Assembly: GCA_902168205.1 (NCBI GenBank)
Contig: CABHOK010000003.1
Span: 62,001 to 126,000, forward strand
DNA from: an uncultured Chitinophaga sp.
Lineage (GTDB): Bacteria; Bacteroidota; Bacteroidia; Cytophagales; Cyclobacteriaceae
DNA length: 64,000 bases
Direction: 5' to 3'
Below the pieces are notes generated by a model. That model saw only the letters and a list, made by a program, of their open reading frames with translations, had not been told where the DNA came from and did no database searches. How positions within the stretch are numbered: the stretch's first letter is position 1; every line of letters starts with the position of its first letter. The position numbers were made by a program, and so were the translations under genes. Below are positions 1-64,000 of the stretch, piece by piece.

Positions 1-1
1 T

Positions 2-325
2 TTGACATTGAGGAAGAAAATGGAATTGGTAAAGGACGGTTTAACATCTATTGGACTATTCGATGAAGTACGTGAAATCTTCAACGAGATAAATGGGACA
101 TTTATACCCGTAAGAAATAAGGCAGCACATTCATTACCATGGTACGGTCAAGAGGAAATAGGATTTGGAGGTTTAGAATTTGAAAAAAGTAATGGCGAAA
201 TTGTTTTAAAGCAGGCCAAATTATCAATGGACGATTGGGGAAAGTTTTGTGATGATTTCAAAAATAAGATTAAGAAATTACGAGAGATTAAAAATAAAGT
301 AGCAAGTGTCGTTATTAAAAAATGA
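2..325 (+). CDS. Hypothetical protein, C-terminal part (cut by window edge)
   Basis: The reading frame is open from the window edge to a TGA at 323-325, about 107 residues, so this is probably the C-terminal part of a longer protein; the TTG at position 2 is not a credible start. It carries the stretch RNKAAHSLPWYG, a helix-like segment reminiscent of HEPN-type helical proteins, and a lysine-rich C-terminal tail. I do not recognise the family. It is AT-rich like the next genes and transcribed in the same direction. Function unknown. Confidence 0.55.
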   Translation: MTLRKKMELVKDGLTSIGLFDEVREIFNEINGTFIPVRNKAAHSLPWYGQEEIGFGGLEFEKSNGEIVLKQAKLSMDDWGKFCDDFKNKIKKLREIKNKVASVVIKK

Positions 326-333
326 CCCATGCC

Positions 334-358
334 TTTGTTGGTGTTCTTCACCAACAAA
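334..358. other. Perfect 10-bp stem-loop just after a stop codon
   Basis: TTTGTTGGTG and CACCAACAAA flank a 5-nt loop (TTCTT), 9 bases after the stop of the upstream gene. No T run follows on the plus strand, so it is not a classical intrinsic terminator. It could be an mRNA 3'-end structure or a remnant of a recombination site. Confidence 0.5.
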
Positions 359-536
359 ACACAGCCCACACCAATTTACTGTTAATTAAAATATACCTGG
401 TATATAGTTATATATATTCACATCGAGAGCTTTTTGATCTACAGGCTTAATCTACTATATTTCGTCTGCGATCGCTTATATAGGATGGGTTTTCTTATAT
501 CCGAACGTTAGCAGCATTTTTTTTAGACAAACTACA

Positions 537-1265
537 ATGGTAAATATTCAGGAAATACAAGAGAAAGAGTTATCAGACAGAATTATCGACCACGAAAAGA
601 AAGGTGGAGCGTTAAGAATTTGCGTGTTTAAAATTTCAGAGAACTACCTTGGGGAATTGCCAGATGAGTATTTAGCGCATCTAGTCACGGCTAGACAAAC
701 ATTGGAAAAACAAAACTACGAGTGGAATTTTCATCTTAATAAAGTTGCAGGCAAAGGACAATATAGGAATTTCAAATTTGCTACTATTGATTATGAAAAA
801 TTAGATTCAAGCGGACAGAAAATTGATTTAATACATTTTCTTGGGCCACATTTTGACATTGAAAAACATAAACCAATTGTTCGCGGACAATTAGGCAATG
901 AAACTTTAAACTCATATTTCTACTATGATACAGAAGAAAGTCCGGTTAATAAAGTTGACATGAACAAACTTGACGCAGATTTCAGGAAATTGTATACAGA
1001 GAACAAAGGTTGGTTTATTTGCACGTTGATGGAGCCACCCTACAACATGAGGCTTAGAAAAGAAATTCTTAAACGAGGGGAGTATGTTCTTGATTTTTTG
1101 GAATATTTTTTTGGCGATTTAAGCAAGCTTATAATTTATTCTTGGAATACGGATTGTTCAGTTGTTTTTGACGCAGGAAAGGAATGGTGGGGAAGTTACT
1201 TTTGGACAGTTTATAACCCAACAAAGCAGTGGTATATTGGAATAATAGCATCGGAGACGGATTAA
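537..1265 (+). CDS. Hypothetical protein, 242 aa
   Basis: A complete ATG-initiated frame, 242 residues, no signal peptide and no membrane segment, so probably cytoplasmic. The C-terminal third is rich in aromatic residues (for example WGSYFWTVYNP near the end), as in small compact alpha/beta domains. I do not recognise the family. It stands alone, with a 211-bp gap before and about 150 bp after. The upstream DNA has the boundary-like string GAACGTTAGCAGC at about 503-515. AT-rich composition fits the surrounding accessory genes rather than the core genes after 18 kb. Confidence 0.6.
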   Translation: MVNIQEIQEKELSDRIIDHEKKGGALRICVFKISENYLGELPDEYLAHLVTARQTLEKQNYEWNFHLNKVAGKGQYRNFKFATIDYEKLDSSGQKIDLIHFLGPHFDIEKHKPIVRGQLGNETLNSYFYYDTEESPVNKVDMNKLDADFRKLYTENKGWFICTLMEPPYNMRLRKEILKRGEYVLDFLEYFFGDLSKLIIYSWNTDCSVVFDAGKEWWGSYFWTVYNPTKQWYIGIIASETD

Positions 1266-1412
1266 AAAAAAACAGCGGCCAAACCTCACCGACTCCCACA
1301 TCAGTTTATACATCGCACAATGCGATCATATCGTTTAGCGCGCTCAATCAACTATATCTAGTTAGTGACTAACATTTTTATATTGCGTACGTTAAGCCGC
1401 CTATAGTTTTAT

Positions 1413-1844
1413 GTGAACGTATAAGCATAAATCCAAGAGTATATTTCGGATCAACCTGAACCAAAGCGCAACGACATGCAAGAATTGCATCGCATCATTC
1501 AGGAAATAATGCCGGCATGTAAATTATGGTTTTTGGATGGTAAAAACGGTACAGATAAAACTTTCTCTAATCCGAATATAGGCTATGGACTTTATACTAT
1601 AAAATATGTTGATGGAAAGACCAGAGATTTTTATCAAATTGGTATGAGTGCCAACAAAACCGGAATCTCTATCTATATACTTGGTCTCAATGATAAGACA
1701 TACTTAGCCAAAACGTACGGTGAAAAAATAGGCAAGGCCAGCGTAACCGGGTATTGCATTAAGTTCAAAGCTCTAAAAGATATCAATATAAAAATACTTG
1801 AAGCAGCAATACGATATGGGTTTGAAGAGGCTCAGTCTCAATAG
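1413..1844 (+). pseudogene. DUF1801-family gene with two in-frame stop codons
   Basis: The open part from ATG 1476 encodes 122 residues closely matching the intact DUF1801 (YdhG/YdeI-like) protein at 8071-8508, sharing NPNIGYG, TGISIYILG and KIGKASVTGYCIKF. The match continues upstream without gaps for another 63 nt, to a GTG at 1413. In that stretch codons 4 and 6, CAA in the intact copy, are TAA here (1422-1424 and 1428-1430). The first 21 residues are therefore lost unless translation begins at ATG 1476, which has no clear ribosome site. The family's function is unknown. Most likely a decaying paralogue; a shortened functional protein cannot be excluded. Confidence 0.8.
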
Positions 1845-1966
1845 AACGTTGAAATATACCCATTGCGGGAAAAGCATACAGTACTTGTTGTGCCGTAACA
1901 CTCAATAAACTATATCAATGCTTAAGTCGGCAAAATAATGGTCTCATACTCGAGGGTTTGCAGATA

Positions 1967-2158
1967 ATGAAATTAATCATGGATGAAAAGACTGGGATTA
2001 TTCTTTTTGTTATTATTTACATTGTTACATTTTTACTTCTTAAACGAAGAGGATCAAACAAACTTTATTTAAAGAGCTTAATTATTTCAATCAGCATGAC
2101 GATAATAGTTATGTTGACTTGGATCTTTTTTTGTTTGCAATTCATATTTGAAAATTAA
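1967..2158 (+). CDS. Small membrane protein, 63 aa
   Basis: ATG 1967 is preceded by GAGGG at 1952-1956, a good ribosome site, so it is preferred to the TTG at 1958. The product has two hydrophobic segments, roughly residues 10-24 and 38-60, separated by a basic loop (KRRGSNK), so it should span the inner membrane twice as a hairpin. No family is recognised. It stands alone between two damaged genes, about 120 bp after the DUF1801 remnant. Confidence 0.5.
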   Translation: MKLIMDEKTGIILFVIIYIVTFLLLKRRGSNKLYLKSLIISISMTIIVMLTWIFFCLQFIFEN

Positions 2159-2330
2159 CTCAAGCTTTTGTGCGATGCTTTTTGTTTGTGCTCTTCCTCT
2201 AACAGAGAACACTTAAAACCAATACCGGTTTTACTTTGAAAAAAACAATGCGCAAAAAGATTATCCGGATTTTTCGACTGTTACTTCTCTCGAACGCAAG
2301 CATATTAAATCGTAGTTGTAAATTTACCTC

Positions 2331-2691
2331 ATGGAACCATTAGATAACGAGAAAATTTACTATGTGTTTACATACTTTGGGTATCTCATGACAGACAATG
2401 AGAATATGGCATGGCAGCATTATACTTCCGTTTTTTAAGATGGAGGGGTCAACTGAGGAGCAAAAAGCAGCACGGACAAGGTTGCTTCTCAAGAAGGGGT
2501 GGATGACAGACAAACTGGAAGTATTACAACTGCTGGACAATGGCATTGATGTCTTCAAGGAAAAAGTAGTTCGAAGGATTTTGGGTGAGAGTGGAAGAGA
2601 GGTATTTCTTAACCTCTGTCCTAAATGTGGACGGCTGGCAAGAACACCATTTGCTAAACAGTGTAGATGCGGACATAGTTGGAGGGAGTAA
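2331..2691 (+). pseudogene. Zinc-ribbon protein gene broken by a one-base frameshift
   Basis: ATG 2331 opens a frame (MEPLDNEKIYY...) that ends at TAA 2436-2438, directly after a run of six T (2431-2436). Removing one T joins it to the next frame, giving about 119 residues with the C-terminal signature LCPKCGRLARTPFAKQC, then CGHSW. That layout, with CxxC and a second C..C pair as a zinc ribbon, matches a recurring Bacteroidota protein of unknown function as I recall it. The downstream frame alone has an ATG at 2398 but loses the conserved N-terminus. A real frameshift, a homopolymer sequencing error, or slippage on the T run are all possible. Confidence 0.75.
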
Positions 2692-2753
2692 ATTGTCTTT
2701 AAGAAGCTGCATCAAAGTATAAGCATTCGGCACGCACTATTAATAAATTGGCG

Positions 2754-3134
2754 ATGACTAAGGAAGAAGCATTAGAACAATTAAGTTTTCACAGTGGACG
2801 ACATCCAGACGTAGACTCTGATAAATGGACCAATGGATTTCTTCCATCTTTAAGACCGTTTAAGGGGTTGAACGAACCAGCGTTCAACAATCTGATGGAG
2901 TGCTTAAATGTCCTTAAAGATGAGATCAAACAAAGTAAAACTTTGGACAAGGAACTAATGTTAGACTTATGGACAATTTGCCATTACACCAAAGCCTGGG
3001 GTACTGATCCAATAGGAATGCTTAGAAGCAATAATCTCATCTCAGACGAGGAACTGGAAGAACTTACAAACTGGATAAACAAAATCTCCTATAAAGTTTC
3101 ATTCTGGCTAGAGGGATTAGAGGAGGAAGACTGA
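2754..3134 (+). CDS. Hypothetical protein, 126 aa
   Basis: Start taken at ATG 2754 (MTKEEALEQL), six bases after a TTG that could extend the frame. The acidic product is predicted to be mostly helical and soluble, with no signal peptide. A conserved-looking core includes WTICHYTKAWG near residues 78-88 and an acidic C-terminus ending LEEED. I do not recognise a family. It is a single gene between a frameshifted gene and a DUF4241 lipoprotein. Confidence 0.55.
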   Translation: MTKEEALEQLSFHSGRHPDVDSDKWTNGFLPSLRPFKGLNEPAFNNLMECLNVLKDEIKQSKTLDKELMLDLWTICHYTKAWGTDPIGMLRSNNLISDEELEELTNWINKISYKVSFWLEGLEEED

Positions 3135-3225
3135 ACTAATCACATGTAACACAAATAATACAATAGGATTAACTTTATGGTATATATGTTCACAGCACAC
3201 TATGCTATGAGCTAATCAAATTATT

Positions 3226-3954
3226 ATGAGAGTAACTTTAATTGCAATGGGATTCCTGGCTCTACTATTTGGTTGTAAACCCAAGACTGGTGTATCTGAC
3301 AAACTAGCGTTTGACTTAAAATCTGTTTTAGACACTGTGGACTTAGAGGAAGTTTCGATTGGAGAAATACATCTTCCAACTGGAAAAATCATTGCCGGTG
3401 ATCCCTTTTTCATCTATGATAATAAACCTTTCAAGACAAAAGTGAATCCGGGAAATTACCCTGTGAAGCTATTGATATACAAAGTCGAAGAAGATCATTA
3501 TCGAATTGCATTTGCCAAAATCCAATTTTCAGGCAATCAAGCAATACATTGGACTCTTGCTTTAACAGAAGACATAACAGACGAACAAATTAAAAGCCTT
3601 CAACCAGGAGAGTTCTTCGGATATGGAGTAGATGCTGGCCTTGGATGTTTTATTGATCAGGAGACCAATACCATATTCAACTCCGTCATGGACAAGTTCT
3701 CTAAAGACAATCCTGATAAGAACTACTACGATGATGTATTAGCTGAAGAATTTAGAACCACGTCTGGACAACATCCGCTTTCACGTGATCTTGGAGATTG
3801 GGACAATCATTTTCCAAAGCAAGGTGACAACCATAACGTGATTATGTTCGCTTCAGGCTGGGGTGACGGTTCTTATCCGACTTACTGGGGAACAGACTTA
3901 AATGGAAAGATTGTTGAACTGATAACAGATTTCATTGTAGTTGGTGGTGAATGA
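3226..3954 (+). CDS. DUF4241-family lipoprotein
   Basis: 242 residues. The N-terminus is a lipoprotein signal ending in LLFGC, with Cys17 as the likely lipidated residue, so it should be anchored in a membrane facing the periplasm or cell surface. The rest fits DUF4241: a GKIIAGDPF motif, then PGNYPVKL, GYGVDAGLGCFID, and near the end SGWGDGSYPTYWGTDLNG. The biochemical role is unknown; members are often found beside polymorphic-toxin immunity genes, but no toxin gene is visible nearby. It stands alone with about 90 bp upstream. Confidence 0.75.
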   Translation: MRVTLIAMGFLALLFGCKPKTGVSDKLAFDLKSVLDTVDLEEVSIGEIHLPTGKIIAGDPFFIYDNKPFKTKVNPGNYPVKLLIYKVEEDHYRIAFAKIQFSGNQAIHWTLALTEDITDEQIKSLQPGEFFGYGVDAGLGCFIDQETNTIFNSVMDKFSKDNPDKNYYDDVLAEEFRTTSGQHPLSRDLGDWDNHFPKQGDNHNVIMFASGWGDGSYPTYWGTDLNGKIVELITDFIVVGGE

Positions 3955-4010
3955 TTTACTGTGCTACCTATATTGAGTTTTTATAGGGAAAGGTTAAGCC
4001 AATTTTAGCA

Positions 4011-4150
4011 ATGAGAATGACGAGTTTCACTTTTAGAGATACTCTGAAAGTAAATGCTGACTATGGGACAATTGTTGCATCGTTTAATCTAGATTGAATG
4101 AGAATTTTTTTAAAGGTTATATTGACAAGGATGATATACAGGTTATATAA
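4011..4150 (+). pseudogene. Small gene remnant with a frameshift
   Basis: ATG 4011 opens 28 codons (MRMTSFTFRDTLKV...) to a TGA at 4095-4097. The next frame continues directly as LNENFFKGYIDKDDIQVI and stops at TAA 4148-4150. Together they make a plausible short protein of about 45 residues, so a single indel near 4092-4096 probably broke it. No family recognised; it may itself be only the tail of a longer gene. Confidence 0.4.
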
Positions 4151-4203
4151 ATTCACATCGTGTTACTGCTCCAAGCGTCAATACACTTTTGATAACCCAA
4201 GCG

Positions 4204-4707
4204 ATGAATGAAATTCAATTGACTAAAGCAGATAGGGAAACAATAAAAACCGACATTAAACTAACATCAATTTTGGGTTTGCTTTTTAGTGTCGTGCTGA
4301 TTGTATTGGTTTTTATAATTCCTTTAATACTCTATTTTATAGGTAAAACTGCAGGCGGATTTGCAAAGAGGAGTATGCAGATAATATGCTTGCTGCTACT
4401 TCCTTTTATTGCGGTTTCATGGAATAATATTTTAAAAGGTCTTGATTTAATTGTTGGACGAAAAATAAATTTCCAGACAACGGACTATCAAGTTAAAGAA
4501 ACGAAGGACGGATTTATGCTAAAGATAATATCGCCCTATAAAATAAATTTTGACTTGTTCATCATCCCGTCTACACTAAAGAATAATGATCCCATAACCG
4601 TTGAGATAGGGAAGTTAAGTAAAACGCTTTTGCACCTTTCTCAGGGCAACGAAAATCTTCTGGAGAGAATAGAGGAGGAAGTGGAGCAACGGTATAAAAA
4701 TGTATAG
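4204..4707 (+). CDS. Membrane protein, 167 aa
   Basis: Start taken at ATG 4204 (MNEIQLTKADRE) rather than the TTG at 4189. Two hydrophobic segments, at about residues 22-47 and 58-75, are followed by a soluble domain of about 90 residues ending in an acidic helix (NLLERIEEEVEQRYKN). That soluble part probably sits in the cytoplasm. Its last 8 bases overlap the start of the next membrane gene, so the two are probably translated together. Family unknown. Confidence 0.55.
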   Translation: MNEIQLTKADRETIKTDIKLTSILGLLFSVVLIVLVFIIPLILYFIGKTAGGFAKRSMQIICLLLLPFIAVSWNNILKGLDLIVGRKINFQTTDYQVKETKDGFMLKIISPYKINFDLFIIPSTLKNNDPITVEIGKLSKTLLHLSQGNENLLERIEEEVEQRYKNV

Positions 4708-5179
4708 TATGGGAAAAGGAATACGAACGGAATTACTTTGGTTACTGGGGGTAGTCATCTTGGCACAGTTGGTCTGGTATTCTATTCTGGGGCAGCTTCT
4801 ATTTAATGGCAGACTTTTAGAAATTCAAGACCATGATGCGTTTATAATTGTCCCAAAGTTGTTTTTGGTTGGGCTGACCTTCCTTGTTCTACTGTTATTT
4901 ATGTACGTTTTACGATGGATACACTCCAAGGCAATTAATAGAACTGTGATAATTTTTGCAGTAGTGGTGCTAACGATAGTATGGATTTTTCTATTTCTTG
5001 ACTGGTTAATTGGTTTGCAAAACATTCGCGATTTGGGGAAGTCTTGGCATACGGAAATAAACGGAGCAGACAGAGTTCCAATGACTTTACTTTCGCATGC
5101 AAGCCTGACCTTCGCGGTTGGAATAGTTGCTCTCTTTGATATGATAATCGGATATAAATTGATTGCAAAGAAAAAGTGA
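4700..5179 (+). CDS. Four-helix membrane protein, 159 aa
   Basis: Starts inside the end of the preceding gene (ATG 4700; ATG 4709 is an alternative just past that gene's stop). Four hydrophobic segments lie at about residues 11-30, 48-70, 80-102 and 132-153. Between helices three and four is a polar loop (IRDLGKSWHTEINGADRVP). No family recognised. The overlap with the upstream gene suggests a two-gene operon of membrane proteins, perhaps a complex. The bidirectional terminator at 5256-5284 follows. Confidence 0.55.
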   Translation: MYSMGKGIRTELLWLLGVVILAQLVWYSILGQLLFNGRLLEIQDHDAFIIVPKLFLVGLTFLVLLLFMYVLRWIHSKAINRTVIIFAVVVLTIVWIFLFLDWLIGLQNIRDLGKSWHTEINGADRVPMTLLSHASLTFAVGIVALFDMIIGYKLIAKKK

Positions 5180-5255
5180 AGACAATCACACTGCGGTATA
5201 TATCTTTGTTGGGAAGAACATAAGAAAGACAAAGTATAGCCAGTCACTAAAAACA

Positions 5256-5284
5256 AAGTTCCGATAGCATAGCTATCGGAACTT
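5256..5284. terminator. Bidirectional intrinsic terminator
   Basis: A 13-bp perfect stem, AAGTTCCGATAGC and its complement, encloses a 3-nt loop (ATA) between two convergent genes. On the minus strand it is followed by TTTGTTTTTAG, a good T tract, so it mainly ends the 7350-5322 operon. The core CCGATAG..CTATCGG recurs in part near 42515. Confidence 0.8.
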
Positions 5285-5321
5285 CACACTTCTTTCGTAG
5301 CATCGATTCGATATATATACT

Positions 5322-6608
5322 TTAATGCTTAATAATTATTCGTTTCGTAAACAGTTCTTTGCCTTGCGCTACATGAATATAGTATTCGCCTTCTGGCAAA
5401 TTAGCTGTGCTCAACTGAACAGCACCTTCTTTTAGACTCGCTGACCTTCGAAGCTGCCCCTGATTATCATAGAGTGAAACGTCATAGTTTAAAGATATTG
5501 ATGTCTCTGTTGGTGAACTGATTTGTTTTTCTGTTCCTGTATTTTCGATACTTATGACAATGTAATCATTTGCAGTATTTGGATATATGCCTACATTATA
5601 CAGACCGCTACAGTTAACGTAGAAGTACGCGTAGCTCATGTCTGTCCAGCCACAGCTGGCGGTATAGGCTCGCACGCCTACATAATGACTTCCACAGCCG
5701 TAGAAAGTGAATTCGTGGTTGTAAGCGCTCATCTGTTGAAACGATCCGTCCAGATACCACTCGTAGTCGTAATAGCCAGCACCTGCGACTTGTGGCACTT
5801 CTGCATATACATTTGCATAGCCTCCATAAAAAGTATTCTGCGGTATGTTCACTGCTCCAATGGTAGGACCAACCGATACATTCAGTCGCGTAGTAACGGA
5901 GGTGCTGGAGCACGGAGATGTGATCACCACTTCAACCCATCCCGGACCATTCCAGTTTGCAGTTGCCACAACTGAATTGCCGGAAGTAGTGTTTAGTGAA
6001 ATGTTACTGCTCTTCGTCCAGGTATAGGTGCCGCCGGCAAAATAGGGAACAGAGTATGTGGTGTTGCCGCAGATAAAAGAATTACTCGCTGATATTTTTG
6101 TGGCCACATAGTATTTCAGGTTTGTTGTACCATACGGAGTATCGTTCCACGCGTGTTCCATTAAAGGGTACTTGTTCCATTTCGATTTGTATCTTCCTGC
6201 TGTTGGTGTTGTGATAGCGGTGTGGTCGCCCGAACCCCACGAGACTTTTCCCGGATAAGTTTCCGAACAAACCTGGATATAGCTCCCGTCTGTCATGTAT
6301 ATATCTTCGTCTGTTGTAACGTAATAGCCGATCCATCGGGTTGGTCCACCTTCAGCGATGCTCCATGCATACCCATGACAATTAAAAGTTTGAGACGAAC
6401 TATAGCCGTTGGAGGTAATGAATTGAGTTCGGTTTGGACTGGCAAAGTAAGAATCCCAGTAAGCGCGATCTGCGTTAGACATTTCCGGAACAATATAGGC
6501 TGTTACGGCACTTCCTTTTGGGGTTCCGATATAGCTCAGTGTTTGTGCATTGATGTTTATACTCAACACGAGCAGATAGAAAAATAGTATACGTGATATA
6601 TTTTCCAT
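5322..6608 (-). CDS. Secreted NCHGYAW-type protein with T9SS tail
   Basis: 428 residues. A signal peptide (cleavage near NINAQ, residue 21) leads into a globular domain of about 140 residues with NCHGYAW (Cys77, His78), SGDHTAI (His129) and LMEHAWND (His152). A cysteine followed by later histidines is what papain-like NlpC/P60-type hydrolases use, so a secreted cysteine peptidase or amidase is possible but unproven. Two PKD/Ig-like beta domains follow, then a type IX secretion sorting domain at about 338-428 (YPNTANDYIVI...KRIIIKH). It is the second gene of an operon, 4 bp after 6613-7350, and ends at the terminator at 5256-5284. Confidence 0.7.
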   Translation of the reverse strand: MENISRILFFYLLVLSININAQTLSYIGTPKGSAVTAYIVPEMSNADRAYWDSYFASPNRTQFITSNGYSSSQTFNCHGYAWSIAEGGPTRWIGYYVTTDEDIYMTDGSYIQVCSETYPGKVSWGSGDHTAITTPTAGRYKSKWNKYPLMEHAWNDTPYGTTNLKYYVATKISASNSFICGNTTYSVPYFAGGTYTWTKSSNISLNTTSGNSVVATANWNGPGWVEVVITSPCSSTSVTTRLNVSVGPTIGAVNIPQNTFYGGYANVYAEVPQVAGAGYYDYEWYLDGSFQQMSAYNHEFTFYGCGSHYVGVRAYTASCGWTDMSYAYFYVNCSGLYNVGIYPNTANDYIVISIENTGTEKQISSPTETSISLNYDVSLYDNQGQLRRSASLKEGAVQLSTANLPEGEYYIHVAQGKELFTKRIIIKH

Positions 6609-6612
6609 AGTC

Positions 6613-7350
6613 TTAATTTTTTGAGAGGTATAGTTTTGTCTGACTTACAACATTGTCGAGCACGGCATAGTCTGCTACTACACCCTGATCCGTAAAGAAT
6701 TTATACTTTTCGTCACGGAGGGAATTCAACGCCGGAGTGTAGTTTGACTGCTTCAGTACGCGCGCCATAATCCATCCGGTAGTGCTATACGACAGCGATC
6801 CGTATACGTCGGGGTCTTTTTTCTTGGCGTTAAGTTTCTCTTGGGTAAGGGTTAGTAATGCTTTCCTGTTCCGGACGTCCAATGCAGCGAGTACACTTTC
6901 CTGGGCAAGTAAAATTTCTATCGCCATAATCTTGAACGAGTATTCTCCCTTTTTTTCTAATGACGTCTGAGCGGCTGCGCCAGCGGGGTTCATGGAAGTA
7001 TATTTCTCCAGCAGCAACGGTGCAACATCTTTTCGTTTTAGTAATTCACGGGCTCCGTTAAAATTTTCCTGCAACTTTTGTATACCTTCCTGAGGCGTAC
7101 TGAAAACCATAAGATCTCCCAGAAGCGGATAGTTGAGAAATGTCTCAATCAGGCCTTTTGTTGACATGGTTGAAAGGAGAGACTCGGGCACAGTGCAAGC
7201 ATCACGCTTATCCTGGTAGCTTTTCAAAGCGTTCCATTGTTCAGTTCCCCGCTTTACAGGGAAGTCGTACACATCATTTACTTTCTGTGCAAATCCGCCG
7301 GTAAGATCTACCAGCATTGCCAGCGCGATAATGAAATAGAATTTTTTCAT
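6613..7350 (-). CDS. Exported partner of the NCHGYAW protein, 245 aa
   Basis: The N-terminus MKKFYFIIALAMLVDLTGGFAQ is a signal peptide, so the product is exported. The mature part is helical, beginning VYDFPVKRGTEQW, and from memory resembles a Bacteroidota family usually encoded next to NCHGYAW proteins. No catalytic motif is visible. It is 4 bp upstream of the NCHGYAW gene, so the two are cotranscribed; an inhibitor, chaperone or binding partner of the putative hydrolase is a reasonable guess. Confidence 0.6.
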   Translation of the reverse strand: MKKFYFIIALAMLVDLTGGFAQKVNDVYDFPVKRGTEQWNALKSYQDKRDACTVPESLLSTMSTKGLIETFLNYPLLGDLMVFSTPQEGIQKLQENFNGARELLKRKDVAPLLLEKYTSMNPAGAAAQTSLEKKGEYSFKIMAIEILLAQESVLAALDVRNRKALLTLTQEKLNAKKKDPDVYGSLSYSTTGWIMARVLKQSNYTPALNSLRDEKYKFFTDQGVVADYAVLDNVVSQTKLYLSKN

Positions 7351-7648
7351 GGTGTAGTTGTTAGAGGGTAACTAATGAGTAACGTTAAAGAAGTGCGTCA
7401 ATAAAATTAAAAATCCGGGTGAGATATACCTTTGAGACACAATAAAAAAAATATTACGGTTGCAACTGTTATGCAGGGGTGTCCACGCTCAAATTGCAGT
7501 AATTGTTATTGCTATAAATATGCATTGTCGCATGAATAGTGTGCACGGTATGACATGCTGCGACATATATGTTTAATCTCTAAAGGGCAAAAAAAGAAAT
7601 AATAATATTCTTATATTGAATGGTAGATCCTAACTCCCTTTGAACAGT

Positions 7649-8032
7649 ATGAAACTAACTGGTTACTTAGCGATACTTCTGCTCCTGGCAAGCTGTGACT
7701 ACACAACAACCGGTGAGATTTGCAATCATAAAGGCGCGGACATCGAAGTTGTAATTTCACCCTTCGACAACTCGGACTATTCAATTTTGAAAAACGATCA
7801 GTTAACGTTGACCAGATGGGATACATTAGAACAGAAAGGATATTTTCAATTGAAGAGCGATGTTTGCGCACCGGTGGCGATGGGTATAAATAGCTTTGCT
7901 CCACAAGAACTCATGTTCAACTATATTGAAATAAGAAGTCTCACCGACACGCTGATAATTAGCAATCAGAAAGAGATCCATCAGCGATTCAAAGAAACAA
8001 AAAGATACCATTACAAGTGGATTATAGAATGA
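7649..8032 (+). CDS. Lipoprotein, 127 aa
   Basis: Start chosen at ATG 7649, which gives a lipoprotein signal (MKLTGYLAILLLLASC, lipidated Cys16); the TTG at 7640 adds three residues. The mature part is about 110 residues, probably beta-rich, with no recognised domain. It is divergent from the 6613-7350 operon across a 298-bp gap and 38 bp before the DUF1801 gene. In that gap TACCTTTG at 7427-7434 fits the Bacteroidota -7 element, but I see no convincing -33 box. Function unknown. Confidence 0.6.
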   Translation: MKLTGYLAILLLLASCDYTTTGEICNHKGADIEVVISPFDNSDYSILKNDQLTLTRWDTLEQKGYFQLKSDVCAPVAMGINSFAPQELMFNYIEIRSLTDTLIISNQKEIHQRFKETKRYHYKWIIE

Positions 8033-8070
8033 TGCTACATTGCCTACGATAATTTAAATGATGTTCTTAT

Positions 8071-8508
8071 ATGAACGTACAAAAACAAATAGAAGACTAT
8101 ATATCTGGTCATCCAGAGCCAAAGCGTAGCGACATGCAAGAGTTGCATCGCGTCATTCAGCAAATAAAACCAGCATGTAAATTGTGGTTCCTGGATGGTA
8201 AGAACAGTGAGAATAAAACTGTCTCCAATCCTAATATAGGCTATGGACATTACACCATGAAGTATGCAGAAGAAAAGATCAGGGAGTTTTATCAGGTTGG
8301 AATCAGTGCAAACAAAACAGGAATCTCTGTCTATATACTGGGTATCGATGATAAGACCTACCTGGCTAAAACGTATGGAGAAAAAATAGGTAAGGCCAGT
8401 GTGACGGGGTATTGCATAAAATTCAAAACGTTAAAAGATATAAACATTAAAATACTTGAAGCGGCAATACGGCATGGTTTTGAGATGTATAATGAAAAGG
8501 TGAGCTAA
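8071..8508 (+). CDS. DUF1801-family protein (intact copy)
   Basis: 145 residues, full length for the DUF1801 (PF08818-type, YdhG/YdeI-like) family. It begins with the typical HPEPKRSDMQELH segment, then ACKLWFLDGKN, NPNIGYGHY, TGISVYILG and KIGKASVTGYCIKFKTLKD. The fold is small alpha/beta and the product should be cytoplasmic; no enzymatic activity is established. It is the intact paralogue of the broken copy at 1413-1844 and provides the reference that shows where that copy is damaged. Confidence 0.85.
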   Translation: MNVQKQIEDYISGHPEPKRSDMQELHRVIQQIKPACKLWFLDGKNSENKTVSNPNIGYGHYTMKYAEEKIREFYQVGISANKTGISVYILGIDDKTYLAKTYGEKIGKASVTGYCIKFKTLKDINIKILEAAIRHGFEMYNEKVS

Positions 8509-8537
8509 TGTTTGTGCCTTTGCATGCATTAACTTAA

Positions 8538-9362
8538 TTAATTCGCCCTGTTTGCCCACTCCGTAGGAGCCTTGCCAAATTTTTTCTTGAAAGAGTGTGA
8601 AAAATGAGAGAGACTTTCAAAGCCTAAGTCAAGATATATAGCCGATGGTTTTTTGTTTTTATTCTCGATGAGATTTCGCGCTTCTGTTAGTCTTTTTTCA
8701 AGCAGCCAGTGGCGAGGAGCCATTCCAAATGTTTTTTGAAAGTCGCGCTTGAAGCCTGCGAGACTCCTGCCGGTGAGTCCTGCAAATTTTTCGATTGGAA
8801 GGTTGTAATAAAAATTGTCGAGCATAAACTCTTCGAGGTCGATCTTGTGAGGCTCCGAAAAATCAAATAATAAATTACTGAGCTGTGGCATAGCATGAAG
8901 CAATAATTTTACGCCTTCTTTTACTTTTAATATACCTATATCTGTCGTTATAGCTTCTGCCGGATTACGGATGTACGGTATTACCGATTGAAAGTAACCT
9001 TTAAGAAAATCATTGCTTGGAATCAGAATATTGAGAGGTCCGGTATATTTTTGCCGGACCTCTATTTGTTCTTCCAATGCAATCTTTCTAAGCAAATCTT
9101 CCTGCAGTGAAATAACCACTGTTTCATAATGCTCTTCATTGGACAGCGGCCTTTTGGTAAGCGTACCTAATTGATTTTTGCCAATCAATAACATCTCACC
9201 TTTGCCCATCGAAATTTTCTGAGTAGATGTCTCCAACGTAAAGTGTCCTGAAACTTGCAAAACCAGTGTGTGGTGCCTGAGAAAGCCTACCTTCTCCTTG
9301 CGCATGGTCGCGTAATACGAGTAAAAAATCACTCCAGGAATTATTTCAGTCGGGTTTGTCAT
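8538..9362 (-). CDS. AraC-family transcriptional regulator
   Basis: 274 residues. The N-terminal part (to about 170) is cupin-like, with the segment STQKISMGKGEMLLI. The C-terminal 100 residues form the double helix-turn-helix of AraC proteins, with LAGFKRDFQKTFGMAPRHWLLEKRL and the second-motif signature LGFESLSHFSHSFKKKFG. It is the second gene after an aldo/keto reductase on the same strand (42-bp gap), so it probably regulates that operon, and itself, through the paired sites at 10444-10475. The inducer is unknown. Confidence 0.85.
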   Translation of the reverse strand: MTNPTEIIPGVIFYSYYATMRKEKVGFLRHHTLVLQVSGHFTLETSTQKISMGKGEMLLIGKNQLGTLTKRPLSNEEHYETVVISLQEDLLRKIALEEQIEVRQKYTGPLNILIPSNDFLKGYFQSVIPYIRNPAEAITTDIGILKVKEGVKLLLHAMPQLSNLLFDFSEPHKIDLEEFMLDNFYYNLPIEKFAGLTGRSLAGFKRDFQKTFGMAPRHWLLEKRLTEARNLIENKNKKPSAIYLDLGFESLSHFSHSFKKKFGKAPTEWANRAN

Positions 9363-9404
9363 GCTTAAAGTTATAAAACGGAACGAGCTTATTTGTGTTT
9401 ATCA

Positions 9405-10376
9405 TTACCGCTGCAAGTAAGTACTACCCAATATCGCCCCAGGTGCGAAGTGCTTGTTGAGTATATCCAGATCTTCCGGAGTAAATTTTATTTCCATGGC
9501 ATGTATATTCTCATGTAGACGTGATCTCCGGTTCATGCTTACCAAGGGCATGATGTGATCGCCCTGTGTATTCACCCACGCTATCGCTAATTGTGTTGGA
9601 GAGAATCCTTTCTCCTTCGCCATTTGCTTTAGTGCTTCTACTTTCTCAAGATTCTTTACCAGGTTATCTCCTTGAAAACGCGAGAAGTGATTCTGATAGC
9701 TGTCCGCAGCAAGAGGAGCTTTCATTTCTCCGGTGAGCAGCCCTTCGGCTGTATTGGCAAAAGCAACTACGCCTATACCCAACTCTTTAGCCGTAGGAAG
9801 AAGATCACTTTCTATCTGGCGATCAGCCAGTGAATAGCCTATCTCCAATGCCGTGACAGAGTGAATGCTGTTTGCCTTGCGCAGTTGATCAGCCGTTATC
9901 TCGGAAACGCCCAGATAGCGTACTTTTCCTTCCGTGATGAGGTCGGCGATGGTTCCGATGACATCTTCCATCGGAACACTATTATCAAGGCGGCAGGGTT
10001 GGTATAGGTCAATCGTATCCACACCCAAACGCACTAATGAATAATTGATAAAGTTCTTGATGGCTATAGGACGCAAGTCTAATCCAATAAACTGTCCGCC
10101 ATACACGATACCGCCAAACTTAACGCTGATAAATGCATCGTCCCGTCTTCCTTTTATAGCTTTCCCGACGAGCAACTCGTTGTGACCACTACCATAAAAG
10201 TCTCCCGTGTTCAAAAAGTTAATGCCATCGTCCAATGCTTTCTGAATAGTTAAAACACTTTCATTTTCATCTTTCATAGGGCCACCCCACACGGATGACA
10301 TGCGCATACATCCCAAGCCAAGTTTGGACACAGACGGTCCATTTTTTCCTAACGCTATTTTTCTAATTGTTGTCAT
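9405..10376 (-). CDS. Aldo/keto reductase with altered active site
   Basis: 323 residues, normal length for an NADPH-dependent aldo/keto reductase (TIM barrel). The family signature is near residue 51, GINFLNTGDFYGSGHNELL. Tyr61 and Lys86 (ISVKFG) of the usual tetrad are present, but the aspartate position is Asn56 and the histidine position is Cys128 (YQPCRLD). As I recall, a subgroup of these proteins shares such changes, so it may have modified or reduced carbonyl-reductase activity. The substrate cannot be inferred. First gene of a two-gene operon with the AraC regulator downstream. Confidence 0.85.
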   Translation of the reverse strand: MTTIRKIALGKNGPSVSKLGLGCMRMSSVWGGPMKDENESVLTIQKALDDGINFLNTGDFYGSGHNELLVGKAIKGRRDDAFISVKFGGIVYGGQFIGLDLRPIAIKNFINYSLVRLGVDTIDLYQPCRLDNSVPMEDVIGTIADLITEGKVRYLGVSEITADQLRKANSIHSVTALEIGYSLADRQIESDLLPTAKELGIGVVAFANTAEGLLTGEMKAPLAADSYQNHFSRFQGDNLVKNLEKVEALKQMAKEKGFSPTQLAIAWVNTQGDHIMPLVSMNRRSRLHENIHAMEIKFTPEDLDILNKHFAPGAILGSTYLQR

Positions 10377-10443
10377 TACTGTAGTTATTTTACTTAATTA
10401 ACGGCAGCAAAGTTCTGCCTTTTGGTATATCGCTACTTTCTCA

Positions 10444-10475
10444 GATGGCTCAATTTACTTGCCTGGATGGCTCAA
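10444..10475. promoter_or_regulatory. Candidate AraC operator: two direct repeats
   Basis: GATGGCTCAA occurs twice (10444-10453 and 10466-10475), start to start 22 bp, about two DNA turns, the arrangement typical for an AraC dimer. It is 68 bp upstream of the aldo/keto reductase start. Within 10377-10728 nothing else is evident. Confidence 0.5.
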
Positions 10476-10728
10476 CTTCTTTTCTTTTGTTTGCAGCGGA
10501 CTAAAGCCCGGTTTATACAACTCGTAGGGCAGATTTACTGTGTACTATGATTTTGTCTGTTAAAGTTTTGGTATATACTATGCGTGATAAACCAGGTTAG
10601 CAGAGATGTGAATCACATCATAGAACGTATCTGAGTAGATATTTTTTAGCGTTACTGCAACATTCAGTTTTTGGCGCGTGTCTCATTGTAGCAAGAATAA
10701 ATTATACGAAACAGTTCTTGAAACAATA

Positions 10729-11829
10729 ATGACCAAGTTATATCGAATCTACGCGCTGCTATTCCTGGTAACCAGTATTGGTTCCTTCTTCAATATAGTT
10801 TCTGCGCAAAGTCTTGAAGCGAAGATAGACAGTTTAATATTGACAGAGTTTAATGAAAGAAATGGTCCTGGTGGAGTATTTATGGTAGCTCAACAAGGGA
10901 AAGTTGTTTACCACAAAGCATTTGGTAAAGCTAATCTGGAGCTGGATGTTGATTTGACTCCGGACAATGTTTTTCAATTGGGATCGATGACAAAGCAGTT
11001 CACCGCCATTGCCGTACTAATGTTGGAAGAGCAGGGCAAATTAAAAGTGAATGATCCTGTCTCCAAATATATACCTGATTATCCATCACGGGAGATTACT
11101 CTTCATCAATTGTTAACACATACGTCAGGGATCAAAGATTTTACGAAGATGAAATCGCTTTCAAGTATATCCCAACAGGAAATGACACCCAAAATGATGG
11201 TAGATTTCTTTAAAAATGAACCGGCTGATTTTGTGGCCGGGACGAAGTTTGAATATAACAATTCCGGTTATGTACTTCTGGGTTATATCATCGAATTGGT
11301 TTCCGGAGATACATACGAAAATTTTATTAAGAAGAGTATATTTGAGAAAATCGGAATGACGCAATCATATTATGCCAGCGATAGAAAGGTGATCAATAGA
11401 AGGGCGTACGGGTATCATAAAAAAGAATATGGCTATGTAAATAAGACTATCATTAGTTTTAGTGTTCCATTTTCATCAGGCTCGTTGATGTCGACCGCGG
11501 GCGATATGCTGAAATGGCAGAATGCGTTAAACAAGAATCAATTGCTTGGCATTAAAGGAACAAAAAAAGCGTTTTCTAAGTATAAATTAAGTAATGGAGA
11601 AGAGTTCTCGTATGGGTATGGTTGGCATATCAGAGAAATGAATGGAGTACCTGTGAGAGAACACGGGGGAAGTATCTTCGGTTTTAAAACTATGGGAGTA
11701 TATATCCCTGATGAAGATATTTATGTGATTGGGTTGAGTAATTGTGACTGTCATTCCCCAACACAATTAACAAGAGATGTTGCAGCTATGACTTTGAAGA
11801 TGTTTAGAATGCAATTGAAGGATCGGTAA
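10729..11829 (+). CDS. Beta-lactamase-family serine hydrolase (class C/PBP-like)
   Basis: Start set at ATG 10729, because it gives a clean signal peptide (cleavage near IVSAQ, residue 27); an upstream GTG at 10678 adds 17 residues that would bury it. 366 residues. The catalytic SxxK motif is GSMTKQ (Ser86, Lys89), the second motif is the tyrosine of FEYNNSGY, and EHGGSIFGF supplies the third. This fits the periplasmic AmpC/EstB/DD-peptidase-like group, which includes esterases and peptidases as well as lactamases, so antibiotic resistance should not be assumed. Monocistronic. Confidence 0.85.
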   Translation: MTKLYRIYALLFLVTSIGSFFNIVSAQSLEAKIDSLILTEFNERNGPGGVFMVAQQGKVVYHKAFGKANLELDVDLTPDNVFQLGSMTKQFTAIAVLMLEEQGKLKVNDPVSKYIPDYPSREITLHQLLTHTSGIKDFTKMKSLSSISQQEMTPKMMVDFFKNEPADFVAGTKFEYNNSGYVLLGYIIELVSGDTYENFIKKSIFEKIGMTQSYYASDRKVINRRAYGYHKKEYGYVNKTIISFSVPFSSGSLMSTAGDMLKWQNALNKNQLLGIKGTKKAFSKYKLSNGEEFSYGYGWHIREMNGVPVREHGGSIFGFKTMGVYIPDEDIYVIGLSNCDCHSPTQLTRDVAAMTLKMFRMQLKDR

Positions 11830-11893
11830 TTGTATAAATCAAGAACCATAAAATCAGAGTTTTTTTTCAAGTCAGGGGGATTTTTTCAAATAG

Positions 11894-12184
11894 ATGCTGC
11901 AATTAAAAAACATATCCGCTTGCTGTCGCGCAACGCTGATTGGAATTTTAATCATTGATCCGCTTAATATTATCTTTGCCTCGTGTGCCTGGCAAACGCA
12001 GACAGTGCTCTGCCAAAACGGACATTTGGAAAAGTAAAAAGTCGAATACCAATTGCAAGATACCGGTGCTTTAGGTTATAATAAGCGAATGGTGGAAGTA
12101 ACCTATCTAACACACTTGCTTATGATCGTAGATACCGTTGAGATGGATATCTATAAAAAGGTTGAGTGTGTGAAAGCAGATTGA
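11894..12184 (+). pseudogene. Small exported-protein gene with an in-frame stop
   Basis: From ATG 11894 one frame runs for 97 codons to TGA 12182-12184, interrupted only by TAA at 12035-12037. The first 47 residues look like a signal or lipoprotein leader (basic start, hydrophobic core, then FASCAW), and the second part (VEYQLQDTGALGYNKRMVE...) has ordinary protein composition. I infer a former gene of about 96 residues inactivated by one nonsense change. Family not recognised. Otherwise the 416-bp gap between 11830 and 12245 is empty. Confidence 0.45.
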
Positions 12185-12245
12185 CTTTGGCGGGCACTAA
12201 TGTAGCGTAAGTGAATAAACTGGAAAGATGCGATTGTGATAGGGA

Positions 12246-12812
12246 ATGATGCACGGACAACTTAAGCACCATATTGAAAAATTAATACCGCTTGCAGATG
12301 ATGAGTTTGCCTTCATTCGTTCGCATTTTATTTCACAAAATTTTAAAAAGGGAGACTTCCTGATCCAGCAAGGTGAGAACGTTTTGTATCTATACTACGT
12401 TGTGTCAGGGCTTTTGAAATTGTCATATAATGACGAATCAGGAAAGGAGTATATCGTGTCGTTTTCTATGGAAGACTGGTGGGAGAGCGATATTCAGGCA
12501 TACTACAGGCGGACAAAAGCAACGATGTCACTACAATGCATAGAAGATACTGATGTGCTGTGTATTACACTGGAAGGCTACAAGAAACTATGTGCCGGTC
12601 TTCAGAAAATGGAACATTTCTTTCTGGAGAAATCAATTGGAGGTCATATAGCATCACAGCAACGTATACTGTCATTTATTACCTCGAATGCAACCGAGCG
12701 TTACGAGCAATTGCTGAAGCGTTACCCTCAATTGATTCAGCGTGTACCCAAGTCGTTGTTGGCTTCCTATCTGGGTGTCTCACGCGAAACCCTTAGCAGA
12801 CTCTCTTCTTAG
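12246..12812 (+). CDS. Crp/Fnr-family transcriptional regulator
   Basis: 188 residues, typical for the Bacteroidota branch of the family. A cyclic-nucleotide-binding-like beta barrel (residues 10-115, with FLIQQGENVLYLYYVVSG) is followed by a C-terminal helix-turn-helix ending LASYLGVSRETLSRL. No cysteine cluster is present, so an FNR-type iron-sulfur sensor is unlikely. A second ATG lies one codon in. It lies 116 bp before a RidA-like gene on the same strand, which it may control. Ligand unknown. Confidence 0.85.
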   Translation: MMHGQLKHHIEKLIPLADDEFAFIRSHFISQNFKKGDFLIQQGENVLYLYYVVSGLLKLSYNDESGKEYIVSFSMEDWWESDIQAYYRRTKATMSLQCIEDTDVLCITLEGYKKLCAGLQKMEHFFLEKSIGGHIASQQRILSFITSNATERYEQLLKRYPQLIQRVPKSLLASYLGVSRETLSRLSS

Positions 12813-12928
12813 TTGTTTTACTCATTGAGCTTCTGATTGTGATGTTTGTCACACGACATAAATGGCAGGTGTGCTCAGCTTTGCAGTACATATTTTAAAT
12901 AGGAACTGTAGCGAAAAAACAAACACGA

Positions 12929-13318
12929 ATGGAAAAGCAAATTATTAATCCCTGGAAATGGCAGGATGGGCGCAGCTATGTGCAGGCCGTGGAAGTAAAG
13001 CAATCGCAAAGTATACTCTATTGCTCCGGACAGGCTGCCGTACACGCTGATGGACAATCCAGCACTGCTGATATGCGAGCGCAATTGATTGAGTCCATAC
13101 AAAACCTGGAGAAAGTTATTACGGAAGCTGGCTACACGTGCAACGACATCGTACGACTAAATGTATACACGACATCGACAGCCGAACTCTTCACATGCTT
13201 CGATGTGTTTCAGGAGTGGATCGCGAAGCATAACATCAAACAAGCCACTACGCTACTCGAAGTAAAAAGTCTTTTTGAGACATTAACAGTTGAATTAGAA
13301 GCTACGGTTGTGAAGTGA
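12929..13318 (+). CDS. RidA-like protein lacking the catalytic arginine
   Basis: 129 residues of the RidA/YjgF/UK114 family (small trimeric alpha/beta barrels; RidA hydrolyses reactive enamine/imine intermediates). The GYTCNDIVRLNVYTT region and C-terminal VELEATVV match. The arginine that binds the substrate carboxylate in true RidA (ARSCVEV context) is Thr107 here (ATTLLEV), so it is probably a Rid-family paralogue with another or no deaminase role. It follows a Crp-type regulator and ends at a clear terminator. Confidence 0.8.
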   Translation: MEKQIINPWKWQDGRSYVQAVEVKQSQSILYCSGQAAVHADGQSSTADMRAQLIESIQNLEKVITEAGYTCNDIVRLNVYTTSTAELFTCFDVFQEWIAKHNIKQATTLLEVKSLFETLTVELEATVVK

Positions 13319-13335
13319 GAATGGTTGATATAGGG

Positions 13336-13364
13336 AAGGCCCGGAGATGGATATTCCGGGCCTT
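13336..13364. terminator. Intrinsic terminator between convergent genes
   Basis: AAGGCCCGGA and TCCGGGCCTT form a 10-bp stem around a 9-nt loop, followed on the plus strand by TTGTTCT. It ends the RidA-like gene; the opposing gene stops four bases further on. Confidence 0.75.
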
Positions 13365-13367
13365 GTT

Positions 13368-14228
13368 CTAGTTGTCCTCTGTCATTAAATACTTACGGAG
13401 TTTGCCGTCTACATTATATCCATAGGAAGCCAGTTCGGCATTTGATTGTTTGAAATACGCTGTCCAGAAGGATTGAATATTGTCAATCTGCGATGAATTC
13501 CTTCCGGTGGCGCCTATAGCAAATACTTTACATCCCGATAGATCAGGAATACCATTGGTCTTCTTTAAGCCGTCCAGAAACGCAGTGGTCTGCTCAGGAG
13601 AAATTCCGTGCTTTTTATTGAAGTTATACTCGCGAGAATCCTGAATCATATCGCTGAGAAGTATAATTACGTTTTCACTCTTGAGTCTTATTTTTCCTAA
13701 TACAAAGTCTTCCATGTCTTTTACCGTGCCTCCTTCGGCATTAAATTCGATAAGGTTGGTTGTCTGGTGAATGGCACCCAGTATATCTGTATACTCAGTA
13801 TATTCTTTACGAATTTGCTTTTGTGTTTTCAATGTCTCTGAAATCTTGGGAGCAGTTTCTTTAACATAGCTTATGAATCTTTTTTTCAGACTATCACCTG
13901 CATGTGCAAAGCCATCGGTTCGCCTGCTAAACTGTTTTTCAACCAGGTCCTCGTAGATAAGCTTCACGGGTCTCATTTTCGATCCTTCGTCTATAGGCAC
14001 AACAACGAGGCAGTCGTATTGCCGCATGTTGGGAAAAATGGTTTCTGTTATTATACTGATATAACTTTCAAGCACCAGGTCTGTGTTGCTTGCTGAATAA
14101 TCAATCAATACAATCAATACTTTTCGCTTCTTCTCCACTAAAGAAGTACAGCTTTCAAGAAGTGGAGCGATGCTCAAAAAAAGCAGGAGTATATTGATTC
14201 GCATGATTGAGTAAATCTTCCTTTGCAT
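13368..14228 (-). CDS. Von Willebrand A-like lipoprotein
   Basis: Start chosen at ATG 14228, ten bases past the upstream gene, rather than an earlier in-frame ATG that would overlap it by 56 bp. 286 residues. The leader ends LLESC (Cys27), so it is a lipoprotein. A VWA-like domain follows, with the metal-site motif DYSAS (residues 43-47) at the end of the first strand and a later strand ending ILLSDM. VWA domains bind metal and protein partners. It is the last gene of a three-gene set with the membrane protein 14239-15276 and a small ORF, suggesting a membrane-linked assembly. Role unknown. Confidence 0.7.
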   Translation of the reverse strand: MQRKIYSIMRINILLLFLSIAPLLESCTSLVEKKRKVLIVLIDYSASNTDLVLESYISIITETIFPNMRQYDCLVVVPIDEGSKMRPVKLIYEDLVEKQFSRRTDGFAHAGDSLKKRFISYVKETAPKISETLKTQKQIRKEYTEYTDILGAIHQTTNLIEFNAEGGTVKDMEDFVLGKIRLKSENVIILLSDMIQDSREYNFNKKHGISPEQTTAFLDGLKKTNGIPDLSGCKVFAIGATGRNSSQIDNIQSFWTAYFKQSNAELASYGYNVDGKLRKYLMTEDN

Positions 14229-14238
14229 AATGTGAAGT

Positions 14239-15276
14239 TTAGCGGCCTGCAGCGGCTGGTTCATGAACATTTTTTGAGACAGGCTCAAGTTCATACAGGA
14301 TATCTTTTACCTCGGAACCAAAATGGTTAAATGCATTTTCCTTAAAGGAGTCTAAGTCCGTTGCATAGTGTCCGGATATATCTTCACGAGGGATGTTTTT
14401 CCGGGCATTGTAATTTTCTTTGTAGAGCTTAAACCTGCTGAATTTCTCCCAGGCTTTGCGAATGCTGTTCTCCACTACTTCTTTTACATCTTTCATGTTG
14501 GCAATTATGATGAGGTCAAGAATGTGTAGCATCTTTTCAGCTCTATAATAGTTTAGTGTGTTTTGAAATAACTTGCCATGCTGTTCTGAGTCCCATTTGA
14601 AGTATCCGGCAATAACCGGCAGAGCCATTGATAGCAGGATGAACCCATAGAAGAGTATATTTCCGGAACGACCTCCTTCTATGTCGATTGCTCGTTCTCT
14701 TGATACACCAATGATGGCAACTTCAACCGCGATTAATAGTATCGGTAAAATAACCAGACCTATATATCGTTTCGTTTTCGCATTTCTAATGTAGCTTTCG
14801 TCATCTTCGTGGTTGGAAGAATTTCCTTTTATCCGGACAGATTCTTCCGGTAACAACTTAGTTAAAATACCATCTGTTACCAGCATGGCAGCCAGTGCCA
14901 GAATAATTGCCAGTCCCCAGCGAACGAGAATGTATAGTAAGCCGTCACCTTGAATGAATATCAGTGTGGATATATAGTTTAGAAATATCTCAAAAAGAAT
15001 CGTTACATATACCACAAGTTTCATTCTTGCAGATTTTCGTCTCCGTAAGGCAAAACTTCCATCATCCATTCGGTCAGAATCTTCACACTCCAGGAATTGT
15101 TGTCTCCGTTTTTCCCGTTCCTGATTCAAAACCTTTATATAGGTAGTAAGTATATTAGTTTGCTTTACGGCACCAATGCCGATATACTTGTTGGTGCATC
15201 GATCAGCAAAGTATTTGATGCCCTCCGTGTTGAGGAAATGCTGTCGATATAATAGTCGGTATAGTAAGTGTTGCAT
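14239..15276 (-). CDS. Four-helix membrane protein of the VWA module, 345 aa
   Basis: A basic, charged N-terminal region of about 85 residues (coiled-coil-like QEREKRRQQF) is followed by hydrophobic segments near residues 88-110, 112-135, 170-192 and 208-228. After them comes a charged helical C-terminal domain of about 115 residues, likely in the cytoplasm. I do not recognise a family. The gene is 10 bp upstream of the VWA lipoprotein start and 3 bp downstream of a 66-residue ORF. The pairing suggests that signals or force pass between the periplasmic VWA domain and cytoplasmic parts. Confidence 0.6.
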   Translation of the reverse strand: MQHLLYRLLYRQHFLNTEGIKYFADRCTNKYIGIGAVKQTNILTTYIKVLNQEREKRRQQFLECEDSDRMDDGSFALRRRKSARMKLVVYVTILFEIFLNYISTLIFIQGDGLLYILVRWGLAIILALAAMLVTDGILTKLLPEESVRIKGNSSNHEDDESYIRNAKTKRYIGLVILPILLIAVEVAIIGVSRERAIDIEGGRSGNILFYGFILLSMALPVIAGYFKWDSEQHGKLFQNTLNYYRAEKMLHILDLIIIANMKDVKEVVENSIRKAWEKFSRFKLYKENYNARKNIPREDISGHYATDLDSFKENAFNHFGSEVKDILYELEPVSKNVHEPAAAGR

Positions 15277-15279
15277 ATA

Positions 15280-15480
15280 TTATAGTTTAGAGCGGATGCG
15301 AATACGGATATATAGTTTCCCCATGGAGAAGAACTGCGCGAGTCCGGCTGTCCAATATCGCCAGCGTAAAATCCAATAGGTGCCAAACGGTGTCCTGTAG
15401 ATTTTCAGACTATGGTTTCCTCCTGATTCAAAGACATAAGTCCATAACAGGCGATTTATTTTCCTGGCGAATAGCGGCAT
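15280..15480 (-). CDS. Small basic aromatic protein, 66 aa (tentative)
   Basis: ATG-initiated frame ending 3 bp before the membrane-protein gene. It is very basic and rich in Tyr and Trp (for example RTPFGTYWILRWRYW) and ends IRIRIRSKL. The tight spacing supports translation as the first gene of the VWA module; short length and odd composition argue for caution. No family recognised. Confidence 0.35.
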   Translation of the reverse strand: MPLFARKINRLLWTYVFESGGNHSLKIYRTPFGTYWILRWRYWTAGLAQFFSMGKLYIRIRIRSKL

Positions 15481-15678
15481 GTCAGAAAGGGTTTAGAGTT
15501 TGGTTTTTGTTAGCGTCCTTGAATATGTAGGACGTTTTGCCATCTCCCAAAAAATCTTTCCCGATGGCTATAATTCGTTTCCGAAGGAGGTGGTTTTGTT
15601 TCCGGTTGAAATTGCTAAGACGCAGGTGGATGAAACGATTTAAAAGAAAAACAGTCTATTTTTGTGAGCTTGATATTT

Positions 15679-16070
15679 ATGAAGAAATTTTATGCTTTGA
15701 TAATACTTTTAGTCTGTGCGACAGAATGTTTCGCATGTGTATGTTGGTTTCCTACAGATAAGAAAGCATTAAAAAAGAGGATCAAAGAGGCAGACGTAAT
15801 ATTGTACGTATTGGCTATGGCAAGAAATCTCCATGTAAAGATGCTGTTTATAGAATAGGCGAACGATATATAATATTTGGCTACACCAATAAAGAGACCG
15901 GTGAGTTGGAAGCCAATAACTGTACTGGTCTTTCTGAACACACAATGTCGAGTGTTCATGATAAAATAGTGATGGAGTCAGAGGATTTTAACTATGAAAG
16001 TTATAGCGAGGCTAGATTGCAAGAAAAAGAAGAATTTGAATCTGTTAAGAGGCTGATAAGTAAGCTGTAA
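15679..16070 (+). pseudogene. Broken exported protein, NTR/TIMP-like
   Basis: The first part (ATG 15679) reads as a signal peptide followed directly by CVCWFPTDKKALKKRIKEADVILYV; a Cys-x-Cys at the start of the mature protein recalls NTR/TIMP-like domains. After about residue 45 this frame runs into unrelated sequence and stops at 15858. The neighbouring frame carries the expected C-terminal half (CKDAVYRIGERYIIFGYTNK, then NNCTGLSEH) to TAA 16068-16070. About 50 residues between the halves seem to be missing, so I infer an internal deletion plus frame shift. The IS element begins 14 bp after the stop. Confidence 0.65.
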
Positions 16071-16111
16071 TAGTTAAGACTTGATCTGACAGTTGAGCTA
16101 AGCTGGCCTTC

Positions 16112-16246
16112 CTTCCTCACAGGCAAAGGTAGCCACCGCTCCAAAGAAGTCAAGGGCTTCGCGAGTGGCCGCGCAAGGGCTGTCGCACAGCCGAAGCCAC
16201 CCTTGACTTCTTTTCGGCTTGCGGCTGTTTGCGGCCTATGAGGAAG
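16112..16246. repeat. Long nested palindrome inside the IS left end
   Basis: Outer arms CTTCCTCA/TGAGGAAG (16112-16119, 16239-16246), middle arms of 14 bp (16143-16156 and 16200-16213, AAAGAAGTCAAGGG), and an inner hairpin GGCTGT-CGC-ACAGCC. GC-rich unlike its surroundings. It lies downstream of the transposase and could act as a terminator or insulate the element. Confidence 0.7.
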
Positions 16247-16262
16247 TAATGCGATAGTATAC

Positions 16263-17312
16263 TCATGCCGATTGATAGTTCTTATCAATCATTTTAGTAG
16301 TAGCTAATTCTTTAGAGGCGACAAAGGTTTCCCAAGGTGTTCTTCCAAAGCAGTGCTTTCCTGAGTGCGTTCTCTGTTCATTATACTCTTCAATCCATTG
16401 GTCGAGATCCTTCTGTAATGACTCTAACGACTCATAGAGCTTCTTTCGAAAAGCTATAGCATAAAACTCATCTTGTATAGTTCTATGAAAGCGTTCGCAA
16501 ATACCATTACTCTGTGGGCTCTTGACTTTTGTTTTAGAGTGTTCAATATTTTCGATCTGCAGATATAGTTCATATTCATGGTACTCCGCTTTACCGCAGT
16601 ATTCTGTACCACGATCGATTAATATTCGTAGCAATGGAATTTGTTGCTCCTCGAAGAATGGCACGACTTTATCATTAAGCATATCAGCTGCTGTGATAGC
16701 ATTCTTGCGATCATATAGTTTAGCGAAAGCTACTTTTGAATAGGTGTCGATAAAGGTCTGCTGATAGATTCTGCCAACACCTTTAATGTTGCCGACATAA
16801 TATGTATCCTGAGCTCCAAGATACCCAGGATGTTCAGTCTCGATTTCACCAGAAGCTTCACGTTTCTCTCGCTTCCTTTCCATAGCAATCATCTGCGCTT
16901 CGGTAAGAATAAGTCCTTCTTGAGCCACTTTAGCTTCGAGAGCAGCTAAGCGTTTGGAAAATGTTTCCATATCATGACGCTGCCATACACAACGAACGCC
17001 ACAAGGAGATATAAATATACCACGCTTGCGTAGTTCATTGGATGCACGAACTTGACCTAGTGCCGGCTGTTCGGTAGCAAGTAAAACAACGGCTTCTTCT
17101 ACATGAAGCTCAACTCGATTTTTAGGAAGGGCTTTTCTCCGACTTACTTCTTTAAGGGCGAGTTCACCTCCGGTATCATACAACTCTTTGATGCGATAAA
17201 AACTGTCGCGTGAATATCCCATCATACGACATGCCTGGCTTACATTACCTAAATGTTCAGCAAGATTGATTAGACCTAGTTTGGTTTTGATTAACTTCGT
17301 TTCTGTTCTCAT
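16263..17312 (-). CDS. IS481-family transposase
   Basis: 349 residues, full length. An N-terminal helix-turn-helix region (NVSQACRMMGYSRDSFYRI) is followed by a DDE integrase-core domain: first Asp in AQDTYYVG, second in LIDRGTEYCG, and the Glu in SPQSNGICERFHRTIQDEF. These are the catalytic residues that cut and join DNA ends. The C-terminus has the YNEQRTHSG and TPWETF features of the family. No frameshift or stop, so the element is probably active or recently so. Confidence 0.95.
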   Translation of the reverse strand: MRTETKLIKTKLGLINLAEHLGNVSQACRMMGYSRDSFYRIKELYDTGGELALKEVSRRKALPKNRVELHVEEAVVLLATEQPALGQVRASNELRKRGIFISPCGVRCVWQRHDMETFSKRLAALEAKVAQEGLILTEAQMIAMERKREKREASGEIETEHPGYLGAQDTYYVGNIKGVGRIYQQTFIDTYSKVAFAKLYDRKNAITAADMLNDKVVPFFEEQQIPLLRILIDRGTEYCGKAEYHEYELYLQIENIEHSKTKVKSPQSNGICERFHRTIQDEFYAIAFRKKLYESLESLQKDLDQWIEEYNEQRTHSGKHCFGRTPWETFVASKELATTKMIDKNYQSA

Positions 17313-17436
17313 TTTCTGACAGTTTAATGGGTTTAACTTTTTTAGTTTGCACTTCTAAGTTAACCCAACTGTCAGATTAAGTCGGAACTACTTCAAGTAA
17401 GCAAACCAGGCGGTAACTTGTAACTGTTTCTACGTT

Positions 17437-17484
17437 GGCTCTCCCTTTTTGCTCCTCCTCTTGGACTGATTACAGTCAGATGCT
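17437..17484 (-). repeat. Fragment of tRNA-Asn with its 3' flank
   Basis: This segment repeats the 3' end of the tRNA-Asn at 17942-18015 plus part of its terminator flank: GGCTCTC...GCTCCTCCTCTTGGAC, then, after loss of about 17 nt, GATTA-CAGTCAGATGCT. The gap removes the T-loop region, so it cannot be a functional tRNA. The adjacent GIY-YIG frame ends inside it. Confidence 0.8.
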
Positions 17485-17883
17485 TGTTTTTTTTATTTTC
17501 TCCATAAGCTCGGGATGTTCTTTCAGCTTACGAATGAATACAGTACTCTTCTTGGCTTTGATTAGCTTCTCAAGTTTAAGTGCATGCCGTTTATCATTAC
17601 AAGGTATAGCTATATACAATTGCCAGGGAATTCCTTTTGCAGTGTATTTTATTCGATTGATAGGATTGTTATGCTGAAAGATTCTTTGCTCAAGATCTTC
17701 AGTCATTCCAGTATAGACGGTCGATTCTTTCTGAGTAACTGCCAAGGAATTCCCTTAGCAAGTAAATTTTATCCGGCTAATAGAATTGTTATGTTGACGA
17801 ATCCTTTGTTCGAGGTTCTCAGTCATTCCAATATAGTATCGGTCAGTAGATGACGAGTAAAGAATGTAAGCACAATAACTCAT
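17476..17883 (-). pseudogene. GIY-YIG nuclease gene with internal duplication and stop
   Basis: ATG 17883 starts a normal GIY-YIG (URI-type) domain (YILYSSSTDRYYIGMTENLEQR...), but TAA at 17755-17757 ends it after 42 residues. The frame then resumes in register with a second copy of the same region (TVYTGMTEDLEQRIFQHNN...) and the rest of the domain to TGA 17476-17478, 89 residues from TTG 17745. So the N-terminal half is duplicated, each copy partial: copy two lacks the first tyrosine segment. Family members cut DNA and are common small Bacteroidota proteins. The final codons are tRNA-derived. Probably inactive. Confidence 0.8.
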
Positions 17884-17912
17884 AACGAATCAAAACAACT
17901 ACACAATAAAAA

Positions 17913-17931
17913 AGCCACCGGACTGGTGGCT
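17913..17931 (-). terminator. tRNA-Asn terminator
   Basis: AGCCACC pairs with GGTGGCT across a 5-nt loop, followed on the minus strand by TTTTTTATTG. It lies 10 bases past the tRNA 3' end. Confidence 0.8.
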
Positions 17932-17941
17932 CTCTCTTTTG

Positions 17942-18015
17942 CTCCTCCTCTTGGACTTGAACCAAGGACCCTCTGATTAACAGTCAGATGCTCTAACCAG
18001 CTGAGCTAAGGAGGA
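17942..18015 (-). tRNA. tRNA-Asn (GTT)
   Basis: 74 nt on the minus strand. The 7-bp acceptor stem TCCTCCT/AGGAGGA, the D arm (AGCTCAGCTGGTTAGAGC), the anticodon loop CTGTTAA giving anticodon GTT, and the T arm GGTTCAAGTCC all fit. The discriminator base is G and CCA is not encoded. Its 3' end points to the accessory region on the left. Confidence 0.95.
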
Positions 18016-18036
18016 ATTCGTTTGAATTTGGGAGTG

Positions 18037-18069
18037 CAATATTACGGACTTGTGGTTTAAATTTCAAAA
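18037..18069 (-). promoter_or_regulatory. Promoter of tRNA-Asn
   Basis: On the minus strand TTTTG (18065-18069), 20 nt, then TAATATTG (18037-18044), close to the Bacteroidota consensus TTTG/N19-21/TAnnTTTG. Transcription would start roughly 15 nt before the tRNA. Confidence 0.6.
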
Positions 18070-18150
18070 TCCTCACTAAAAAATCTGATAATTTTTATTC
18101 AATTTTTTCAGTGATCCTATTTCACTCCCTTATTCGTGATACAAATATAA

Positions 18151-18915
18151 TTATCCGTAGATCTCATTTAAAATTCCTGCCAGTCTAACACCAGCCTGCA
18201 GTAAGCGTGCACGTACGATGTTAAAATGTTTGTAGCCATACTGGTAGCCAAGTTTTCCTGCACCATAATCATATACCTGTTTGCGATAGGCCATGCTCTC
18301 GTAAGCCCAGTCGCGAACGGAAGTATTTTGCCAGCTTGTGAGTTGTACCGGTGTTGGTTTGTCGAGTGATTGCGCCAACTCGGTGTAACTCAGTTTTGTA
18401 TCATCGATCATATCGCTGTCCCATACACGGTGCAGGTTGCTGTCAACGCGAAACCACATGATCTTTACATCATTACCACCACGGTCATTGCCACCGCCTA
18501 CGTGTAACGGCTGGTGAATATCGCCCACCAGGTGAATGAGCATTTTAATTCTCTCAGCTTCTTCTTTACCCGTAAATTTTTTGGATTTCAATTCACTGAT
18601 GATGCGTTCGATTGTCTGGATCACGTCACCATTCGGATTTTTTACACTTTGCTCGTAAGTCTGGCCATCCTGGATTGTTACCCAATGCCAGTCGGCCGTG
18701 TAATTATAGGTAGAGTCGGAGCGAATCTCATCCATCCAGGTACTCGCTATCGCAAGCGACTGACCGGAAAGAATCCGATCGATTTCCCGCTTTGCTTTTT
18801 TGGATAGGTATTTTTCAGCAATCCAGCCCGTGGCACGGTGGCCGGTTTGTCCCCAGGCGTGGGCATATCCGTAGCTCAAAAGTGTAAGCAGACAAAGTGT
18901 AGCAATTTTTTTCAT
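18151..18915 (-). CDS. S1/P1-type nuclease
   Basis: Start set at ATG 18915, giving a signal peptide (MKKIATLCLLTLLSYGYAHA); an ATG at 18936 adds seven residues. 254 residues. The mature protein begins WGQTGHR, and all zinc ligands of the S1/P1 family can be placed: N-terminal Trp, His of GHR, Asp of WMDEIR, His of DWHWV, the HLVGDIHQPLH block, and LHRVWDSD. This three-zinc enzyme degrades single-stranded DNA and RNA with 3'-nucleotidase activity, here in the periplasm or outside, probably for phosphate and nucleoside scavenging. Single gene. Confidence 0.9.
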   Translation of the reverse strand: MKKIATLCLLTLLSYGYAHAWGQTGHRATGWIAEKYLSKKAKREIDRILSGQSLAIASTWMDEIRSDSTYNYTADWHWVTIQDGQTYEQSVKNPNGDVIQTIERIISELKSKKFTGKEEAERIKMLIHLVGDIHQPLHVGGGNDRGGNDVKIMWFRVDSNLHRVWDSDMIDDTKLSYTELAQSLDKPTPVQLTSWQNTSVRDWAYESMAYRKQVYDYGAGKLGYQYGYKHFNIVRARLLQAGVRLAGILNEIYG

Positions 18916-19128
18916 GGAGGTTCGATTTAAATACAAGACTCTGCCGTAACAGCAGTATTTATAGGTTAATTGATTTTTTATAGTCGCAAATCTCGATTTT
19001 ATAACCAGTTTTCAAATATCCGTTTATATAAAAGATATGTTATCGGTTTATTACGGGCAATGTTACACGCGGGCCATCGCCTTTCACTGTAACGCTATTC
19101 TTTTAACTTTATAGGCAGTAAGTTGCGT

Positions 19129-19929
19129 ATGACACAAACCGTAAAACTTTCGGCATTTCTTATAGCCAGTCAGTTGGATATAAAGGGAATAAAATCGTTC
19201 CTGGATATTAAACCGCTGGCCGATTCATCTTCCGAGCTATACTATAATTTCAGCGGAGGCAAGTATCAATATTACTGTAACTACGGGGTTGTGGTATTTG
19301 CCGGTTACAACGAAGATGAAATGAAGTGGGCTATAAAAACCGTGTCGGGTTTTCAGAAGAACCCGTCCCTGAACTGGATGCGCGATGACCACGAGGTGAT
19401 TGTTGAAGATCGAACCGGTATTGCATTTGACTTTGATCGCATCGTGCTCGATCGTCTTGACGACAAAGTGATTCGCATTGCCATGCTCAACCTCGCGCAA
19501 TCTGTAGCGCTCGATTATTACCATGGCGTAAGCGAGACACTTCTCACAGAAGTAAAAAGTTTTGCCCGTCAGTTGGAGCTCACCGGTAAGCTGAAGATCA
19601 GTCGCAATAATATGATGCGGTTTATCGGCAAAGCACTCAATACACAAAACGACATAGCTGAAAATATTTACATCTTCGATGCGCCCGATTTGGTGTGGGA
19701 CGATGAGTATCTTGATAAACTTCACCAGGGATTGATGAAGTATTTTGATTTGCGTATACGGTTTAGTGAGGTAGAATATACCTTGCGCATTATCGAAGAC
19801 AACCTTTCTGTGTTTCGCGAAATCATTCACCAGCGTGAAAGCAGCTTGCTGGAATACATCATTATTATCCTGATTCTGGTAGAAGTATTTGATCTGCTGA
19901 TCTCAAAGATTCTTAAACTCACCGCCTGA
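19129..19929 (+). CDS. DUF155 (RMD1/Sif2-like) protein with C-terminal membrane anchor
   Basis: Start at ATG 19129 (MTQTVKLSAF); a TTG two codons earlier is possible. 266 residues. It fits the DUF155 family (yeast Rmd1, human RMND1): an N-terminal region, conserved central IAMLNLAQSVALDYYH, and a hydrophobic C-terminal helix (EYIIIILILVEVFDLLI) that anchors it. The bacterial role is unknown; the mitochondrial relatives support translation of membrane proteins. Single gene, plus strand, before the polysaccharide locus. Confidence 0.8.
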   Translation: MTQTVKLSAFLIASQLDIKGIKSFLDIKPLADSSSELYYNFSGGKYQYYCNYGVVVFAGYNEDEMKWAIKTVSGFQKNPSLNWMRDDHEVIVEDRTGIAFDFDRIVLDRLDDKVIRIAMLNLAQSVALDYYHGVSETLLTEVKSFARQLELTGKLKISRNNMMRFIGKALNTQNDIAENIYIFDAPDLVWDDEYLDKLHQGLMKYFDLRIRFSEVEYTLRIIEDNLSVFREIIHQRESSLLEYIIIILILVEVFDLLISKILKLTA

Positions 19930-20030
19930 CAGCCTCGGTTTGTTAATTTTCATATATCGTTAGCGGCATAATACATATAATTTTAATAGTATGCATTCTG
20001 TAAATTGCATGCAGGTTAGTGATTGGTTGA

Positions 20031-23000
20031 ATGGATAAGAGGATTTTTTGCACAGTAGTTTTGCTCGCTTGTGCGGCCGGGGTAATGGCGCAACCGGAGC
20101 CATACAAGTTTATGCATGTGAATGTTAACGATGGACTTTCACATAACGAGGTACTGTCTTTTCTGAAAGACAAACGTGGCTTTCTGTGGATCGGCACGGC
20201 TGCGGGCCTCAATCGGTATGATGGCTATACGGTCAAAGTATTTCAGCACGACTCGCGCGATACGACATCGATTATCCATAATGCTGTACAGGATTTATTT
20301 GAACTTCCGGACGGCCGTATAGGTGTACTCACTACAGCCGGACTTACACTATATGATCCGCAGACTGAAAAATTCCAGAAAAACCTCTCTGCTTTTTATG
20401 ATATCTATAAAATCCCGCAGGGAGCTTTAAATAATGTTGTGAAAGATTATGAAGGTAACTTCTGGTTTATTCATGCCTCTGCCGGGCTTGTTCGCTATAC
20501 AGTATCAAGTGGTGATGCGGTTTCAATACGACATCATGAAAAGGATGCACAGAGTATAGCATCCGATTCAGTTGTATCTCTGGTGCAGGACGTAAAGGGA
20601 AGTCACTGGATTATTCATGCTAATGGTATCATTGAACAGATCGGAGTAAAAGGTAACAAGCATTATGTTACCTATAGGAATGACTACCTCTTTAAACAGA
20701 ATAAAGCCGCTATACGGAAATATCGTTTGCTAACCGATAAGGATGGTGACCTCTGGATTTTTATAGCAGATGATAATCAGGGCGTTTTCTATTTCAATAG
20801 CGGCAATAAATCATTTACACATATACATAAAGATAGCCCGGGCGCGCATCTCAATACGAACATTGTGCGCGACATGGAGCAGGATAATAAAGGACTTATC
20901 TGGGTAGGTACAGATCATGGAGGTATCAACCTGATCGACAAACGGGATTTTTCCATTCGCTATATCACGCACAATGATGAAGATGAAAAGAGCCTGAGTC
21001 AGAACAGTATCAATACTCTCTATAAAGATACCGATGGTATTATCTGGGTAGGCACCTATAAACGCGGTGTGAGTTATTATCATGAAAATATTGTTCGCTT
21101 TCCGCTATATAAACACTCGCCCACCAATCCGTACGGACTGCCTTATGCGGATGTAAATCGTTTTGTAGAAGATGATAAAGGAAATATATGGATCGGTACG
21201 AACGGAGGAGGATTGCTATATTTTAATCGCGCCACCGGCAGGTTTACACAGTACCGGTATAATCCCGCGGATACCAATAGTATAGGTAGCGATGTCATTG
21301 TAAGCCTATATATAGATCACACGAAGAAGTTGTGGATTGGTACATATTATGGCGGACTCACCTGTTACGATGGCACTAAGTTTATACGCTATAATAACAA
21401 CCCTTCAGATCCCTCAAGTTTGTCCAATCAAAGTGTCTGGGAGATATATGAAGACTCACGGCACCGGCTGTGGGTTGGAACACTGAACGGTGGTCTTAAT
21501 TTGTTTGATGAACGTACGCAGTCTTTCTCGCATTATCGTGCCACTGATCTTAACTCTGTAGGCTCGGATTATATAGCGGCAATAACGGAAGATCGCGAAG
21601 GTGATTTGTGGATCGGCACAACGGCCGGGGTAGACGTCCTAAGTCGCCAGCGCGGACGGTTTATTCATTACGAAAGTGAAAGCAGTAATCCGCAAAGTCT
21701 AAGTAACAATGCTGTGCTTGATATTCGTGAAGATTCAAAAGGTCGTATATGGATTGGTACTGCCGGTGGGCTGAATTTGTTTAATCGCAAAAACAATTCA
21801 TTTCAAGTGTTTACTAAGGAAGATGGTCTCCCGCACAACACTATATTAACCATACTGGAGGATGATCGCGGTGATATCTGGATGAGTACACCGAATGGAT
21901 TGTCGCAAATGAAAATTACATCGGCACCTGATGGTAAGTCAATCTATACCTTTAGCAACTACGGTGAGCCTGAAGGTTTGCAGGGGAAACAATTCAACGA
22001 GAATGCTGCTTTTAAGACATCGCGCGGAGAACTTATATTCGGAGGTTCTAACGGGTTTAATATTTTTAAACCGTCACAGTTAGGATTAAATAAAGATGTA
22101 CCCGAAGTAGTCTTTACAGATTTTCAACTTTTCAATGAGAGTATAAAAGCAGAAGAGCTGGTGGATGGAAATATACTGTTACCAAAAGATATATCGACCC
22201 TATCCGAAATCAGGCTTCCACCGGGTAAAGATGTCTTCTCGATCGAGTTTGCGGCATTGAATTTCTTTCACCCGGAGAAGAACAAGTATAAATACAAACT
22301 TGAAGGTTTTCATACCGATTGGTTGCCGGCTGATAGTAAATCGAGACGTGTAACGTTTACAAACCTTGATCCGGGCGAGTATACATTTCGCGTTATAGCC
22401 GCTAACAACGATGGCTTTTGGAACGAGAAAGGCGCTACACTAAAGATAGCAGTGTTGCCTCCATTCTGGAAAACACGCACGGCACTGGTTATATATTTTG
22501 TGTTGATCATTACCGGACTGCTCATCACGCGGAGACTTGTTCAGCAACGCGAGAAAATGAAGTTCATCATTCAGCAGGAGCGACAGGAAGCCATGCGTAT
22601 GCACGAGCTGGATATGATGAAGATAAAATTCTTCACCAACGTAAGTCACGAATTCAGAACTCCGCTAACACTCATTCTTACACCGATCGAAAAGATCTTG
22701 AAGCAGGTGAAAGACACGGAGCAGCAAAATCAATTTCTGCTGATACAACGCAATGCCAAGCGACTGCTCAACCTCGTAAACCAGTTGCTTGATTTCAGAA
22801 AGCTTGAAGTGCAGGAAATAAAATTCAATCCGTCAGAAGGAGACATTATTCATTTTATAAAAGAGGCGGTATATTCTTTCTCAGACTTATCGGAAAAGAA
22901 AGCGATACAGTTGAAGTTTAATTCATCGGTAAACTCACTCGTGACTATTTTCGACCAGGATAAACTGGAAAAGATTTTATTCAACCTGTTAAGCAATGCA

Positions 23001-24161
23001 TTCAAATTTACTCCTGAACACGGGGCTGTAACGGTAGGGGTAGAGCAAAAGACTGAGGTTGATGGCAAGTGGCTTTGTATAGATGTGAAAGATACTGGTA
23101 TAGGTATAGCGCCTGACAAACAGGAGCGAATTTTTGAGCGCTTCTTTCAGAACGAACTTCCCAAGAGTATGGTGAACCAGGGAAGCGGTATAGGACTTTC
23201 CATCACAAAAGAATTTGTGAAGATACACGGTGGAAGTATATCCGTAGAGAGTGAATCGGGTAAAGGAAGTCGTTTTATAGTACGGCTACCGTTGCAGGAT
23301 GCTTCAAGCCAGGCCGAAACCATTACACAGGAAATTATAGAACCGGTGGATGAAGAACTGATAGCAGAAAGTGCAGGTGCCCGACTGGTTAAGAAACCTT
23401 TATTGTTGTTGGTAGAAGACAACGAAGATTTCAGATTCTATTTGAAAGATAACCTGAAGGCAGATTACCAGATTGTAGAAGCTGCAAATGGAAAAGAAGG
23501 CTGGAAGAAAGTGCAGGAGCAATTACCCGACCTGGTAGTGAGTGATATCATGATGCCGGAAATGAATGGTATTGATTTTTGTAAGAAAATTAAGTCCGAT
23601 CAACGTGTATCCCATATACCGGTTATACTTTTAACAGCACGCGCTGCCGAAGAGCAAAAGGTAGAGGGTTTTCAATCCGGAGCGGATGATTACATCACCA
23701 AGCCATTCAATTTTGAAATACTGACTTCAAGGATTCAGAACCTGATCATGCAGCGCGAGAAATTTCATCGTGCGTTCCCGAAACAACTGGATGTAAAGGC
23801 AAGTGAGTTGAACATTACTCCGCTGGATGAAAAATTTATTCAGAATGCAGTGAAATGTGTGGAGGACAACGTATCGAAAGCAGACTTCTCGGTAGAAGAC
23901 ATGAGTCGTGAGTTGGGCATAAGTCGTGCTCATTTGTATAAAAAGATCATTGCACTTACCGGTAAATCACCATTGGAGTTTATCAGAACCATTCGTTTGC
24001 AGCAAGCCGCGCAGTTGCTGGAGAAAAGTCAGTTAACTGTGGCCGAAATTGCTTACCAGGTTGGTTTCAACAATCCGAAATACTTTGCCCGCTACTTTAA
24101 AGAGCAGTATCATGTGCTTCCTTCCGCGTATGCCGCGGGAAAAAGGAGGCGTGCAGTATAA
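20031..24161 (+). CDS. Hybrid two-component sensor/regulator of the xyloglucan locus
   Basis: 1376 residues, normal for a HTCS. Signal peptide (1-20), about 14 periplasmic beta-propeller repeats (to about 690, with motifs such as GNIWIGTNGGG), a Y_Y_Y domain (about 735-812), a transmembrane helix (about 816-838), a histidine kinase domain with His873 (SHEFRTPL), an ATP-binding domain, a receiver with phospho-acceptor Asp1172 (VVSDIMMPEMNG), and a C-terminal AraC-type DNA-binding domain. It should sense an oligosaccharide in the periplasm and turn on the GH31-SusC-SusD genes that follow. Location next to a GH74/GH31/GH2 set points to a xyloglucan fragment as the ligand. Confidence 0.95.
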   Translation: MDKRIFCTVVLLACAAGVMAQPEPYKFMHVNVNDGLSHNEVLSFLKDKRGFLWIGTAAGLNRYDGYTVKVFQHDSRDTTSIIHNAVQDLFELPDGRIGVLTTAGLTLYDPQTEKFQKNLSAFYDIYKIPQGALNNVVKDYEGNFWFIHASAGLVRYTVSSGDAVSIRHHEKDAQSIASDSVVSLVQDVKGSHWIIHANGIIEQIGVKGNKHYVTYRNDYLFKQNKAAIRKYRLLTDKDGDLWIFIADDNQGVFYFNSGNKSFTHIHKDSPGAHLNTNIVRDMEQDNKGLIWVGTDHGGINLIDKRDFSIRYITHNDEDEKSLSQNSINTLYKDTDGIIWVGTYKRGVSYYHENIVRFPLYKHSPTNPYGLPYADVNRFVEDDKGNIWIGTNGGGLLYFNRATGRFTQYRYNPADTNSIGSDVIVSLYIDHTKKLWIGTYYGGLTCYDGTKFIRYNNNPSDPSSLSNQSVWEIYEDSRHRLWVGTLNGGLNLFDERTQSFSHYRATDLNSVGSDYIAAITEDREGDLWIGTTAGVDVLSRQRGRFIHYESESSNPQSLSNNAVLDIREDSKGRIWIGTAGGLNLFNRKNNSFQVFTKEDGLPHNTILTILEDDRGDIWMSTPNGLSQMKITSAPDGKSIYTFSNYGEPEGLQGKQFNENAAFKTSRGELIFGGSNGFNIFKPSQLGLNKDVPEVVFTDFQLFNESIKAEELVDGNILLPKDISTLSEIRLPPGKDVFSIEFAALNFFHPEKNKYKYKLEGFHTDWLPADSKSRRVTFTNLDPGEYTFRVIAANNDGFWNEKGATLKIAVLPPFWKTRTALVIYFVLIITGLLITRRLVQQREKMKFIIQQERQEAMRMHELDMMKIKFFTNVSHEFRTPLTLILTPIEKILKQVKDTEQQNQFLLIQRNAKRLLNLVNQLLDFRKLEVQEIKFNPSEGDIIHFIKEAVYSFSDLSEKKAIQLKFNSSVNSLVTIFDQDKLEKILFNLLSNAFKFTPEHGAVTVGVEQKTEVDGKWLCIDVKDTGIGIAPDKQERIFERFFQNELPKSMVNQGSGIGLSITKEFVKIHGGSISVESESGKGSRFIVRLPLQDASSQAETITQEIIEPVDEELIAESAGARLVKKPLLLLVEDNEDFRFYLKDNLKADYQIVEAANGKEGWKKVQEQLPDLVVSDIMMPEMNGIDFCKKIKSDQRVSHIPVILLTARAAEEQKVEGFQSGADDYITKPFNFEILTSRIQNLIMQREKFHRAFPKQLDVKASELNITPLDEKFIQNAVKCVEDNVSKADFSVEDMSRELGISRAHLYKKIIALTGKSPLEFIRTIRLQQAAQLLEKSQLTVAEIAYQVGFNNPKYFARYFKEQYHVLPSAYAAGKRRRAV

Positions 24162-24260
24162 TTATCACCCAAAAAGAGACAATTCGAACCTATATCAAAG
24201 CGATTCTGTGACCTTCGCCTGCTGTTTCAGTTAGTAGATTTGACCCGATTAATGTAGGGA

Positions 24261-24365
24261 ATGTCACACGAGAAACTGAAACGCATGGGCAGGATTATGC
24301 TTGCCATTGAGATCGCGATTTACATTGCAATTGCTGCTTCGTTATCCTTTATTATTTTTTATTGA
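24261..24365 (+). CDS. Tiny membrane protein, 34 aa (tentative)
   Basis: An ATG frame of 34 codons: a basic start (MSHEKLKRMGR) followed by a single hydrophobic helix (IEIAIYIAIAASLSFIIFY). Preceded by a purine-rich AGGGA. Composition is that of a real single-span peptide. It sits between the regulator and GH31 and could be a regulatory peptide or a chance ORF. Confidence 0.35.
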   Translation: MSHEKLKRMGRIMLAIEIAIYIAIAASLSFIIFY

Positions 24366-24736
24366 TTGAGATGATTTTTTCTGTGGATGTTCTGAGATCC
24401 TGAGATCTGTATCCGATCGGTCTGTCGAGACTTCGACTTTTTTCGAAATTCTAGGAAACAACGCCATGGCTAGGGGACAAATGTTTTTCAGGCAGGGGAG
24501 TTCCGTGTCAACACACGCGAGGACTATTGTTTTCTCGTTGCGACAATTTTGAAAACAAAATTTCCTTCTTTGAATCGATTTCAACCAGTGTTTTGCAACA
24601 TTTTGATACCGTCTGAAAACGATTGAGCCTCTAGGATCAGACATTTGAATACCCATTCAAGGCCACTTCTCAGTCTACCTTTACTGCAATCGATTACGAG
24701 TTTTTGTGCTTGGAAACCGGTTGCATTGAAGATCAA
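24366..24736. other. Non-coding stretch before GH31, likely promoter region
   Basis: 371 bases with no credible gene. A direct repeat, TCTGAGATC then CTGAGATC (24391-24407), could be part of a regulator site, and TACCTTTA at 24676-24683 resembles a -7 element without a well-spaced -33 box. The HTCS binding site is expected here but cannot be identified with confidence. Confidence 0.35.
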
Positions 24737-27577
24737 ATGAGAATGAAAAAACTACCACTGTTAAACCTTTTGTTGGCGCTTTTAATAAGCGCATGTTCAA
24801 CCAAATCAAACTACGAGAAACTTCAGGATGGCGTTATTGTAACCCTCAACTCTAAAGAGGGTGGTGCAAAGCGTGTAAAACTCCAGGTTATTTCAGATGA
24901 CATTATTCATGTAACAGCAACTCCGGCTGATACTTTTTCAACAGCACAAAGTCTGGTCGTACTTCCAGAAGTAAAAGGATCAACGTCCTGGAAACTGGAA
25001 GAATCGGCTGATGCGCTTTCATTAATCACAAAAACACTTCGCGCCAAGATTTCACTCACTTCGGGTGAAGTATCTTTTAGTGACACAACCGGCCAGGTAA
25101 TTCTGCAAGAGCGTCAGGGAGGAGGCAAGTCATTCACTCCGGTTACTGTGGACAATCTGAAATCATACGCCATCCGCCAGGTTTTTGAATCACCTGCTGA
25201 CGAAGCCTTCTATGGTTTGGGTGGCCATCAGAACGGACAAATGAATTATAAAGGAGAAGATGTTGACCTCGTGCAGCATAACATCGTTGATGTAATTCCT
25301 TTTGTATACTCCAGCAAAAACTATGGTTTGCTTTGGGATAACTATTCGATCAGCAAGTTTGGTGATCCGAGAGAATATCAGCCGCTGAGCACACTTAAAC
25401 TTTTTACGAAGGATGGTAAAGAGGGTGGTCTTACTGCTGACTATTATGTAAAAGACGATAAACTGAAAGAAACGAAAGTAGAGAATAAGATTGATTTTGA
25501 GTTTCTCGAAACACCTCAGGTTGACAGCTTTCCGAAAGATGTTTCCGGTGAAGGAAAAGTAGTATGGGAAGGTTCTTTTACTTCTGATGCTGCAGGTGCT
25601 CACAAGTTCCTGGTATACTCTTCAGGCTATATAAAAATATGGGTTGACGGTGCGCTGGTTATTGACAAGTGGAGACAGAACTGGAACCCATGGACAAACA
25701 AATTCAATGTTGATGTTAAGCCCGGTGAAAAACATACGCTTAAAATAGAATGGAAACCAGACTATGCCGGTTATCTGGGGGTAAAACATCTCGATCCATT
25801 TGCACAAGACGAACAAAGCCGCCTGTCACTTGCCAGTGAAGTAGGCGATGAAATCAATTACTATTTCATTAAAGGTAACAATGCAGATGAAGTAATTAGT
25901 GGCTACCGAAACATCACCGGTAAAGCTCCTATAGTTCCGAAGTGGGCTATGGGCTTCTGGCAAAGTCGCGAGCGCTACAGAAACCGCCAGGAGATGGTGG
26001 ATGTAGTAAAAGAATATCGCAAGCGAAATATACCGGTTGATAACATTGTACTCGACTGGCAATATTGGGAAGATCCGAAATGGGGTTCACATGAATTTGA
26101 TCTCAAACGCTTCCCGGATCCGAAAGGCATGATCAACGAATTACATAATGATCTGCACGCAAACCTGATGATTTCGGTGTGGCCTAAATTCAATAAAGGC
26201 ACAAAGAATTATGAGGAGATGGAAAAGAATGGCTTCCTATACATGCACAATATCGAGAAGAAAAGAAAAGACTGGGTTGGTGTAGGATATGAATCTACTT
26301 TCTATGATCCATTTAATCTCGAAGCCGGTAAACTCTTCTGGTCACAAATTGATAAAAACTTAAACTCTATAGGAGTAGATGCATGGTGGTTGGATGCTAC
26401 CGAGCCAGATATTCACTCGAATATATCTATAGAAGAACGCAAGATAAACATGAGCACGGCCATGGGGCCAGGTGCTAAATATTTCAACGCGTATTCACTC
26501 ATGAATGCAAAAGGTGTTTATGAAGGACAACGTAAATCAAGTCCTGATAAGCGCGTGTTCATCTTGACTCGTTCTGCATTTGCAGGTCAGCAACGTTATG
26601 GCGCAGCAACCTGGAGTGGAGATATAGTATCACGCTGGAGCGATCTGCAAGATCAGATTGCTACGGGTATAAATTTCGCATTATCTGGTATTCCATACTG
26701 GACGATGGATATAGGAGGATTTGCCGTTGAAAAAAGATATTACAACCTGACCGGTGAAACTCAAAGCGAATGGCGCGAGTTGAATACCCGCTGGTTCCAG
26801 TTTGGAACGTTCTGCCCGCTGTTCCGTTCACACGGTCAGTTCCCGCTGCGTGAGATATATAACATTGCTCCACAAGGCACAACGGAGTATAACAGCTTGG
26901 TATACTATGATAAACTCCGATACTTGTTGATGCCGTATATCTATTCACTGGCTGGTCATAGCTACTTTGATAATTATACCATCATGCGCGGACTTATCAT
27001 GGATTTCCACGCGGATAATAAAGTGTATGAGATCGGTGATCAGTTTATGTTTGGTCCAAGCCTGCTTATCAGCCCGGTATATACTTATAAGGCCAGGACC
27101 CGCGATGTGTATCTGCCATCAACTACAGGCTGGTATGATTTCTATACCGGTGCTTATTTAACCGGTGGCCAGACTGTGAAAGCTGTAGCTCCGCTGGATC
27201 GGATTCCGGTATATGTAAAAGAAGGTTCGATTATACCAGCTGGTCCTGAGATACAATATACCAGCGAAAAACCCGCAGATCCGCTTACGCTCTACGTGTA
27301 TACCGGTAAAGACGGAAGTTTTACACTTTATGAAGATGAAGGTGTAAACTATAACTATGAGCAAGGTAAGTATACTTCTATACCATTTACTTACAATGAA
27401 GCCGCTAAGACATTAACGATTGGTGAGCGCCAGGGCTCATTCAATGGAATGCTTGAGAAACGGACTATAAATATAGTCTGGATCACGCAAGACCACGCTG
27501 CTGCAGTAGCTGCTACTACCAAGGCAGACCAGGTGGTAACGTATGACGGTAAATCTTTAACCGTAGAACATAAATAG
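24737..27577 (+). CDS. GH31 alpha-xylosidase with PA14 domain (lipoprotein)
   Basis: Start set at ATG 24737 (MRMKKLPLL; ATG 24743 also fits) because it gives the lipoprotein signal ending LLISAC. About 946 residues. A PA14 domain (about residues 230-360, with GEGKVVWEGSFTSDAAGAHKF) is inserted before the catalytic barrel, as in the alpha-xylosidases of characterised xyloglucan loci. The nucleophile is Asp553 (WWLDATEPD) and the acid/base Asp629 (TWSGD). It should remove non-reducing xylose from xyloglucan oligosaccharides. First enzyme gene after the HTCS; 63 bp before SusC. Confidence 0.9.
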   Translation: MRMKKLPLLNLLLALLISACSTKSNYEKLQDGVIVTLNSKEGGAKRVKLQVISDDIIHVTATPADTFSTAQSLVVLPEVKGSTSWKLEESADALSLITKTLRAKISLTSGEVSFSDTTGQVILQERQGGGKSFTPVTVDNLKSYAIRQVFESPADEAFYGLGGHQNGQMNYKGEDVDLVQHNIVDVIPFVYSSKNYGLLWDNYSISKFGDPREYQPLSTLKLFTKDGKEGGLTADYYVKDDKLKETKVENKIDFEFLETPQVDSFPKDVSGEGKVVWEGSFTSDAAGAHKFLVYSSGYIKIWVDGALVIDKWRQNWNPWTNKFNVDVKPGEKHTLKIEWKPDYAGYLGVKHLDPFAQDEQSRLSLASEVGDEINYYFIKGNNADEVISGYRNITGKAPIVPKWAMGFWQSRERYRNRQEMVDVVKEYRKRNIPVDNIVLDWQYWEDPKWGSHEFDLKRFPDPKGMINELHNDLHANLMISVWPKFNKGTKNYEEMEKNGFLYMHNIEKKRKDWVGVGYESTFYDPFNLEAGKLFWSQIDKNLNSIGVDAWWLDATEPDIHSNISIEERKINMSTAMGPGAKYFNAYSLMNAKGVYEGQRKSSPDKRVFILTRSAFAGQQRYGAATWSGDIVSRWSDLQDQIATGINFALSGIPYWTMDIGGFAVEKRYYNLTGETQSEWRELNTRWFQFGTFCPLFRSHGQFPLREIYNIAPQGTTEYNSLVYYDKLRYLLMPYIYSLAGHSYFDNYTIMRGLIMDFHADNKVYEIGDQFMFGPSLLISPVYTYKARTRDVYLPSTTGWYDFYTGAYLTGGQTVKAVAPLDRIPVYVKEGSIIPAGPEIQYTSEKPADPLTLYVYTGKDGSFTLYEDEGVNYNYEQGKYTSIPFTYNEAAKTLTIGERQGSFNGMLEKRTINIVWITQDHAAAVAATTKADQVVTYDGKSLTVEHK

Positions 27578-27640
27578 AATTCAAATTTCCGCAAGGAAAC
27601 TGGAGATAAACAACTAAAACAGCTAAACCAAAATTAACCT

Positions 27641-30600
27641 ATGATTAAACAAGTCTACAGAAGCATATGGTTTGCTTCCGTATGTTTCTTCCTGGTAGGA
27701 CTAGCTTCGGCCCAGGCGCAGAAGCAAGTAATAACCGGAAAAATCACGGACGCAACCGGAGCTCCACTGCCAGGTGTAAGTATCCTTATAAAAGGTACAA
27801 CGATTGGAACGTCCGCAGATGTTGATGGTAATTATTCACTCGAAGCATCTCCGAACGATGTGCTGGTGTTATCTTTTATTGGTTATACTACAAAAGAAGT
27901 ATCTGTAGGTAATCAGTCTCAGATAAACGTATCGATGGAAGAAGATATATCTACCCTGCAGGAAGTTGTAGTGGTTGGATACGGTGAACAGAAGAAGGCA
28001 TTGAACACAGGCGCAAACTTGCAGATTAAAGGTGAAGACCTTTTAAAGCAAAGTTCAACCAACGCATTACAGGCGTTGCAAGGGCAAGCTCCGGGTGTGC
28101 AGATTACGTCTACATCCGGTCAGCCAGGTGAAACGATGAAAGTAATTGTGCGTGGGGTTGGTTCTACCATTGGCAACACTCCACTATACGTAGTGGATGG
28201 AGTAATTACCGGTGATATCTCGTACCTGAACAACGGAGATATAGCTTCGTTGACTGTATTGAAGGATGCTGCATCAGCCGCTATATATGGCTCGCAAGCG
28301 GCAAACGGTGTTGTGCTGATCACGACTAAAAAAGGTAAGGCAGGTCATGCACAGGTTACATTCGATTCTTACTATGGTGTACAAAATGTGGCACGTAAAG
28401 TAGATTTGTTAAACGCGAAAGAGTACGCAATCATTGCTAACGAAGCAGCGGTAAACTCTGGTAACTCGCCAATCTATAGCCAGCACGTAATCGATTCATT
28501 AGGTTCAGCCGGTACAAACTGGATGGATGAGATGTTTGCAAAAGATGCAGTAACGCAGAACTATTCAATCGGTGTTACAGGTGGTAGCGAAAATTCAGTT
28601 TATTCAACTTCACTTTCATACCTGTCGCAGGCCGGTATAGTGGGCGGTAAAGGTTTGTCAAACTACGAGCGCTATAATTTCAGATTTAACTCTGAGCATA
28701 AATTGTTCAAAAATATTTTGACGATTGGACAGAACCTGAATGTTGCATTTACAAACAATAACGGTATCGGTGTTGGCAACCAGTACAACAACTCGCTTCG
28801 TGGAGCATTTCAAACTACGCCGCTATTGAAAAACGATCCGCTAGATACAGCAGGATTGTACAATCAGGCGAATCCTTACTATCAAATGGTGTACAATAAC
28901 CAGAACAGGAACAAGAATCAACGCGTTATAGGCAATATATACTTCGAAGTTGAGCCTATCAGTAAGTTGAAATTCAGATCGAGCTTAGGTATAGATTATT
29001 ATAATTATGATGGCCAGTCTTATAAGCCTGAGTTTAAGTTGTCGATATACTCGTTCAATACAAATCCACAAGTGACTCAATCTATGAGTAAATCACAAAC
29101 TATTCTGTGGGATAATTTATTGAGCTACTCTTTTACATTGGGCACACAACATAAGTTTGATGCTATGCTGGGTACGTCGATGTATCAATATGGTGGGAGC
29201 TCTCTGAGTGCGACTAAAACAGGTTCTGTATTTAGTGATGTAGAGCACGCATGGATAAGTAACGGTACCAGCAATACTGCAACAGCAACCGGTGTAGCGT
29301 ATGATCCTGATCACCGAGCATCTTTTTTTGGAAGACTTAACTATAATTTTGAAGAAACATATTTGCTGAACGCAACATTCCGTGCAGACGGTTCTTCCAA
29401 GTTTGCAAAAGGTAATCAGTGGGGTTACTTCCCTTCAGTTTCTGCCGGCTGGGTTATTACTAACGAAGAGTTTATGGATAACACTTCAGGTTGGTTGAAC
29501 TCCTTGAAATTTCGTGCGAGCTGGGGACAAGTTGGTAGTCAGAATGTATCTGCATTCCAATACCAGTCACCTATAACCTTCACCAATACTTACTATATTT
29601 TTGGTGGAACAGAAGGAACTCTTACACCTGGAGCATATCCAAGCAGATTGTCTAATACCAATTTGAAATGGGAAACATCCGAGCAGACGGACATTGGTTT
29701 TGATGCAGCATTCCTGAATGGTAAATTCAATGTAAACGTTGATTGGTATGTTAAGACTAATAAAAACTGGTTAATTAAAGCTCCGGTGTTAGCTACCGCT
29801 GGTGCAGAAGCTCCTTACATCAACGGTGGTGGTGTTAAGAATAAAGGTGTGGAGTTGGCTCTTGCCTATAACAACAGCATTGGCGATCTCAACTATCGGG
29901 TAAGTGTTAACGGTGCATACAATAAGAATACAGTAAGTCATATACCTAACGCAGACGGTATCATTCATGGTCAGGCGAACCAGATATATGACAACTCTAC
30001 TGAATTTAACAGAGCTGCCAACGGTTACCCTATTGGTTATTTCTGGGGTTATAAAACCAACGGAATCTTCCAGAATGAACAAGAAGTTCAATCCTATACT
30101 TCAGCAGAAGGTACACAACTGCAACCTTCGGCAAAGCCGGGTGACGTACGTTATGTAGATGTGACTGGTGATGGCTCAATCACTGAAGCAGATAAGACTA
30201 TGATCGGTAATCCAAATCCTGACTATACATTTGGTTTCTCGATTGGTGCAGATTATAAGGGTTTTGATTTTTCTATTCAGGCAAGTGGTGTAGCGGGTAA
30301 CCAAATTGTTCAATCGTACCGTAATCCTGCAAGCAAGTATGGAAACTATACCAGCGAAATTCTGGATCGCTGGCACGGTGAAGGTACATCGAACAGAATG
30401 CCACGTGTAACCGAAACAAATGAAAACTGGACCAATTTCTCAGACCTCTACATTCACAATGGCGATTACCTGAGAATCAACAATGTTACGCTTGGTTACG
30501 ACCTGAAAAGAGTTATCAAGCAAAACTTCCTGACACAGTGCAGACTGTATGTTTCAGCGCTTAACCTCTTCACATTTACCAAGTACAATGGTATGGATCC

Positions 30601-30700
30601 TGAGGTAGGTTACGGTACCGATGGATTTACTTCCGGTGTTGATGTTGGATACTATCCACGTCCGAGAACCTATATGGTAGGATTGAACGTGAAATTCTAA
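27641..30700 (+). CDS. SusC-type TonB-dependent outer-membrane transporter
   Basis: 1019 residues. Signal peptide to about residue 26, a carboxypeptidase-like beta domain (about 30-105, VITGKITDATGAPLPGV), a TonB-interaction segment (EVVVVGYGEQ), a plug domain (about 115-230, with YVVDGVITGDISYLNNGDI and LKDAASAAIYGSQAANGV), and the rest a 22-strand barrel ending in an aromatic residue (LNVKF). It imports oligosaccharides through the outer membrane with TonB energy. The SusD partner follows 11 bp after its stop, so they are cotranscribed. Confidence 0.95.
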   Translation: MIKQVYRSIWFASVCFFLVGLASAQAQKQVITGKITDATGAPLPGVSILIKGTTIGTSADVDGNYSLEASPNDVLVLSFIGYTTKEVSVGNQSQINVSMEEDISTLQEVVVVGYGEQKKALNTGANLQIKGEDLLKQSSTNALQALQGQAPGVQITSTSGQPGETMKVIVRGVGSTIGNTPLYVVDGVITGDISYLNNGDIASLTVLKDAASAAIYGSQAANGVVLITTKKGKAGHAQVTFDSYYGVQNVARKVDLLNAKEYAIIANEAAVNSGNSPIYSQHVIDSLGSAGTNWMDEMFAKDAVTQNYSIGVTGGSENSVYSTSLSYLSQAGIVGGKGLSNYERYNFRFNSEHKLFKNILTIGQNLNVAFTNNNGIGVGNQYNNSLRGAFQTTPLLKNDPLDTAGLYNQANPYYQMVYNNQNRNKNQRVIGNIYFEVEPISKLKFRSSLGIDYYNYDGQSYKPEFKLSIYSFNTNPQVTQSMSKSQTILWDNLLSYSFTLGTQHKFDAMLGTSMYQYGGSSLSATKTGSVFSDVEHAWISNGTSNTATATGVAYDPDHRASFFGRLNYNFEETYLLNATFRADGSSKFAKGNQWGYFPSVSAGWVITNEEFMDNTSGWLNSLKFRASWGQVGSQNVSAFQYQSPITFTNTYYIFGGTEGTLTPGAYPSRLSNTNLKWETSEQTDIGFDAAFLNGKFNVNVDWYVKTNKNWLIKAPVLATAGAEAPYINGGGVKNKGVELALAYNNSIGDLNYRVSVNGAYNKNTVSHIPNADGIIHGQANQIYDNSTEFNRAANGYPIGYFWGYKTNGIFQNEQEVQSYTSAEGTQLQPSAKPGDVRYVDVTGDGSITEADKTMIGNPNPDYTFGFSIGADYKGFDFSIQASGVAGNQIVQSYRNPASKYGNYTSEILDRWHGEGTSNRMPRVTETNENWTNFSDLYIHNGDYLRINNVTLGYDLKRVIKQNFLTQCRLYVSALNLFTFTKYNGMDPEVGYGTDGFTSGVDVGYYPRPRTYMVGLNVKF

Positions 30701-30711
30701 AATTGAAAAGT

Positions 30712-32319
30712 ATGAAGAAACTTAATATATATACTGTAGTTTTTAGTCTGCTGGTATTAGGCGGATGTAGTGACTTCCTTGAGACGGAGTCGTTATCCAA
30801 TTCTACCGTTGATAACTATTACAAAACTCCTGAACAAGCCTACAATGCGCTTGTTGGATGTTATGATGGTGTACAGGCCCTGTGGTCATCAGGTGTTTCC
30901 TTCCCAGTTGCATCAGAAGTACTTTCGGATAATGCATTCGGTGGCACGGGTTACTCAGATGGATACGGATATCAATTGCTGGATGAGTTTGATAAAAGCC
31001 GATCTCCTTCTGATCTGAATATGTTTAATAATAACTGGATCGCTTACTATAAAGCTATTTATCGCTGCAATATTTTACTTCAAAAACTGGATGATGTAGA
31101 ATGGGGAACTGATGCAGATTTAAGAAATATATACGAAGCAGAAGCGAGGTTTTTGCGTGCCTATATGTACTTCGATATGGTACGACTTTGGGGAAATATA
31201 CCTTTGTTAACCGAGCCTTCAACAGAAAATGTTCCTCAGGCAACTCCGCAGGAGGTGTATGCACAGATCGCTGAAGATTTGAAATTCGCCAGCGAGAACT
31301 TAGAGGCAAAATCGTATGCGAGCCAATCTTCATCTGAGCGTGGACGTGTTACTAAATGGGCGGCAGAATCTCTGATAGGTCGCGTTTACCTATACTATAC
31401 CGGATACTATGGAGCGAGCGATCTGGCGGGCGTAATTAGTAAAACACAAGCCTTAGCTTACCTGGAAGATGTAATTGCAAACAGTGGCCATGGTTTAGTG
31501 GAAACTTATGCAAATCTATGGCCTGCAGCTTCTGGTACTAACTACGCAAAAGAAGATAACAAAGAAACAGTCTTTGCTATAAAATATACCTATACCAGCG
31601 ATTATACCACCGGAAATGATGACGGCAACAAATGGCTAGTTATGTTAGGTATGCGTAATTACTCCTCTTATCCCTATGGAAAAGGATGGGGAGGAGTAAC
31701 TGTTAATCCAAATCTTTGGGATGCTTACAGCAGCACAGATACACGTAAAGCTGCATCAATTATATCCATCGAAGACGAAAACATTGCTTTTGATCAGCAG
31801 GCCGATCAGCGTGAATATACCGGTTACTATAACAAGAAGTATACCCCGATGATCAATTTGAACGGAGAAAGTGTATCGGCAGAGTTAGCCTCAGAACTTG
31901 GTCTTAACAGCGATTTTCAGATCAGTCAGTTTCAGGATTATGTTGTTATCCGTTACGCAGATGTACTGTTAATGGCTGCTGAACTTGGAAGCTCAAGTGC
32001 ACAGAATTACTTCGATCAGGTTAGAGAGCGTGCCTATGGAGATGACTTCGTTCAGATACCCATTACGCAGCAAAGCATTATGAATGAACGCAGACTCGAA
32101 TTTGCATTCGAAGGTATACGTTACTGGGATCTGCTTCGTCAAGGGGTTGATGTTGCTGCGAATACTATAGCTGAAACTACGCAGGTATTGAATGGCGGTG
32201 TTGAAACCACGAAGACAATTACGGCTTCAAAAATTCAGGAAACAAAAGGTTTACAACAGATACCTAACACGCAGGTTAGTTTATCAAATGGCGTATTGAA
32301 ACAAAATAATGGTTGGTAA
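30712..32319 (+). CDS. SusD-type glycan-binding lipoprotein
   Basis: Start set at ATG 30712; a TTG nine bases earlier is less likely. 535 residues. The leader ends LVLGGC (lipoprotein, exported to the cell surface). The RagB/SusD fold is shown by YYKTPEQAYNALVGCY near the start, helical repeats with EARFLRAYMYFDMVRLWG, and the C-terminal LEFAFEGIRYWDLLRQG. It caps the SusC barrel and binds the glycan. It follows SusC by 11 bp. Confidence 0.95.
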   Translation: MKKLNIYTVVFSLLVLGGCSDFLETESLSNSTVDNYYKTPEQAYNALVGCYDGVQALWSSGVSFPVASEVLSDNAFGGTGYSDGYGYQLLDEFDKSRSPSDLNMFNNNWIAYYKAIYRCNILLQKLDDVEWGTDADLRNIYEAEARFLRAYMYFDMVRLWGNIPLLTEPSTENVPQATPQEVYAQIAEDLKFASENLEAKSYASQSSSERGRVTKWAAESLIGRVYLYYTGYYGASDLAGVISKTQALAYLEDVIANSGHGLVETYANLWPAASGTNYAKEDNKETVFAIKYTYTSDYTTGNDDGNKWLVMLGMRNYSSYPYGKGWGGVTVNPNLWDAYSSTDTRKAASIISIEDENIAFDQQADQREYTGYYNKKYTPMINLNGESVSAELASELGLNSDFQISQFQDYVVIRYADVLLMAAELGSSSAQNYFDQVRERAYGDDFVQIPITQQSIMNERRLEFAFEGIRYWDLLRQGVDVAANTIAETTQVLNGGVETTKTITASKIQETKGLQQIPNTQVSLSNGVLKQNNGW

Positions 32320-32325
32320 TATTTA

Positions 32326-33186
32326 ATGAATGAAAATATGAAGACGTTTATAAAGATACTGTCCGCATCCCTGACGCTTGCATTTGTAATGTCGTGTCAG
32401 GAGGAGCATGAATTAGACGCTCCTTTAGATAAATCTGAGATTACGTTTGAAGTAACACAAGACTTGGCAGCTGATCCAGGTGGAAATACGGTGATTTTGA
32501 AAAACACAACCCCTGGTACAATTTCGATCTGGGACTATGGTACAGGTAAATCCAATAGAGTTCAGGATACCGTTCGCATTGCATTTAAGGGTGAGTATAA
32601 AATTAAATTCTCAGCCGTTACTGACGGTGGTATAGTGGAGATGGATCCTGTTACTGTAACGGTTACAGAAGACAATCTCAATTATGTAAACGACCCACTT
32701 TGGACAGCTCTTTCCGGAGGTGTTGGTAACGAAAAAACGTGGATATTGGATATCGATGCAAACTACTTTGCTGGTCCCATGTTCTTTTATGGAACAGATA
32801 ATGGCTGGCAAGGCGGCTGCTTGAAAGATGGTGGCGATTGCTGGAATTGGAGTCCAAAATATTCCGAAAATACGTGGCTGATGCCGGATGGCGACTACGG
32901 TACCATGACATTCAGTTTAAAAGGGGGACCTTTTGTAACCTCCAACCACTTGATGATTCCAAGCAGAGGAACGGAAAGCGGAACATATTACCTTGATAAA
33001 GATGCTAAGACATTGACGATGACAGGTGCAACTCCTTTACATGATAAAGGGCGCGATGAATGTGTTGGCGCTTGGGGTTCTATCAGGTTATTCGCTTTAA
33101 CAGAGAATTTTATGCAAATCGGTGTTTTGCGTACTTCCTGTGATGGACCATGCTATCTTGTTTACAATTTTGTTCCTAAAAAGTAA
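32326..33186 (+). CDS. Surface glycan-binding lipoprotein (SusE/F position)
   Basis: 286 residues. The leader MNENMKTFIKILSASLTLAFVMSC marks a lipoprotein. An N-terminal PKD-like beta domain (about 40-115, with TISIWDYGTGKSN) is followed by a beta-rich module with many tryptophans (for example TDNGWQGGCLKDGGDCWNW), as expected for a sugar-binding domain. Being third after SusC-SusD, it takes the place of SusE/SGBP proteins that hold polysaccharide at the surface. Six bp after SusD; a strong terminator lies 24 bp past its stop. Confidence 0.75.
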   Translation: MNENMKTFIKILSASLTLAFVMSCQEEHELDAPLDKSEITFEVTQDLAADPGGNTVILKNTTPGTISIWDYGTGKSNRVQDTVRIAFKGEYKIKFSAVTDGGIVEMDPVTVTVTEDNLNYVNDPLWTALSGGVGNEKTWILDIDANYFAGPMFFYGTDNGWQGGCLKDGGDCWNWSPKYSENTWLMPDGDYGTMTFSLKGGPFVTSNHLMIPSRGTESGTYYLDKDAKTLTMTGATPLHDKGRDECVGAWGSIRLFALTENFMQIGVLRTSCDGPCYLVYNFVPKK

Positions 33187-33210
33187 AAACAAATTCTTTA
33201 ATGGTTGACC

Positions 33211-33251
33211 AGTAAAGACTTCTCGTAAACTCGAGAAGTCTTTACTTTTTT
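33211..33251 (+). terminator. Strong intrinsic terminator inside the polysaccharide locus
   Basis: A perfect 15-bp stem (AGTAAAGACTTCTCG and complement, loop TAAACT) followed by a T run. It separates the SusC-SusD-lipoprotein genes from GH2 and GH74. Confidence 0.9.
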
Positions 33252-33282
33252 AATAGAGTATATGATATTCGCCTTAACCCAT

Positions 33283-35697
33283 ATGAAGTTTTTTTTTAAG
33301 TTTTTCGTGCTTGTCTCGGTGTTTGTGTTTTTTTCTTGCTCGCAAAAAAAAGCAACACGTACTCAGGAGGATTTCAACAACGATTGGAAATTTCAACTAA
33401 GTGATTCACTTCATGAAGCCGATGCATTCTCTGACGACTCGTCATGGCGCACACTAAACCTTCCGCACGATTGGAGTATAGAAGGCGAATTCAGTGAAAA
33501 GAATTCTGCTGGTGTTGGTGGCGGTGCGCTTCCTGGTGGAATTGGCTGGTATAGAAAAATATTTACACTTGATTCACTCGATAATAACAAACGAATTGCC
33601 ATTCAGTTCGATGGTATATATCTGAATAGTGAAGTCTGGATAAACGGACATTCTGTAGGGAAGCGTCCGAATGGGTATATATCTTTTGAGTATGATATAA
33701 CTCCGTTTGTCAAGTTCGGACAGCAGAATATTGTTGCTGTAAAAGTTGACAACTCAAAACAACCCAACTCACGTTGGTATTCCGGTTCAGGCATATACCG
33801 TGATGTTCGCCTCGTGAAGACATCTAAAGTATATGTTGGTTATAACGGTGTATTTATTCGTACACCGAATGTTGCGGCTACGTCAGCTTCTGTTCAGGTA
33901 ACAGCAACCGTAAAAAATGATTTGAAAGAAAGTCAAACCGTAAAGCTCGTAACGGAGATTTACGATCCGGAAGGTAAGCTTGTGGAAGAGATCGAATCTT
34001 CTCAGCCTATAAAAGCTAATGAGTCAATTGATGTTGAGCAGTCTACAGATGTTCAACAGCCACAATTATGGTCTGTGCAATCTCCTAAACTATATAAAGC
34101 TATAACAAGAGTTATAGTAGATGATGATGTTGTGGATGATTACGAAACGACCTTTGGTATACGAAGTTTTGACTTCGATAGCAAAAAAGGATTCTCTCTT
34201 AACGGTGAATCATTAAAAATAAAAGGCGTTTGCTTACATCATGATTTGGGATGTCTCGGAGCTGCATTTAATGTGCGTGCAGCCGAACGTCAATTGGAGA
34301 TTATGCGCGAGATGGGCGTAAATGCAATACGTACATCGCACAATCCTCCGGCACCACAATTTCTTGATCTCTGCGATCGCATGGGATTCATTGTGATGGA
34401 TGAGATGTTCGATATGTGGAAGAAGAAAAAGACTGATTTTGATTATAGTATATATTGGGATGAATGGCACAAGCGTGACCTGGAAGATTTTATAAAGCGC
34501 GATCGCAATCATGCCAGTGTTATGATATGGAGTGTGGGTAATGAGATTGGTGAGCAATGGGATACTACAGGTATAGCTATTACCAAAGAGCTTGTAGATA
34601 TAGTGCATTCACTTGATAAGACACGACCGATCACAACGGCCAATAATGACGTTGGATTGGGGAATAGCCTTATAAAATCAGGTGCGCTTGATGTTATTGG
34701 CTATAACTACAATCACACCAAGTTTGAGGATTTTCCGATCACGTATCCGGATAAGAAATTTATAGCAACGGAAACAACATCGGCACTGGCAACACGTGGG
34801 CACTATGATATGCCTTCGGACAGTGTTCGTGTCTGGCCGCTTGCATGGGATAAAGTATTTACGCAAGGTAATACCGATAACTCCGTATCCGCTTATGATA
34901 ATGTGCGTGCTCCGTGGGGATCAACACACGAAGAAACCTGGAAGGTTATAAAGAAGCATGACTATCTCTCCGGTATGTTTGTTTGGACTGGCTTTGACTA
35001 CATCGGGGAACCTACTCCATATGTATGGCCATCGCGCAGTTCATATTTTGGTATCGTAGATCTTGCTGGTTTCCCGAAAGATACATACTACATGTATCAA
35101 AGCGAATGGACTGACAAACCTGTGCTGCATCTATTTCCACATTGGAATTGGACTGCCGGGAAAGATGTAGATGTATGGATATATTATAACCAGGCTGATG
35201 AAGTTGAATTGTTTCTGAATGATAAATCGCTTGGTATAAAGAAGAAAACGGGCGATGATCTTCACGTAATGTGGCGTGTGCCTTTCGAAGCAGGAGTGTT
35301 GAAAGCTATTTCCCGTAAGGGTGGTAATGAAGTACTGAGTAAGGAAATTCGTACGGCATCCAAACCCTATAAAATTATACTTGAAGCTGACAGAAGTAAC
35401 ATTAACGCTACCGGTAAAGATCTTTCCTTTATAACAGTAAAAGTTGTGGATGAGAAAGGTACAGTCGTTCCGGATGCCCAAGATCTCATTACTTTCGAAG
35501 TAACCGGAGCAGGTTTTATTGCGGGCGTTGATAACGGAGATCCGGTAAGTCACGAGTCGTTTAAGTCGAATAAGCGAAAAGCTTTTCATGGCTTGGCGCT
35601 ACTCGTTGTGAAGTCGAAAACACAGGCAGGCAAAATTCACGTGAAAGCAACATCAGGCGGAATACAATCTGCTGAAATTGATATTGACGTAAATTAA
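33283..35697 (+). CDS. GH2 beta-galactosidase (lipoprotein)
   Basis: Start set at ATG 33283, giving a leader ending FVFFSC (lipoprotein); ATG 33262 adds seven residues. 804 residues. Domains: N-terminal jelly roll (LPHDWSIEGEF), Ig-like, catalytic TIM barrel with acid/base Glu421 (SVGNEIGEQ) and nucleophile Glu497 (FIATETTSA), then C-terminal beta domains. In a xyloglucan locus the expected job is removing galactose from side chains before GH31 acts. It starts 32 bp after a terminator, so it either has its own promoter or depends on readthrough. Confidence 0.85.
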   Translation: MKFFFKFFVLVSVFVFFSCSQKKATRTQEDFNNDWKFQLSDSLHEADAFSDDSSWRTLNLPHDWSIEGEFSEKNSAGVGGGALPGGIGWYRKIFTLDSLDNNKRIAIQFDGIYLNSEVWINGHSVGKRPNGYISFEYDITPFVKFGQQNIVAVKVDNSKQPNSRWYSGSGIYRDVRLVKTSKVYVGYNGVFIRTPNVAATSASVQVTATVKNDLKESQTVKLVTEIYDPEGKLVEEIESSQPIKANESIDVEQSTDVQQPQLWSVQSPKLYKAITRVIVDDDVVDDYETTFGIRSFDFDSKKGFSLNGESLKIKGVCLHHDLGCLGAAFNVRAAERQLEIMREMGVNAIRTSHNPPAPQFLDLCDRMGFIVMDEMFDMWKKKKTDFDYSIYWDEWHKRDLEDFIKRDRNHASVMIWSVGNEIGEQWDTTGIAITKELVDIVHSLDKTRPITTANNDVGLGNSLIKSGALDVIGYNYNHTKFEDFPITYPDKKFIATETTSALATRGHYDMPSDSVRVWPLAWDKVFTQGNTDNSVSAYDNVRAPWGSTHEETWKVIKKHDYLSGMFVWTGFDYIGEPTPYVWPSRSSYFGIVDLAGFPKDTYYMYQSEWTDKPVLHLFPHWNWTAGKDVDVWIYYNQADEVELFLNDKSLGIKKKTGDDLHVMWRVPFEAGVLKAISRKGGNEVLSKEIRTASKPYKIILEADRSNINATGKDLSFITVKVVDEKGTVVPDAQDLITFEVTGAGFIAGVDNGDPVSHESFKSNKRKAFHGLALLVVKSKTQAGKIHVKATSGGIQSAEIDIDVN

Positions 35698-35858
35698 GGT
35701 ATATAATACGTTGTTGTGATGAGGGGCAGTGCGTTAAATAACTCGTGTAAAAAACATTCATCATCTTGCGCAGTTACAAAGCGTACAACGAAGGTATAAG
35801 GAGTACAATGGACACCTTAAATAGTGAAGAAGAGAATAGACTGCATAATTATTATAGT

Positions 35859-38800
35859 ATGAAAATGAAATATACCGGAAGGGTTGAGAAGCGAAGCATA
35901 GTACAGAAGGTATATGCGATGGTGTGGTGCCTGCTAATAACAAGTACTTTTCTAACGAACAGCGTATGGGCGCAAACCGAAAGCTATACGTGGAACAACG
36001 TAGCGATTGGTGGCGGAGGTTTTGTTTCAGGTATAATTGCCAGTAAAACGAAGCAAGGTTTGATATATGCGCGGACGGATGTAGGTGGTGCATATCGCTG
36101 GGATGCCGATAACAGCAAATGGATTCCGTTGCTGGACTGGACATCCGAAGATCAGGTTGGATACCAGGGCGTAGAGTCGCTGGCTACCGATCCCGTTGAA
36201 CCCAATAAAGTATATATGCTGGTAGGCACGTCATACTTTAACAACGGTAAGACTGCTATACTTCGCTCGTCTGATTATGGTAATACATTTTCGATAACAG
36301 ATGTTACTTCGCAATTTAAAGCTCACGGTAATGGTATGGGAAGACAAACCGGAGAGAAACTGGTGGTTGACCCGAATAGTAATAATATACTTCTGTGTGG
36401 AACACGGTATAACGGTTTATTCAAAAGCACAGACTCAGGTGTAACGTGGACGCGATTGTCCGGATTGAACATCACAACTACGCCTACACCAACATCAACG
36501 AACAGCGCGAGCGATGCCAACGGAATCAGTTTTGTTGTGCTCGATCCTTCTACAGGCTCATCAGGTTCTGCTACTCAAACGATCATTGCTGGTGTTAGCC
36601 GCACAGGTGATAATAATCTTTATCGCAGCGATGATGGTGGCGCTACCTTTTCGGCTATCACTTCAGCGCCTACGTCACTAATGCCGCATCGCGCTGTATT
36701 GGCAAGTGATCGTAGTCTATATATCACGTATGCAACGGGGTTAGGTCCTTGGGATGTACAAGGCAGCGGTCAGATATGGAAGTATAATTTGCAAAGCGGA
36801 ACGTGGACGAATATTACTCCTTCTTTTTCGGGATCATTCGGAGGTATCAGCGTTGATCCTGCAAATCCTAATCGCTTGGTTGCTTCTACCGTTAATATAT
36901 ACTATACACAGGATAAGACTTATGGTTCGTATGGTGATCGTATGTTTCTGAGTACAGATGGCGGTACTACCTGGACGGATGTTGTTGACAGAGGATTCAG
37001 TGTAGATCCCCAGGGAGTAACCTGGATAAATGGTCAGTCTATACATTGGGCAGGTTCTATAGAATTTGATCCGTTTGATACCCAAAAAGTATGGGTAATT
37101 TCCGGTAACGGTGTTTTTCAAACAGATAATATAGACGCAACAGCAGGTGTGTGGAAGTTTCAGGTTAAGGAATTGGAAGAAACTGTATTACTGGATATAG
37201 TAAGTATACCAAACGGACCGATGGTTAGTGTGATTGGAGATTATGACGGATTCAGACACACCGATGTAACACAATATGCACCTCGCCATACACCGAGTGT
37301 AGGAACTACAACTGGTATAGCGTACGCTTCACTCAATCCAAACATTATGCTTCGGGCAGGAGCAAAGACTGTAAATAGTGTGCAGGTTGGTGCCCTGTTC
37401 TACTCTACGGATATGGGTATATCCTGGACTGAATGTGCAACGACTAAAGGATACAGAGGAAATATAGCTATAGCTGCCGATGGCGGAACATTTTTACATT
37501 GTCCTGAAGGATCAAGTATAACCTACAGGTCAGTCGATCAGGGAAAAACGTGGACTGCCGTTACGGGATTAAGTATCAGTAATGCGCGTCCGGTAGCCGA
37601 TCCGTTGGTGCCTGCTAAATTCTATGCTTACAATAGTAGTTCAGGAGCTTTATTTGTAAGTACAAACGGAGGAACTTCTTTTATTTCATCCGGTACTCCC
37701 GGAGCAAGTGGTTCCGCAATAATCCGAACAGCTCCATATCGTGAAGGGGATGTATGGGTGCCATTATATAGTGGTGGATTGACACGTTCAACCAACTCCG
37801 GTCAGACTTTCGTAAAGCTTAGCAATGTTACCTATTGCGCAGCTGTTGGTTTTGGTAAAGCTGCTTCCGGACAATCATATCCTGCGATCTATATATGGGG
37901 AACGGTAAACAGCATTCGCGGAGTACACCGCTCCACAGACGAAGGTGCAACCTGGACACGCGTAAACGATGATGATCATCAATACGGTGGTCTTGCCAAC
38001 GGTCAGGCTATAATTGGTGATATGAATGTGTTCGGAAGATTCTATATGAGCGCTTCAGGAAGAGGTATTATCTATGGAGAATCAAGTGAGACTTGTGTCC
38101 CAACGAACATTATTCCCTATATATCTGTAAACGGAGAAACAGCTAGCCAAACTGCGTATACTTCTGTTGTAAACGGAGCGACTGTTAAGTTAAGTCCGGA
38201 GCCAACATCAGGCGGATCGTGGAGCTGGACAGGACCAAACAGCTTTACGTCTTCAGACCGGGAAGTTTCGATTGCCAATATTCAATCCAGTGGTATATAT
38301 ACCGCTACCTATACAGATGCCAATGGGTGCGTAAGTGCTGCACAAACATTTGCTCTGGCGGTAGTGGCGCAGGCTGTATTGGTAAAAAGTATATCAGTAA
38401 AAGGAACAGGAGATCTTGCCACGATTGATCAGAAAAGTGGTACGCTTCAATTAGTCGCGACTGTTAGCCCGGTAAACGCCACCAATCAAAGTGTAACCTG
38501 GAGTATACCTAACAATACAGGTATCGCTACAATATCTTCAACTGGATTACTTACAGCCGTTGGCGATGGCGTTGCAACGGTACGCGCCACAGCGAAAGAC
38601 GGCTCTGGTATTTACGGTGAAGTTGCAATAACGATCACAAATCAAACCGTAACTTCAATTGAAGAAGATATAAGTGCACGTTTCGGCATTTATCCGAACC
38701 CGGTATCAACAACGCTTACGATCGACAATGCGAGTACGGTAAAACAAGTAACGTTTCATGATCTGCGCGGACAACAAATCAAATCATTGTCCAACAACAA

Positions 38801-38906
38801 AAGCTCTCTTATAATTTCATTGGATAATGTGCCGGCAGGCGTTTATATCATGGAGTTGACAGATAGTAAGGATATCCGGTATGTTAAAAGAGTAGTGAAG
38901 TATTAG
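35859..38906 (+). CDS. GH74 xyloglucanase with Ig-like domain and T9SS tail
   Basis: The start is uncertain: ATG 35859 gives a long signal peptide ending NSVWAQ; earlier ATGs at 35766 and 35808 add polar residues. About 1015 residues. Two seven-bladed propellers form the GH74 enzyme: the first has VAIGGGGFVSGII and Asp74 in ARTDVGGAYRWD, and the second catalytic Asp is probably Asp404 (SIEFDPFD). Then a PKD-like segment, a BIG_2-type Ig domain (VSPVNATNQSVTWS) and a type IX sorting domain (IYPNPVSTTLTIDN...). It should be secreted and cut the xyloglucan backbone. Ends at the terminator at 38928. Confidence 0.85.
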   Translation: MKMKYTGRVEKRSIVQKVYAMVWCLLITSTFLTNSVWAQTESYTWNNVAIGGGGFVSGIIASKTKQGLIYARTDVGGAYRWDADNSKWIPLLDWTSEDQVGYQGVESLATDPVEPNKVYMLVGTSYFNNGKTAILRSSDYGNTFSITDVTSQFKAHGNGMGRQTGEKLVVDPNSNNILLCGTRYNGLFKSTDSGVTWTRLSGLNITTTPTPTSTNSASDANGISFVVLDPSTGSSGSATQTIIAGVSRTGDNNLYRSDDGGATFSAITSAPTSLMPHRAVLASDRSLYITYATGLGPWDVQGSGQIWKYNLQSGTWTNITPSFSGSFGGISVDPANPNRLVASTVNIYYTQDKTYGSYGDRMFLSTDGGTTWTDVVDRGFSVDPQGVTWINGQSIHWAGSIEFDPFDTQKVWVISGNGVFQTDNIDATAGVWKFQVKELEETVLLDIVSIPNGPMVSVIGDYDGFRHTDVTQYAPRHTPSVGTTTGIAYASLNPNIMLRAGAKTVNSVQVGALFYSTDMGISWTECATTKGYRGNIAIAADGGTFLHCPEGSSITYRSVDQGKTWTAVTGLSISNARPVADPLVPAKFYAYNSSSGALFVSTNGGTSFISSGTPGASGSAIIRTAPYREGDVWVPLYSGGLTRSTNSGQTFVKLSNVTYCAAVGFGKAASGQSYPAIYIWGTVNSIRGVHRSTDEGATWTRVNDDDHQYGGLANGQAIIGDMNVFGRFYMSASGRGIIYGESSETCVPTNIIPYISVNGETASQTAYTSVVNGATVKLSPEPTSGGSWSWTGPNSFTSSDREVSIANIQSSGIYTATYTDANGCVSAAQTFALAVVAQAVLVKSISVKGTGDLATIDQKSGTLQLVATVSPVNATNQSVTWSIPNNTGIATISSTGLLTAVGDGVATVRATAKDGSGIYGEVAITITNQTVTSIEEDISARFGIYPNPVSTTLTIDNASTVKQVTFHDLRGQQIKSLSNNKSSLIISLDNVPAGVYIMELTDSKDIRYVKRVVKY

Positions 38907-38927
38907 CTATAGTAAACTATAAATTGC

Positions 38928-38961
38928 AAGCTTCCATTCTGTTTGAATGGAAGCTTTTTTT
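38928..38961 (+). terminator. Intrinsic terminator after GH74
   Basis: AAGCTTCCATTC pairs with GAATGGAAGCTT (12 bp, 5-nt loop) and runs into TTTTTT. It also shows that the following ORF should start after it, at 38972. Confidence 0.9.
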
Positions 38962-38971
38962 ATACTATAAA

Positions 38972-39538
38972 ATGAAAGATTCTATGTTGGCACGTTTTGC
39001 GATTGTACTTATTTTTATTGTAGGATGTTCGCATGATAAAGTCCGCTCAGACAGAGGCAGGTATAATCAGTTAGCCAGTGTGGCATTCGTTGATAATTTT
39101 GAAAAATATGATTTCGGAACTTTGAGTGGTTCTGAGAAATGTATTCTCAAGGAAACAATAGCAAATGATTTAGATGAGATGAATGACTGGCGTACCGTGA
39201 CAATAGAAAACAGATTTCAAGTCAGAACGTATCATACACAGTACCTGGATTTGGATTTTGCGTTTGTAAAATGTGGAGATCGTTTTAATTTTATAACATT
39301 GCCGGATGTCGTGAGTTACATCTACGATCTACGGTATCATTATAAGGAAGAGGGTGATGGTGGCGACTGGATTCTGAAAGACTCCTCTGCCGTGTATACC
39401 ATAAATTCAACATTGTTAAATGAATTTTTAAACGATAGTATTTCTGCTATTAAGAACCGATCTGTCTTTGAAAAGGCAACGCTGCTTAATCGCTTGATAC
39501 CCGAAATATTTTTATTCTCCTTTTTTTCGCTCAATTAG
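38972..39538 (+). CDS. Lipoprotein of unknown function, 188 aa
   Basis: Start set at ATG 38972, because the longer frame from 38924 would begin inside the upstream terminator. The leader ends IFIVGC (lipoprotein). The mature part is alpha/beta, acidic, with no recognised domain. It looks distantly like the gene at 39850: both have a Cys in a KC/SC followed by a hydrophobic helix and a DFAF/SFAM strand near residue 100. Probably a weakly conserved paralogue. First of a run of plus-strand lipoprotein genes. Confidence 0.55.
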   Translation: MKDSMLARFAIVLIFIVGCSHDKVRSDRGRYNQLASVAFVDNFEKYDFGTLSGSEKCILKETIANDLDEMNDWRTVTIENRFQVRTYHTQYLDLDFAFVKCGDRFNFITLPDVVSYIYDLRYHYKEEGDGGDWILKDSSAVYTINSTLLNEFLNDSISAIKNRSVFEKATLLNRLIPEIFLFSFFSLN

Positions 39539-39557
39539 TTTATATCAGTTTAAAAAT

Positions 39558-39821
39558 ATGATCGATGAGCAAATTAATACAGGAGAAATGAGTAGTGAAG
39601 ATTATAGTAAAGTAAGGAAGCTTATAGAGCCTGTGCATCCTTCGGTTGTGAATTTGTCTTACATCTTCTTTCTAGAACGCGTTGGTTGGATATTATTAAA
39701 CTATCCAGAGGAAAATTTAGAGGGCAACAAAGTAAAAGTAGATGCTTACTTTATAGCAGTTCGGAAAAGAAGCAGTATTGTGCACGGTGAGGAACATGCG
39801 AAGTATTTAAAATGTCTATAA
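39558..39821 (+). CDS. Small hypothetical protein, 87 aa
   Basis: ATG frame 19 bp after the preceding lipoprotein gene and 28 bp before the next. It is soluble, with an amphipathic N-terminus (MIDEQINTGEMSSEDYSKV) and a hydrophobic middle (SYIFFLERVGWILLNY), and lacks a signal. It could be a fragment of the neighbouring gene family rather than a separate protein. No family recognised. Confidence 0.4.
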   Translation: MIDEQINTGEMSSEDYSKVRKLIEPVHPSVVNLSYIFFLERVGWILLNYPEENLEGNKVKVDAYFIAVRKRSSIVHGEEHAKYLKCL

Positions 39822-39849
39822 CAATTCGGTTAACATTTGAAAGTGAGTC

Positions 39850-40611
39850 ATGAGACGAATTTTGCTCAATAATTTATTGTTCACTGCTTTGATATACCTG
39901 TCATCAGGTTGCTCGTTTACGAATGAAAGTTCTCAACAGGATTTTGATAGCCTGGTCGTTAATTCTTTCAGTCGGTATAATCAAAATGCATTAAGTCAAT
40001 ATGATAGCTGCTTTGTTGTAAATAGTATAAAGAGAGAATTGAGTCAAATGGGTGGAGGCTTGCTGCACAGGCTTTACGGACTAGAAATCTTATCGTACAC
40101 TGTCCCGTATACAAACTTCTCGTTTGCCATGGTGAGGCCGACCGATGAAACAGACTGGATGTTTTTCGGAGCATTCGAATACTATATACTAAGTCATTCT
40201 AATCAAGCTGATTCGGCAAAACTAATTGCTATAGAAAACGACAATTTAAATGTATTGGTGAATAAACTTTTTACACCAGGATCTGTGTTGTCTGATACTT
40301 TTTCACTGAAGATATTCTTGCATGAACTTTACTATGAAAATCATAACGGGTTGTATAGGCCAATATTTGATGAAGATGTTCGCATCCCGAATCTTACTGA
40401 GTACTTAACGAAGGAGCAGATCGGTTTACTAGGCGAAGGCGATGACTTGATCGTTTTTAAGGATGACTTTTGGGGTTTGGCTATATTTAAAAGGGCTGTG
40501 ACCGATAATAAGATTGTAATCAAGCAATTCGTTTTCCCTTTTGGGAAGTATAAATTCCTAAGCGGCTTGGATGTTCCGCCTCCGTTCCGGGACTGTGATC
40601 ATTTAGATTAG
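39850..40611 (+). CDS. Lipoprotein of unknown function, 253 aa
   Basis: The leader ends YLSSGC (Cys21), so it is a lipoprotein. The mature domain of about 230 residues has no recognised motif; segments YDSCFVVNSIKREL and TNFSFAMVRP weakly echo the gene at 38972. It is 28 bp after the 87-residue ORF and about 90 bp before a pair of duplicated lipoproteins. Function unknown; it could be surface-exposed. Confidence 0.55.
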   Translation: MRRILLNNLLFTALIYLSSGCSFTNESSQQDFDSLVVNSFSRYNQNALSQYDSCFVVNSIKRELSQMGGGLLHRLYGLEILSYTVPYTNFSFAMVRPTDETDWMFFGAFEYYILSHSNQADSAKLIAIENDNLNVLVNKLFTPGSVLSDTFSLKIFLHELYYENHNGLYRPIFDEDVRIPNLTEYLTKEQIGLLGEGDDLIVFKDDFWGLAIFKRAVTDNKIVIKQFVFPFGKYKFLSGLDVPPPFRDCDHLD

Positions 40612-40701
40612 TTTTCTTCTTTAGGTAAATCCTGCAGGTGTGAAGGAGTATTGTCAATTTTTGAAATTGAACTATATTGGCCTTCCCAACCCTGATGAGC
40701 G

Positions 40702-41481
40702 ATGAAAAAGTTACTTGCTATGATGCTGGCGACATCTGTTCTATATGTTGCCTGTTCCGATTCTGATGATGTTCAGCCACGACCAAAGCCAGGAAGTATA
40801 AATGCCGTATACCTGATTGATAAAGAGACGCATACTCCTTTGAATGTAGTGGGTGGCAATTCTAAATTCGAATACTCGGGTGATAAGGTAATAAAACGTA
40901 TCGGAGGATTTATCGCGATTCCTACTTCCAGTGGTTTTTCGTGGCTCTATACTGAAAGTATCTATGACTCGGTTCAGTATCTCAATAAGAATACAGTCCG
41001 GATATTCACAGCCGATAATTTTGAAGAACTGAATGTCGCTTCCAATGAGCGGGAGATAACGTTAGAGGACGGACGCATGGTTAGAAAAATAACAGCTACC
41101 AATCTTGAAACCGGTGAAGCCGCTGACACAATCTTCTACTATTACAATGCACAAAACCGGATTGAGAGAACCGAACAGCATTTTGAGTGGACTATAATTA
41201 CCAGCACCTATACATTTGATGCTGGCGGCAACCTGACGAAAATATCCGGTGTGAAAAAATATCGCGATGGTGAAGTTGCTATAACCACGGAAGAAACCTT
41301 TGGTGGTTATGATAATAAACCGAACCCACTTAAAGGACTTTGCTTGTGGCAAGACTACTACTACCGCTCACTTTCCAGTAATAATTTTACATCCTATACC
41401 TATACTTCCGGCAGCACAGAGGAAACCAAGAATTGGACCCTCGTTTACGACATTAACGGAAATGTAGATTATTCGAAATAA
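40702..41481 (+). CDS. Lipoprotein, tandem copy 1
   Basis: 259 residues. Leader MKKLLAMMLATSVLYVAC followed by an acidic SDSDDVQPRP linker, typical of a surface-exposed lipoprotein. The body is beta-rich, with YYYNAQNRIERTEQHFEW and TYTFDAGGNLTKISGV recalling the repeat units of YD/RHS-like proteins, and the end is YDINGNVDYSK. The next gene (41649-42443) is a close duplicate. No known function; such Bacteroidota proteins with NGN repeats are often secreted. Confidence 0.65.
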   Translation: MKKLLAMMLATSVLYVACSDSDDVQPRPKPGSINAVYLIDKETHTPLNVVGGNSKFEYSGDKVIKRIGGFIAIPTSSGFSWLYTESIYDSVQYLNKNTVRIFTADNFEELNVASNEREITLEDGRMVRKITATNLETGEAADTIFYYYNAQNRIERTEQHFEWTIITSTYTFDAGGNLTKISGVKKYRDGEVAITTEETFGGYDNKPNPLKGLCLWQDYYYRSLSSNNFTSYTYTSGSTEETKNWTLVYDINGNVDYSK

Positions 41482-41648
41482 GATATTTCCTGTAAACGAA
41501 GCACAGTGTTTTGTTTTTATATAATCTGCGTAAATCTCTGTCTGCGGGAGAATGTATAGGGGTGTCTATAATTTGGCAAGGGTAATGTGCTCTGGCATTT
41601 GCCTGTTTTTAAAATAGCGTTATCTTGCTATACTAACTCTGCCGAGCG

Positions 41649-42443
41649 ATGAAAAAGTTATTTGCTATGATACTGGCAACGTCTGTGTTATATGTTGCCT
41701 GCTCTGATTCTGATGATGTTCAGCCTCGGCCGCACCCTGAAAGTATAAGTGCTGTGTACCTGATGGATAACGAGCAACAACATAATCCAATCAATTTAGT
41801 GGGTGGCAATTCTATATTCGAATATACCGGTGATAAAGTGATAAAGCGCATAGGAGGATTTATCGTCACTAATCCCGCCACAGGTTTGCCATGGATCTAT
41901 ACCAAAGACGTCTATGACTCGGTTGTGTATCTCAATAAGAATACAATCAGGATATTTGCGGCTATTAATTTTGAAGGACGGACTATAGAGCCTAACGAAC
42001 GAGAGATAACGTTAGAAGATGATCGCCCGGTTAGAAAAATAACAGCCATCGATCTTGAAACCGGTAAACGTGCTGATACAATCTTCTACTACTACGATGC
42101 GCAAAATCGGATCGAAAGGACCGAGCAACATTTTGATTGGATTATAATTACCAGAACCTATACGTTTAATGCAACTGGCAACCTGATTAAAATCTCTGGT
42201 GTGATAAAAAACTCGGGCGGAGTAATGTATACGACAGAAGAAACCTTTGGTGGTTATGACGACAGGCCCAACCCGCTCAAAGGACTTTGTCTATGGCCAG
42301 ACTATTTCTATCGATCACTCTCTAATAATAATTTTACAACCTATACCTATATTGCCGAAGGCGCATATTTCGGAGTCAAAGAAGAATCCAGGAACTGGAC
42401 ACTCGTCTATGACAGCAATGGAAATGTAGATTATTCAAAATAA
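41649..42443 (+). CDS. Lipoprotein, tandem copy 2
   Basis: 264 residues, aligned to copy 1 over its whole length with near identity at both ends (MKKL.AM.LATSVLYVACSDSDDVQPRP; ETFGGYD..PNPLKGLCLW; LVYDSNGNVDYSK). It differs mostly in the middle and has a seven-residue insert (EGAYFGV region) near the C-terminus. A lipoprotein by its leader. The pair arose by tandem duplication. Ends before a terminator shared with the opposing ffh gene. Confidence 0.65.
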   Translation: MKKLFAMILATSVLYVACSDSDDVQPRPHPESISAVYLMDNEQQHNPINLVGGNSIFEYTGDKVIKRIGGFIVTNPATGLPWIYTKDVYDSVVYLNKNTIRIFAAINFEGRTIEPNEREITLEDDRPVRKITAIDLETGKRADTIFYYYDAQNRIERTEQHFDWIIITRTYTFNATGNLIKISGVIKNSGGVMYTTEETFGGYDDRPNPLKGLCLWPDYFYRSLSNNNFTTYTYIAEGAYFGVKEESRNWTLVYDSNGNVDYSK

Positions 42444-42460
42444 TATATACCTATAAAACA

Positions 42461-42490
42461 AAAGGTGTTGCTCATTTGAACAACACCTTT
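42461..42490. terminator. Terminator between convergent genes
   Basis: AAAGGTGTTG pairs with CAACACCTTT across a 10-nt loop, followed by ATTTATA on the plus strand. The opposing gene ffh ends 53 bases beyond it. Confidence 0.75.
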
Positions 42491-42542
42491 ATTTATACTC
42501 TGTGTAAATCTGTCCCGATAACTATCGAGAGTCGGAACCCAA

Positions 42543-43874
42543 TTACTTCCCAAACGGATTCAAAGCCGACAGCGCGCGCTTACCACCACCCATCTTGTTC
42601 ATCGTCTTCATCATTTTGCGCATGTCGCTGAATTGTTTCAGCAGTTGATTTACCTGTTGGATAGAAGTACCGCTACCAACAGCAATTCTGTTTTTGCGAC
42701 TGCCGTTGATGATATCCGGATTCTCGCGTTCTTCCAGTGTCATGGAGCGGATGATGGCTTCTACCGGTTTAAAGGAGTTGTCATCTATATCTATATCTTT
42801 TATAGCCTTGCCCATGCCGGGTATCATGCCTAAAAGATCTTTCATGTTACCCATCTTCTTTACCTGCTCGAGTTGAGACAGGAAGTCGTTGAAGTCGAAC
42901 TGGTTTTTACGGATCTTCTTGTTGAGTCGCGCAGCTTCTTCCTGGTCGAAAGCCTGTTGAGCTTTTTCAACAAGGGTTACAACGTCACCCATACCGAGGA
43001 TACGACTCGCCATACGATCGGGATAGAATCGATCGATCGCTTCCATCTTCTCACCTGTACTTACGAACTTGATCGGCTTGTCAACCACTCTGCGAATAGA
43101 AAGCGCAGCACCACCGCGTGTATCACCATCGAGCTTGGTAAGAACAACACCGTTGAAATTCAAACGATCATTGAATGCCTTCGCTGTATTCACGGCATCC
43201 TGACCCGTCATCGAGTCAACAACGAAAAGTGTTTCTGAGGGATTGAGCGCTTCTTTCAAACGCGCAATCTCATTCATCATCTCTTCGTCAACCGCGAGAC
43301 GACCTGCTGTATCGACTATAACAATTCTATGATTGTTTTTCTTGGCGTGTTCGATCGCGGCTTTTGCAATCTTGACAGCGTCTTTGTTTTCAGGCTCTGC
43401 ATATACCTCTACACCTACCTGCTCGCCTAATACTTTCAATTGGTCGATCGCAGCCGGGCGGTATATATCGCAGGCTGTTAACAACACCGAGCGACCCTGG
43501 CGCTTCAGGTAGTTGGCGAGTTTACCGGAAAATGTAGTTTTACCGGAACCTTGCAGACCGGCAATAAGAATGATAGCAGGTGAGCCGTCAAGCTTGATAT
43601 CTTCACTCTGACCGCCCATCAGACCTGTCAGCTCATCGTTCGTGATCTTTATCAGCAACTGGCTTGGCGAAATGGATGTAAGTACATCCTGACCCATCGC
43701 CTTTTCTTTGATCTCGTCTGTTACCTCTTTGGCAACTTTATAGTTTACGTCCGCATCGATAAGAGCCTTGCGGATTTCTTTTACGGTGGAGGCAACGTTG
43801 ATTTCGGTGATGCTTCCCTGGCCTTTAAGGGTTTGAAAGGCCTTCTCCAGTTTATAACTTAAATTATCGAACAT
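42543..43874 (-). CDS. ffh: Signal recognition particle protein Ffh (SRP54)
   Basis: 443 residues, full length. N domain, then a GTPase domain with the P-loop GLQGSGKTT, the DTAGR motif, and TKLDGDTRGG, and a methionine-rich C-terminal M domain (MRKMMKTMNKMGGGKR) that binds the signal peptide and 4.5S RNA. It delivers nascent membrane proteins to FtsY in the cytoplasm. The 4.5S RNA is not seen in the window. A well-formed promoter lies 108 nt upstream. Confidence 0.97.
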   Translation of the reverse strand: MFDNLSYKLEKAFQTLKGQGSITEINVASTVKEIRKALIDADVNYKVAKEVTDEIKEKAMGQDVLTSISPSQLLIKITNDELTGLMGGQSEDIKLDGSPAIILIAGLQGSGKTTFSGKLANYLKRQGRSVLLTACDIYRPAAIDQLKVLGEQVGVEVYAEPENKDAVKIAKAAIEHAKKNNHRIVIVDTAGRLAVDEEMMNEIARLKEALNPSETLFVVDSMTGQDAVNTAKAFNDRLNFNGVVLTKLDGDTRGGAALSIRRVVDKPIKFVSTGEKMEAIDRFYPDRMASRILGMGDVVTLVEKAQQAFDQEEAARLNKKIRKNQFDFNDFLSQLEQVKKMGNMKDLLGMIPGMGKAIKDIDIDDNSFKPVEAIIRSMTLEERENPDIINGSRKNRIAVGSGTSIQQVNQLLKQFSDMRKMMKTMNKMGGGKRALSALNPFGK

Positions 43875-43981
43875 GGTGTTTGTAATATCTTGATTTAATT
43901 CTTGCCCGCAGATTTCGCTGATTTTCGCAGAAAATACTCAAAAAGCTCCCTGCTATGGTCGATGGAAATCCGGCAAGGGTG

Positions 43982-44013
43982 CAAAGTTAACCCTCCCCGG
44001 ATAGGGAAGCAAA
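43982..44013 (-). promoter_or_regulatory. Promoter of ffh
   Basis: On the minus strand TTTG (44010-44013), 20 nt, then TAACTTTG (43982-43989), an excellent match to the Bacteroidota sigma-A promoter. It predicts a leader of about 100 nt before the ffh ATG. Confidence 0.75.
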
Positions 44014-44021
44014 TTGAGTTT

Positions 44022-45149
44022 TTACACCGTTAAATTTTGTAGCAGCGCTTCGCGGATGCGTTGCTTCAACAGCTCAGCAGCGTGTTTCATGGCGTAGTCT
44101 TCTGAAATGTGCTCGCTGGCGATTGTAATTACTTGGGAAACGCCAAGGTTCTCAAGTTCCTGCGCTGACAGTTCGCACGAACCCGCCACCACGATCAAGC
44201 GCTTGTGATATTTTTGGGCAAGCTGAGCTACACCATTAATAACTTTACCCGACAATGTCTGGCGATCAATTTTCCCTTCGCCTGTTATGATGATGTCGGC
44301 TTGCTTCACGTGCTCTTCAAGTCCGGTAAATTGCATGATGAACTGTATGCCCGGCACAACGGTAAGGCTGGTGAAAACTTGTAGCGATGCCGGTAATCCA
44401 CCACCGGCACCGGCTCCCGGAAAATTTACAGAACGATGAAAAGTTTTTTCGAGAAGTGATGCATAATGCTTGAGACCTTCATCCAATGTCGTGACCATTT
44501 TCTCATCAGCACCTTTCTGCGGAGCAAAAACATGTGCGGCACCGTGAGGTCCGAATAATGGATTGTCTACATCACAAAATATAGTCAGTGCTATATCAGC
44601 AAATCGCGGATGTAGTTGAGAAGTATCGATGGCCTGTATATAGCGCAGACTTTCGCCTGTCGGCTTGAGTTGATTACTGTGGGCATCGAGAAACCGTATA
44701 CCCAACGCTTCTGCCATACCTGTACCTGCATCGTTGGTGGCACTGCCGCCTATACCAAGATAGATTTTTGTTATGCCATGGTCAAGCGCATGCCGAAGGA
44801 GTTCACCGGTTCCGCGCGTGGTGGTGATCATCGGATTGCGTTCTTCTTTCTTCAGCAACTGCAATCCTGATGCTGCCGCCATTTCCATAAAGGCAACAGA
44901 GCCGTTACCGGATATACCATAAGCAGCATTGATTAATCTGTCTAGTGGATCGTGTACCCGTACCGTTGTAAATGTACCGTGACTGAATTTCGTTAAAAGC
45001 TCGCAGGAACCTTCACCGCCATCGGCCAGTGGAAGTGTGGATATCGTTAACGTTTCATTTAGCGCCAGCAACGCACACTTTATCGTATCACAAACTTGTT
45101 GTGCTGTAAGTGAACCTTTGAATTTATCGGGCGCGATCAGGATGTTCAT
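44022..45149 (-). CDS. Glycerate kinase (GarK/GlxK family)
   Basis: 375 residues, full length. The family's start MNILIAPDKFKGSLT, the ADGGEGSCELL segment, GGSATNDAGTGMAEALG, and the C-terminal TGEGKIDRQTLSGKV all fit. It phosphorylates D-glycerate, giving 2-phosphoglycerate in this family; the exact position of phosphorylation cannot be told from the sequence. Cytoplasmic. Lies between ffh and moeA on the same strand, with a 47-bp gap to moeA. Confidence 0.9.
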   Translation of the reverse strand: MNILIAPDKFKGSLTAQQVCDTIKCALLALNETLTISTLPLADGGEGSCELLTKFSHGTFTTVRVHDPLDRLINAAYGISGNGSVAFMEMAAASGLQLLKKEERNPMITTTRGTGELLRHALDHGITKIYLGIGGSATNDAGTGMAEALGIRFLDAHSNQLKPTGESLRYIQAIDTSQLHPRFADIALTIFCDVDNPLFGPHGAAHVFAPQKGADEKMVTTLDEGLKHYASLLEKTFHRSVNFPGAGAGGGLPASLQVFTSLTVVPGIQFIMQFTGLEEHVKQADIIITGEGKIDRQTLSGKVINGVAQLAQKYHKRLIVVAGSCELSAQELENLGVSQVITIASEHISEDYAMKHAAELLKQRIREALLQNLTV

Positions 45150-45196
45150 GTAGCTATACTATAGACTGAACGATATCTTCTGTACAGACTACCGAT

Positions 45197-46387
45197 TTAT
45201 CGGAATGAGTAGTAAGGAAAAACTTCGCCCGCTTTAAATATACTTTGCTCCAAAGGTAATTCGAGGAAGCCTGTTACATTTTTGAGATTGGCAAAGTCGC
45301 CTGAACCACCGCCGGCATCCGGGTAGGCCATCAGTCTGCCGCCTTCATTCTTTATCGTTACCTGGAGGAAGTAGGTAAGCTTCGGTTGGAAGGTGAAGTC
45401 TTTTGCCAGCACCGCGTACTGTTCTTCTTTCTTAACGTGCAGACTTTTCCATATCCATGGAAGTATATAGCGATAGAAGCACATATAGGTTGAAACCGGA
45501 TTCCCCGGAAGGGCAAAAACAAATTTACCTTTCTTCGACTCACCAAACCAAAACGGTTTACCGGGCCGCTGACTTACCTGGTGAAAAAGCTTTTTTACGT
45601 TGATACTTTCCAGCGCTTCGGGTATAAAATCAAATTTACCTTTTGAGACACCTCCGGAAACGATGAGTACATCGTGATCTTCGGCAATTACTTTGAGTGA
45701 GTCGATCACGAAATCCTTCTGGTCGTAAATGTGATACTGGGTTGATTGCCACCCGATCATTTTCATGGCAGCATCTATAGCATAGGTGTTCGATCGCCTG
45801 ATCTGGTGTAATTCCGGCACTTCGGTAACTTCAATCAGTTCATCACCGCTCGATATGATAGCCGTACGCGGAAATGAAAATACAGGAACATCGATTATAC
45901 CAACTGAAGCAAGTAATGCAATCTCAGCCGGTGAAAGTATAATGCCGGGCGAGAGGAGGGTATCATTACGTTCAGCATCCTGGCCCTGTACATGTATATT
46001 CTGACCTTCTTCGACGGTATCGACCAGCAGCGTAGCAACGTTACCTTGTATGGATACATCTTCGTAACGGATTACCGTGTCGGTGCCTTCCGGAAGTATA
46101 GCTCCGGTCATTACCTCCATGCAGTTCTGCACATCCTTCAGACTCTTCTGCGGCTGACCGGCTCCCTGGGTTTCTTCTATATAAAATTCGCGCTTGCCGT
46201 TTTTCCATTCATCATACCAGATGGCGATGCCATCCATTGCTACACGGTTGAAAGGAGGGAAGTCGCGGTCGGCCTTCACAGCTTCAGCCAGCACTCTTCC
46301 AACAGCATCATTCAGATCAACCTTGGTTACTGTGGGTTTAAAGAGATGTGATAACACAACGTGGGTTGCTTCTTCTACCGTTACCAT
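45197..46387 (-). CDS. moeA: Molybdopterin molybdenumtransferase MoeA
   Basis: Start set at ATG 46387 (MVTVEEA). 396 residues. Motifs fit MoeA: DFPPFNRVAMDGIA near the start, MTGAILPEGTDTVI, the SSGDEL block, VSGGVSKGKFD, and ALPGNPVS. It inserts molybdate into the adenylylated pterin to finish the cofactor. Divergent from moaC, sharing a 38-bp promoter gap; other Moco genes follow to 50.9 kb. Confidence 0.95.
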   Translation of the reverse strand: MVTVEEATHVVLSHLFKPTVTKVDLNDAVGRVLAEAVKADRDFPPFNRVAMDGIAIWYDEWKNGKREFYIEETQGAGQPQKSLKDVQNCMEVMTGAILPEGTDTVIRYEDVSIQGNVATLLVDTVEEGQNIHVQGQDAERNDTLLSPGIILSPAEIALLASVGIIDVPVFSFPRTAIISSGDELIEVTEVPELHQIRRSNTYAIDAAMKMIGWQSTQYHIYDQKDFVIDSLKVIAEDHDVLIVSGGVSKGKFDFIPEALESINVKKLFHQVSQRPGKPFWFGESKKGKFVFALPGNPVSTYMCFYRYILPWIWKSLHVKKEEQYAVLAKDFTFQPKLTYFLQVTIKNEGGRLMAYPDAGGGSGDFANLKNVTGFLELPLEQSIFKAGEVFPYYSFR

Positions 46388-46400
46388 GTTCAATAATTAT

Positions 46401-46408
46401 TAACTTTG
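46401..46408 (+). promoter_or_regulatory. Candidate -7 element for moaC
   Basis: TAACTTTG in the moeA-moaC gap, 18 nt before the moaC ATG, fits the Bacteroidota -7 box. No clear -33 TTTG at the expected spacing. Confidence 0.45.
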
Positions 46409-46425
46409 TTTTGTTTCGAAGATAC

Positions 46426-46908
46426 ATGAGTAAAAAGACATTTACACACGTTTCGTCCAGCGGACTTCCGCAGATGGTAAACGTATCGGATAAAAACAGT
46501 ACCAGGCGTATTGCCAAAGCGCAGGCCACTATCAACGTGGGGCCGGAGATAATTGACCTCATCCAGCACAACGAAATCATCACTAAAAAAGGGCCGGTGT
46601 TCCAAACCGCTATCATTGCCGGAGTTATGGGGGCAAAGAAAACAGCGGAGCTTATACCGTTCTGCCATCCGCTGGGCCTGGAAGATTGCCAGGTACACAT
46701 CCGGGTAGTTGATTCAAAAATTGTGATTGATACCGAGGCTGTCATTACCGGTAAAACCGGTGTGGAGATGGAAGCGCTCACGGCAGCATCGGTTGCTGCG
46801 CTTACGGTTTATGATATGTGCAAGGCACTCTCTCACAACATTATCATCGAAGAAGTAAAACTCATGGCGAAGAGCGGTGGTAAAAAAGATTTCAAACGCA
46901 AGAAATAG
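46426..46908 (+). CDS. moaC: Cyclic pyranopterin monophosphate synthase MoaC
   Basis: Start set at ATG 46426 (MSKKTFTHVS); an upstream frame would extend into moeA's promoter. 160 residues, normal for MoaC. Signatures MVNVSDKNSTRRIA, the KKGPVFQTAIIAGVMGAKKTAELIPFCHPL block and TGKTGVEMEALTAASVAALTVYDMCKA are all present. With MoaA it makes cyclic pyranopterin phosphate, the first Moco precursor. Cytoplasmic. The channel gene starts 1 bp after its stop. Confidence 0.97.
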   Translation: MSKKTFTHVSSSGLPQMVNVSDKNSTRRIAKAQATINVGPEIIDLIQHNEIITKKGPVFQTAIIAGVMGAKKTAELIPFCHPLGLEDCQVHIRVVDSKIVIDTEAVITGKTGVEMEALTAASVAALTVYDMCKALSHNIIIEEVKLMAKSGGKKDFKRKK

Positions 46909-46909
46909 C

Positions 46910-47695
46910 ATGACACTGCGCAAACGACTCTACCTGACGCTGGAACCTACGGAGAAAGGCGGCGTCATCGAACGCATTTTCGAGTTTTGTCTTGTTACCA
47001 TTATCATTCTCAACATCCTCGCGATTATAGCAGATTCGGTAGAGGAGGTTCGAAGTAGATATGACGTGCTCTTTATAAAATTTGAATACTTCACCATTAT
47101 CTTCTTTACGGTTGAATATATAGCACGCATATACTCCATCGTAGAAAATCCGGAATTCAGTCACCCGGTAAAAGGACGACTCAAGTATATAACACAACCG
47201 CTGGCGATAATTGACTTGCTGGCGTTCCTGCCATTCTATTTTGTTTTTCTGGACTTGCGTTTCCTGCGGATCTTCCGGCTGATGTCGCTCTTTCGGTTGT
47301 TCAAGATTGCGCGTTACCTGCATGCACTTAAAATTTTTAAACGTGTTCTGGCTGATCGGAAAGAACAACTTATCCTGAGCTTTCTGTTTATACTCTTCGT
47401 GCTTACCATTATATCGTTCATCATGTTTTATACTGAGCATGAAGCGCAACCGGACAAGTTCAGCAGTATACCGGCTACTATGTGGTGGGGCATTGCTACT
47501 ATTACCACCGTTGGGTATGGCGACATGGTGCCCATTACAGCGTTGGGTAAATTTCTGGGAGGTTTGTTTGCTATAGCCGGTGTAGGTTTACTCGCATTGC
47601 CTGCCGGTATTTTGTCGTCAGGATTTTTTGAGTCGCTGCATAAAGATGCTGTAGTAAAGAAATGCCCGCATTGCGGAAAGGATATTCATGAGTGA
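46910..47695 (+). CDS. Voltage-gated-type potassium channel with C-terminal CxxC
   Basis: Start set at ATG 46910, right after the moaC stop. 261 residues. Six-helix layout, including an S4-like helix with regular arginines (LRFLRIFRLMSLFRLFKIAR) and the pore TITTVGYGD selectivity filter. The C-terminus ends KKCPHCGKDIHE, a zinc-ribbon-like CxxC plus His that is unusual for a channel. It sits inside the Moco genes and overlaps mobA by 8 bp, so it is translated with them. A link with molybdenum metabolism is not known. Confidence 0.85.
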   Translation: MTLRKRLYLTLEPTEKGGVIERIFEFCLVTIIILNILAIIADSVEEVRSRYDVLFIKFEYFTIIFFTVEYIARIYSIVENPEFSHPVKGRLKYITQPLAIIDLLAFLPFYFVFLDLRFLRIFRLMSLFRLFKIARYLHALKIFKRVLADRKEQLILSFLFILFVLTIISFIMFYTEHEAQPDKFSSIPATMWWGIATITTVGYGDMVPITALGKFLGGLFAIAGVGLLALPAGILSSGFFESLHKDAVVKKCPHCGKDIHE

Positions 47696-48281
47696 CACTA
47701 CACCTGAAATGAACCCTGCCATATATGGCCTGGTGCTGGCGGGAGGCAGGAGTTCGCGCATGGGACGCGACAAAGGTCTTATCGTTTACAACGACAAACC
47801 GCAGCGCGAATATATAGCAGACCTGCTGCGTAAATTTTGCGCGCAGGTATATGTCTCCTGCAAAACGAGAGAATATATACCGGCAGAGCTTAATCCTTTA
47901 CCTGATCAATTTGAACTGGAGAGTCCGTTGAATGGAATCTTATCTGCCTTCAGAAAGAATGATACGGTAGCATGGCTTACGGTGCCGGTAGATATGCCCT
48001 ATGTAGATGAAGCTGCACTTGCCTGTCTTCTCAATCATCGTGATACAAATAAAATGGCTACTTGCTTTGTTGATTCCGATGGAAAGCATCCTGAGCCGTT
48101 GCTTGCACTATGGGAAGCAAGAGCCGCTGCACCGTTGAAAAAGTACTATGAAAGCGGAGGTATAAGTCCGAGAGAATTTTTGAAACAACAAAATATACTC
48201 TTGCTGCAACCGCCGGATAAACGCATCTATCAAAATATCAATACACCAGACGAACTGAACGATTTCTTGAATAAGTCGTGA
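47688..48281 (+). CDS. mobA: Molybdenum cofactor guanylyltransferase MobA
   Basis: 197 residues, overlapping the channel gene by 8 bp. The nucleotide-binding signature LAGGRSSRMGRDKG is near residue 17, with the family's VPVDMPYVD later. It couples GMP to the cofactor, making the guanine dinucleotide form used by DMSO-reductase-type enzymes. Cytoplasmic. Third gene of the moaC-channel-mobA set. Confidence 0.93.
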   Translation: MSDTTPEMNPAIYGLVLAGGRSSRMGRDKGLIVYNDKPQREYIADLLRKFCAQVYVSCKTREYIPAELNPLPDQFELESPLNGILSAFRKNDTVAWLTVPVDMPYVDEAALACLLNHRDTNKMATCFVDSDGKHPEPLLALWEARAAAPLKKYYESGGISPREFLKQQNILLLQPPDKRIYQNINTPDELNDFLNKS

Positions 48282-48741
48282 AGAAATTTACCCGAACAAA
48301 ATGCCGTCATGTTTTTGTAACAGTCTTTTCGAACGGAGCGATACAAAAAGCTGAATCTCTGAACAGAATCTTACGCTAGGGTATAGGGTTGAAATTAAAA
48401 TCAGATAAAGCGGGTAGGGTAATAGTGCTTGCCTGCATTATACTAAAGATATACTGTATGGTAAAATAGCGCAGGGCTTGTAAAATGCTCTGCCTCAACA
48501 CCTGTTTGTGATATAGAAAATTGTAGTTACCGTATTTCTCCGGTATAGTATATGTAGTATAAATACGGATATCATATACGTGTTATTTCGCTGTTTGCTC
48601 ACCGGAATAAGGGATTCGAAAACGATATTGTTACAGGAAGAAATTTTTCTGTACAGATTTATTACATCATCACATGTAGGATATTTTTCCACAACTTTTA
48701 TGGAAGGGTGTGTTTAGTTTAGTACAAATTTTTATTGGTAC
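48282..48741. other. 460-bp gap, no convincing gene
   Basis: AT-rich. Two possible RNA hairpins: 48471-48493 (GCAGGGC...GCTCTGC) and arms CCGTATTT/AAATACGG at 48530-48537 and 48561-48568. The latter half probably holds the promoter of the small gene at 48742. No intact protein is apparent. Confidence 0.4.
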
Positions 48742-48861
48742 ATGAAGCCAATTGTTAAACCGCACTCTAATCGTATACACCGTGATCTGATTATTGTGCT
48801 CAGCGCAAGCCTGGTGGCTGCTATACTCCTGGTATCAGCGGCTGTGATGTTGATCGGATAA
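48742..48861 (+). CDS. Small single-span membrane protein, 39 aa
   Basis: An ATG frame of 39 codons: a basic N-terminus (MKPIVKPHSNRIHRD) followed by one hydrophobic helix (LIIVLSASLVAAILLVSAAV) ending MLIG. A strong terminator follows at once (48865-48899), which supports a transcribed gene of its own. No family recognised; size and form suit a regulator or stabiliser of a membrane complex. Confidence 0.55.
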   Translation: MKPIVKPHSNRIHRDLIIVLSASLVAAILLVSAAVMLIG

Positions 48862-48864
48862 AAT

Positions 48865-48899
48865 AAAGGAGGCCGTTAAAGCCTCCCTTTGTTTTTTTA
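48865..48899 (+). terminator. Intrinsic terminator after the 39-aa gene
   Basis: AAAGGAGGC and GCCTCC-CTTT pair across a 7-nt loop, followed by TTTGTTTTTTT. Confidence 0.85.
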
Positions 48900-48917
48900 C
48901 GGTGTCGTAAAACTTAC

Positions 48918-49346
48918 TCACGAATTAACAGCTACTGCCGGATGTGCAGATATCCATTCTTCGCCATCTTCAAATACTTCTTTTTTCCAGATAGGCACTT
49001 TCACTTTTAGTGTATCAATAATGTACTGGCAAGCTTCAAAAGAATCCTTTCGATGTGGCGTTGAAACGGCAACTGCTACAGCAACTTCACCAGGTTTCAA
49101 CGTACCGATACGATGACTCACCGCCCACCCGAGCAACGGCCATCGATGCGATGCATCATCAATAATTTTTCTGATCTCTCCAACCGCCATGGTTTCGTAT
49201 GCTTCATACTCCAACCATACTACATTCTTTCCGTGCGCATTGTTACGCACAGTACCTACAAAAACATTTACAGCTCCGGCATTCAAGCTCGAAGCTGTAT
49301 CGATGACTTTCTGAACGTCAATTGGTTTCTCGGTGATCTTAATCAT
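48918..49346 (-). CDS. moaE: Molybdopterin synthase catalytic subunit MoaE
   Basis: 142 residues, full length. The fit includes AVNVFVGTVRN, WLEYEAYETMA, RIGTLKPGE, and the catalytic-lysine region KVKVPIWKKEVFEDGEEW. With MoaD it transfers two sulfurs to the pterin ring to make molybdopterin. moaD lies about 140 bp upstream on the same strand, probably in one transcript. Confidence 0.95.
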   Translation of the reverse strand: MIKITEKPIDVQKVIDTASSLNAGAVNVFVGTVRNNAHGKNVVWLEYEAYETMAVGEIRKIIDDASHRWPLLGWAVSHRIGTLKPGEVAVAVAVSTPHRKDSFEACQYIIDTLKVKVPIWKKEVFEDGEEWISAHPAVAVNS

Positions 49347-49487
49347 GTTCTATAAAGGTTGGTTGAACATTATCGTGAAGGACGAATGAAGTTAGCGATT
49401 TTAATAGTGAATATCAAGAAAAGCCTTCCTCGCTTTCAGTCTCTGGTTAACGGTGTAACCTTGTTTACTCTTGTTTATTGTAAAAAA

Positions 49488-49730
49488 TTACCCTCCGCTT
49501 ACCGGAGGTATTAGTGCGATCTCATCGCCTTCGCGGATCTCCGCTGTCTCAGCCGCGTAACTATTATTCACAGCAATGAATAATGAACGCAGCCCGGTAA
49601 GTTTAGGATATTTTTCATTCAGGGCCGAGCGCAGATCGGCTACCGTCACGCCTGGTGCCTCAATAACCATTTCCTTCCCACCGAGGATATCTTTTGTAAT
49701 ACCGAAAGCTTTAACCCGGAACGTATGCAT
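49488..49730 (-). CDS. moaD: Molybdopterin synthase sulfur carrier MoaD
   Basis: 80 residues with the ubiquitin-like fold. The key feature is the C-terminal ALIPPVSGG: the last Gly-Gly is adenylylated and becomes a thiocarboxylate that donates sulfur through MoaE. The activating enzyme MoeB is not in the window. moaE is downstream on the same strand. Confidence 0.93.
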   Translation of the reverse strand: MHTFRVKAFGITKDILGGKEMVIEAPGVTVADLRSALNEKYPKLTGLRSLFIAVNNSYAAETAEIREGDEIALIPPVSGG

Positions 49731-49897
49731 GCGTTTAATTTTTTCTGATCAATTCGTCAAATATCAAACAAATTTTAAATGCCTGCAGAAAAAATCAAAA
49801 CGTTTCGGTGGCATCTGGCATTTTTACGATCCGGAGTTTGTTTTTTGTTTGTATTTTGTGATCTGCTTGTAACTTTTATTGTAAACGATCTGGCACT

Positions 49898-50890
49898 TTG
49901 ACTTTGTTCGACAACCATAACAGGCCCATTAACTACCTGCGTCTGGCAGTAACCGACCGCTGTAACCTGCGCTGTTTTTACTGCATGCCGGAAGAAGGTA
50001 TACATTATCTGCCCAAGAAGGAGTTGCTTTCGTTCGAAGAGATCTATCGCCTTGTGTCATTACTGGCAAGCATGGGTATAACCAAGGTGCGCTTAACCGG
50101 AGGCGAACCGTTTGTGCGCACAGACCTGATGAAGCTGATTCGCTCGATTGTAGAGATACCCGGTATAAAAGATCTTCACCTTACTACCAATGGTGTTCTT
50201 ACTTCAACCTTTATTCCGGAGTTGAAAAAGATTGGTATAGCATCGGTTAATCTTAGTCTGGACACACTCGACAGGCAACGTTTTAAAACCATTACCAGGC
50301 GCGATGAATTTGAGCCGGTACTCAAAACGCTTGATCAATTGCTGAAATATGATATACCGGTAAAGATCAACGCAGTGGTAATGGATGGAAAGAATATTGA
50401 TGATATAGTGCCGCTCATTGAGCTTACCAGGAATAGCAAAGTAGATGTTCGTTTCATTGAAGAAATGCCATTCAATGGTGAAGGTAATCACTACCCGGTG
50501 CTGAACTGGACGTACAAAAAAATACTAAGCTATATACAGGAGCACTATCCTTCGCTGCATAAAATTCCGGATCCTGATTTCTCAACATCCTATAATTATA
50601 CCGTGCCGGGATACCAGGGAAATATAGGTGTTATCGCAGCGTTTAGTCGCACGTTCTGCGGAACCTGTAATCGCATTCGTGTGACGGCGCAAGGCGTATT
50701 GAAAACCTGTTTGTACGATGAAGGTGTGCTGGATATAAAACAACTGCTTCGCGCGGATCAAGATGACAGTGCTGTGAAAGAGAAATTATACGAGGCTTTT
50801 CGTCAACGCACGAAAGATGGCTTTGAAGCCGAGCAAAAACGAAATAGCAACTTGCCTGTACATGAGTCGATGTCTACCATCGGTGGATAA
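49898..50890 (+). CDS. moaA: GTP 3',8-cyclase MoaA (radical SAM)
   Basis: 330 residues. No ATG is available at the right place: TTG 49898 (or TTG 49904) precedes LFDNHNRPINYLRLAVTDRCN. The radical-SAM cluster CNLRCFYC and the second iron-sulfur site CGTCNRI...LKTC are both intact, and the C-terminus ends in the conserved GG (MSTIGG). It converts GTP into the 3',8-cyclic intermediate used by MoaC. Divergent from moaD; TAACTTTT at about 49869 could be a -7 element. Confidence 0.95.
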   Translation: MTLFDNHNRPINYLRLAVTDRCNLRCFYCMPEEGIHYLPKKELLSFEEIYRLVSLLASMGITKVRLTGGEPFVRTDLMKLIRSIVEIPGIKDLHLTTNGVLTSTFIPELKKIGIASVNLSLDTLDRQRFKTITRRDEFEPVLKTLDQLLKYDIPVKINAVVMDGKNIDDIVPLIELTRNSKVDVRFIEEMPFNGEGNHYPVLNWTYKKILSYIQEHYPSLHKIPDPDFSTSYNYTVPGYQGNIGVIAAFSRTFCGTCNRIRVTAQGVLKTCLYDEGVLDIKQLLRADQDDSAVKEKLYEAFRQRTKDGFEAEQKRNSNLPVHESMSTIGG

Positions 50891-50929
50891 ACGAGCTACT
50901 GCACTAATTTTTAAACCGATATTTCTTTC

Positions 50930-51451
50930 ATGTTTCGTATATACCTCACAGCTTTTCTGTTGCTACTGGTTACGTGTAGTGTTGTTGCCCAGGAGCACAA
51001 GAGTAAACCAACATTCTCCATTACTATAAACGGTCGGGTTAAATCACCCAAGACATTTACCGCTGATGTTATCCGCCAGTATAAAGTATATAACATTGGC
51101 GATGTGGTGATCACCAATCATAAAGGTGAAGTAAAAGGAACCGCAAAGGAACTAAGCGGCATTCTGTTGAGAGACTTGTTGCAAAGTATAGAGCCTGATG
51201 CGGAAAGTCAGAAAGTACTCAGCGAGTACTACTTTACCTGCATCGCATCTGACGGCTATAAAGTTGTATTCTCGTGGAACGAATTGTTCAATACAACGAC
51301 AGGTAATACAGTATATATTATTACATCGAAAGATCATAAGTCCATTGATGCGTTAGATGAAAGTATACTCCTGATCTCCACAGCGGATATTCATGCCGGC
51401 AGACGTTACGTAAAGAATCTTCAATCGATTATTGTTCGCAGGGCCGAGTAG
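50930..51451 (+). CDS. Exported protein with a sulfite-oxidase-like molybdopterin fold
   Basis: 173 residues. A signal peptide (cleavage near VVAQ, residue 21), then about 150 residues shaped like part of the oxidoreductase molybdopterin-binding (SUOX) fold (FSITINGRVKSPKTFTADVI, LLRDLLQSI, CIASDGYKVVFSW, DALDESILLIS). It is shorter than a full catalytic subunit, and I see no conserved cofactor-ligating cysteine in the usual setting, so enzymatic activity is uncertain. 39 bp after moaA and 1 bp before TauE/SafE, probably one operon. Confidence 0.65.
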   Translation: MFRIYLTAFLLLLVTCSVVAQEHKSKPTFSITINGRVKSPKTFTADVIRQYKVYNIGDVVITNHKGEVKGTAKELSGILLRDLLQSIEPDAESQKVLSEYYFTCIASDGYKVVFSWNELFNTTTGNTVYIITSKDHKSIDALDESILLISTADIHAGRRYVKNLQSIIVRRAE

Positions 51452-51452
51452 T

Positions 51453-52214
51453 ATGGATACCGCGCAGATTATTCTTATCCTTAGTTTTTTTGTAATCGCC
51501 CTGGTATATGCTTCGGTTGGTTTTGGCGGAGGTTCAAGCTACCTCGCCTTGCTGGCGCAACCTGTGTTTATGCTGGCTCCGGAAGTTATCCGCCCCACCG
51601 CATTGCTTTGCAACATTATTGTTGTTACCAGTGGTACCATCATTTTTTATCGCGAGGGTAAAATTGTATGGAAAGAAGTGTGGCCCTTTTTGGTGGTAAG
51701 TATACCAGCTGCATATCTCGGTGGCTTCTGGAAACTGCAAGATGCTATATTTTTTGTGTTGCTGGGTATTACGTTACTCATTGCTTCGCTTCTGCTGTGG
51801 ATACAACCCGAAAAAATAACTGCCTCATCCGGTAAGTATAACACCACCGGTATAAATATAGTATTAGGGGGAGGCATCGGTTTTCTCTCCGGACTGGTAA
51901 GTATCGGTGGAGGTATCTTTCTATCTCCGATATTGCATTTTCTGCGGTGGGCCGATGCAAAAAAGATCTCTGCGCTCGCGAGTTTATTTATACTGGTTAA
52001 CTCAATCAGTGGTTTGGCTGGTCAGTTTCAGCACGGTCTTCCGGATCTTCAATGGCAATATATAGTGCCGTTGCTTGCAGCCGTTTTTATAGGAGGACAA
52101 CTCGGCTCACGCATGGGTGCCCGCAGATTCAACCCCATCTACATCAAGCGTATAACCGCTGTGCTCATGTTACTGGCAGCCCTCAATATCCTGAAGGACC
52201 ATTGGTATTGGTAG
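51453..52214 (+). CDS. TauE/SafE-family membrane exporter
   Basis: Start set at ATG 51453, 1 bp after the previous stop. 253 residues with about eight hydrophobic helices and the family's repeat motif: VGFGGGSSYLALLAQP near the start and GLVSIGGGIFLSPILHF in the second half. Such proteins move sulfite or sulfonates (or their anions) across the inner membrane. Its place after a sulfite-oxidase-like protein and Moco genes fits a sulfur-oxyanion role. Its 3' end overlaps the opposing gene by 32 bp. Confidence 0.85.
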   Translation: MDTAQIILILSFFVIALVYASVGFGGGSSYLALLAQPVFMLAPEVIRPTALLCNIIVVTSGTIIFYREGKIVWKEVWPFLVVSIPAAYLGGFWKLQDAIFFVLLGITLLIASLLLWIQPEKITASSGKYNTTGINIVLGGGIGFLSGLVSIGGGIFLSPILHFLRWADAKKISALASLFILVNSISGLAGQFQHGLPDLQWQYIVPLLAAVFIGGQLGSRMGARRFNPIYIKRITAVLMLLAALNILKDHWYW

Positions 52215-52542
52215 CAACCGGTGTTTTAACAACCTTATGGATGAGCATGAATAAACCGATAGCAAAAAGAACAGCTCCAATCGTACTGATGATGCCAACC
52301 GGCAAGAGATAGGCCTGATACATTGAATAGGAATCAACGCCTCCGTTTCGGGTAATCAACGGAATGCCTACTGTGTAAAACAGGTGTGTTAACAATCCGA
52401 TGAGCGAACCAATGGCCATCAGGTATCCTTCCGGTGCAGAACGTTTACTGATATAGTAGATCGTAGCCGCCAGTACAGCCACACTGGGCACAACGCTTAT
52501 CACATTTTGTAGTACACTCAGAACGGTATCCAGTAATCCCAT
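52183..52542 (-). CDS. Small membrane protein, 119 aa
   Basis: Start set at ATG 52542 (MGLLDTVLSV); the longer frame to 52599 adds a poor leader. Three to four hydrophobic segments (SVAVLAATIYYI, LMAIGSLIGLLTHLFYTVGIPLI, PVGIISTIGAVLFAIGLFMLI). No family recognised. It converges on and overlaps the TauE/SafE 3' end by 32 bp. Confidence 0.6.
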   Translation of the reverse strand: MGLLDTVLSVLQNVISVVPSVAVLAATIYYISKRSAPEGYLMAIGSLIGLLTHLFYTVGIPLITRNGGVDSYSMYQAYLLPVGIISTIGAVLFAIGLFMLIHKVVKTPVATNTNGPSGY

Positions 52543-52695
52543 AGAGAAATAATTTTGATTGACGGTGCAAAGTAAAGATTCATTCGGGAGTATCCACAAT
52601 CCTTCCTATTTTGCACGACTAAAAAATTAGAGCAGGTAAGCTTTCATTCAGTATTCAGTAAAGCCAGTCCTGCAAATAAAAGTCTTAATCAACGC

Positions 52696-55137
52696 ATGAA
52701 AAAAATCAAATTCACTGAACAGGTACTTCCGCACCTGGTAGCTGTTGGCGTGTTCCTGGTTATTACAGTATTCTTTTTCAACCCTGTATTCTTTGATAAC
52801 AAAACCATCAGTCAGTACGATATCCAGCAGTGGGAGGGATCATCCAAAGCGCTGCGCGATTATCGCGACAAGACTGGCGAAGAAGGTCTCTGGGCCGATG
52901 CCATGTTCAGTGGTATGCCGGCTTACCTGGTAAATACACACTGGAGCAACGGGCCCGTAAGTTTCCTGAAACGTGCACTGTCGCTGTCGTTGCCACATCC
53001 TATAGCAAACATTTTCCTGGCCTTTATCAGCTACTATATTTTGTTGCTGGCGTTTCGGGTGCGGCCCTACCTGGCTATAGCGGGTGCGGTTGCTTTTGGA
53101 CTTTCATCTTATATGATCATTGGTTTTGGTGCAGGTCATAATGCCCGCATCGGTGCCATCGCTTTTATGCCGTTGGTTATGGCCGGTATACACCTTGCCT
53201 TTTCGCGCAAGTGGATTTTAGGATTTGGTGTGACTACCGCGGGCCTTGCGTTGCATTTGAAAGAAAATCACTTACAGATAACATACTACCTGCTGTTTAT
53301 TGTATTGGTATACGGACTTATACAGTTGATAGACTTTTTGAGAGAGAATCGTGCGGCTGATTTTTTCAAAACGATTGCTATACTCGTTGTAGCGGCTGTG
53401 ATAGCAGCCGGTTCATTTATAGGACCGATGTGGGCTGTTACAGAATATAGTCAATACTCGATCCGCGGGGAAACACAATTGGTTTCGGCCGAGCGAAAGG
53501 AAGGACAAAGCGGTTTGGATAAATCGTATGCCTTTCGCTATAGCTATGGTATATGGGAACCGATGACGTTGCTCGTGCCTAACTTTTATGGAGGGCTCAG
53601 TTCCAATTACCTTGTTCAGGATCCGAACAGTGAAGTATATAAAGCACTGTCACGCTCGGGCGATGAACAGATGGCCAATCAACTCGCACAATATACTTCT
53701 GCGTACTGGGGTATAAATCCATTGAACGCTCCATATTATGGTGGCGCGATCATCTTCTTCCTCTTTGTATTGGGTATCGTTTTCGCGGATGGTAAATATG
53801 TTGGGTGGCTGATACCCGTAATTATATTCGGAATTATGGCGAGCTGGGGCGACAGTGCCAAATGGTTCAATTATGCTTTATTCGATTACCTGCCCGGCTA
53901 TAATAAATTCAGATCGGTAACATTCCTTATGATTTTGCCGCTCTTTGCATTTCCGTTGCTGGGGATGCTGGGACTTGAAAAATTATTTACAACCGGTGTT
54001 GATAAAGCGGCCCGTAAGAAATTGCTGATCGTGCTGGGCGCAACGGGTGGGCTGTGCGTTTTGTTGTTCCTCTTTGGCGGCATGATGAGTTTCATGTCAG
54101 CCCACGAAAGTCAGTTGCCGGCATGGTTTACCAGTGCATTGGCTGACGACCGCAAGAGCCTGTTCCGCAGCGATGTGTTCCGCTCGCTCGCATTTATCGT
54201 AGCTGCATTTGTGGTGATATACTTTGAAGTATGGAAGAAGATATCACCAATAGCGTTCTATGCTTTCCTCATCATCATGATCACACTCGATCTGGCCATT
54301 GTTGATAAACGCTACTTCGGCAAAGATAAATATCAGCGTAAGCGCGAGAACACCATGTTCGCGATGAATGCTGCAGACCAGGAAATCTTAAAAGACAAAT
54401 CGCACTACAGAGTATATAACCTGCAGGGTACATTTGAAGAGGCGCGCACATCGTACTTTCACAATTCTATTGGTGGATACCACGGTGTGAAGATGAGACG
54501 ATACCAGGATCTCTATGACACCTGCCTCTTCCGCGAAACGAACGAGTTTATTCAGGATGTGCAAAGTGGTAAGGCCGACTTTTCGAAGTATGGTGTTATG
54601 AATATGCTCAACGTGAAATATATAGTGTTTGGTCCTGAGCGTAACAATATTATACCGAACCCCGCTGCCAATGGCAATGGCTGGTTTGTAAGCGAAGTGA
54701 TCACGGTAAGTTCACCGACTGAAGAAGTACTGAAAACATGTGGCGTAAATACGCGCACAACAGCAGTTATAGATGGCTCGCGCTTTAAGGTAGAATCAGT
54801 GCAGGCCGATACCACAGCAACGCTCACACTGGCAGATCGTAATCCGAATTACCAGAAATATGAAAGTCAGTCGCAGGCAAGTGGATTAGCTGTATTCTCG
54901 GAAATATACTATCCTAAAGGTTGGAAGGCTTTTGTAGATGGTAAAGAAACCGAGATCATCTGTGCCGACTATGTATTGCGGGCCGTACAAGTGCCGGCTG
55001 GTAAACACGTTGTTGAATTCAAGTTCGAGCCTGCTGCATACTATACCGGTAACAAAATTACTATGATCTCATCCTGGCTCATGCTTGTTGCGCTGCTGGG
55101 CAGTGTAGTGTGGAGCGTGCGCAAGGAAGATGCCTAG
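52696..55137 (+). CDS. YfhO-family multi-span membrane protein
   Basis: 813 residues. About 12 hydrophobic helices span the first two thirds, with an early GT-C-like aqueous loop (ISQYDIQQWEGSSKALRDYR) and WADAMFSGMPAY, and a C-terminal periplasmic domain of roughly 250 residues ending in one more helix. YfhO proteins resemble GT-C glycosyltransferases and in Gram-positives glycosylate lipoteichoic acid; the substrate here is unknown. Single gene ending at a terminator. Confidence 0.85.
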   Translation: MKKIKFTEQVLPHLVAVGVFLVITVFFFNPVFFDNKTISQYDIQQWEGSSKALRDYRDKTGEEGLWADAMFSGMPAYLVNTHWSNGPVSFLKRALSLSLPHPIANIFLAFISYYILLLAFRVRPYLAIAGAVAFGLSSYMIIGFGAGHNARIGAIAFMPLVMAGIHLAFSRKWILGFGVTTAGLALHLKENHLQITYYLLFIVLVYGLIQLIDFLRENRAADFFKTIAILVVAAVIAAGSFIGPMWAVTEYSQYSIRGETQLVSAERKEGQSGLDKSYAFRYSYGIWEPMTLLVPNFYGGLSSNYLVQDPNSEVYKALSRSGDEQMANQLAQYTSAYWGINPLNAPYYGGAIIFFLFVLGIVFADGKYVGWLIPVIIFGIMASWGDSAKWFNYALFDYLPGYNKFRSVTFLMILPLFAFPLLGMLGLEKLFTTGVDKAARKKLLIVLGATGGLCVLLFLFGGMMSFMSAHESQLPAWFTSALADDRKSLFRSDVFRSLAFIVAAFVVIYFEVWKKISPIAFYAFLIIMITLDLAIVDKRYFGKDKYQRKRENTMFAMNAADQEILKDKSHYRVYNLQGTFEEARTSYFHNSIGGYHGVKMRRYQDLYDTCLFRETNEFIQDVQSGKADFSKYGVMNMLNVKYIVFGPERNNIIPNPAANGNGWFVSEVITVSSPTEEVLKTCGVNTRTTAVIDGSRFKVESVQADTTATLTLADRNPNYQKYESQSQASGLAVFSEIYYPKGWKAFVDGKETEIICADYVLRAVQVPAGKHVVEFKFEPAAYYTGNKITMISSWLMLVALLGSVVWSVRKEDA

Positions 55138-55165
55138 TACATATACTATATATTGATATTTACAG

Positions 55166-55200
55166 GAAGCTGCTTCACCATGAGGCAGCTTCTTTCTTTT
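55166..55200 (+). terminator. Intrinsic terminator after YfhO
   Basis: GAAGCTGC pairs with GCAGCTTC (loop about 11 nt) and is followed by TTTCTTTT. Confidence 0.75.
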
Positions 55201-55232
55201 AGAGGATGTCTTTGAGACATGACTATAAACGA

Positions 55233-55258
55233 AAATGCCAGGCGTTAACCTGGCATTT
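55233..55258 (-). terminator. Intrinsic terminator of mdh
   Basis: AAATGCCAGG pairs with CCTGGCATTT (10 bp, 6-nt loop), 39 bp after the mdh stop on the minus strand; TTTTCGTTT follows the stem. Confidence 0.75.
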
Positions 55259-55297
55259 GTTATACTATATGCTAATCTGGTTATAGCGGGCGATTTG

Positions 55298-56227
55298 TTA
55301 TCCCAGATTCTCCAATACATCCATTACTTCGCGTACGGCTTTGCGGCTTGATTCCATCAAGGCGCGTTCTTCAGAATTAAGATCGAGTTCAATTACTCTT
55401 TCAATTCCGTTTTTACCCAGTATAACCGGTACACCGAGGTAGCAGTCTTTTATACCATACTCACCATCCAGTCGTATGCATACAGGGAATACTCTGCGCT
55501 GATCTTTTACAATGGCTTCTACCATTTGCGCGGCAGCAGAACCCGGGGCATACCATGCCGATGTACCCATGAGTTTTACCAACTCGCCACCACCTACTTT
55601 GGTGCGCTCCAGTATAGCATTCAGTTTGTCTTTGTCGATCAGTTCCGTTACCGGTATACCAGCTACGGTAGTATAGCGCGGCAGCGGCACCATGGTATCG
55701 CCATGACCACCGAGTAACATAGCCTGTATATCTTTCGGAGATACATTCAATGCTTCTGCGAGGAACGCGCGATAGCGTGCTGTATCCAGTATACCGGCCA
55801 TACCAAATACTTTGGTGCGTGGCAATTTGGATGTTAAGTGAGCCTGGTAAGTCATAACATCCAGCGGGTTTGATACTACAATAATGATTGCACGAGGCGA
55901 ATACTTAATGATATTCTCCGTCACCGACTTTACAATACCCGCGTTGGTTCCGATAAGATCATCGCGGCTCATGCCCGGCTTGCGCGGAAGTCCTGAAGTA
56001 ATAACCACAACATCCGAGTTCGCAGACTTTGAATAATCGTTGGTAGCACCAATCGTACGGCTGTCGTATAAATCGATCGGAGCTTTTTGCCAGATGTCAA
56101 GCGACTTCCCTTCTGCGAGACCCTCTTTAATATCAACGAGTACAATTTCGTTGGCCACTTCGCGATAGGCCAGTACATCGGCACATGTAGCGCCTACATT
56201 ACCAGCGCCCACTACAGTTACTTTCAT
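55298..56227 (-). CDS. mdh: Malate dehydrogenase
   Basis: 309 residues, lactate/malate dehydrogenase family. The NAD site is GAGNVGATCADVL with an Asp (VLVDI) that prefers NAD. Substrate arginines lie in GLPRKPGMSRDDL (the first specifies malate rather than lactate), and the catalytic His is in LLGGHGDTMVP. It interconverts malate and oxaloacetate in the citric acid cycle. Single gene with its own terminator. Confidence 0.96.
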   Translation of the reverse strand: MKVTVVGAGNVGATCADVLAYREVANEIVLVDIKEGLAEGKSLDIWQKAPIDLYDSRTIGATNDYSKSANSDVVVITSGLPRKPGMSRDDLIGTNAGIVKSVTENIIKYSPRAIIIVVSNPLDVMTYQAHLTSKLPRTKVFGMAGILDTARYRAFLAEALNVSPKDIQAMLLGGHGDTMVPLPRYTTVAGIPVTELIDKDKLNAILERTKVGGGELVKLMGTSAWYAPGSAAAQMVEAIVKDQRRVFPVCIRLDGEYGIKDCYLGVPVILGKNGIERVIELDLNSEERALMESSRKAVREVMDVLENLG

Positions 56228-56395
56228 AAGAATAATGATTTATGGGTTTGAATATTGACCTCAGCGGATTCACTGAATGATAATTGAGCACACAGTATAA
56301 CGTTGAAAATCTGCACCTTTTTACATCAGGCAGGAATATAGTTCTGGTCTGCCATGACACCAATTTAGGATACTACCCGTCAAAAAAAAATGTTA

Positions 56396-57727
56396 TTACA
56401 GAAAATGTGGATATAGGGTAAAGATCACAACCTCGCGGGTATGGTCGGTAATTTTAAAACGGTTATCAATTCTATAACCTGCTACCCATATAATTTCTCC
56501 CTGCGACTCCAGCACCGTAACGGAGTCTTTGTCTGTGCGTGAGAGCTTTAGGTCAATAAGAAAGTCACTTACCTTCTTGCGCTGACGCATGCCCAACGGG
56601 TAAAATGCATCGCCCGCTTTCCAGGTGCGCCACGTCACGGGAAAGTTAATATGAGCAACATCCAGGGTTGCCTGGTTAGGTATCGCTGACTTCTGAAAGG
56701 TGGTAGACCGACTGATCTCCATGCGCCATGAACCGAGTTGTGCTTCCGACTGACCCGCTCCTATAGTTATATCATGCAACGCCATACTATGCGGAGTGAT
56801 GAGCAGCAGATCGCGATCAATAACAAGCTGATGCGAAGAAGAGAAAAAGCGTTTGCCCGATTGCCCGGGCAGCGATCGCACAACATCAGCACAGGTATCG
56901 TAATTGAACCCGAACATCTTGGCGAATTTCCAGAGAACGGATGCTTCGTGCGACAGGCCGGTAAAGTACTTTTTTTGTATTGTTACTTTGTCGTGAGTAA
57001 TAGCGGTATATTTTCTTTTCCAGTCATCAAAACCTTCCTGTATCCAATGTACTTCGGCTGCTGATTTGGCAAAGCCACGCTGCACGGTGCTTTCCAGTGA
57101 AGGGTTAATTTCCTTTAACGCAGGGATGATCTGGTGTCGGATAAAATTACGTTGATAATCATCGCTCTGGTTGCTCACATCTTCGCGCCAGGTAATGTTA
57201 TGTTGCTGTGCATACTGTTCAATCTGCCCGCGCGTAGCAAACTGCAACGGACGAATGACACCATCATGTTTTACAGGTATACCGGTAAAGCCTTCCAACG
57301 AGGCGCCATGCACCCAGTTGAGCAAAACGGTTTCAAGCGAGTCGTTAAGGTGATGTGCAGTAGCCAGTACGTTGAAACTGTATTTCTCCATCAGTTCTTC
57401 AAACCACGCATAGCGCAGTTCGCGTGCCGCCATTTGAATAGAGAGCTTCGTTACTTCTGCATACTGCGCTGTTTCAAAGCGGTTAACAAAACAGGGTATA
57501 TTGAGTTGTTCGGTTGTAGCAGACACAAACGCTTCATCACCATCAGCATCTTTACCACGCAATTGAAAATTGCAATGCGCTACCGCGATGGTAAAGCCCG
57601 CCTGTTGAAACAAATGAAGCATAACCATGGAGTCAATGCCACCGCTGACGGCCAGCAGAATGCGATCCGCAGGTTTACACAGACTGTGCCGCTCAATATG
57701 GTTCAGAAATTGCTCTAACACGCTCAA
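56396..57727 (-). CDS. tilS: tRNA(Ile) lysidine synthetase TilS
   Basis: 443 residues. The PP-loop ATPase motif SGGIDSMVMLH lies at about residue 29, followed by the HHLNDSLETVLLN segment, and the C-terminal TilS domain has PLGMRQRKKVSDFL. It converts C34 of the CAU anticodon into lysidine so the tRNA reads AUA; essential. No ATG fits the start: TTG 57727 or GTG 57721 is used. That is of interest because ATA codons look common in this window. Confidence 0.94.
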   Translation of the reverse strand: MSVLEQFLNHIERHSLCKPADRILLAVSGGIDSMVMLHLFQQAGFTIAVAHCNFQLRGKDADGDEAFVSATTEQLNIPCFVNRFETAQYAEVTKLSIQMAARELRYAWFEELMEKYSFNVLATAHHLNDSLETVLLNWVHGASLEGFTGIPVKHDGVIRPLQFATRGQIEQYAQQHNITWREDVSNQSDDYQRNFIRHQIIPALKEINPSLESTVQRGFAKSAAEVHWIQEGFDDWKRKYTAITHDKVTIQKKYFTGLSHEASVLWKFAKMFGFNYDTCADVVRSLPGQSGKRFFSSSHQLVIDRDLLLITPHSMALHDITIGAGQSEAQLGSWRMEISRSTTFQKSAIPNQATLDVAHINFPVTWRTWKAGDAFYPLGMRQRKKVSDFLIDLKLSRTDKDSVTVLESQGEIIWVAGYRIDNRFKITDHTREVVIFTLYPHFL

Positions 57728-57848
57728 ATGTACGATTTACGATTTTAGAATTACGATTTGTAGCTTGCACCTGAATATGGATAGTTTTCGATTTTATAAA
57801 AATGATACACAGAACCCGAACAGCAAAACGCTATATGGTGTGAAGGGT

Positions 57849-59402
57849 ATGCATCTGTTTGTTTCGCTTGTGTTTTTTTTGCTGTTAATGGCCGTATCGT
57901 TTCCGGGGGTTGCCCAAAAGAAAGTGAAGCTTAAACAAGCTGATCAGTTACGCGGAGGACGGGATGGTGACGAACGTTTCGATCGCCTGATCGGTAATGT
58001 GATCCTGACGCAAAATCAGACGACTATCTATTGTGACTCGGCATACTTTTTCAAGAAGCGAAATTTTGTGGAGGCTTTTGGCCGTGTAAAAATTCTGGAA
58101 GGTGACTCTGTTACGATTACCGGCCGCAAGCTGGAGTATGATGGTAACACGAAAAAAGCCAAGCTCCGCTCGAACGTGGTGTTCACCAAACTGGCAACGG
58201 CTACACTATATACCGACTTCCTCGACTTTGACCGTAATACAAATGTTGCCAACTATTTTAATAACGGAAGGCTGGTGGATAGCATCAACATACTTACCAG
58301 TAGCAAAGGGTATTACAATGTGAGCTCCAACCTGGCATCGTTCAAGCGAAATGTACATGTAAAGAATCCTGACTATACCATGACGGCTGATAGTCTGCAG
58401 TATAATTCGCGAAGCAAGATTATATACTTCGTAACACCCACTACGGTGGTTGATAAAGACAGTAGCACGTTTGTATATGAGAACGGTTTTTATGAAACCA
58501 CTTCGAAGCAATCGGATCTTAAATTAGGAAGTGCTGAAACACCGGAGTATAAACTTGATGCCGAGAACTATAAACTTGACGACATCCGGAAGAAATATCT
58601 TTTCCGGAAGAACGTAGTGATGACTTATAAGAAAGAGAACCTGGTTATCTACGGGCAATCGGCCGACTATTTCAAGAGTAAGGGCATAGCAAAAGTCTAC
58701 GATCATGCATACCTGGCGAAAGTTACCGAGAACAACGACACCCTTTTTATTTCGGCCGATACACTAGTATCTATTGATAGTCCCGATCCGGCCAAGAAAA
58801 GATTGCTGGCCTATCACAATGTGAAGATCTATAAAAGCGACATGCAGGGGCTGGCCGATTCGCTGGAGTATCGCTCGCTCGATTCAACTATATATTTCTA
58901 CAAAGATCCTATACTCTGGTCGCAAGACAACCAGATGACCGCTGACTCTATCAGCATGCTTATCAAGAACAACACCATCGATCGCATCTATATGGTGGCT
59001 AATTCTTTTGTAGTGTCGCAGGATACGCTCATCAACTTTAACCAGGTGAAAGGGCGGAAGATGACGACCTTCTTCAAGAATAAAAAGATTGATCACGTGG
59101 TGGTGGATGGCAACGGTGAAAGTTTATACTTCGCACTGGACGAGAAGACGAACAAGGCGATGGGGATGAACAAGATTATTTGCAGCAGCATTACCATTCG
59201 CTTTAAGGAGGGTAAAGTGAACAACATGAGTTTTTATGTGAGGCCCGAGGCCAGCTTTATTCCGCCACACGAGCTTAAGATTGAAGACACCAAGCTGAAG
59301 GGATTTGAGTGGCGCGCCAAAGAAAAACCGAAGCGCGAAGATGTTGTTAAAACACCGGTAGTCAGTTCTACGAGCCCTTCATCCGAGCGTAAACGTTTGT
59401 AA
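57849..59402 (+). CDS. OstA/LptA-like LPS-transport protein
   Basis: Start set at ATG 57849 for a clean signal peptide (ending FPGVAQ); ATG 57777 adds 24 residues. 517 residues. The mature protein is a long OstA/LptA-type beta-jellyroll, with repeats of the form GNVILTQNQTTIYCDSAYFF, LEGDSVTITGRKLEYDG and LQYNSRSKIIYF. It resembles the periplasmic LptA and the N-terminal domain of LptD, which carry lipopolysaccharide to the outer membrane. No membrane barrel follows, so it is LptA-like. Confidence 0.8.
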   Translation: MHLFVSLVFFLLLMAVSFPGVAQKKVKLKQADQLRGGRDGDERFDRLIGNVILTQNQTTIYCDSAYFFKKRNFVEAFGRVKILEGDSVTITGRKLEYDGNTKKAKLRSNVVFTKLATATLYTDFLDFDRNTNVANYFNNGRLVDSINILTSSKGYYNVSSNLASFKRNVHVKNPDYTMTADSLQYNSRSKIIYFVTPTTVVDKDSSTFVYENGFYETTSKQSDLKLGSAETPEYKLDAENYKLDDIRKKYLFRKNVVMTYKKENLVIYGQSADYFKSKGIAKVYDHAYLAKVTENNDTLFISADTLVSIDSPDPAKKRLLAYHNVKIYKSDMQGLADSLEYRSLDSTIYFYKDPILWSQDNQMTADSISMLIKNNTIDRIYMVANSFVVSQDTLINFNQVKGRKMTTFFKNKKIDHVVVDGNGESLYFALDEKTNKAMGMNKIICSSITIRFKEGKVNNMSFYVRPEASFIPPHELKIEDTKLKGFEWRAKEKPKREDVVKTPVVSSTSPSSERKRL

Positions 59403-59492
59403 CAAAATTTAACAGAGCGGTGAACGAAAAAAAACTCGATCTATTATGACAATCCATATAAAAGTTTAAATTTTGTACAATATGCTGTTTCT

Positions 59493-60197
59493 ATGAGAAG
59501 ACTCTTGTTGTTGGCAATAATCATAACCCTGAGTAGGTTTTCCTACGGGCAGGGTTTTGAAATTGTCGGTTTGCAAGAGACTCACGCTGGGCTTATCGGT
59601 GAAACCATCAAGGCTCCTGTTCGATTCAAGAACACCACCGAAAAAACACTCACACTGATCATTCGCAGAGTAGATGCTCAAATAGGAAGTACACAGAAAA
59701 GCTACTTCTGTCACGATAACAATTGCCTCGATCAAAAAACAGAAGACTATATTTTAAAAGTTGAGCCCGGACAAACTCTATCTGGTTTTCAAATTGCGCT
59801 TGAAGCAGGTTTGGTTTCAGGAGAAAGTACCGTTCGCTATGTTGTGTTCAGTCGCTCTAACCCCACGCTGGCGCTTGACTTTGCCGTTAACTTTACGGTG
59901 ACTGAAAAACCGGAGAAACAAAATCTGTATTCATCCAGCTTCATAAACCTGCATGATGTTTACCCGAACCCGGTAACGGATTATGCTTTTGTGGAGTATA
60001 AAATCCTGAACGAACAGGTAAAAGCCAAAATCATTATGCATAACCTGCTGGGTAATGCCGTGGGCGATTATCCGCTTCCGTACTCTGAAAACCGCGTTCG
60101 CATCCGCGTTGACGATTTAAGTGCCGGTATCTATTTCTATACCCTCTACCTCGATAATGAGGGGGTGATGACGCGCAAGCTCATCGTAAAAAAATAA
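59493..60197 (+). CDS. Exported protein with T9SS tail, 234 aa
   Basis: A signal peptide (cleavage near YGQ, residue 20), an Ig-like domain of about 110 residues (IKAPVRFKNTTEKTLTLIIRRV; a Cys pair in YFCHDNNCL), and a C-terminal type IX sorting domain (VYPNPVTDYAFVEYK...TRKLIVKK). Secreted to or beyond the cell surface. Family and binding partner unknown. About 80 bp before the bamD promoter. Confidence 0.75.
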   Translation: MRRLLLLAIIITLSRFSYGQGFEIVGLQETHAGLIGETIKAPVRFKNTTEKTLTLIIRRVDAQIGSTQKSYFCHDNNCLDQKTEDYILKVEPGQTLSGFQIALEAGLVSGESTVRYVVFSRSNPTLALDFAVNFTVTEKPEKQNLYSSSFINLHDVYPNPVTDYAFVEYKILNEQVKAKIIMHNLLGNAVGDYPLPYSENRVRIRVDDLSAGIYFYTLYLDNEGVMTRKLIVKK

Positions 60198-60311
60198 AAT
60201 CCTTAATTCTGCTCATCCTGCCCTTAACTTTCTGCTGAAAAGAAACTTTTTAATGCCTGCTTTCATCCTATTTCGGTGAAATCAGCGTTTTTCAGTTCTA
60301 AACTCTTATAT

Positions 60312-60319
60312 TATATTTG
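60312..60319 (+). promoter_or_regulatory. Candidate -7 element just before bamD
   Basis: TATATTTG matches TAnnTTTG exactly and ends 7 nt before the bamD ATG, so a start site from it would give a nearly leaderless mRNA. The -33 position (TTTTTCAG) is weak. Confidence 0.45.
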
Positions 60320-60326
60320 CGGGCTT

Positions 60327-61139
60327 ATGCGGAATCATTCAGCGTCACTCTTTTTAATTTTAATCTTGCTGGCAGCAGCTTCGTGCAGCAAATTCAGGCG
60401 AATCGAAAAAAGCCAGGATTGGCGCGTGAAGTATGAAGGCGCTCTGAACTATTACAACAAGAAGGATTACTACAAGGCTTCTGTGTTGTTCGAGCAGATT
60501 CTGCCCATCGTTCGTGGTTTGCCCGAAGGTGAAAAAGTGCAGTTCTACCTGGCGTATTGCCAGTTTTACGATAAACTATATTTGCTGGCGTCTGAGCAGT
60601 TCAAAACATTTTACGAAACCTACGGTCGCAGTACACTCGCAGAAGAAGCGCGGTATATGTTTGCTTACTCGCAGTATGCATCATCCCCGAAAGCAAACCT
60701 CGACCAAACCAACAGCATCAACGCCATGGCAGCGATGCAGGAGTTTTTGAACCGGTATCCCAACAGCAAATTCAGAGAGCAGGCAGTGGAGGTTATCTTC
60801 ACTACGCAGGCTAAATTGGAAAAGAAAGGATTTGATAATGCATATCAGTACTACCGCATGCGCAGCTACAAAGCAGCCGTGGTAGCGTTGAATAACTTCA
60901 AGAATAACTTTCCGGATTCAAAGTATGTTGAAGAAGCTTCGTACCTGGTAGTAGCAGCAGAATATAAACTGGCGCAGCAAAGTATATATTCCAAGCAGAC
61001 CGATCGCTACAAGGCCGTGGTAGAACACTACAAAGAATTTATTGATCAATACCCTGAAAGTAAATTCCTGAAAGACGCTGAGAAGATGTATGCTGAGAGT
61101 CTTGAAAAATTAAACAAAACGAAAAACACAAATTCATAA
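60327..61139 (+). CDS. bamD: Outer-membrane assembly lipoprotein BamD
   Basis: Start set at ATG 60327 because it gives a lipoprotein leader ending LAAASC; the ATG at 60276 adds 17 residues. 270 residues made of tetratricopeptide-like helix repeats (ALNYYNKKDYYKASVLFEQI, EFLNRYPNSKFREQA, EFIDQYPESKFLKDA). BamD helps BamA fold and insert outer-membrane barrels. First of a conserved run with rpoZ, coaBC and recN. Confidence 0.92.
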   Translation: MRNHSASLFLILILLAAASCSKFRRIEKSQDWRVKYEGALNYYNKKDYYKASVLFEQILPIVRGLPEGEKVQFYLAYCQFYDKLYLLASEQFKTFYETYGRSTLAEEARYMFAYSQYASSPKANLDQTNSINAMAAMQEFLNRYPNSKFREQAVEVIFTTQAKLEKKGFDNAYQYYRMRSYKAAVVALNNFKNNFPDSKYVEEASYLVVAAEYKLAQQSIYSKQTDRYKAVVEHYKEFIDQYPESKFLKDAEKMYAESLEKLNKTKNTNS

Positions 61140-61143
61140 ACAT

Positions 61144-61455
61144 ATGGCAGCTCAATCATCAATTGTAACACGCGACATCGAAAAGATCGCAGCACCAAGC
61201 GGAAACCTGTACGAATCGGTGGTGGTTATCTCCAAGCGTGCACGCCAGATTGCCGTTAACCTGAAAGAAGAGCTTAACAATAAACTTGCTGAGTTTGCTA
61301 CTACCGTAGATAACCTCGAAGAAGTTTTTGAAAACCGCGAGCAGATCGAGATCTCTAAATTTTATGAGCGTATGCCGAAACCTACCAATACAGCAATTGA
61401 AGAATTTCTGGATGGTGAGTTAAGCTTCCGCATGCGCAACGAAGATTTAGCGTAA
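61144..61455 (+). CDS. rpoZ: RNA polymerase omega subunit
   Basis: 103 residues, 4 bp after bamD. The central SGNLYESVVVISKRARQIA is the omega-type motif that clamps the beta' subunit, then an acidic helix. It assists assembly of RNA polymerase and, in some bacteria, mediates ppGpp effects. Position between bamD and coaBC is the usual Bacteroidota order and supports the call. Confidence 0.9.
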   Translation: MAAQSSIVTRDIEKIAAPSGNLYESVVVISKRARQIAVNLKEELNNKLAEFATTVDNLEEVFENREQIEISKFYERMPKPTNTAIEEFLDGELSFRMRNEDLA

Positions 61456-61465
61456 GTTCGTTATA

Positions 61466-61514
61466 GGTTTATTCGTTAATCGTTATAGTTGTATTGACGA
61501 TTAACGAATAACCA
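61466..61514. repeat. Palindromic repeat between rpoZ and coaBC
   Basis: TTATTCGTTAATCGT and its perfect complement are separated by a 13-nt loop; the stem extends with GGTT/AACC past one bulge. Related words recur at 63632-63740. No T run. Confidence 0.75.
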
Positions 61515-61536
61515 ATCACGGATAACGGTTCATCCC

Positions 61537-62739
61537 ATGCTGCGAGATAAAAAAATTTTACTGGGTGTAACAGGAAGCATTGCAGCCTACAAATCTGCCG
61601 TGCTTACCAGGCTGCTTGTAAAAGCAGGTGCAGTAGTAAAGGTGGTGATGACCCCCGCTGCTGCAGATTTTATCACGCCTCTCACATTATCCACCCTCTC
61701 TAAAAATCCCGTACTAACCGAGTTTGTTAAGGATAACACCGGCCAATGGAACAATCACGTTGAACTTGGCTTGTGGGCAGATGCTATGGTAATTGCTCCG
61801 GCAAGCGCCAATACACTTGCGAAAATGGCAAACGGTTTATGCGATAATCTTTTATTAGCTACTTATCTCTCGGCACGTTGTCCTGTATTTTTCGCTCCGG
61901 CTATGGATCTGGATATGCTTCAGCATCCATCAACACAAAACAATATTCAAAAGCTGAAAAGCTATAGCAACATTCTTATTGATGCTGCCTTTGGTGAACT
62001 CGCCAGCGGACTTGTAGGCAACGGAAGAATGGCCGAACCTGAAGAGATTGTAACAGCGCTTGAAAATCATTTTACGTCTGAACAAAAACTCAGCGGTAAA
62101 AAAGTACTGGTAACAGCCGGTCCTACCTACGAAGCGATCGACCCGGTTCGCTTCATTGGCAATCACTCAACCGGTAAAATGGGATTCTCTATAGCAGAGG
62201 AGTTCGCCAGACAAGGTGCTGTAGTAAATTTAGTGACGGGACCAACACAACAACATATCAATCATCCTCGCGTCAACGTTATTCCGGTAACATCGGCAGA
62301 GCAAATGTATACATCCTGTGCATCGCTTTTTCCTTCTACAGATATAGCGGTACTGGCTGCAGCCGTGGCAGACTATCGCCCGGTGGAGGTGGCATCACAA
62401 AAGATAAAGAAGAAGGAAGCAAACCTCACCATTGAACTTACCAAGACGCACGATATAGCGGCATCGCTGGGTAAGCTGAAACACAACGGCCAGGTAATGG
62501 TTGGTTTTGCACTTGAAACGGAAAATGAGCAGGCTAACGCTCAAACCAAACTCGAAAAAAAGAATTTTGATCTGATCGTATTAAATTCACTCAACGATAA
62601 AGGTGCCGGCTTCGGTCATGACACGAATAAAATCACCATTCTGGATCGCGAGCAGCATGTGAAGTCGTTCGAGTTGAAAAATAAAAAGGAAGTAGCGAAA
62701 GATATTGTTAAGGCTATTATTGAAAAACTGCATGATTAA
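61537..62739 (+). CDS. coaBC: Phosphopantothenoylcysteine decarboxylase/synthetase CoaBC
   Basis: 400 residues. The N-terminal flavoprotein (CoaC) has GVTGSIAAYKSAVL, the active His in WNNHVELG, and the substrate-loop APAMD. The C-terminal CoaB domain has NHSTGKMGFSIAEE and KIKKKEANLTIELTKTHDI. It makes 4'-phosphopantetheine for coenzyme A. Cytoplasmic. The next gene overlaps its end by 8 bp. Confidence 0.96.
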   Translation: MLRDKKILLGVTGSIAAYKSAVLTRLLVKAGAVVKVVMTPAAADFITPLTLSTLSKNPVLTEFVKDNTGQWNNHVELGLWADAMVIAPASANTLAKMANGLCDNLLLATYLSARCPVFFAPAMDLDMLQHPSTQNNIQKLKSYSNILIDAAFGELASGLVGNGRMAEPEEIVTALENHFTSEQKLSGKKVLVTAGPTYEAIDPVRFIGNHSTGKMGFSIAEEFARQGAVVNLVTGPTQQHINHPRVNVIPVTSAEQMYTSCASLFPSTDIAVLAAAVADYRPVEVASQKIKKKEANLTIELTKTHDIAASLGKLKHNGQVMVGFALETENEQANAQTKLEKKNFDLIVLNSLNDKGAGFGHDTNKITILDREQHVKSFELKNKKEVAKDIVKAIIEKLHD

Positions 62740-63631
62740 GCGAGTACTTCTGATCGGTTTTCTTTTTGCATCGCTTGCGTCACAGGCGCAAGAGTTGAAC
62801 TGCACGGTTTCCATTAACGCAACGCAGATACAGACTACGGAACGTACTGTTTTTCGTGATATGAAAACAGCGATCGAACAGTTTATGAATTCACGCAAGT
62901 GGACGAACGATTCGTACAAGAATTATGAGAAGATCAACTGCAACATGCTGATCACCATAACGCGTATGCCCTCCGTTGGCAACTTTGCCGCCTCGGTGCA
63001 AATACAGTCTGCGCGCCCGGTATATAACACCAACTACTCAACACTGGTATTTAACTTTGCCGATCGCGATTGGGAGTTTGAATATGTAGAGTCGTTGCCG
63101 TTGGAGTATAACGACAATACCTATACTACCAATCTCACGTCAATGCTCGCGCTATATGCCTATATGATTATAGGTGTTGATTATGATACCTTCAGTGAAC
63201 TGGGAGGTTCACCCTATTTCCAACGTGCATTGCAGGTGGTAAACAACGCGCAGCAATCCAACCGCCCGGGATGGCAGTCGATGCAAAATAACCGGAGCCG
63301 TTACTGGATCGTAGAGAATTTTAATAATCCGCAGATGACCGATCTGCGCAAGGCACTATATTCCTATCACCGCCTTGGTTTGGATACATTTGATAAAGAT
63401 CCAGACAAAAGCCGCGAAGTAATTCTGAAAGGCCTCAAAGACATTAAGAAAGTACGCGATGTCAACCCGACAGCCGTTATTATAGTAAGTTTCTTCGATG
63501 CCAAAGGAAAAGAGCTTGCCAATATATTCTCATCCGGCAACATACAGGTAAGGCGCGAAGCGTATGACGTTATCAAGGCTATAGATCCATCCTCCAACCG
63601 CGCCAACTACGAGAAGATCATTCAGAATTAA
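62732..63631 (+). CDS. DUF4835-family exported protein (PorD-like)
   Basis: Start set at ATG 62732 (MIKRVLLIGFLFASLASQAQ), which gives a signal peptide; the frame overlaps coaBC by 8 bp. 299 residues. The body matches DUF4835: LNCTVSINATQIQTTERTVF, WDSY-type YTTNLTSMLALYAYMIIGVDYD, then RAL.VVNNAQQSNRPGWQSM. Proteins of this family are linked to the type IX secretion machinery as PorD/PorT-associated factors; the exact role is unclear. In the usual place between coaBC and recN. Confidence 0.85.
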   Translation: MIKRVLLIGFLFASLASQAQELNCTVSINATQIQTTERTVFRDMKTAIEQFMNSRKWTNDSYKNYEKINCNMLITITRMPSVGNFAASVQIQSARPVYNTNYSTLVFNFADRDWEFEYVESLPLEYNDNTYTTNLTSMLALYAYMIIGVDYDTFSELGGSPYFQRALQVVNNAQQSNRPGWQSMQNNRSRYWIVENFNNPQMTDLRKALYSYHRLGLDTFDKDPDKSREVILKGLKDIKKVRDVNPTAVIIVSFFDAKGKELANIFSSGNIQVRREAYDVIKAIDPSSNRANYEKIIQN

Positions 63632-63651
63632 TCGTTAACCGTTAATGGTTT

Positions 63652-63711
63652 AATCGTTATGCGGAATAAAACCAGATACGATTCGTGATTAACGTGTAAC
63701 CCATAACGATT
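63652..63711. repeat. Inverted repeat before the Sm-like gene
   Basis: AATCGTTATG (63652-63661) and CATAACGATT (63702-63711) are perfect 10-bp arms around a 40-nt spacer. The word GATTCACGGATAACC nearby resembles AATCACGGATAACGG before coaBC. Confidence 0.65.
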
Positions 63712-63744
63712 CACGGATAACCAATAAGGATTAACTTTACCTCC

Positions 63745-63969
63745 ATGGGTACACGACAACTTCGTCTGAATGATTCAGCACTGATCAAAGAACGCATGCA
63801 TGAGTTCGTTGGGAAAACTATTAACGTGGTGTTAACCGACCAGACGACCATGGTAGGCGTGCTGATGAAAGCAGATGATTCAAAAATCATTTTAAAGAAT
63901 ATGCGGATGAAGGATGTTTCGTGCACATTTGATAAAATTGCTGAAGTTTATTTTGACACGAACGCCTGA
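63745..63969 (+). CDS. Small Sm-like (Hfq-like fold) protein, 74 aa
   Basis: 74 residues with a short helical start and five likely strands: VGKTINVVLTDQTTMVGVLMKADDSKIILKN and then CTFDKIAEVYFDT. A glycine after a strand-turn-strand and an acidic/Asp-rich third strand are typical of the Sm fold, so it may bind RNA or assemble as a ring; no function is known. It sits 1 bp from recN (TGA/ATG overlap), as in other Bacteroidota genomes as I recall. Confidence 0.5.
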   Translation: MGTRQLRLNDSALIKERMHEFVGKTINVVLTDQTTMVGVLMKADDSKIILKNMRMKDVSCTFDKIAEVYFDTNA

Positions 63970-64000
63970 TGTTAAAGCATCTTACCATAAAAAATTATGC
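63969..64000 (+). CDS. recN: DNA repair protein RecN, N-terminal start (cut by window edge)
   Basis: Only the first ten codons are present (MLKHLTIKNY), matching the very conserved start of RecN, an SMC-like ATPase for double-strand break repair. The ATG overlaps the TGA of the upstream gene by one base. The location after coaBC-DUF4835 agrees. Confidence 0.75.
   Translation, partial: MLKHLTIKNY

Follow-up and report, generated by a model that had tools for sequence, protein, structure and literature searches.

The tRNA-Asn gene and the broken nuclease gene beside it in the window, as we call the whole stretch of 64,000 nucleotides of DNA under analysis, form a decayed member of a family that is widespread in Bacteroidota. 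We consider it probable that the feature is a degraded copy of a chromosomal mini-element targeting tRNA genes, a free-standing unit of the homing type that repairs its own target. The initial annotation of this DNA had favoured a mobile, tRNA-targeting mini-element, and this is still the best reading on account of the enrichment of related genes beside tRNA genes, the tRNA fragments on their far side and the sister genomes that differ in occupancy.

The Locus in the Window and Its Congeners

The features of the locus, all on the minus strand, are the following:

17941-18015, minus strand: intact tRNA-Asn gene, anticodon GTT (ARAGORN; Rfam tRNA, 69.6 bits)
17908..17930, minus strand: terminator-like hairpin (GCCACC..GGTGGC) and T run (read directly; same layout in relatives)
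17755-17883, minus strand: first (N-terminal) piece of the GIY-YIG gene (PF01541, E 9.1e-9)
17476-17745, minus strand: second piece of the GIY-YIG gene (PF01541, E 9.5e-10)
17625..17836, minus strand: internal direct repeat as a whole, with its copies at 17625-17716 and 17745-17836
17451-17484, minus strand: displaced remnant of a second tRNA-Asn, 34 nt (sequence comparison with congeners G001 and G005)
16066..17395, minus strand: IS481-family insertion, a neighbour outside the element (transposase and terminal repeats)

The joint presence of an intact tRNA-Asn, a tRNA-Asn fragment and a duplicated GIY-YIG gene, which the initial annotation had recognized, is agreed upon by ARAGORN, Rfam, PF01541 and the direct repeat. 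The hairpin and T run sit directly after the intact tRNA-Asn, ahead of the start of the GIY-YIG gene, both pieces of which belong to the GIY-YIG superfamily (PF01541, 39.1 and 35.9 bits, cut-off 22.6). The first piece has AYI in place of GIY, keeps YIG, R and H, and ends at the TAA of 17755-17757, which is preceded by a frameshift relative to the second copy; the second piece has no first strand and retains YTG, R, H and E. The window copy is broken between the two pieces and is very probably a pseudogene. The direct repeat measures 92 nt at 73% identity, its copies lying 120 bp apart, and out-of-register recombination best explains the two pieces; repeated unequal recombination, invoked earlier for the locus at large, is needed for these duplicated halves only.

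The second piece ends in ACA-AGC-ATC-TGA, in which AGC ATC TGA is already tRNA sequence; the last codons and the stop of the nuclease do lie within the tRNA fragment, as had been noticed. The fragment is real, but its tRNA-derived part amounts to 34 nt, the 48 bp given originally taking in flank. One T of the anticodon loop and an internal block of 17 nt are absent from this remnant, which has a similar 3' flank. The window genome holds a single GIY-YIG locus of this kind, with its two broken pieces, and its other two PF01541 matches are in frames of 615 and 459 aa. Searched as DNA against the same genome, positions 17400-18060 found no second tRNA-Asn, other tRNAs aligning at only 76-85% over 53-80 bases. 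The remnant is adjoined by the IS481-family transposase (16263-17312), whose element has imperfect terminal inverted repeats of 36 nt (16066-16101 and 17360-17395).

At the orthologous site, the congeners G001 and G005 have a tRNA-Asn, a terminator, an intact GIY-YIG gene of 96 codons and a displaced tRNA copy, in this order. Their GIY-YIG stop falls in the same tRNA codon as in the window (TGA in G001, TAA in G005), and this agreement between two congeners, together with equivalent structures at other tRNAs, argues that a GIY-YIG stop inside a tRNA is not a matter of chance. In the displaced copies of both, nucleotides ~43 to 50 are swapped for TCCCGATAGTTATCGGGA or TCCCGATGGGCATCGGGA, and these copies bear an 18-bp palindromic hairpin that is gone from the window. 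Taking the stretch between two AGTCC repeats out of the G001 copy reproduces the window junction, with one T and one repeated triplet differing nearby. As this operation yields the junction, the missing 17-nt block, which had been correctly noted but ascribed to unequal recombination, would be best accounted for by a subsequent, secondary deletion between the AGTCC repeats, in which the hairpin was lost as well. Another congener, G004 (locus L164, C6), was considered as an empty counterpart of the window site and rejected, since an assembly gap (N) starts just past its tRNA-Asn terminator; G005 carries a repeated element where that gap begins. G002, G003 and G006, which have a tRNA-Asn with no GIY-YIG gene within 1.5 kb but do not share the context shown by the window, were likewise dropped as empty sites.

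Linkage to tRNA Genes and Isotype Matching

Relatives were surveyed by a PF01541 search of 59 related genomes, which gave 104 listed matches with an open frame shorter than 200 aa and 93 fetched loci; the set excludes longer frames and unlisted weaker matches and includes a few truncated pieces of UvrC. A tRNA gene on the same strand lies within 600 bp of 58 of the 104 matches, namely 57 of 68 of the tRNA type versus 1 of 36 of the other type, a split that is partly circular because linked proteins had served to build the tRNA-type HMM. The density of tRNA genes around tRNA-type genes is 0.748 per kb within 600 bp versus 0.0124 per kb beyond 1.2 kb, and around other-type genes it is 0.020 per kb near and 0 far. 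Eleven of the 68 tRNA-type genes have no tRNA within 600 bp, three of them being at contig edges. Unlinked GIY-YIG genes belong mostly to a second subfamily, according to a quick tree of few columns that does not use the tRNA-type HMM and requires 10 label changes versus 31.4 after shuffling. Four genes (L056, L083, L086 and L088) form a small clade near the tRNA type and have no tRNA or Rfam RNA in the flanks examined. The initial annotation had made its hypothesis depend on whether GIY-YIG genes are enriched near RNA genes; enrichment was found and the hypothesis stands. Its wider statement, that small GIY-YIG genes accompany RNA genes, holds for tRNA genes in the relatives and across the phylum but not for rRNA genes: Rfam scans of 48 loci (44 with the 46 unlinked matches plus 4 linked ones) yielded tRNAs alone, and rRNA or other RNA genes were rejected as targets of the element.

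The linkage recurs in 24 of the 30 best family-wide matches of the intact Asn-type protein (window included), in 28 of 36 loci from named records and in 28 of the 30 top phylum-wide loci (a set to which the window and a few family-sample genomes belong), with the qualification that the samples overlap, since the window and several genomes recur in them and the named set partly coincides with the unnamed one, that the loci were picked by protein score and not at random, and that the alignments used in the named-record and phylum scans (A1 and A2) were made from tRNA-linked members or closest matches. All but one of the 36 named records come from Bacteroidota, and the sole KSB1 record has no tRNA. 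The Asn-type protein is matched in 309 of 390 genomes of the family sample (E<=0.001, distant GIY-YIG genes included), and alignment A2 in 153 of 296 genomes of the phylum sample (E<=1e-8).

After removal of identical proteins, which was confined to this test, the nearest relative in another genome shared the tRNA isotype in 50 of 64 cases, whereas permutation gave 10.8 on average and never more than 25 in 2000 runs. GIY-YIG lineages tend to stay with one isotype; the other 14 of the 64 have their nearest relative at another isotype, exceptions which indicate that switching occurs.

Organization of the Repeated Unit

The unit of the tandem arrays spans ~0.3-0.45 kb and contains a tRNA gene (or part of it) with its terminator, a GIY-YIG gene of ~80-100 codons and an incomplete second copy of that tRNA, in which there is usually a short palindromic hairpin. 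Such a copy, of at least 20 nt, lies on the far side of 62 of 83 genes versus 3 of 189 random control windows, bearing out for the surveyed relatives the expectation of tRNA fragments at GIY-YIG copies; the remaining 21 genes have no far-side copy of that length, and the test drew on 188 GIY-YIG matches, 105 of which lack a tRNA in the adjoining 150 bp (other-type genes, contig ends, second copies in arrays). When the tRNA is upstream, a collinear copy is present in 54 of 74 genes and represents mostly the 3' part; when it is downstream, the corresponding figure is 8 of 9 and the fragment is mostly the 5' part. The mirror order of 5' tRNA fragment, GIY-YIG gene and intact tRNA is seen in L043, L061, L076, L090, L091, L099, L194 and L214, at tRNAs for Leu, Arg, Ser, Pro and Asn. 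Tandem arrays with near-identical units are frequent and cannot simply be an artefact of assembly, because they are present in single-contig genomes, such as G706 (L372) with five units beside tRNA-Asp and G639 with seven copies.

Inverted repeats in the 62 far-side copies have arms of at least 6 in 55, at least 7 in 43 and at least 8 in 30. Mononucleotide shuffles of these copies reach the same lengths in 14%, 3.6% and 0.9%, values that overstate the contrast because intact tRNAs have inverted repeats too; the fairer control is given by 113 intact tRNAs, with 39, 17 and 3, against which the hairpin excess is clear from arms of 7 upwards. Identity between intact tRNA and copy, estimated by local alignment (mean 0.92, n=65), was set aside since gaps at the hairpins blur the values. 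The palindromes vary, frequently resembling CGATAGCTATCG with outer bases that match, and replace a few tRNA bases at recurrent positions (0-based nucleotides 43-51 in many Asn, 35-40 in many Met and 52-60 in many Thr copies). Replaced bases fall in loops in 69% versus 47% expected (n=41), a modest excess among cases that are not independent.

In 1.0 Mb of survey sequence, 26 of 29 TCCCGA-N-TCGGGA palindromes are situated at most 400 bp from a GIY-YIG match. An exclusive association with the element was rejected, as palindromes with the same core are dispersed genome-wide (0-64 per genome in nine genomes versus 0-5 for the backwards control); G007 and G112 have 64 copies each versus 1 each for the backwards pattern. 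The pseudo-tRNAs of L123 and L158 show a hairpin nested in the loop of another hairpin, as if palindromes inserted into stem-loops. In L237 and L242 (tRNA-Thr of genus g103), L063 (tRNA-Asp) and L251 (tRNA-Lys), hairpin-bearing pseudo-tRNA units follow one another with no nuclease gene between them, at times with a spacing of ~46-93 bp, and units of this type are possible non-autonomous derivatives.

Occupied and Unoccupied Sites

The GIY-YIG gene can be present or absent at the same site in close relatives, as expected for a free-standing homing gene. At the tRNA-Thr site of one genus we read 30 orthologous sites (59 genomes searched), seven of which have a GIY-YIG match, three of these being visibly truncated or interrupted, and four other sites hold pseudo-tRNA scars; scars are borne by several unoccupied sites. 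The cleanest empty and occupied pair is that of L244 and L242, which are 97% identical upstream: L242 has a clean insert of 156 bp ending in a hairpin-bearing pseudo-tRNA, behind which the post-tRNA flank of L244 resumes, the native 3' flank having been displaced. The L242 unit has no nuclease gene, and hence derivatives lacking the nuclease exist. The intact tRNA of L219 has another type of terminator behind it, and its pseudo-tRNA is trailed by the type that stands after the intact tRNA in L221 and L228, both of which have no GIY-YIG gene. At the tRNA-Asn site of another genus, 30 loci comprise one that is occupied (G262), seven with a tRNA-Asn and no GIY-YIG gene, and 22 with no tRNA-Asn there.

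Three tRNA-linked GIY-YIG loci were fetched from each of the sister genomes G378 and G321, and none is shared, one short match of G321 lying outside the set. At tRNA-Ala (L324 vs L342) the GIY-YIG gene is present in G321 and absent from G378, with flanks that are 97.6 and 97.9% identical; 3.0 kb versus 1.0 kb separate these flanks, and more than the element differs. At the G321 site, 27 nt from the start of a tRNA-Ala also survive ahead of the intact tRNA. At tRNA-Arg (upstream identity 96.2%), two tRNA types have exchanged states, the type that is intact in G378 being broken by a hairpin in G321 and vice versa; the comparison of these sequences indicates that the tRNA genes themselves have been replaced here, in one direction or the other.

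Phage and plasmid collections contained no relative of the intact Asn-type protein (tblastn, E<=0.01), and an origin from phages or plasmids was rejected on this result. IMG/VR returned 17 loci of 28-46% identity, several of them close to tRNA genes on viral contigs; the distant GIY-YIG relatives at L295-L303, within 3 kb of tRNAs, may represent a reservoir or a parallel.

The Nuclease Protein

Most homing endonucleases carry a separate DNA-binding domain. The proteins of this family consist of a single GIY-YIG domain of ~80-100 aa, with no separate DNA-binding domain, a point that counts against a homing mechanism; Y6, Y17, G19, R27, H31 and E65 are invariant in 30 of 30 relatives. A structure model of a relative (pLDDT 92.5) finds its nearest solved structures in Slx1 (one Foldseek match at E<=0.001) and UPF0213, I-TevI being weaker. 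The median dN/dS is 0.20 over the 29 tRNA-type pairs for which it could be computed, out of 121 (the other 92 being mostly saturated), and two pairs have values of at least 1; judged by this ratio, the protein is under purifying selection, as expected for an enzyme in use. Alignment with T4 SegB by hhalign (single-sequence template) gave a probability of 2% and an E value of 0.022 over the first 26 columns only, and a relation to the SegB family beyond the superfamily motif was not found. No PHROG matched at E<=0.001. Annotation as a defence protein was rejected, since PADLOC gave only weak matches for the intact relative and none for the window protein.

A Proposed Mechanism and Its Alternatives

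Linkage to tRNA genes, isotype matching, the displaced tRNA, the exchange of flanks and tRNAs, turnover, tandem growth, decay and purifying selection are all apparent from the sequences compared. In the mechanism that we propose, an isotype-matched nuclease lineage would cut an unoccupied tRNA gene of its cognate isotype, and repair of the break would copy the element in, with the tRNA itself serving as homology. The product, as seen in relatives, would be an intact tRNA with a 3' part and terminator brought by the element (or wholly replaced), the nuclease gene, and the displaced end of the tRNA with the native flank. The hairpin observed in most displaced copies may inactivate them. Tandem amplification of the unit, remnants that have lost the nuclease, and decay complete the cycle and are all seen in the loci compared. 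In the window, recombination has probably made the nuclease gene a pseudogene and a deletion has taken the hairpin away; an IS481 insertion lies beside the copy.

At two sites, Thr (L219/L221) and Ala (L324/L342, 77/77), the carrier and its unoccupied relative have an intact tRNA of identical sequence. A nuclease reading the tRNA sequence alone should then cut its own carrier, and the simplest version of a homing enzyme that spares its own allele is spoken against. The conflict would be resolved if recognition extended to the flank or to a structure, if expression were held back, or if the enzyme worked in another way; a recoded tRNA was rejected as the general source of immunity at these two sites. 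A bolder form of the mechanism, which we regard as doubtful, is that the nuclease destroys an essential tRNA gene of the host and the element supplies a working tRNA, on which the host becomes dependent. If true, this would be a bacterial cleave-and-rescue selfish element, and the hairpin would be a scar by which the displaced tRNA stays dead and escapes cutting. The reciprocal replacement of tRNA-Arg in G378 and G321 fits such a takeover, and so does the detection of just one tRNA-Asn in the window genome; given the identical Thr and Ala tRNAs, the takeover would need a source of immunity that is not recoding.

Much of the tandem structure might also arise by local unequal recombination only, if a resident GIY-YIG gene beside a tRNA were duplicated and deleted with no movement and no role for the nuclease; the frequency of near-identical units and the two GIY-YIG pieces of the window, which fit out-of-register exchange best, agree with this. 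Yet such exchange leaves unaccounted for the different terminator at the intact tRNA and the local type behind the pseudo-tRNA, and does not provide for swapped tRNA-Arg types between sisters, for the lack of shared fetched sites between sisters whose flanks are 96-98% identical, or for isotype-matched lineages across genera, and we consider it distinctly unlikely as the whole explanation. Alternatively, the mobile entity could be the palindrome, settling like a REP element in the loops of expendable tRNA copies, with the GIY-YIG protein as mobilizing enzyme or bystander. The genome-wide dispersal of same-core palindromes, the nested hairpins of L123 and L158, the loop preference of replaced bases and the structural proximity to Slx1, a nuclease of branched DNA, all point this way. 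That loop preference is modest, however, and its items are non-independent; moreover, 11 of 16 sampled genome-wide palindrome loci have no tRNA or tRNA-like flank, and G019 combines seven PF01541 matches with zero TCCCGA palindromes, its pseudo-tRNA having a different one. We judge this explanation unlikely.

The least probable of the alternatives, to which we give very little credence, is adaptive amplification, whereby the nuclease would multiply a tRNA segment for dosage, for instance against tRNA-cutting defence systems or toxins. It draws on the amplification of tRNA-segB segments by SegB in phage T6 (PMC13096335), and the arrays seen here look similar. However, the extra tRNA copies are mostly truncated or hairpin-broken, so that the dosage of working tRNA should not rise, the protein shows no relation to T4 SegB past the first motif, and the lineages here are isotype-matched, whereas SegB is reported to have no isotype preference (PMC13096335).

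Relation to Known Systems and Significance

The closest published system that we found for the tRNA-targeting element is SegB, a phage homing endonuclease of the GIY-YIG class whose gene lies beside tRNA genes (PMC13096335). The free-standing GIY-YIG genes of T-even phages resemble the present ones in lying on the same strand among tRNA genes (between tRNA-Ile and tRNA-Arg in T4), and the same paper describes amplification of segments around tRNAs (PMC13096335). T4 SegB is viral and has 221 aa, whereas the present proteins, of ~80-100 aa, are chromosomal and isotype-matched, and their element restores an intact tRNA and leaves a displaced copy that is mostly hairpin-broken.

Genomic islands and integrative elements use the 3' ends of tRNA genes as attachment sites. 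The restored tRNA 3' end and the fragment at the far end (62 of 83 genes) are features held in common with them, but the present unit is smaller than 0.5 kb, has no room for an integrase, encodes a GIY-YIG nuclease and carries a hairpin in the displaced copy; in the loci inspected the GIY-YIG frame fills the space between intact and displaced tRNA. RAYT proteins are the transposases of REP elements. The latter are short palindromes dispersed through the genome (PMC3733652), and are in this respect comparable with the palindromes enriched at our element, which differ in being embedded in tRNA copies and in having a GIY-YIG enzyme beside them. UPF0213/YhbQ and Slx1 are host proteins that share the GIY-YIG domain and provide the nearest solved structures by sequence and fold; unlike them, the present genes are patchy, tandem and tRNA-linked. 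Full-text searches of a library with few subscription papers and preprints retrieved no report of the bacterial family; it is best read as a group of free-standing homing-type genes for which we found no earlier description.

If this reading is right, the elements would be among the smallest protein-coding mobile elements of bacteria, residing inside essential tRNA genes across a phylum. They would rewrite the 3' ends of tRNAs, their terminators and sometimes whole tRNA genes, and could explain the arrays of tRNA pseudogenes in Bacteroidota genomes. Their isotype-matched lineages, their pairs of occupied and unoccupied sites and their hairpin positions, as predicted cut sites, would offer natural experiments on the long-term survival of a nuclease gene whose target is essential.
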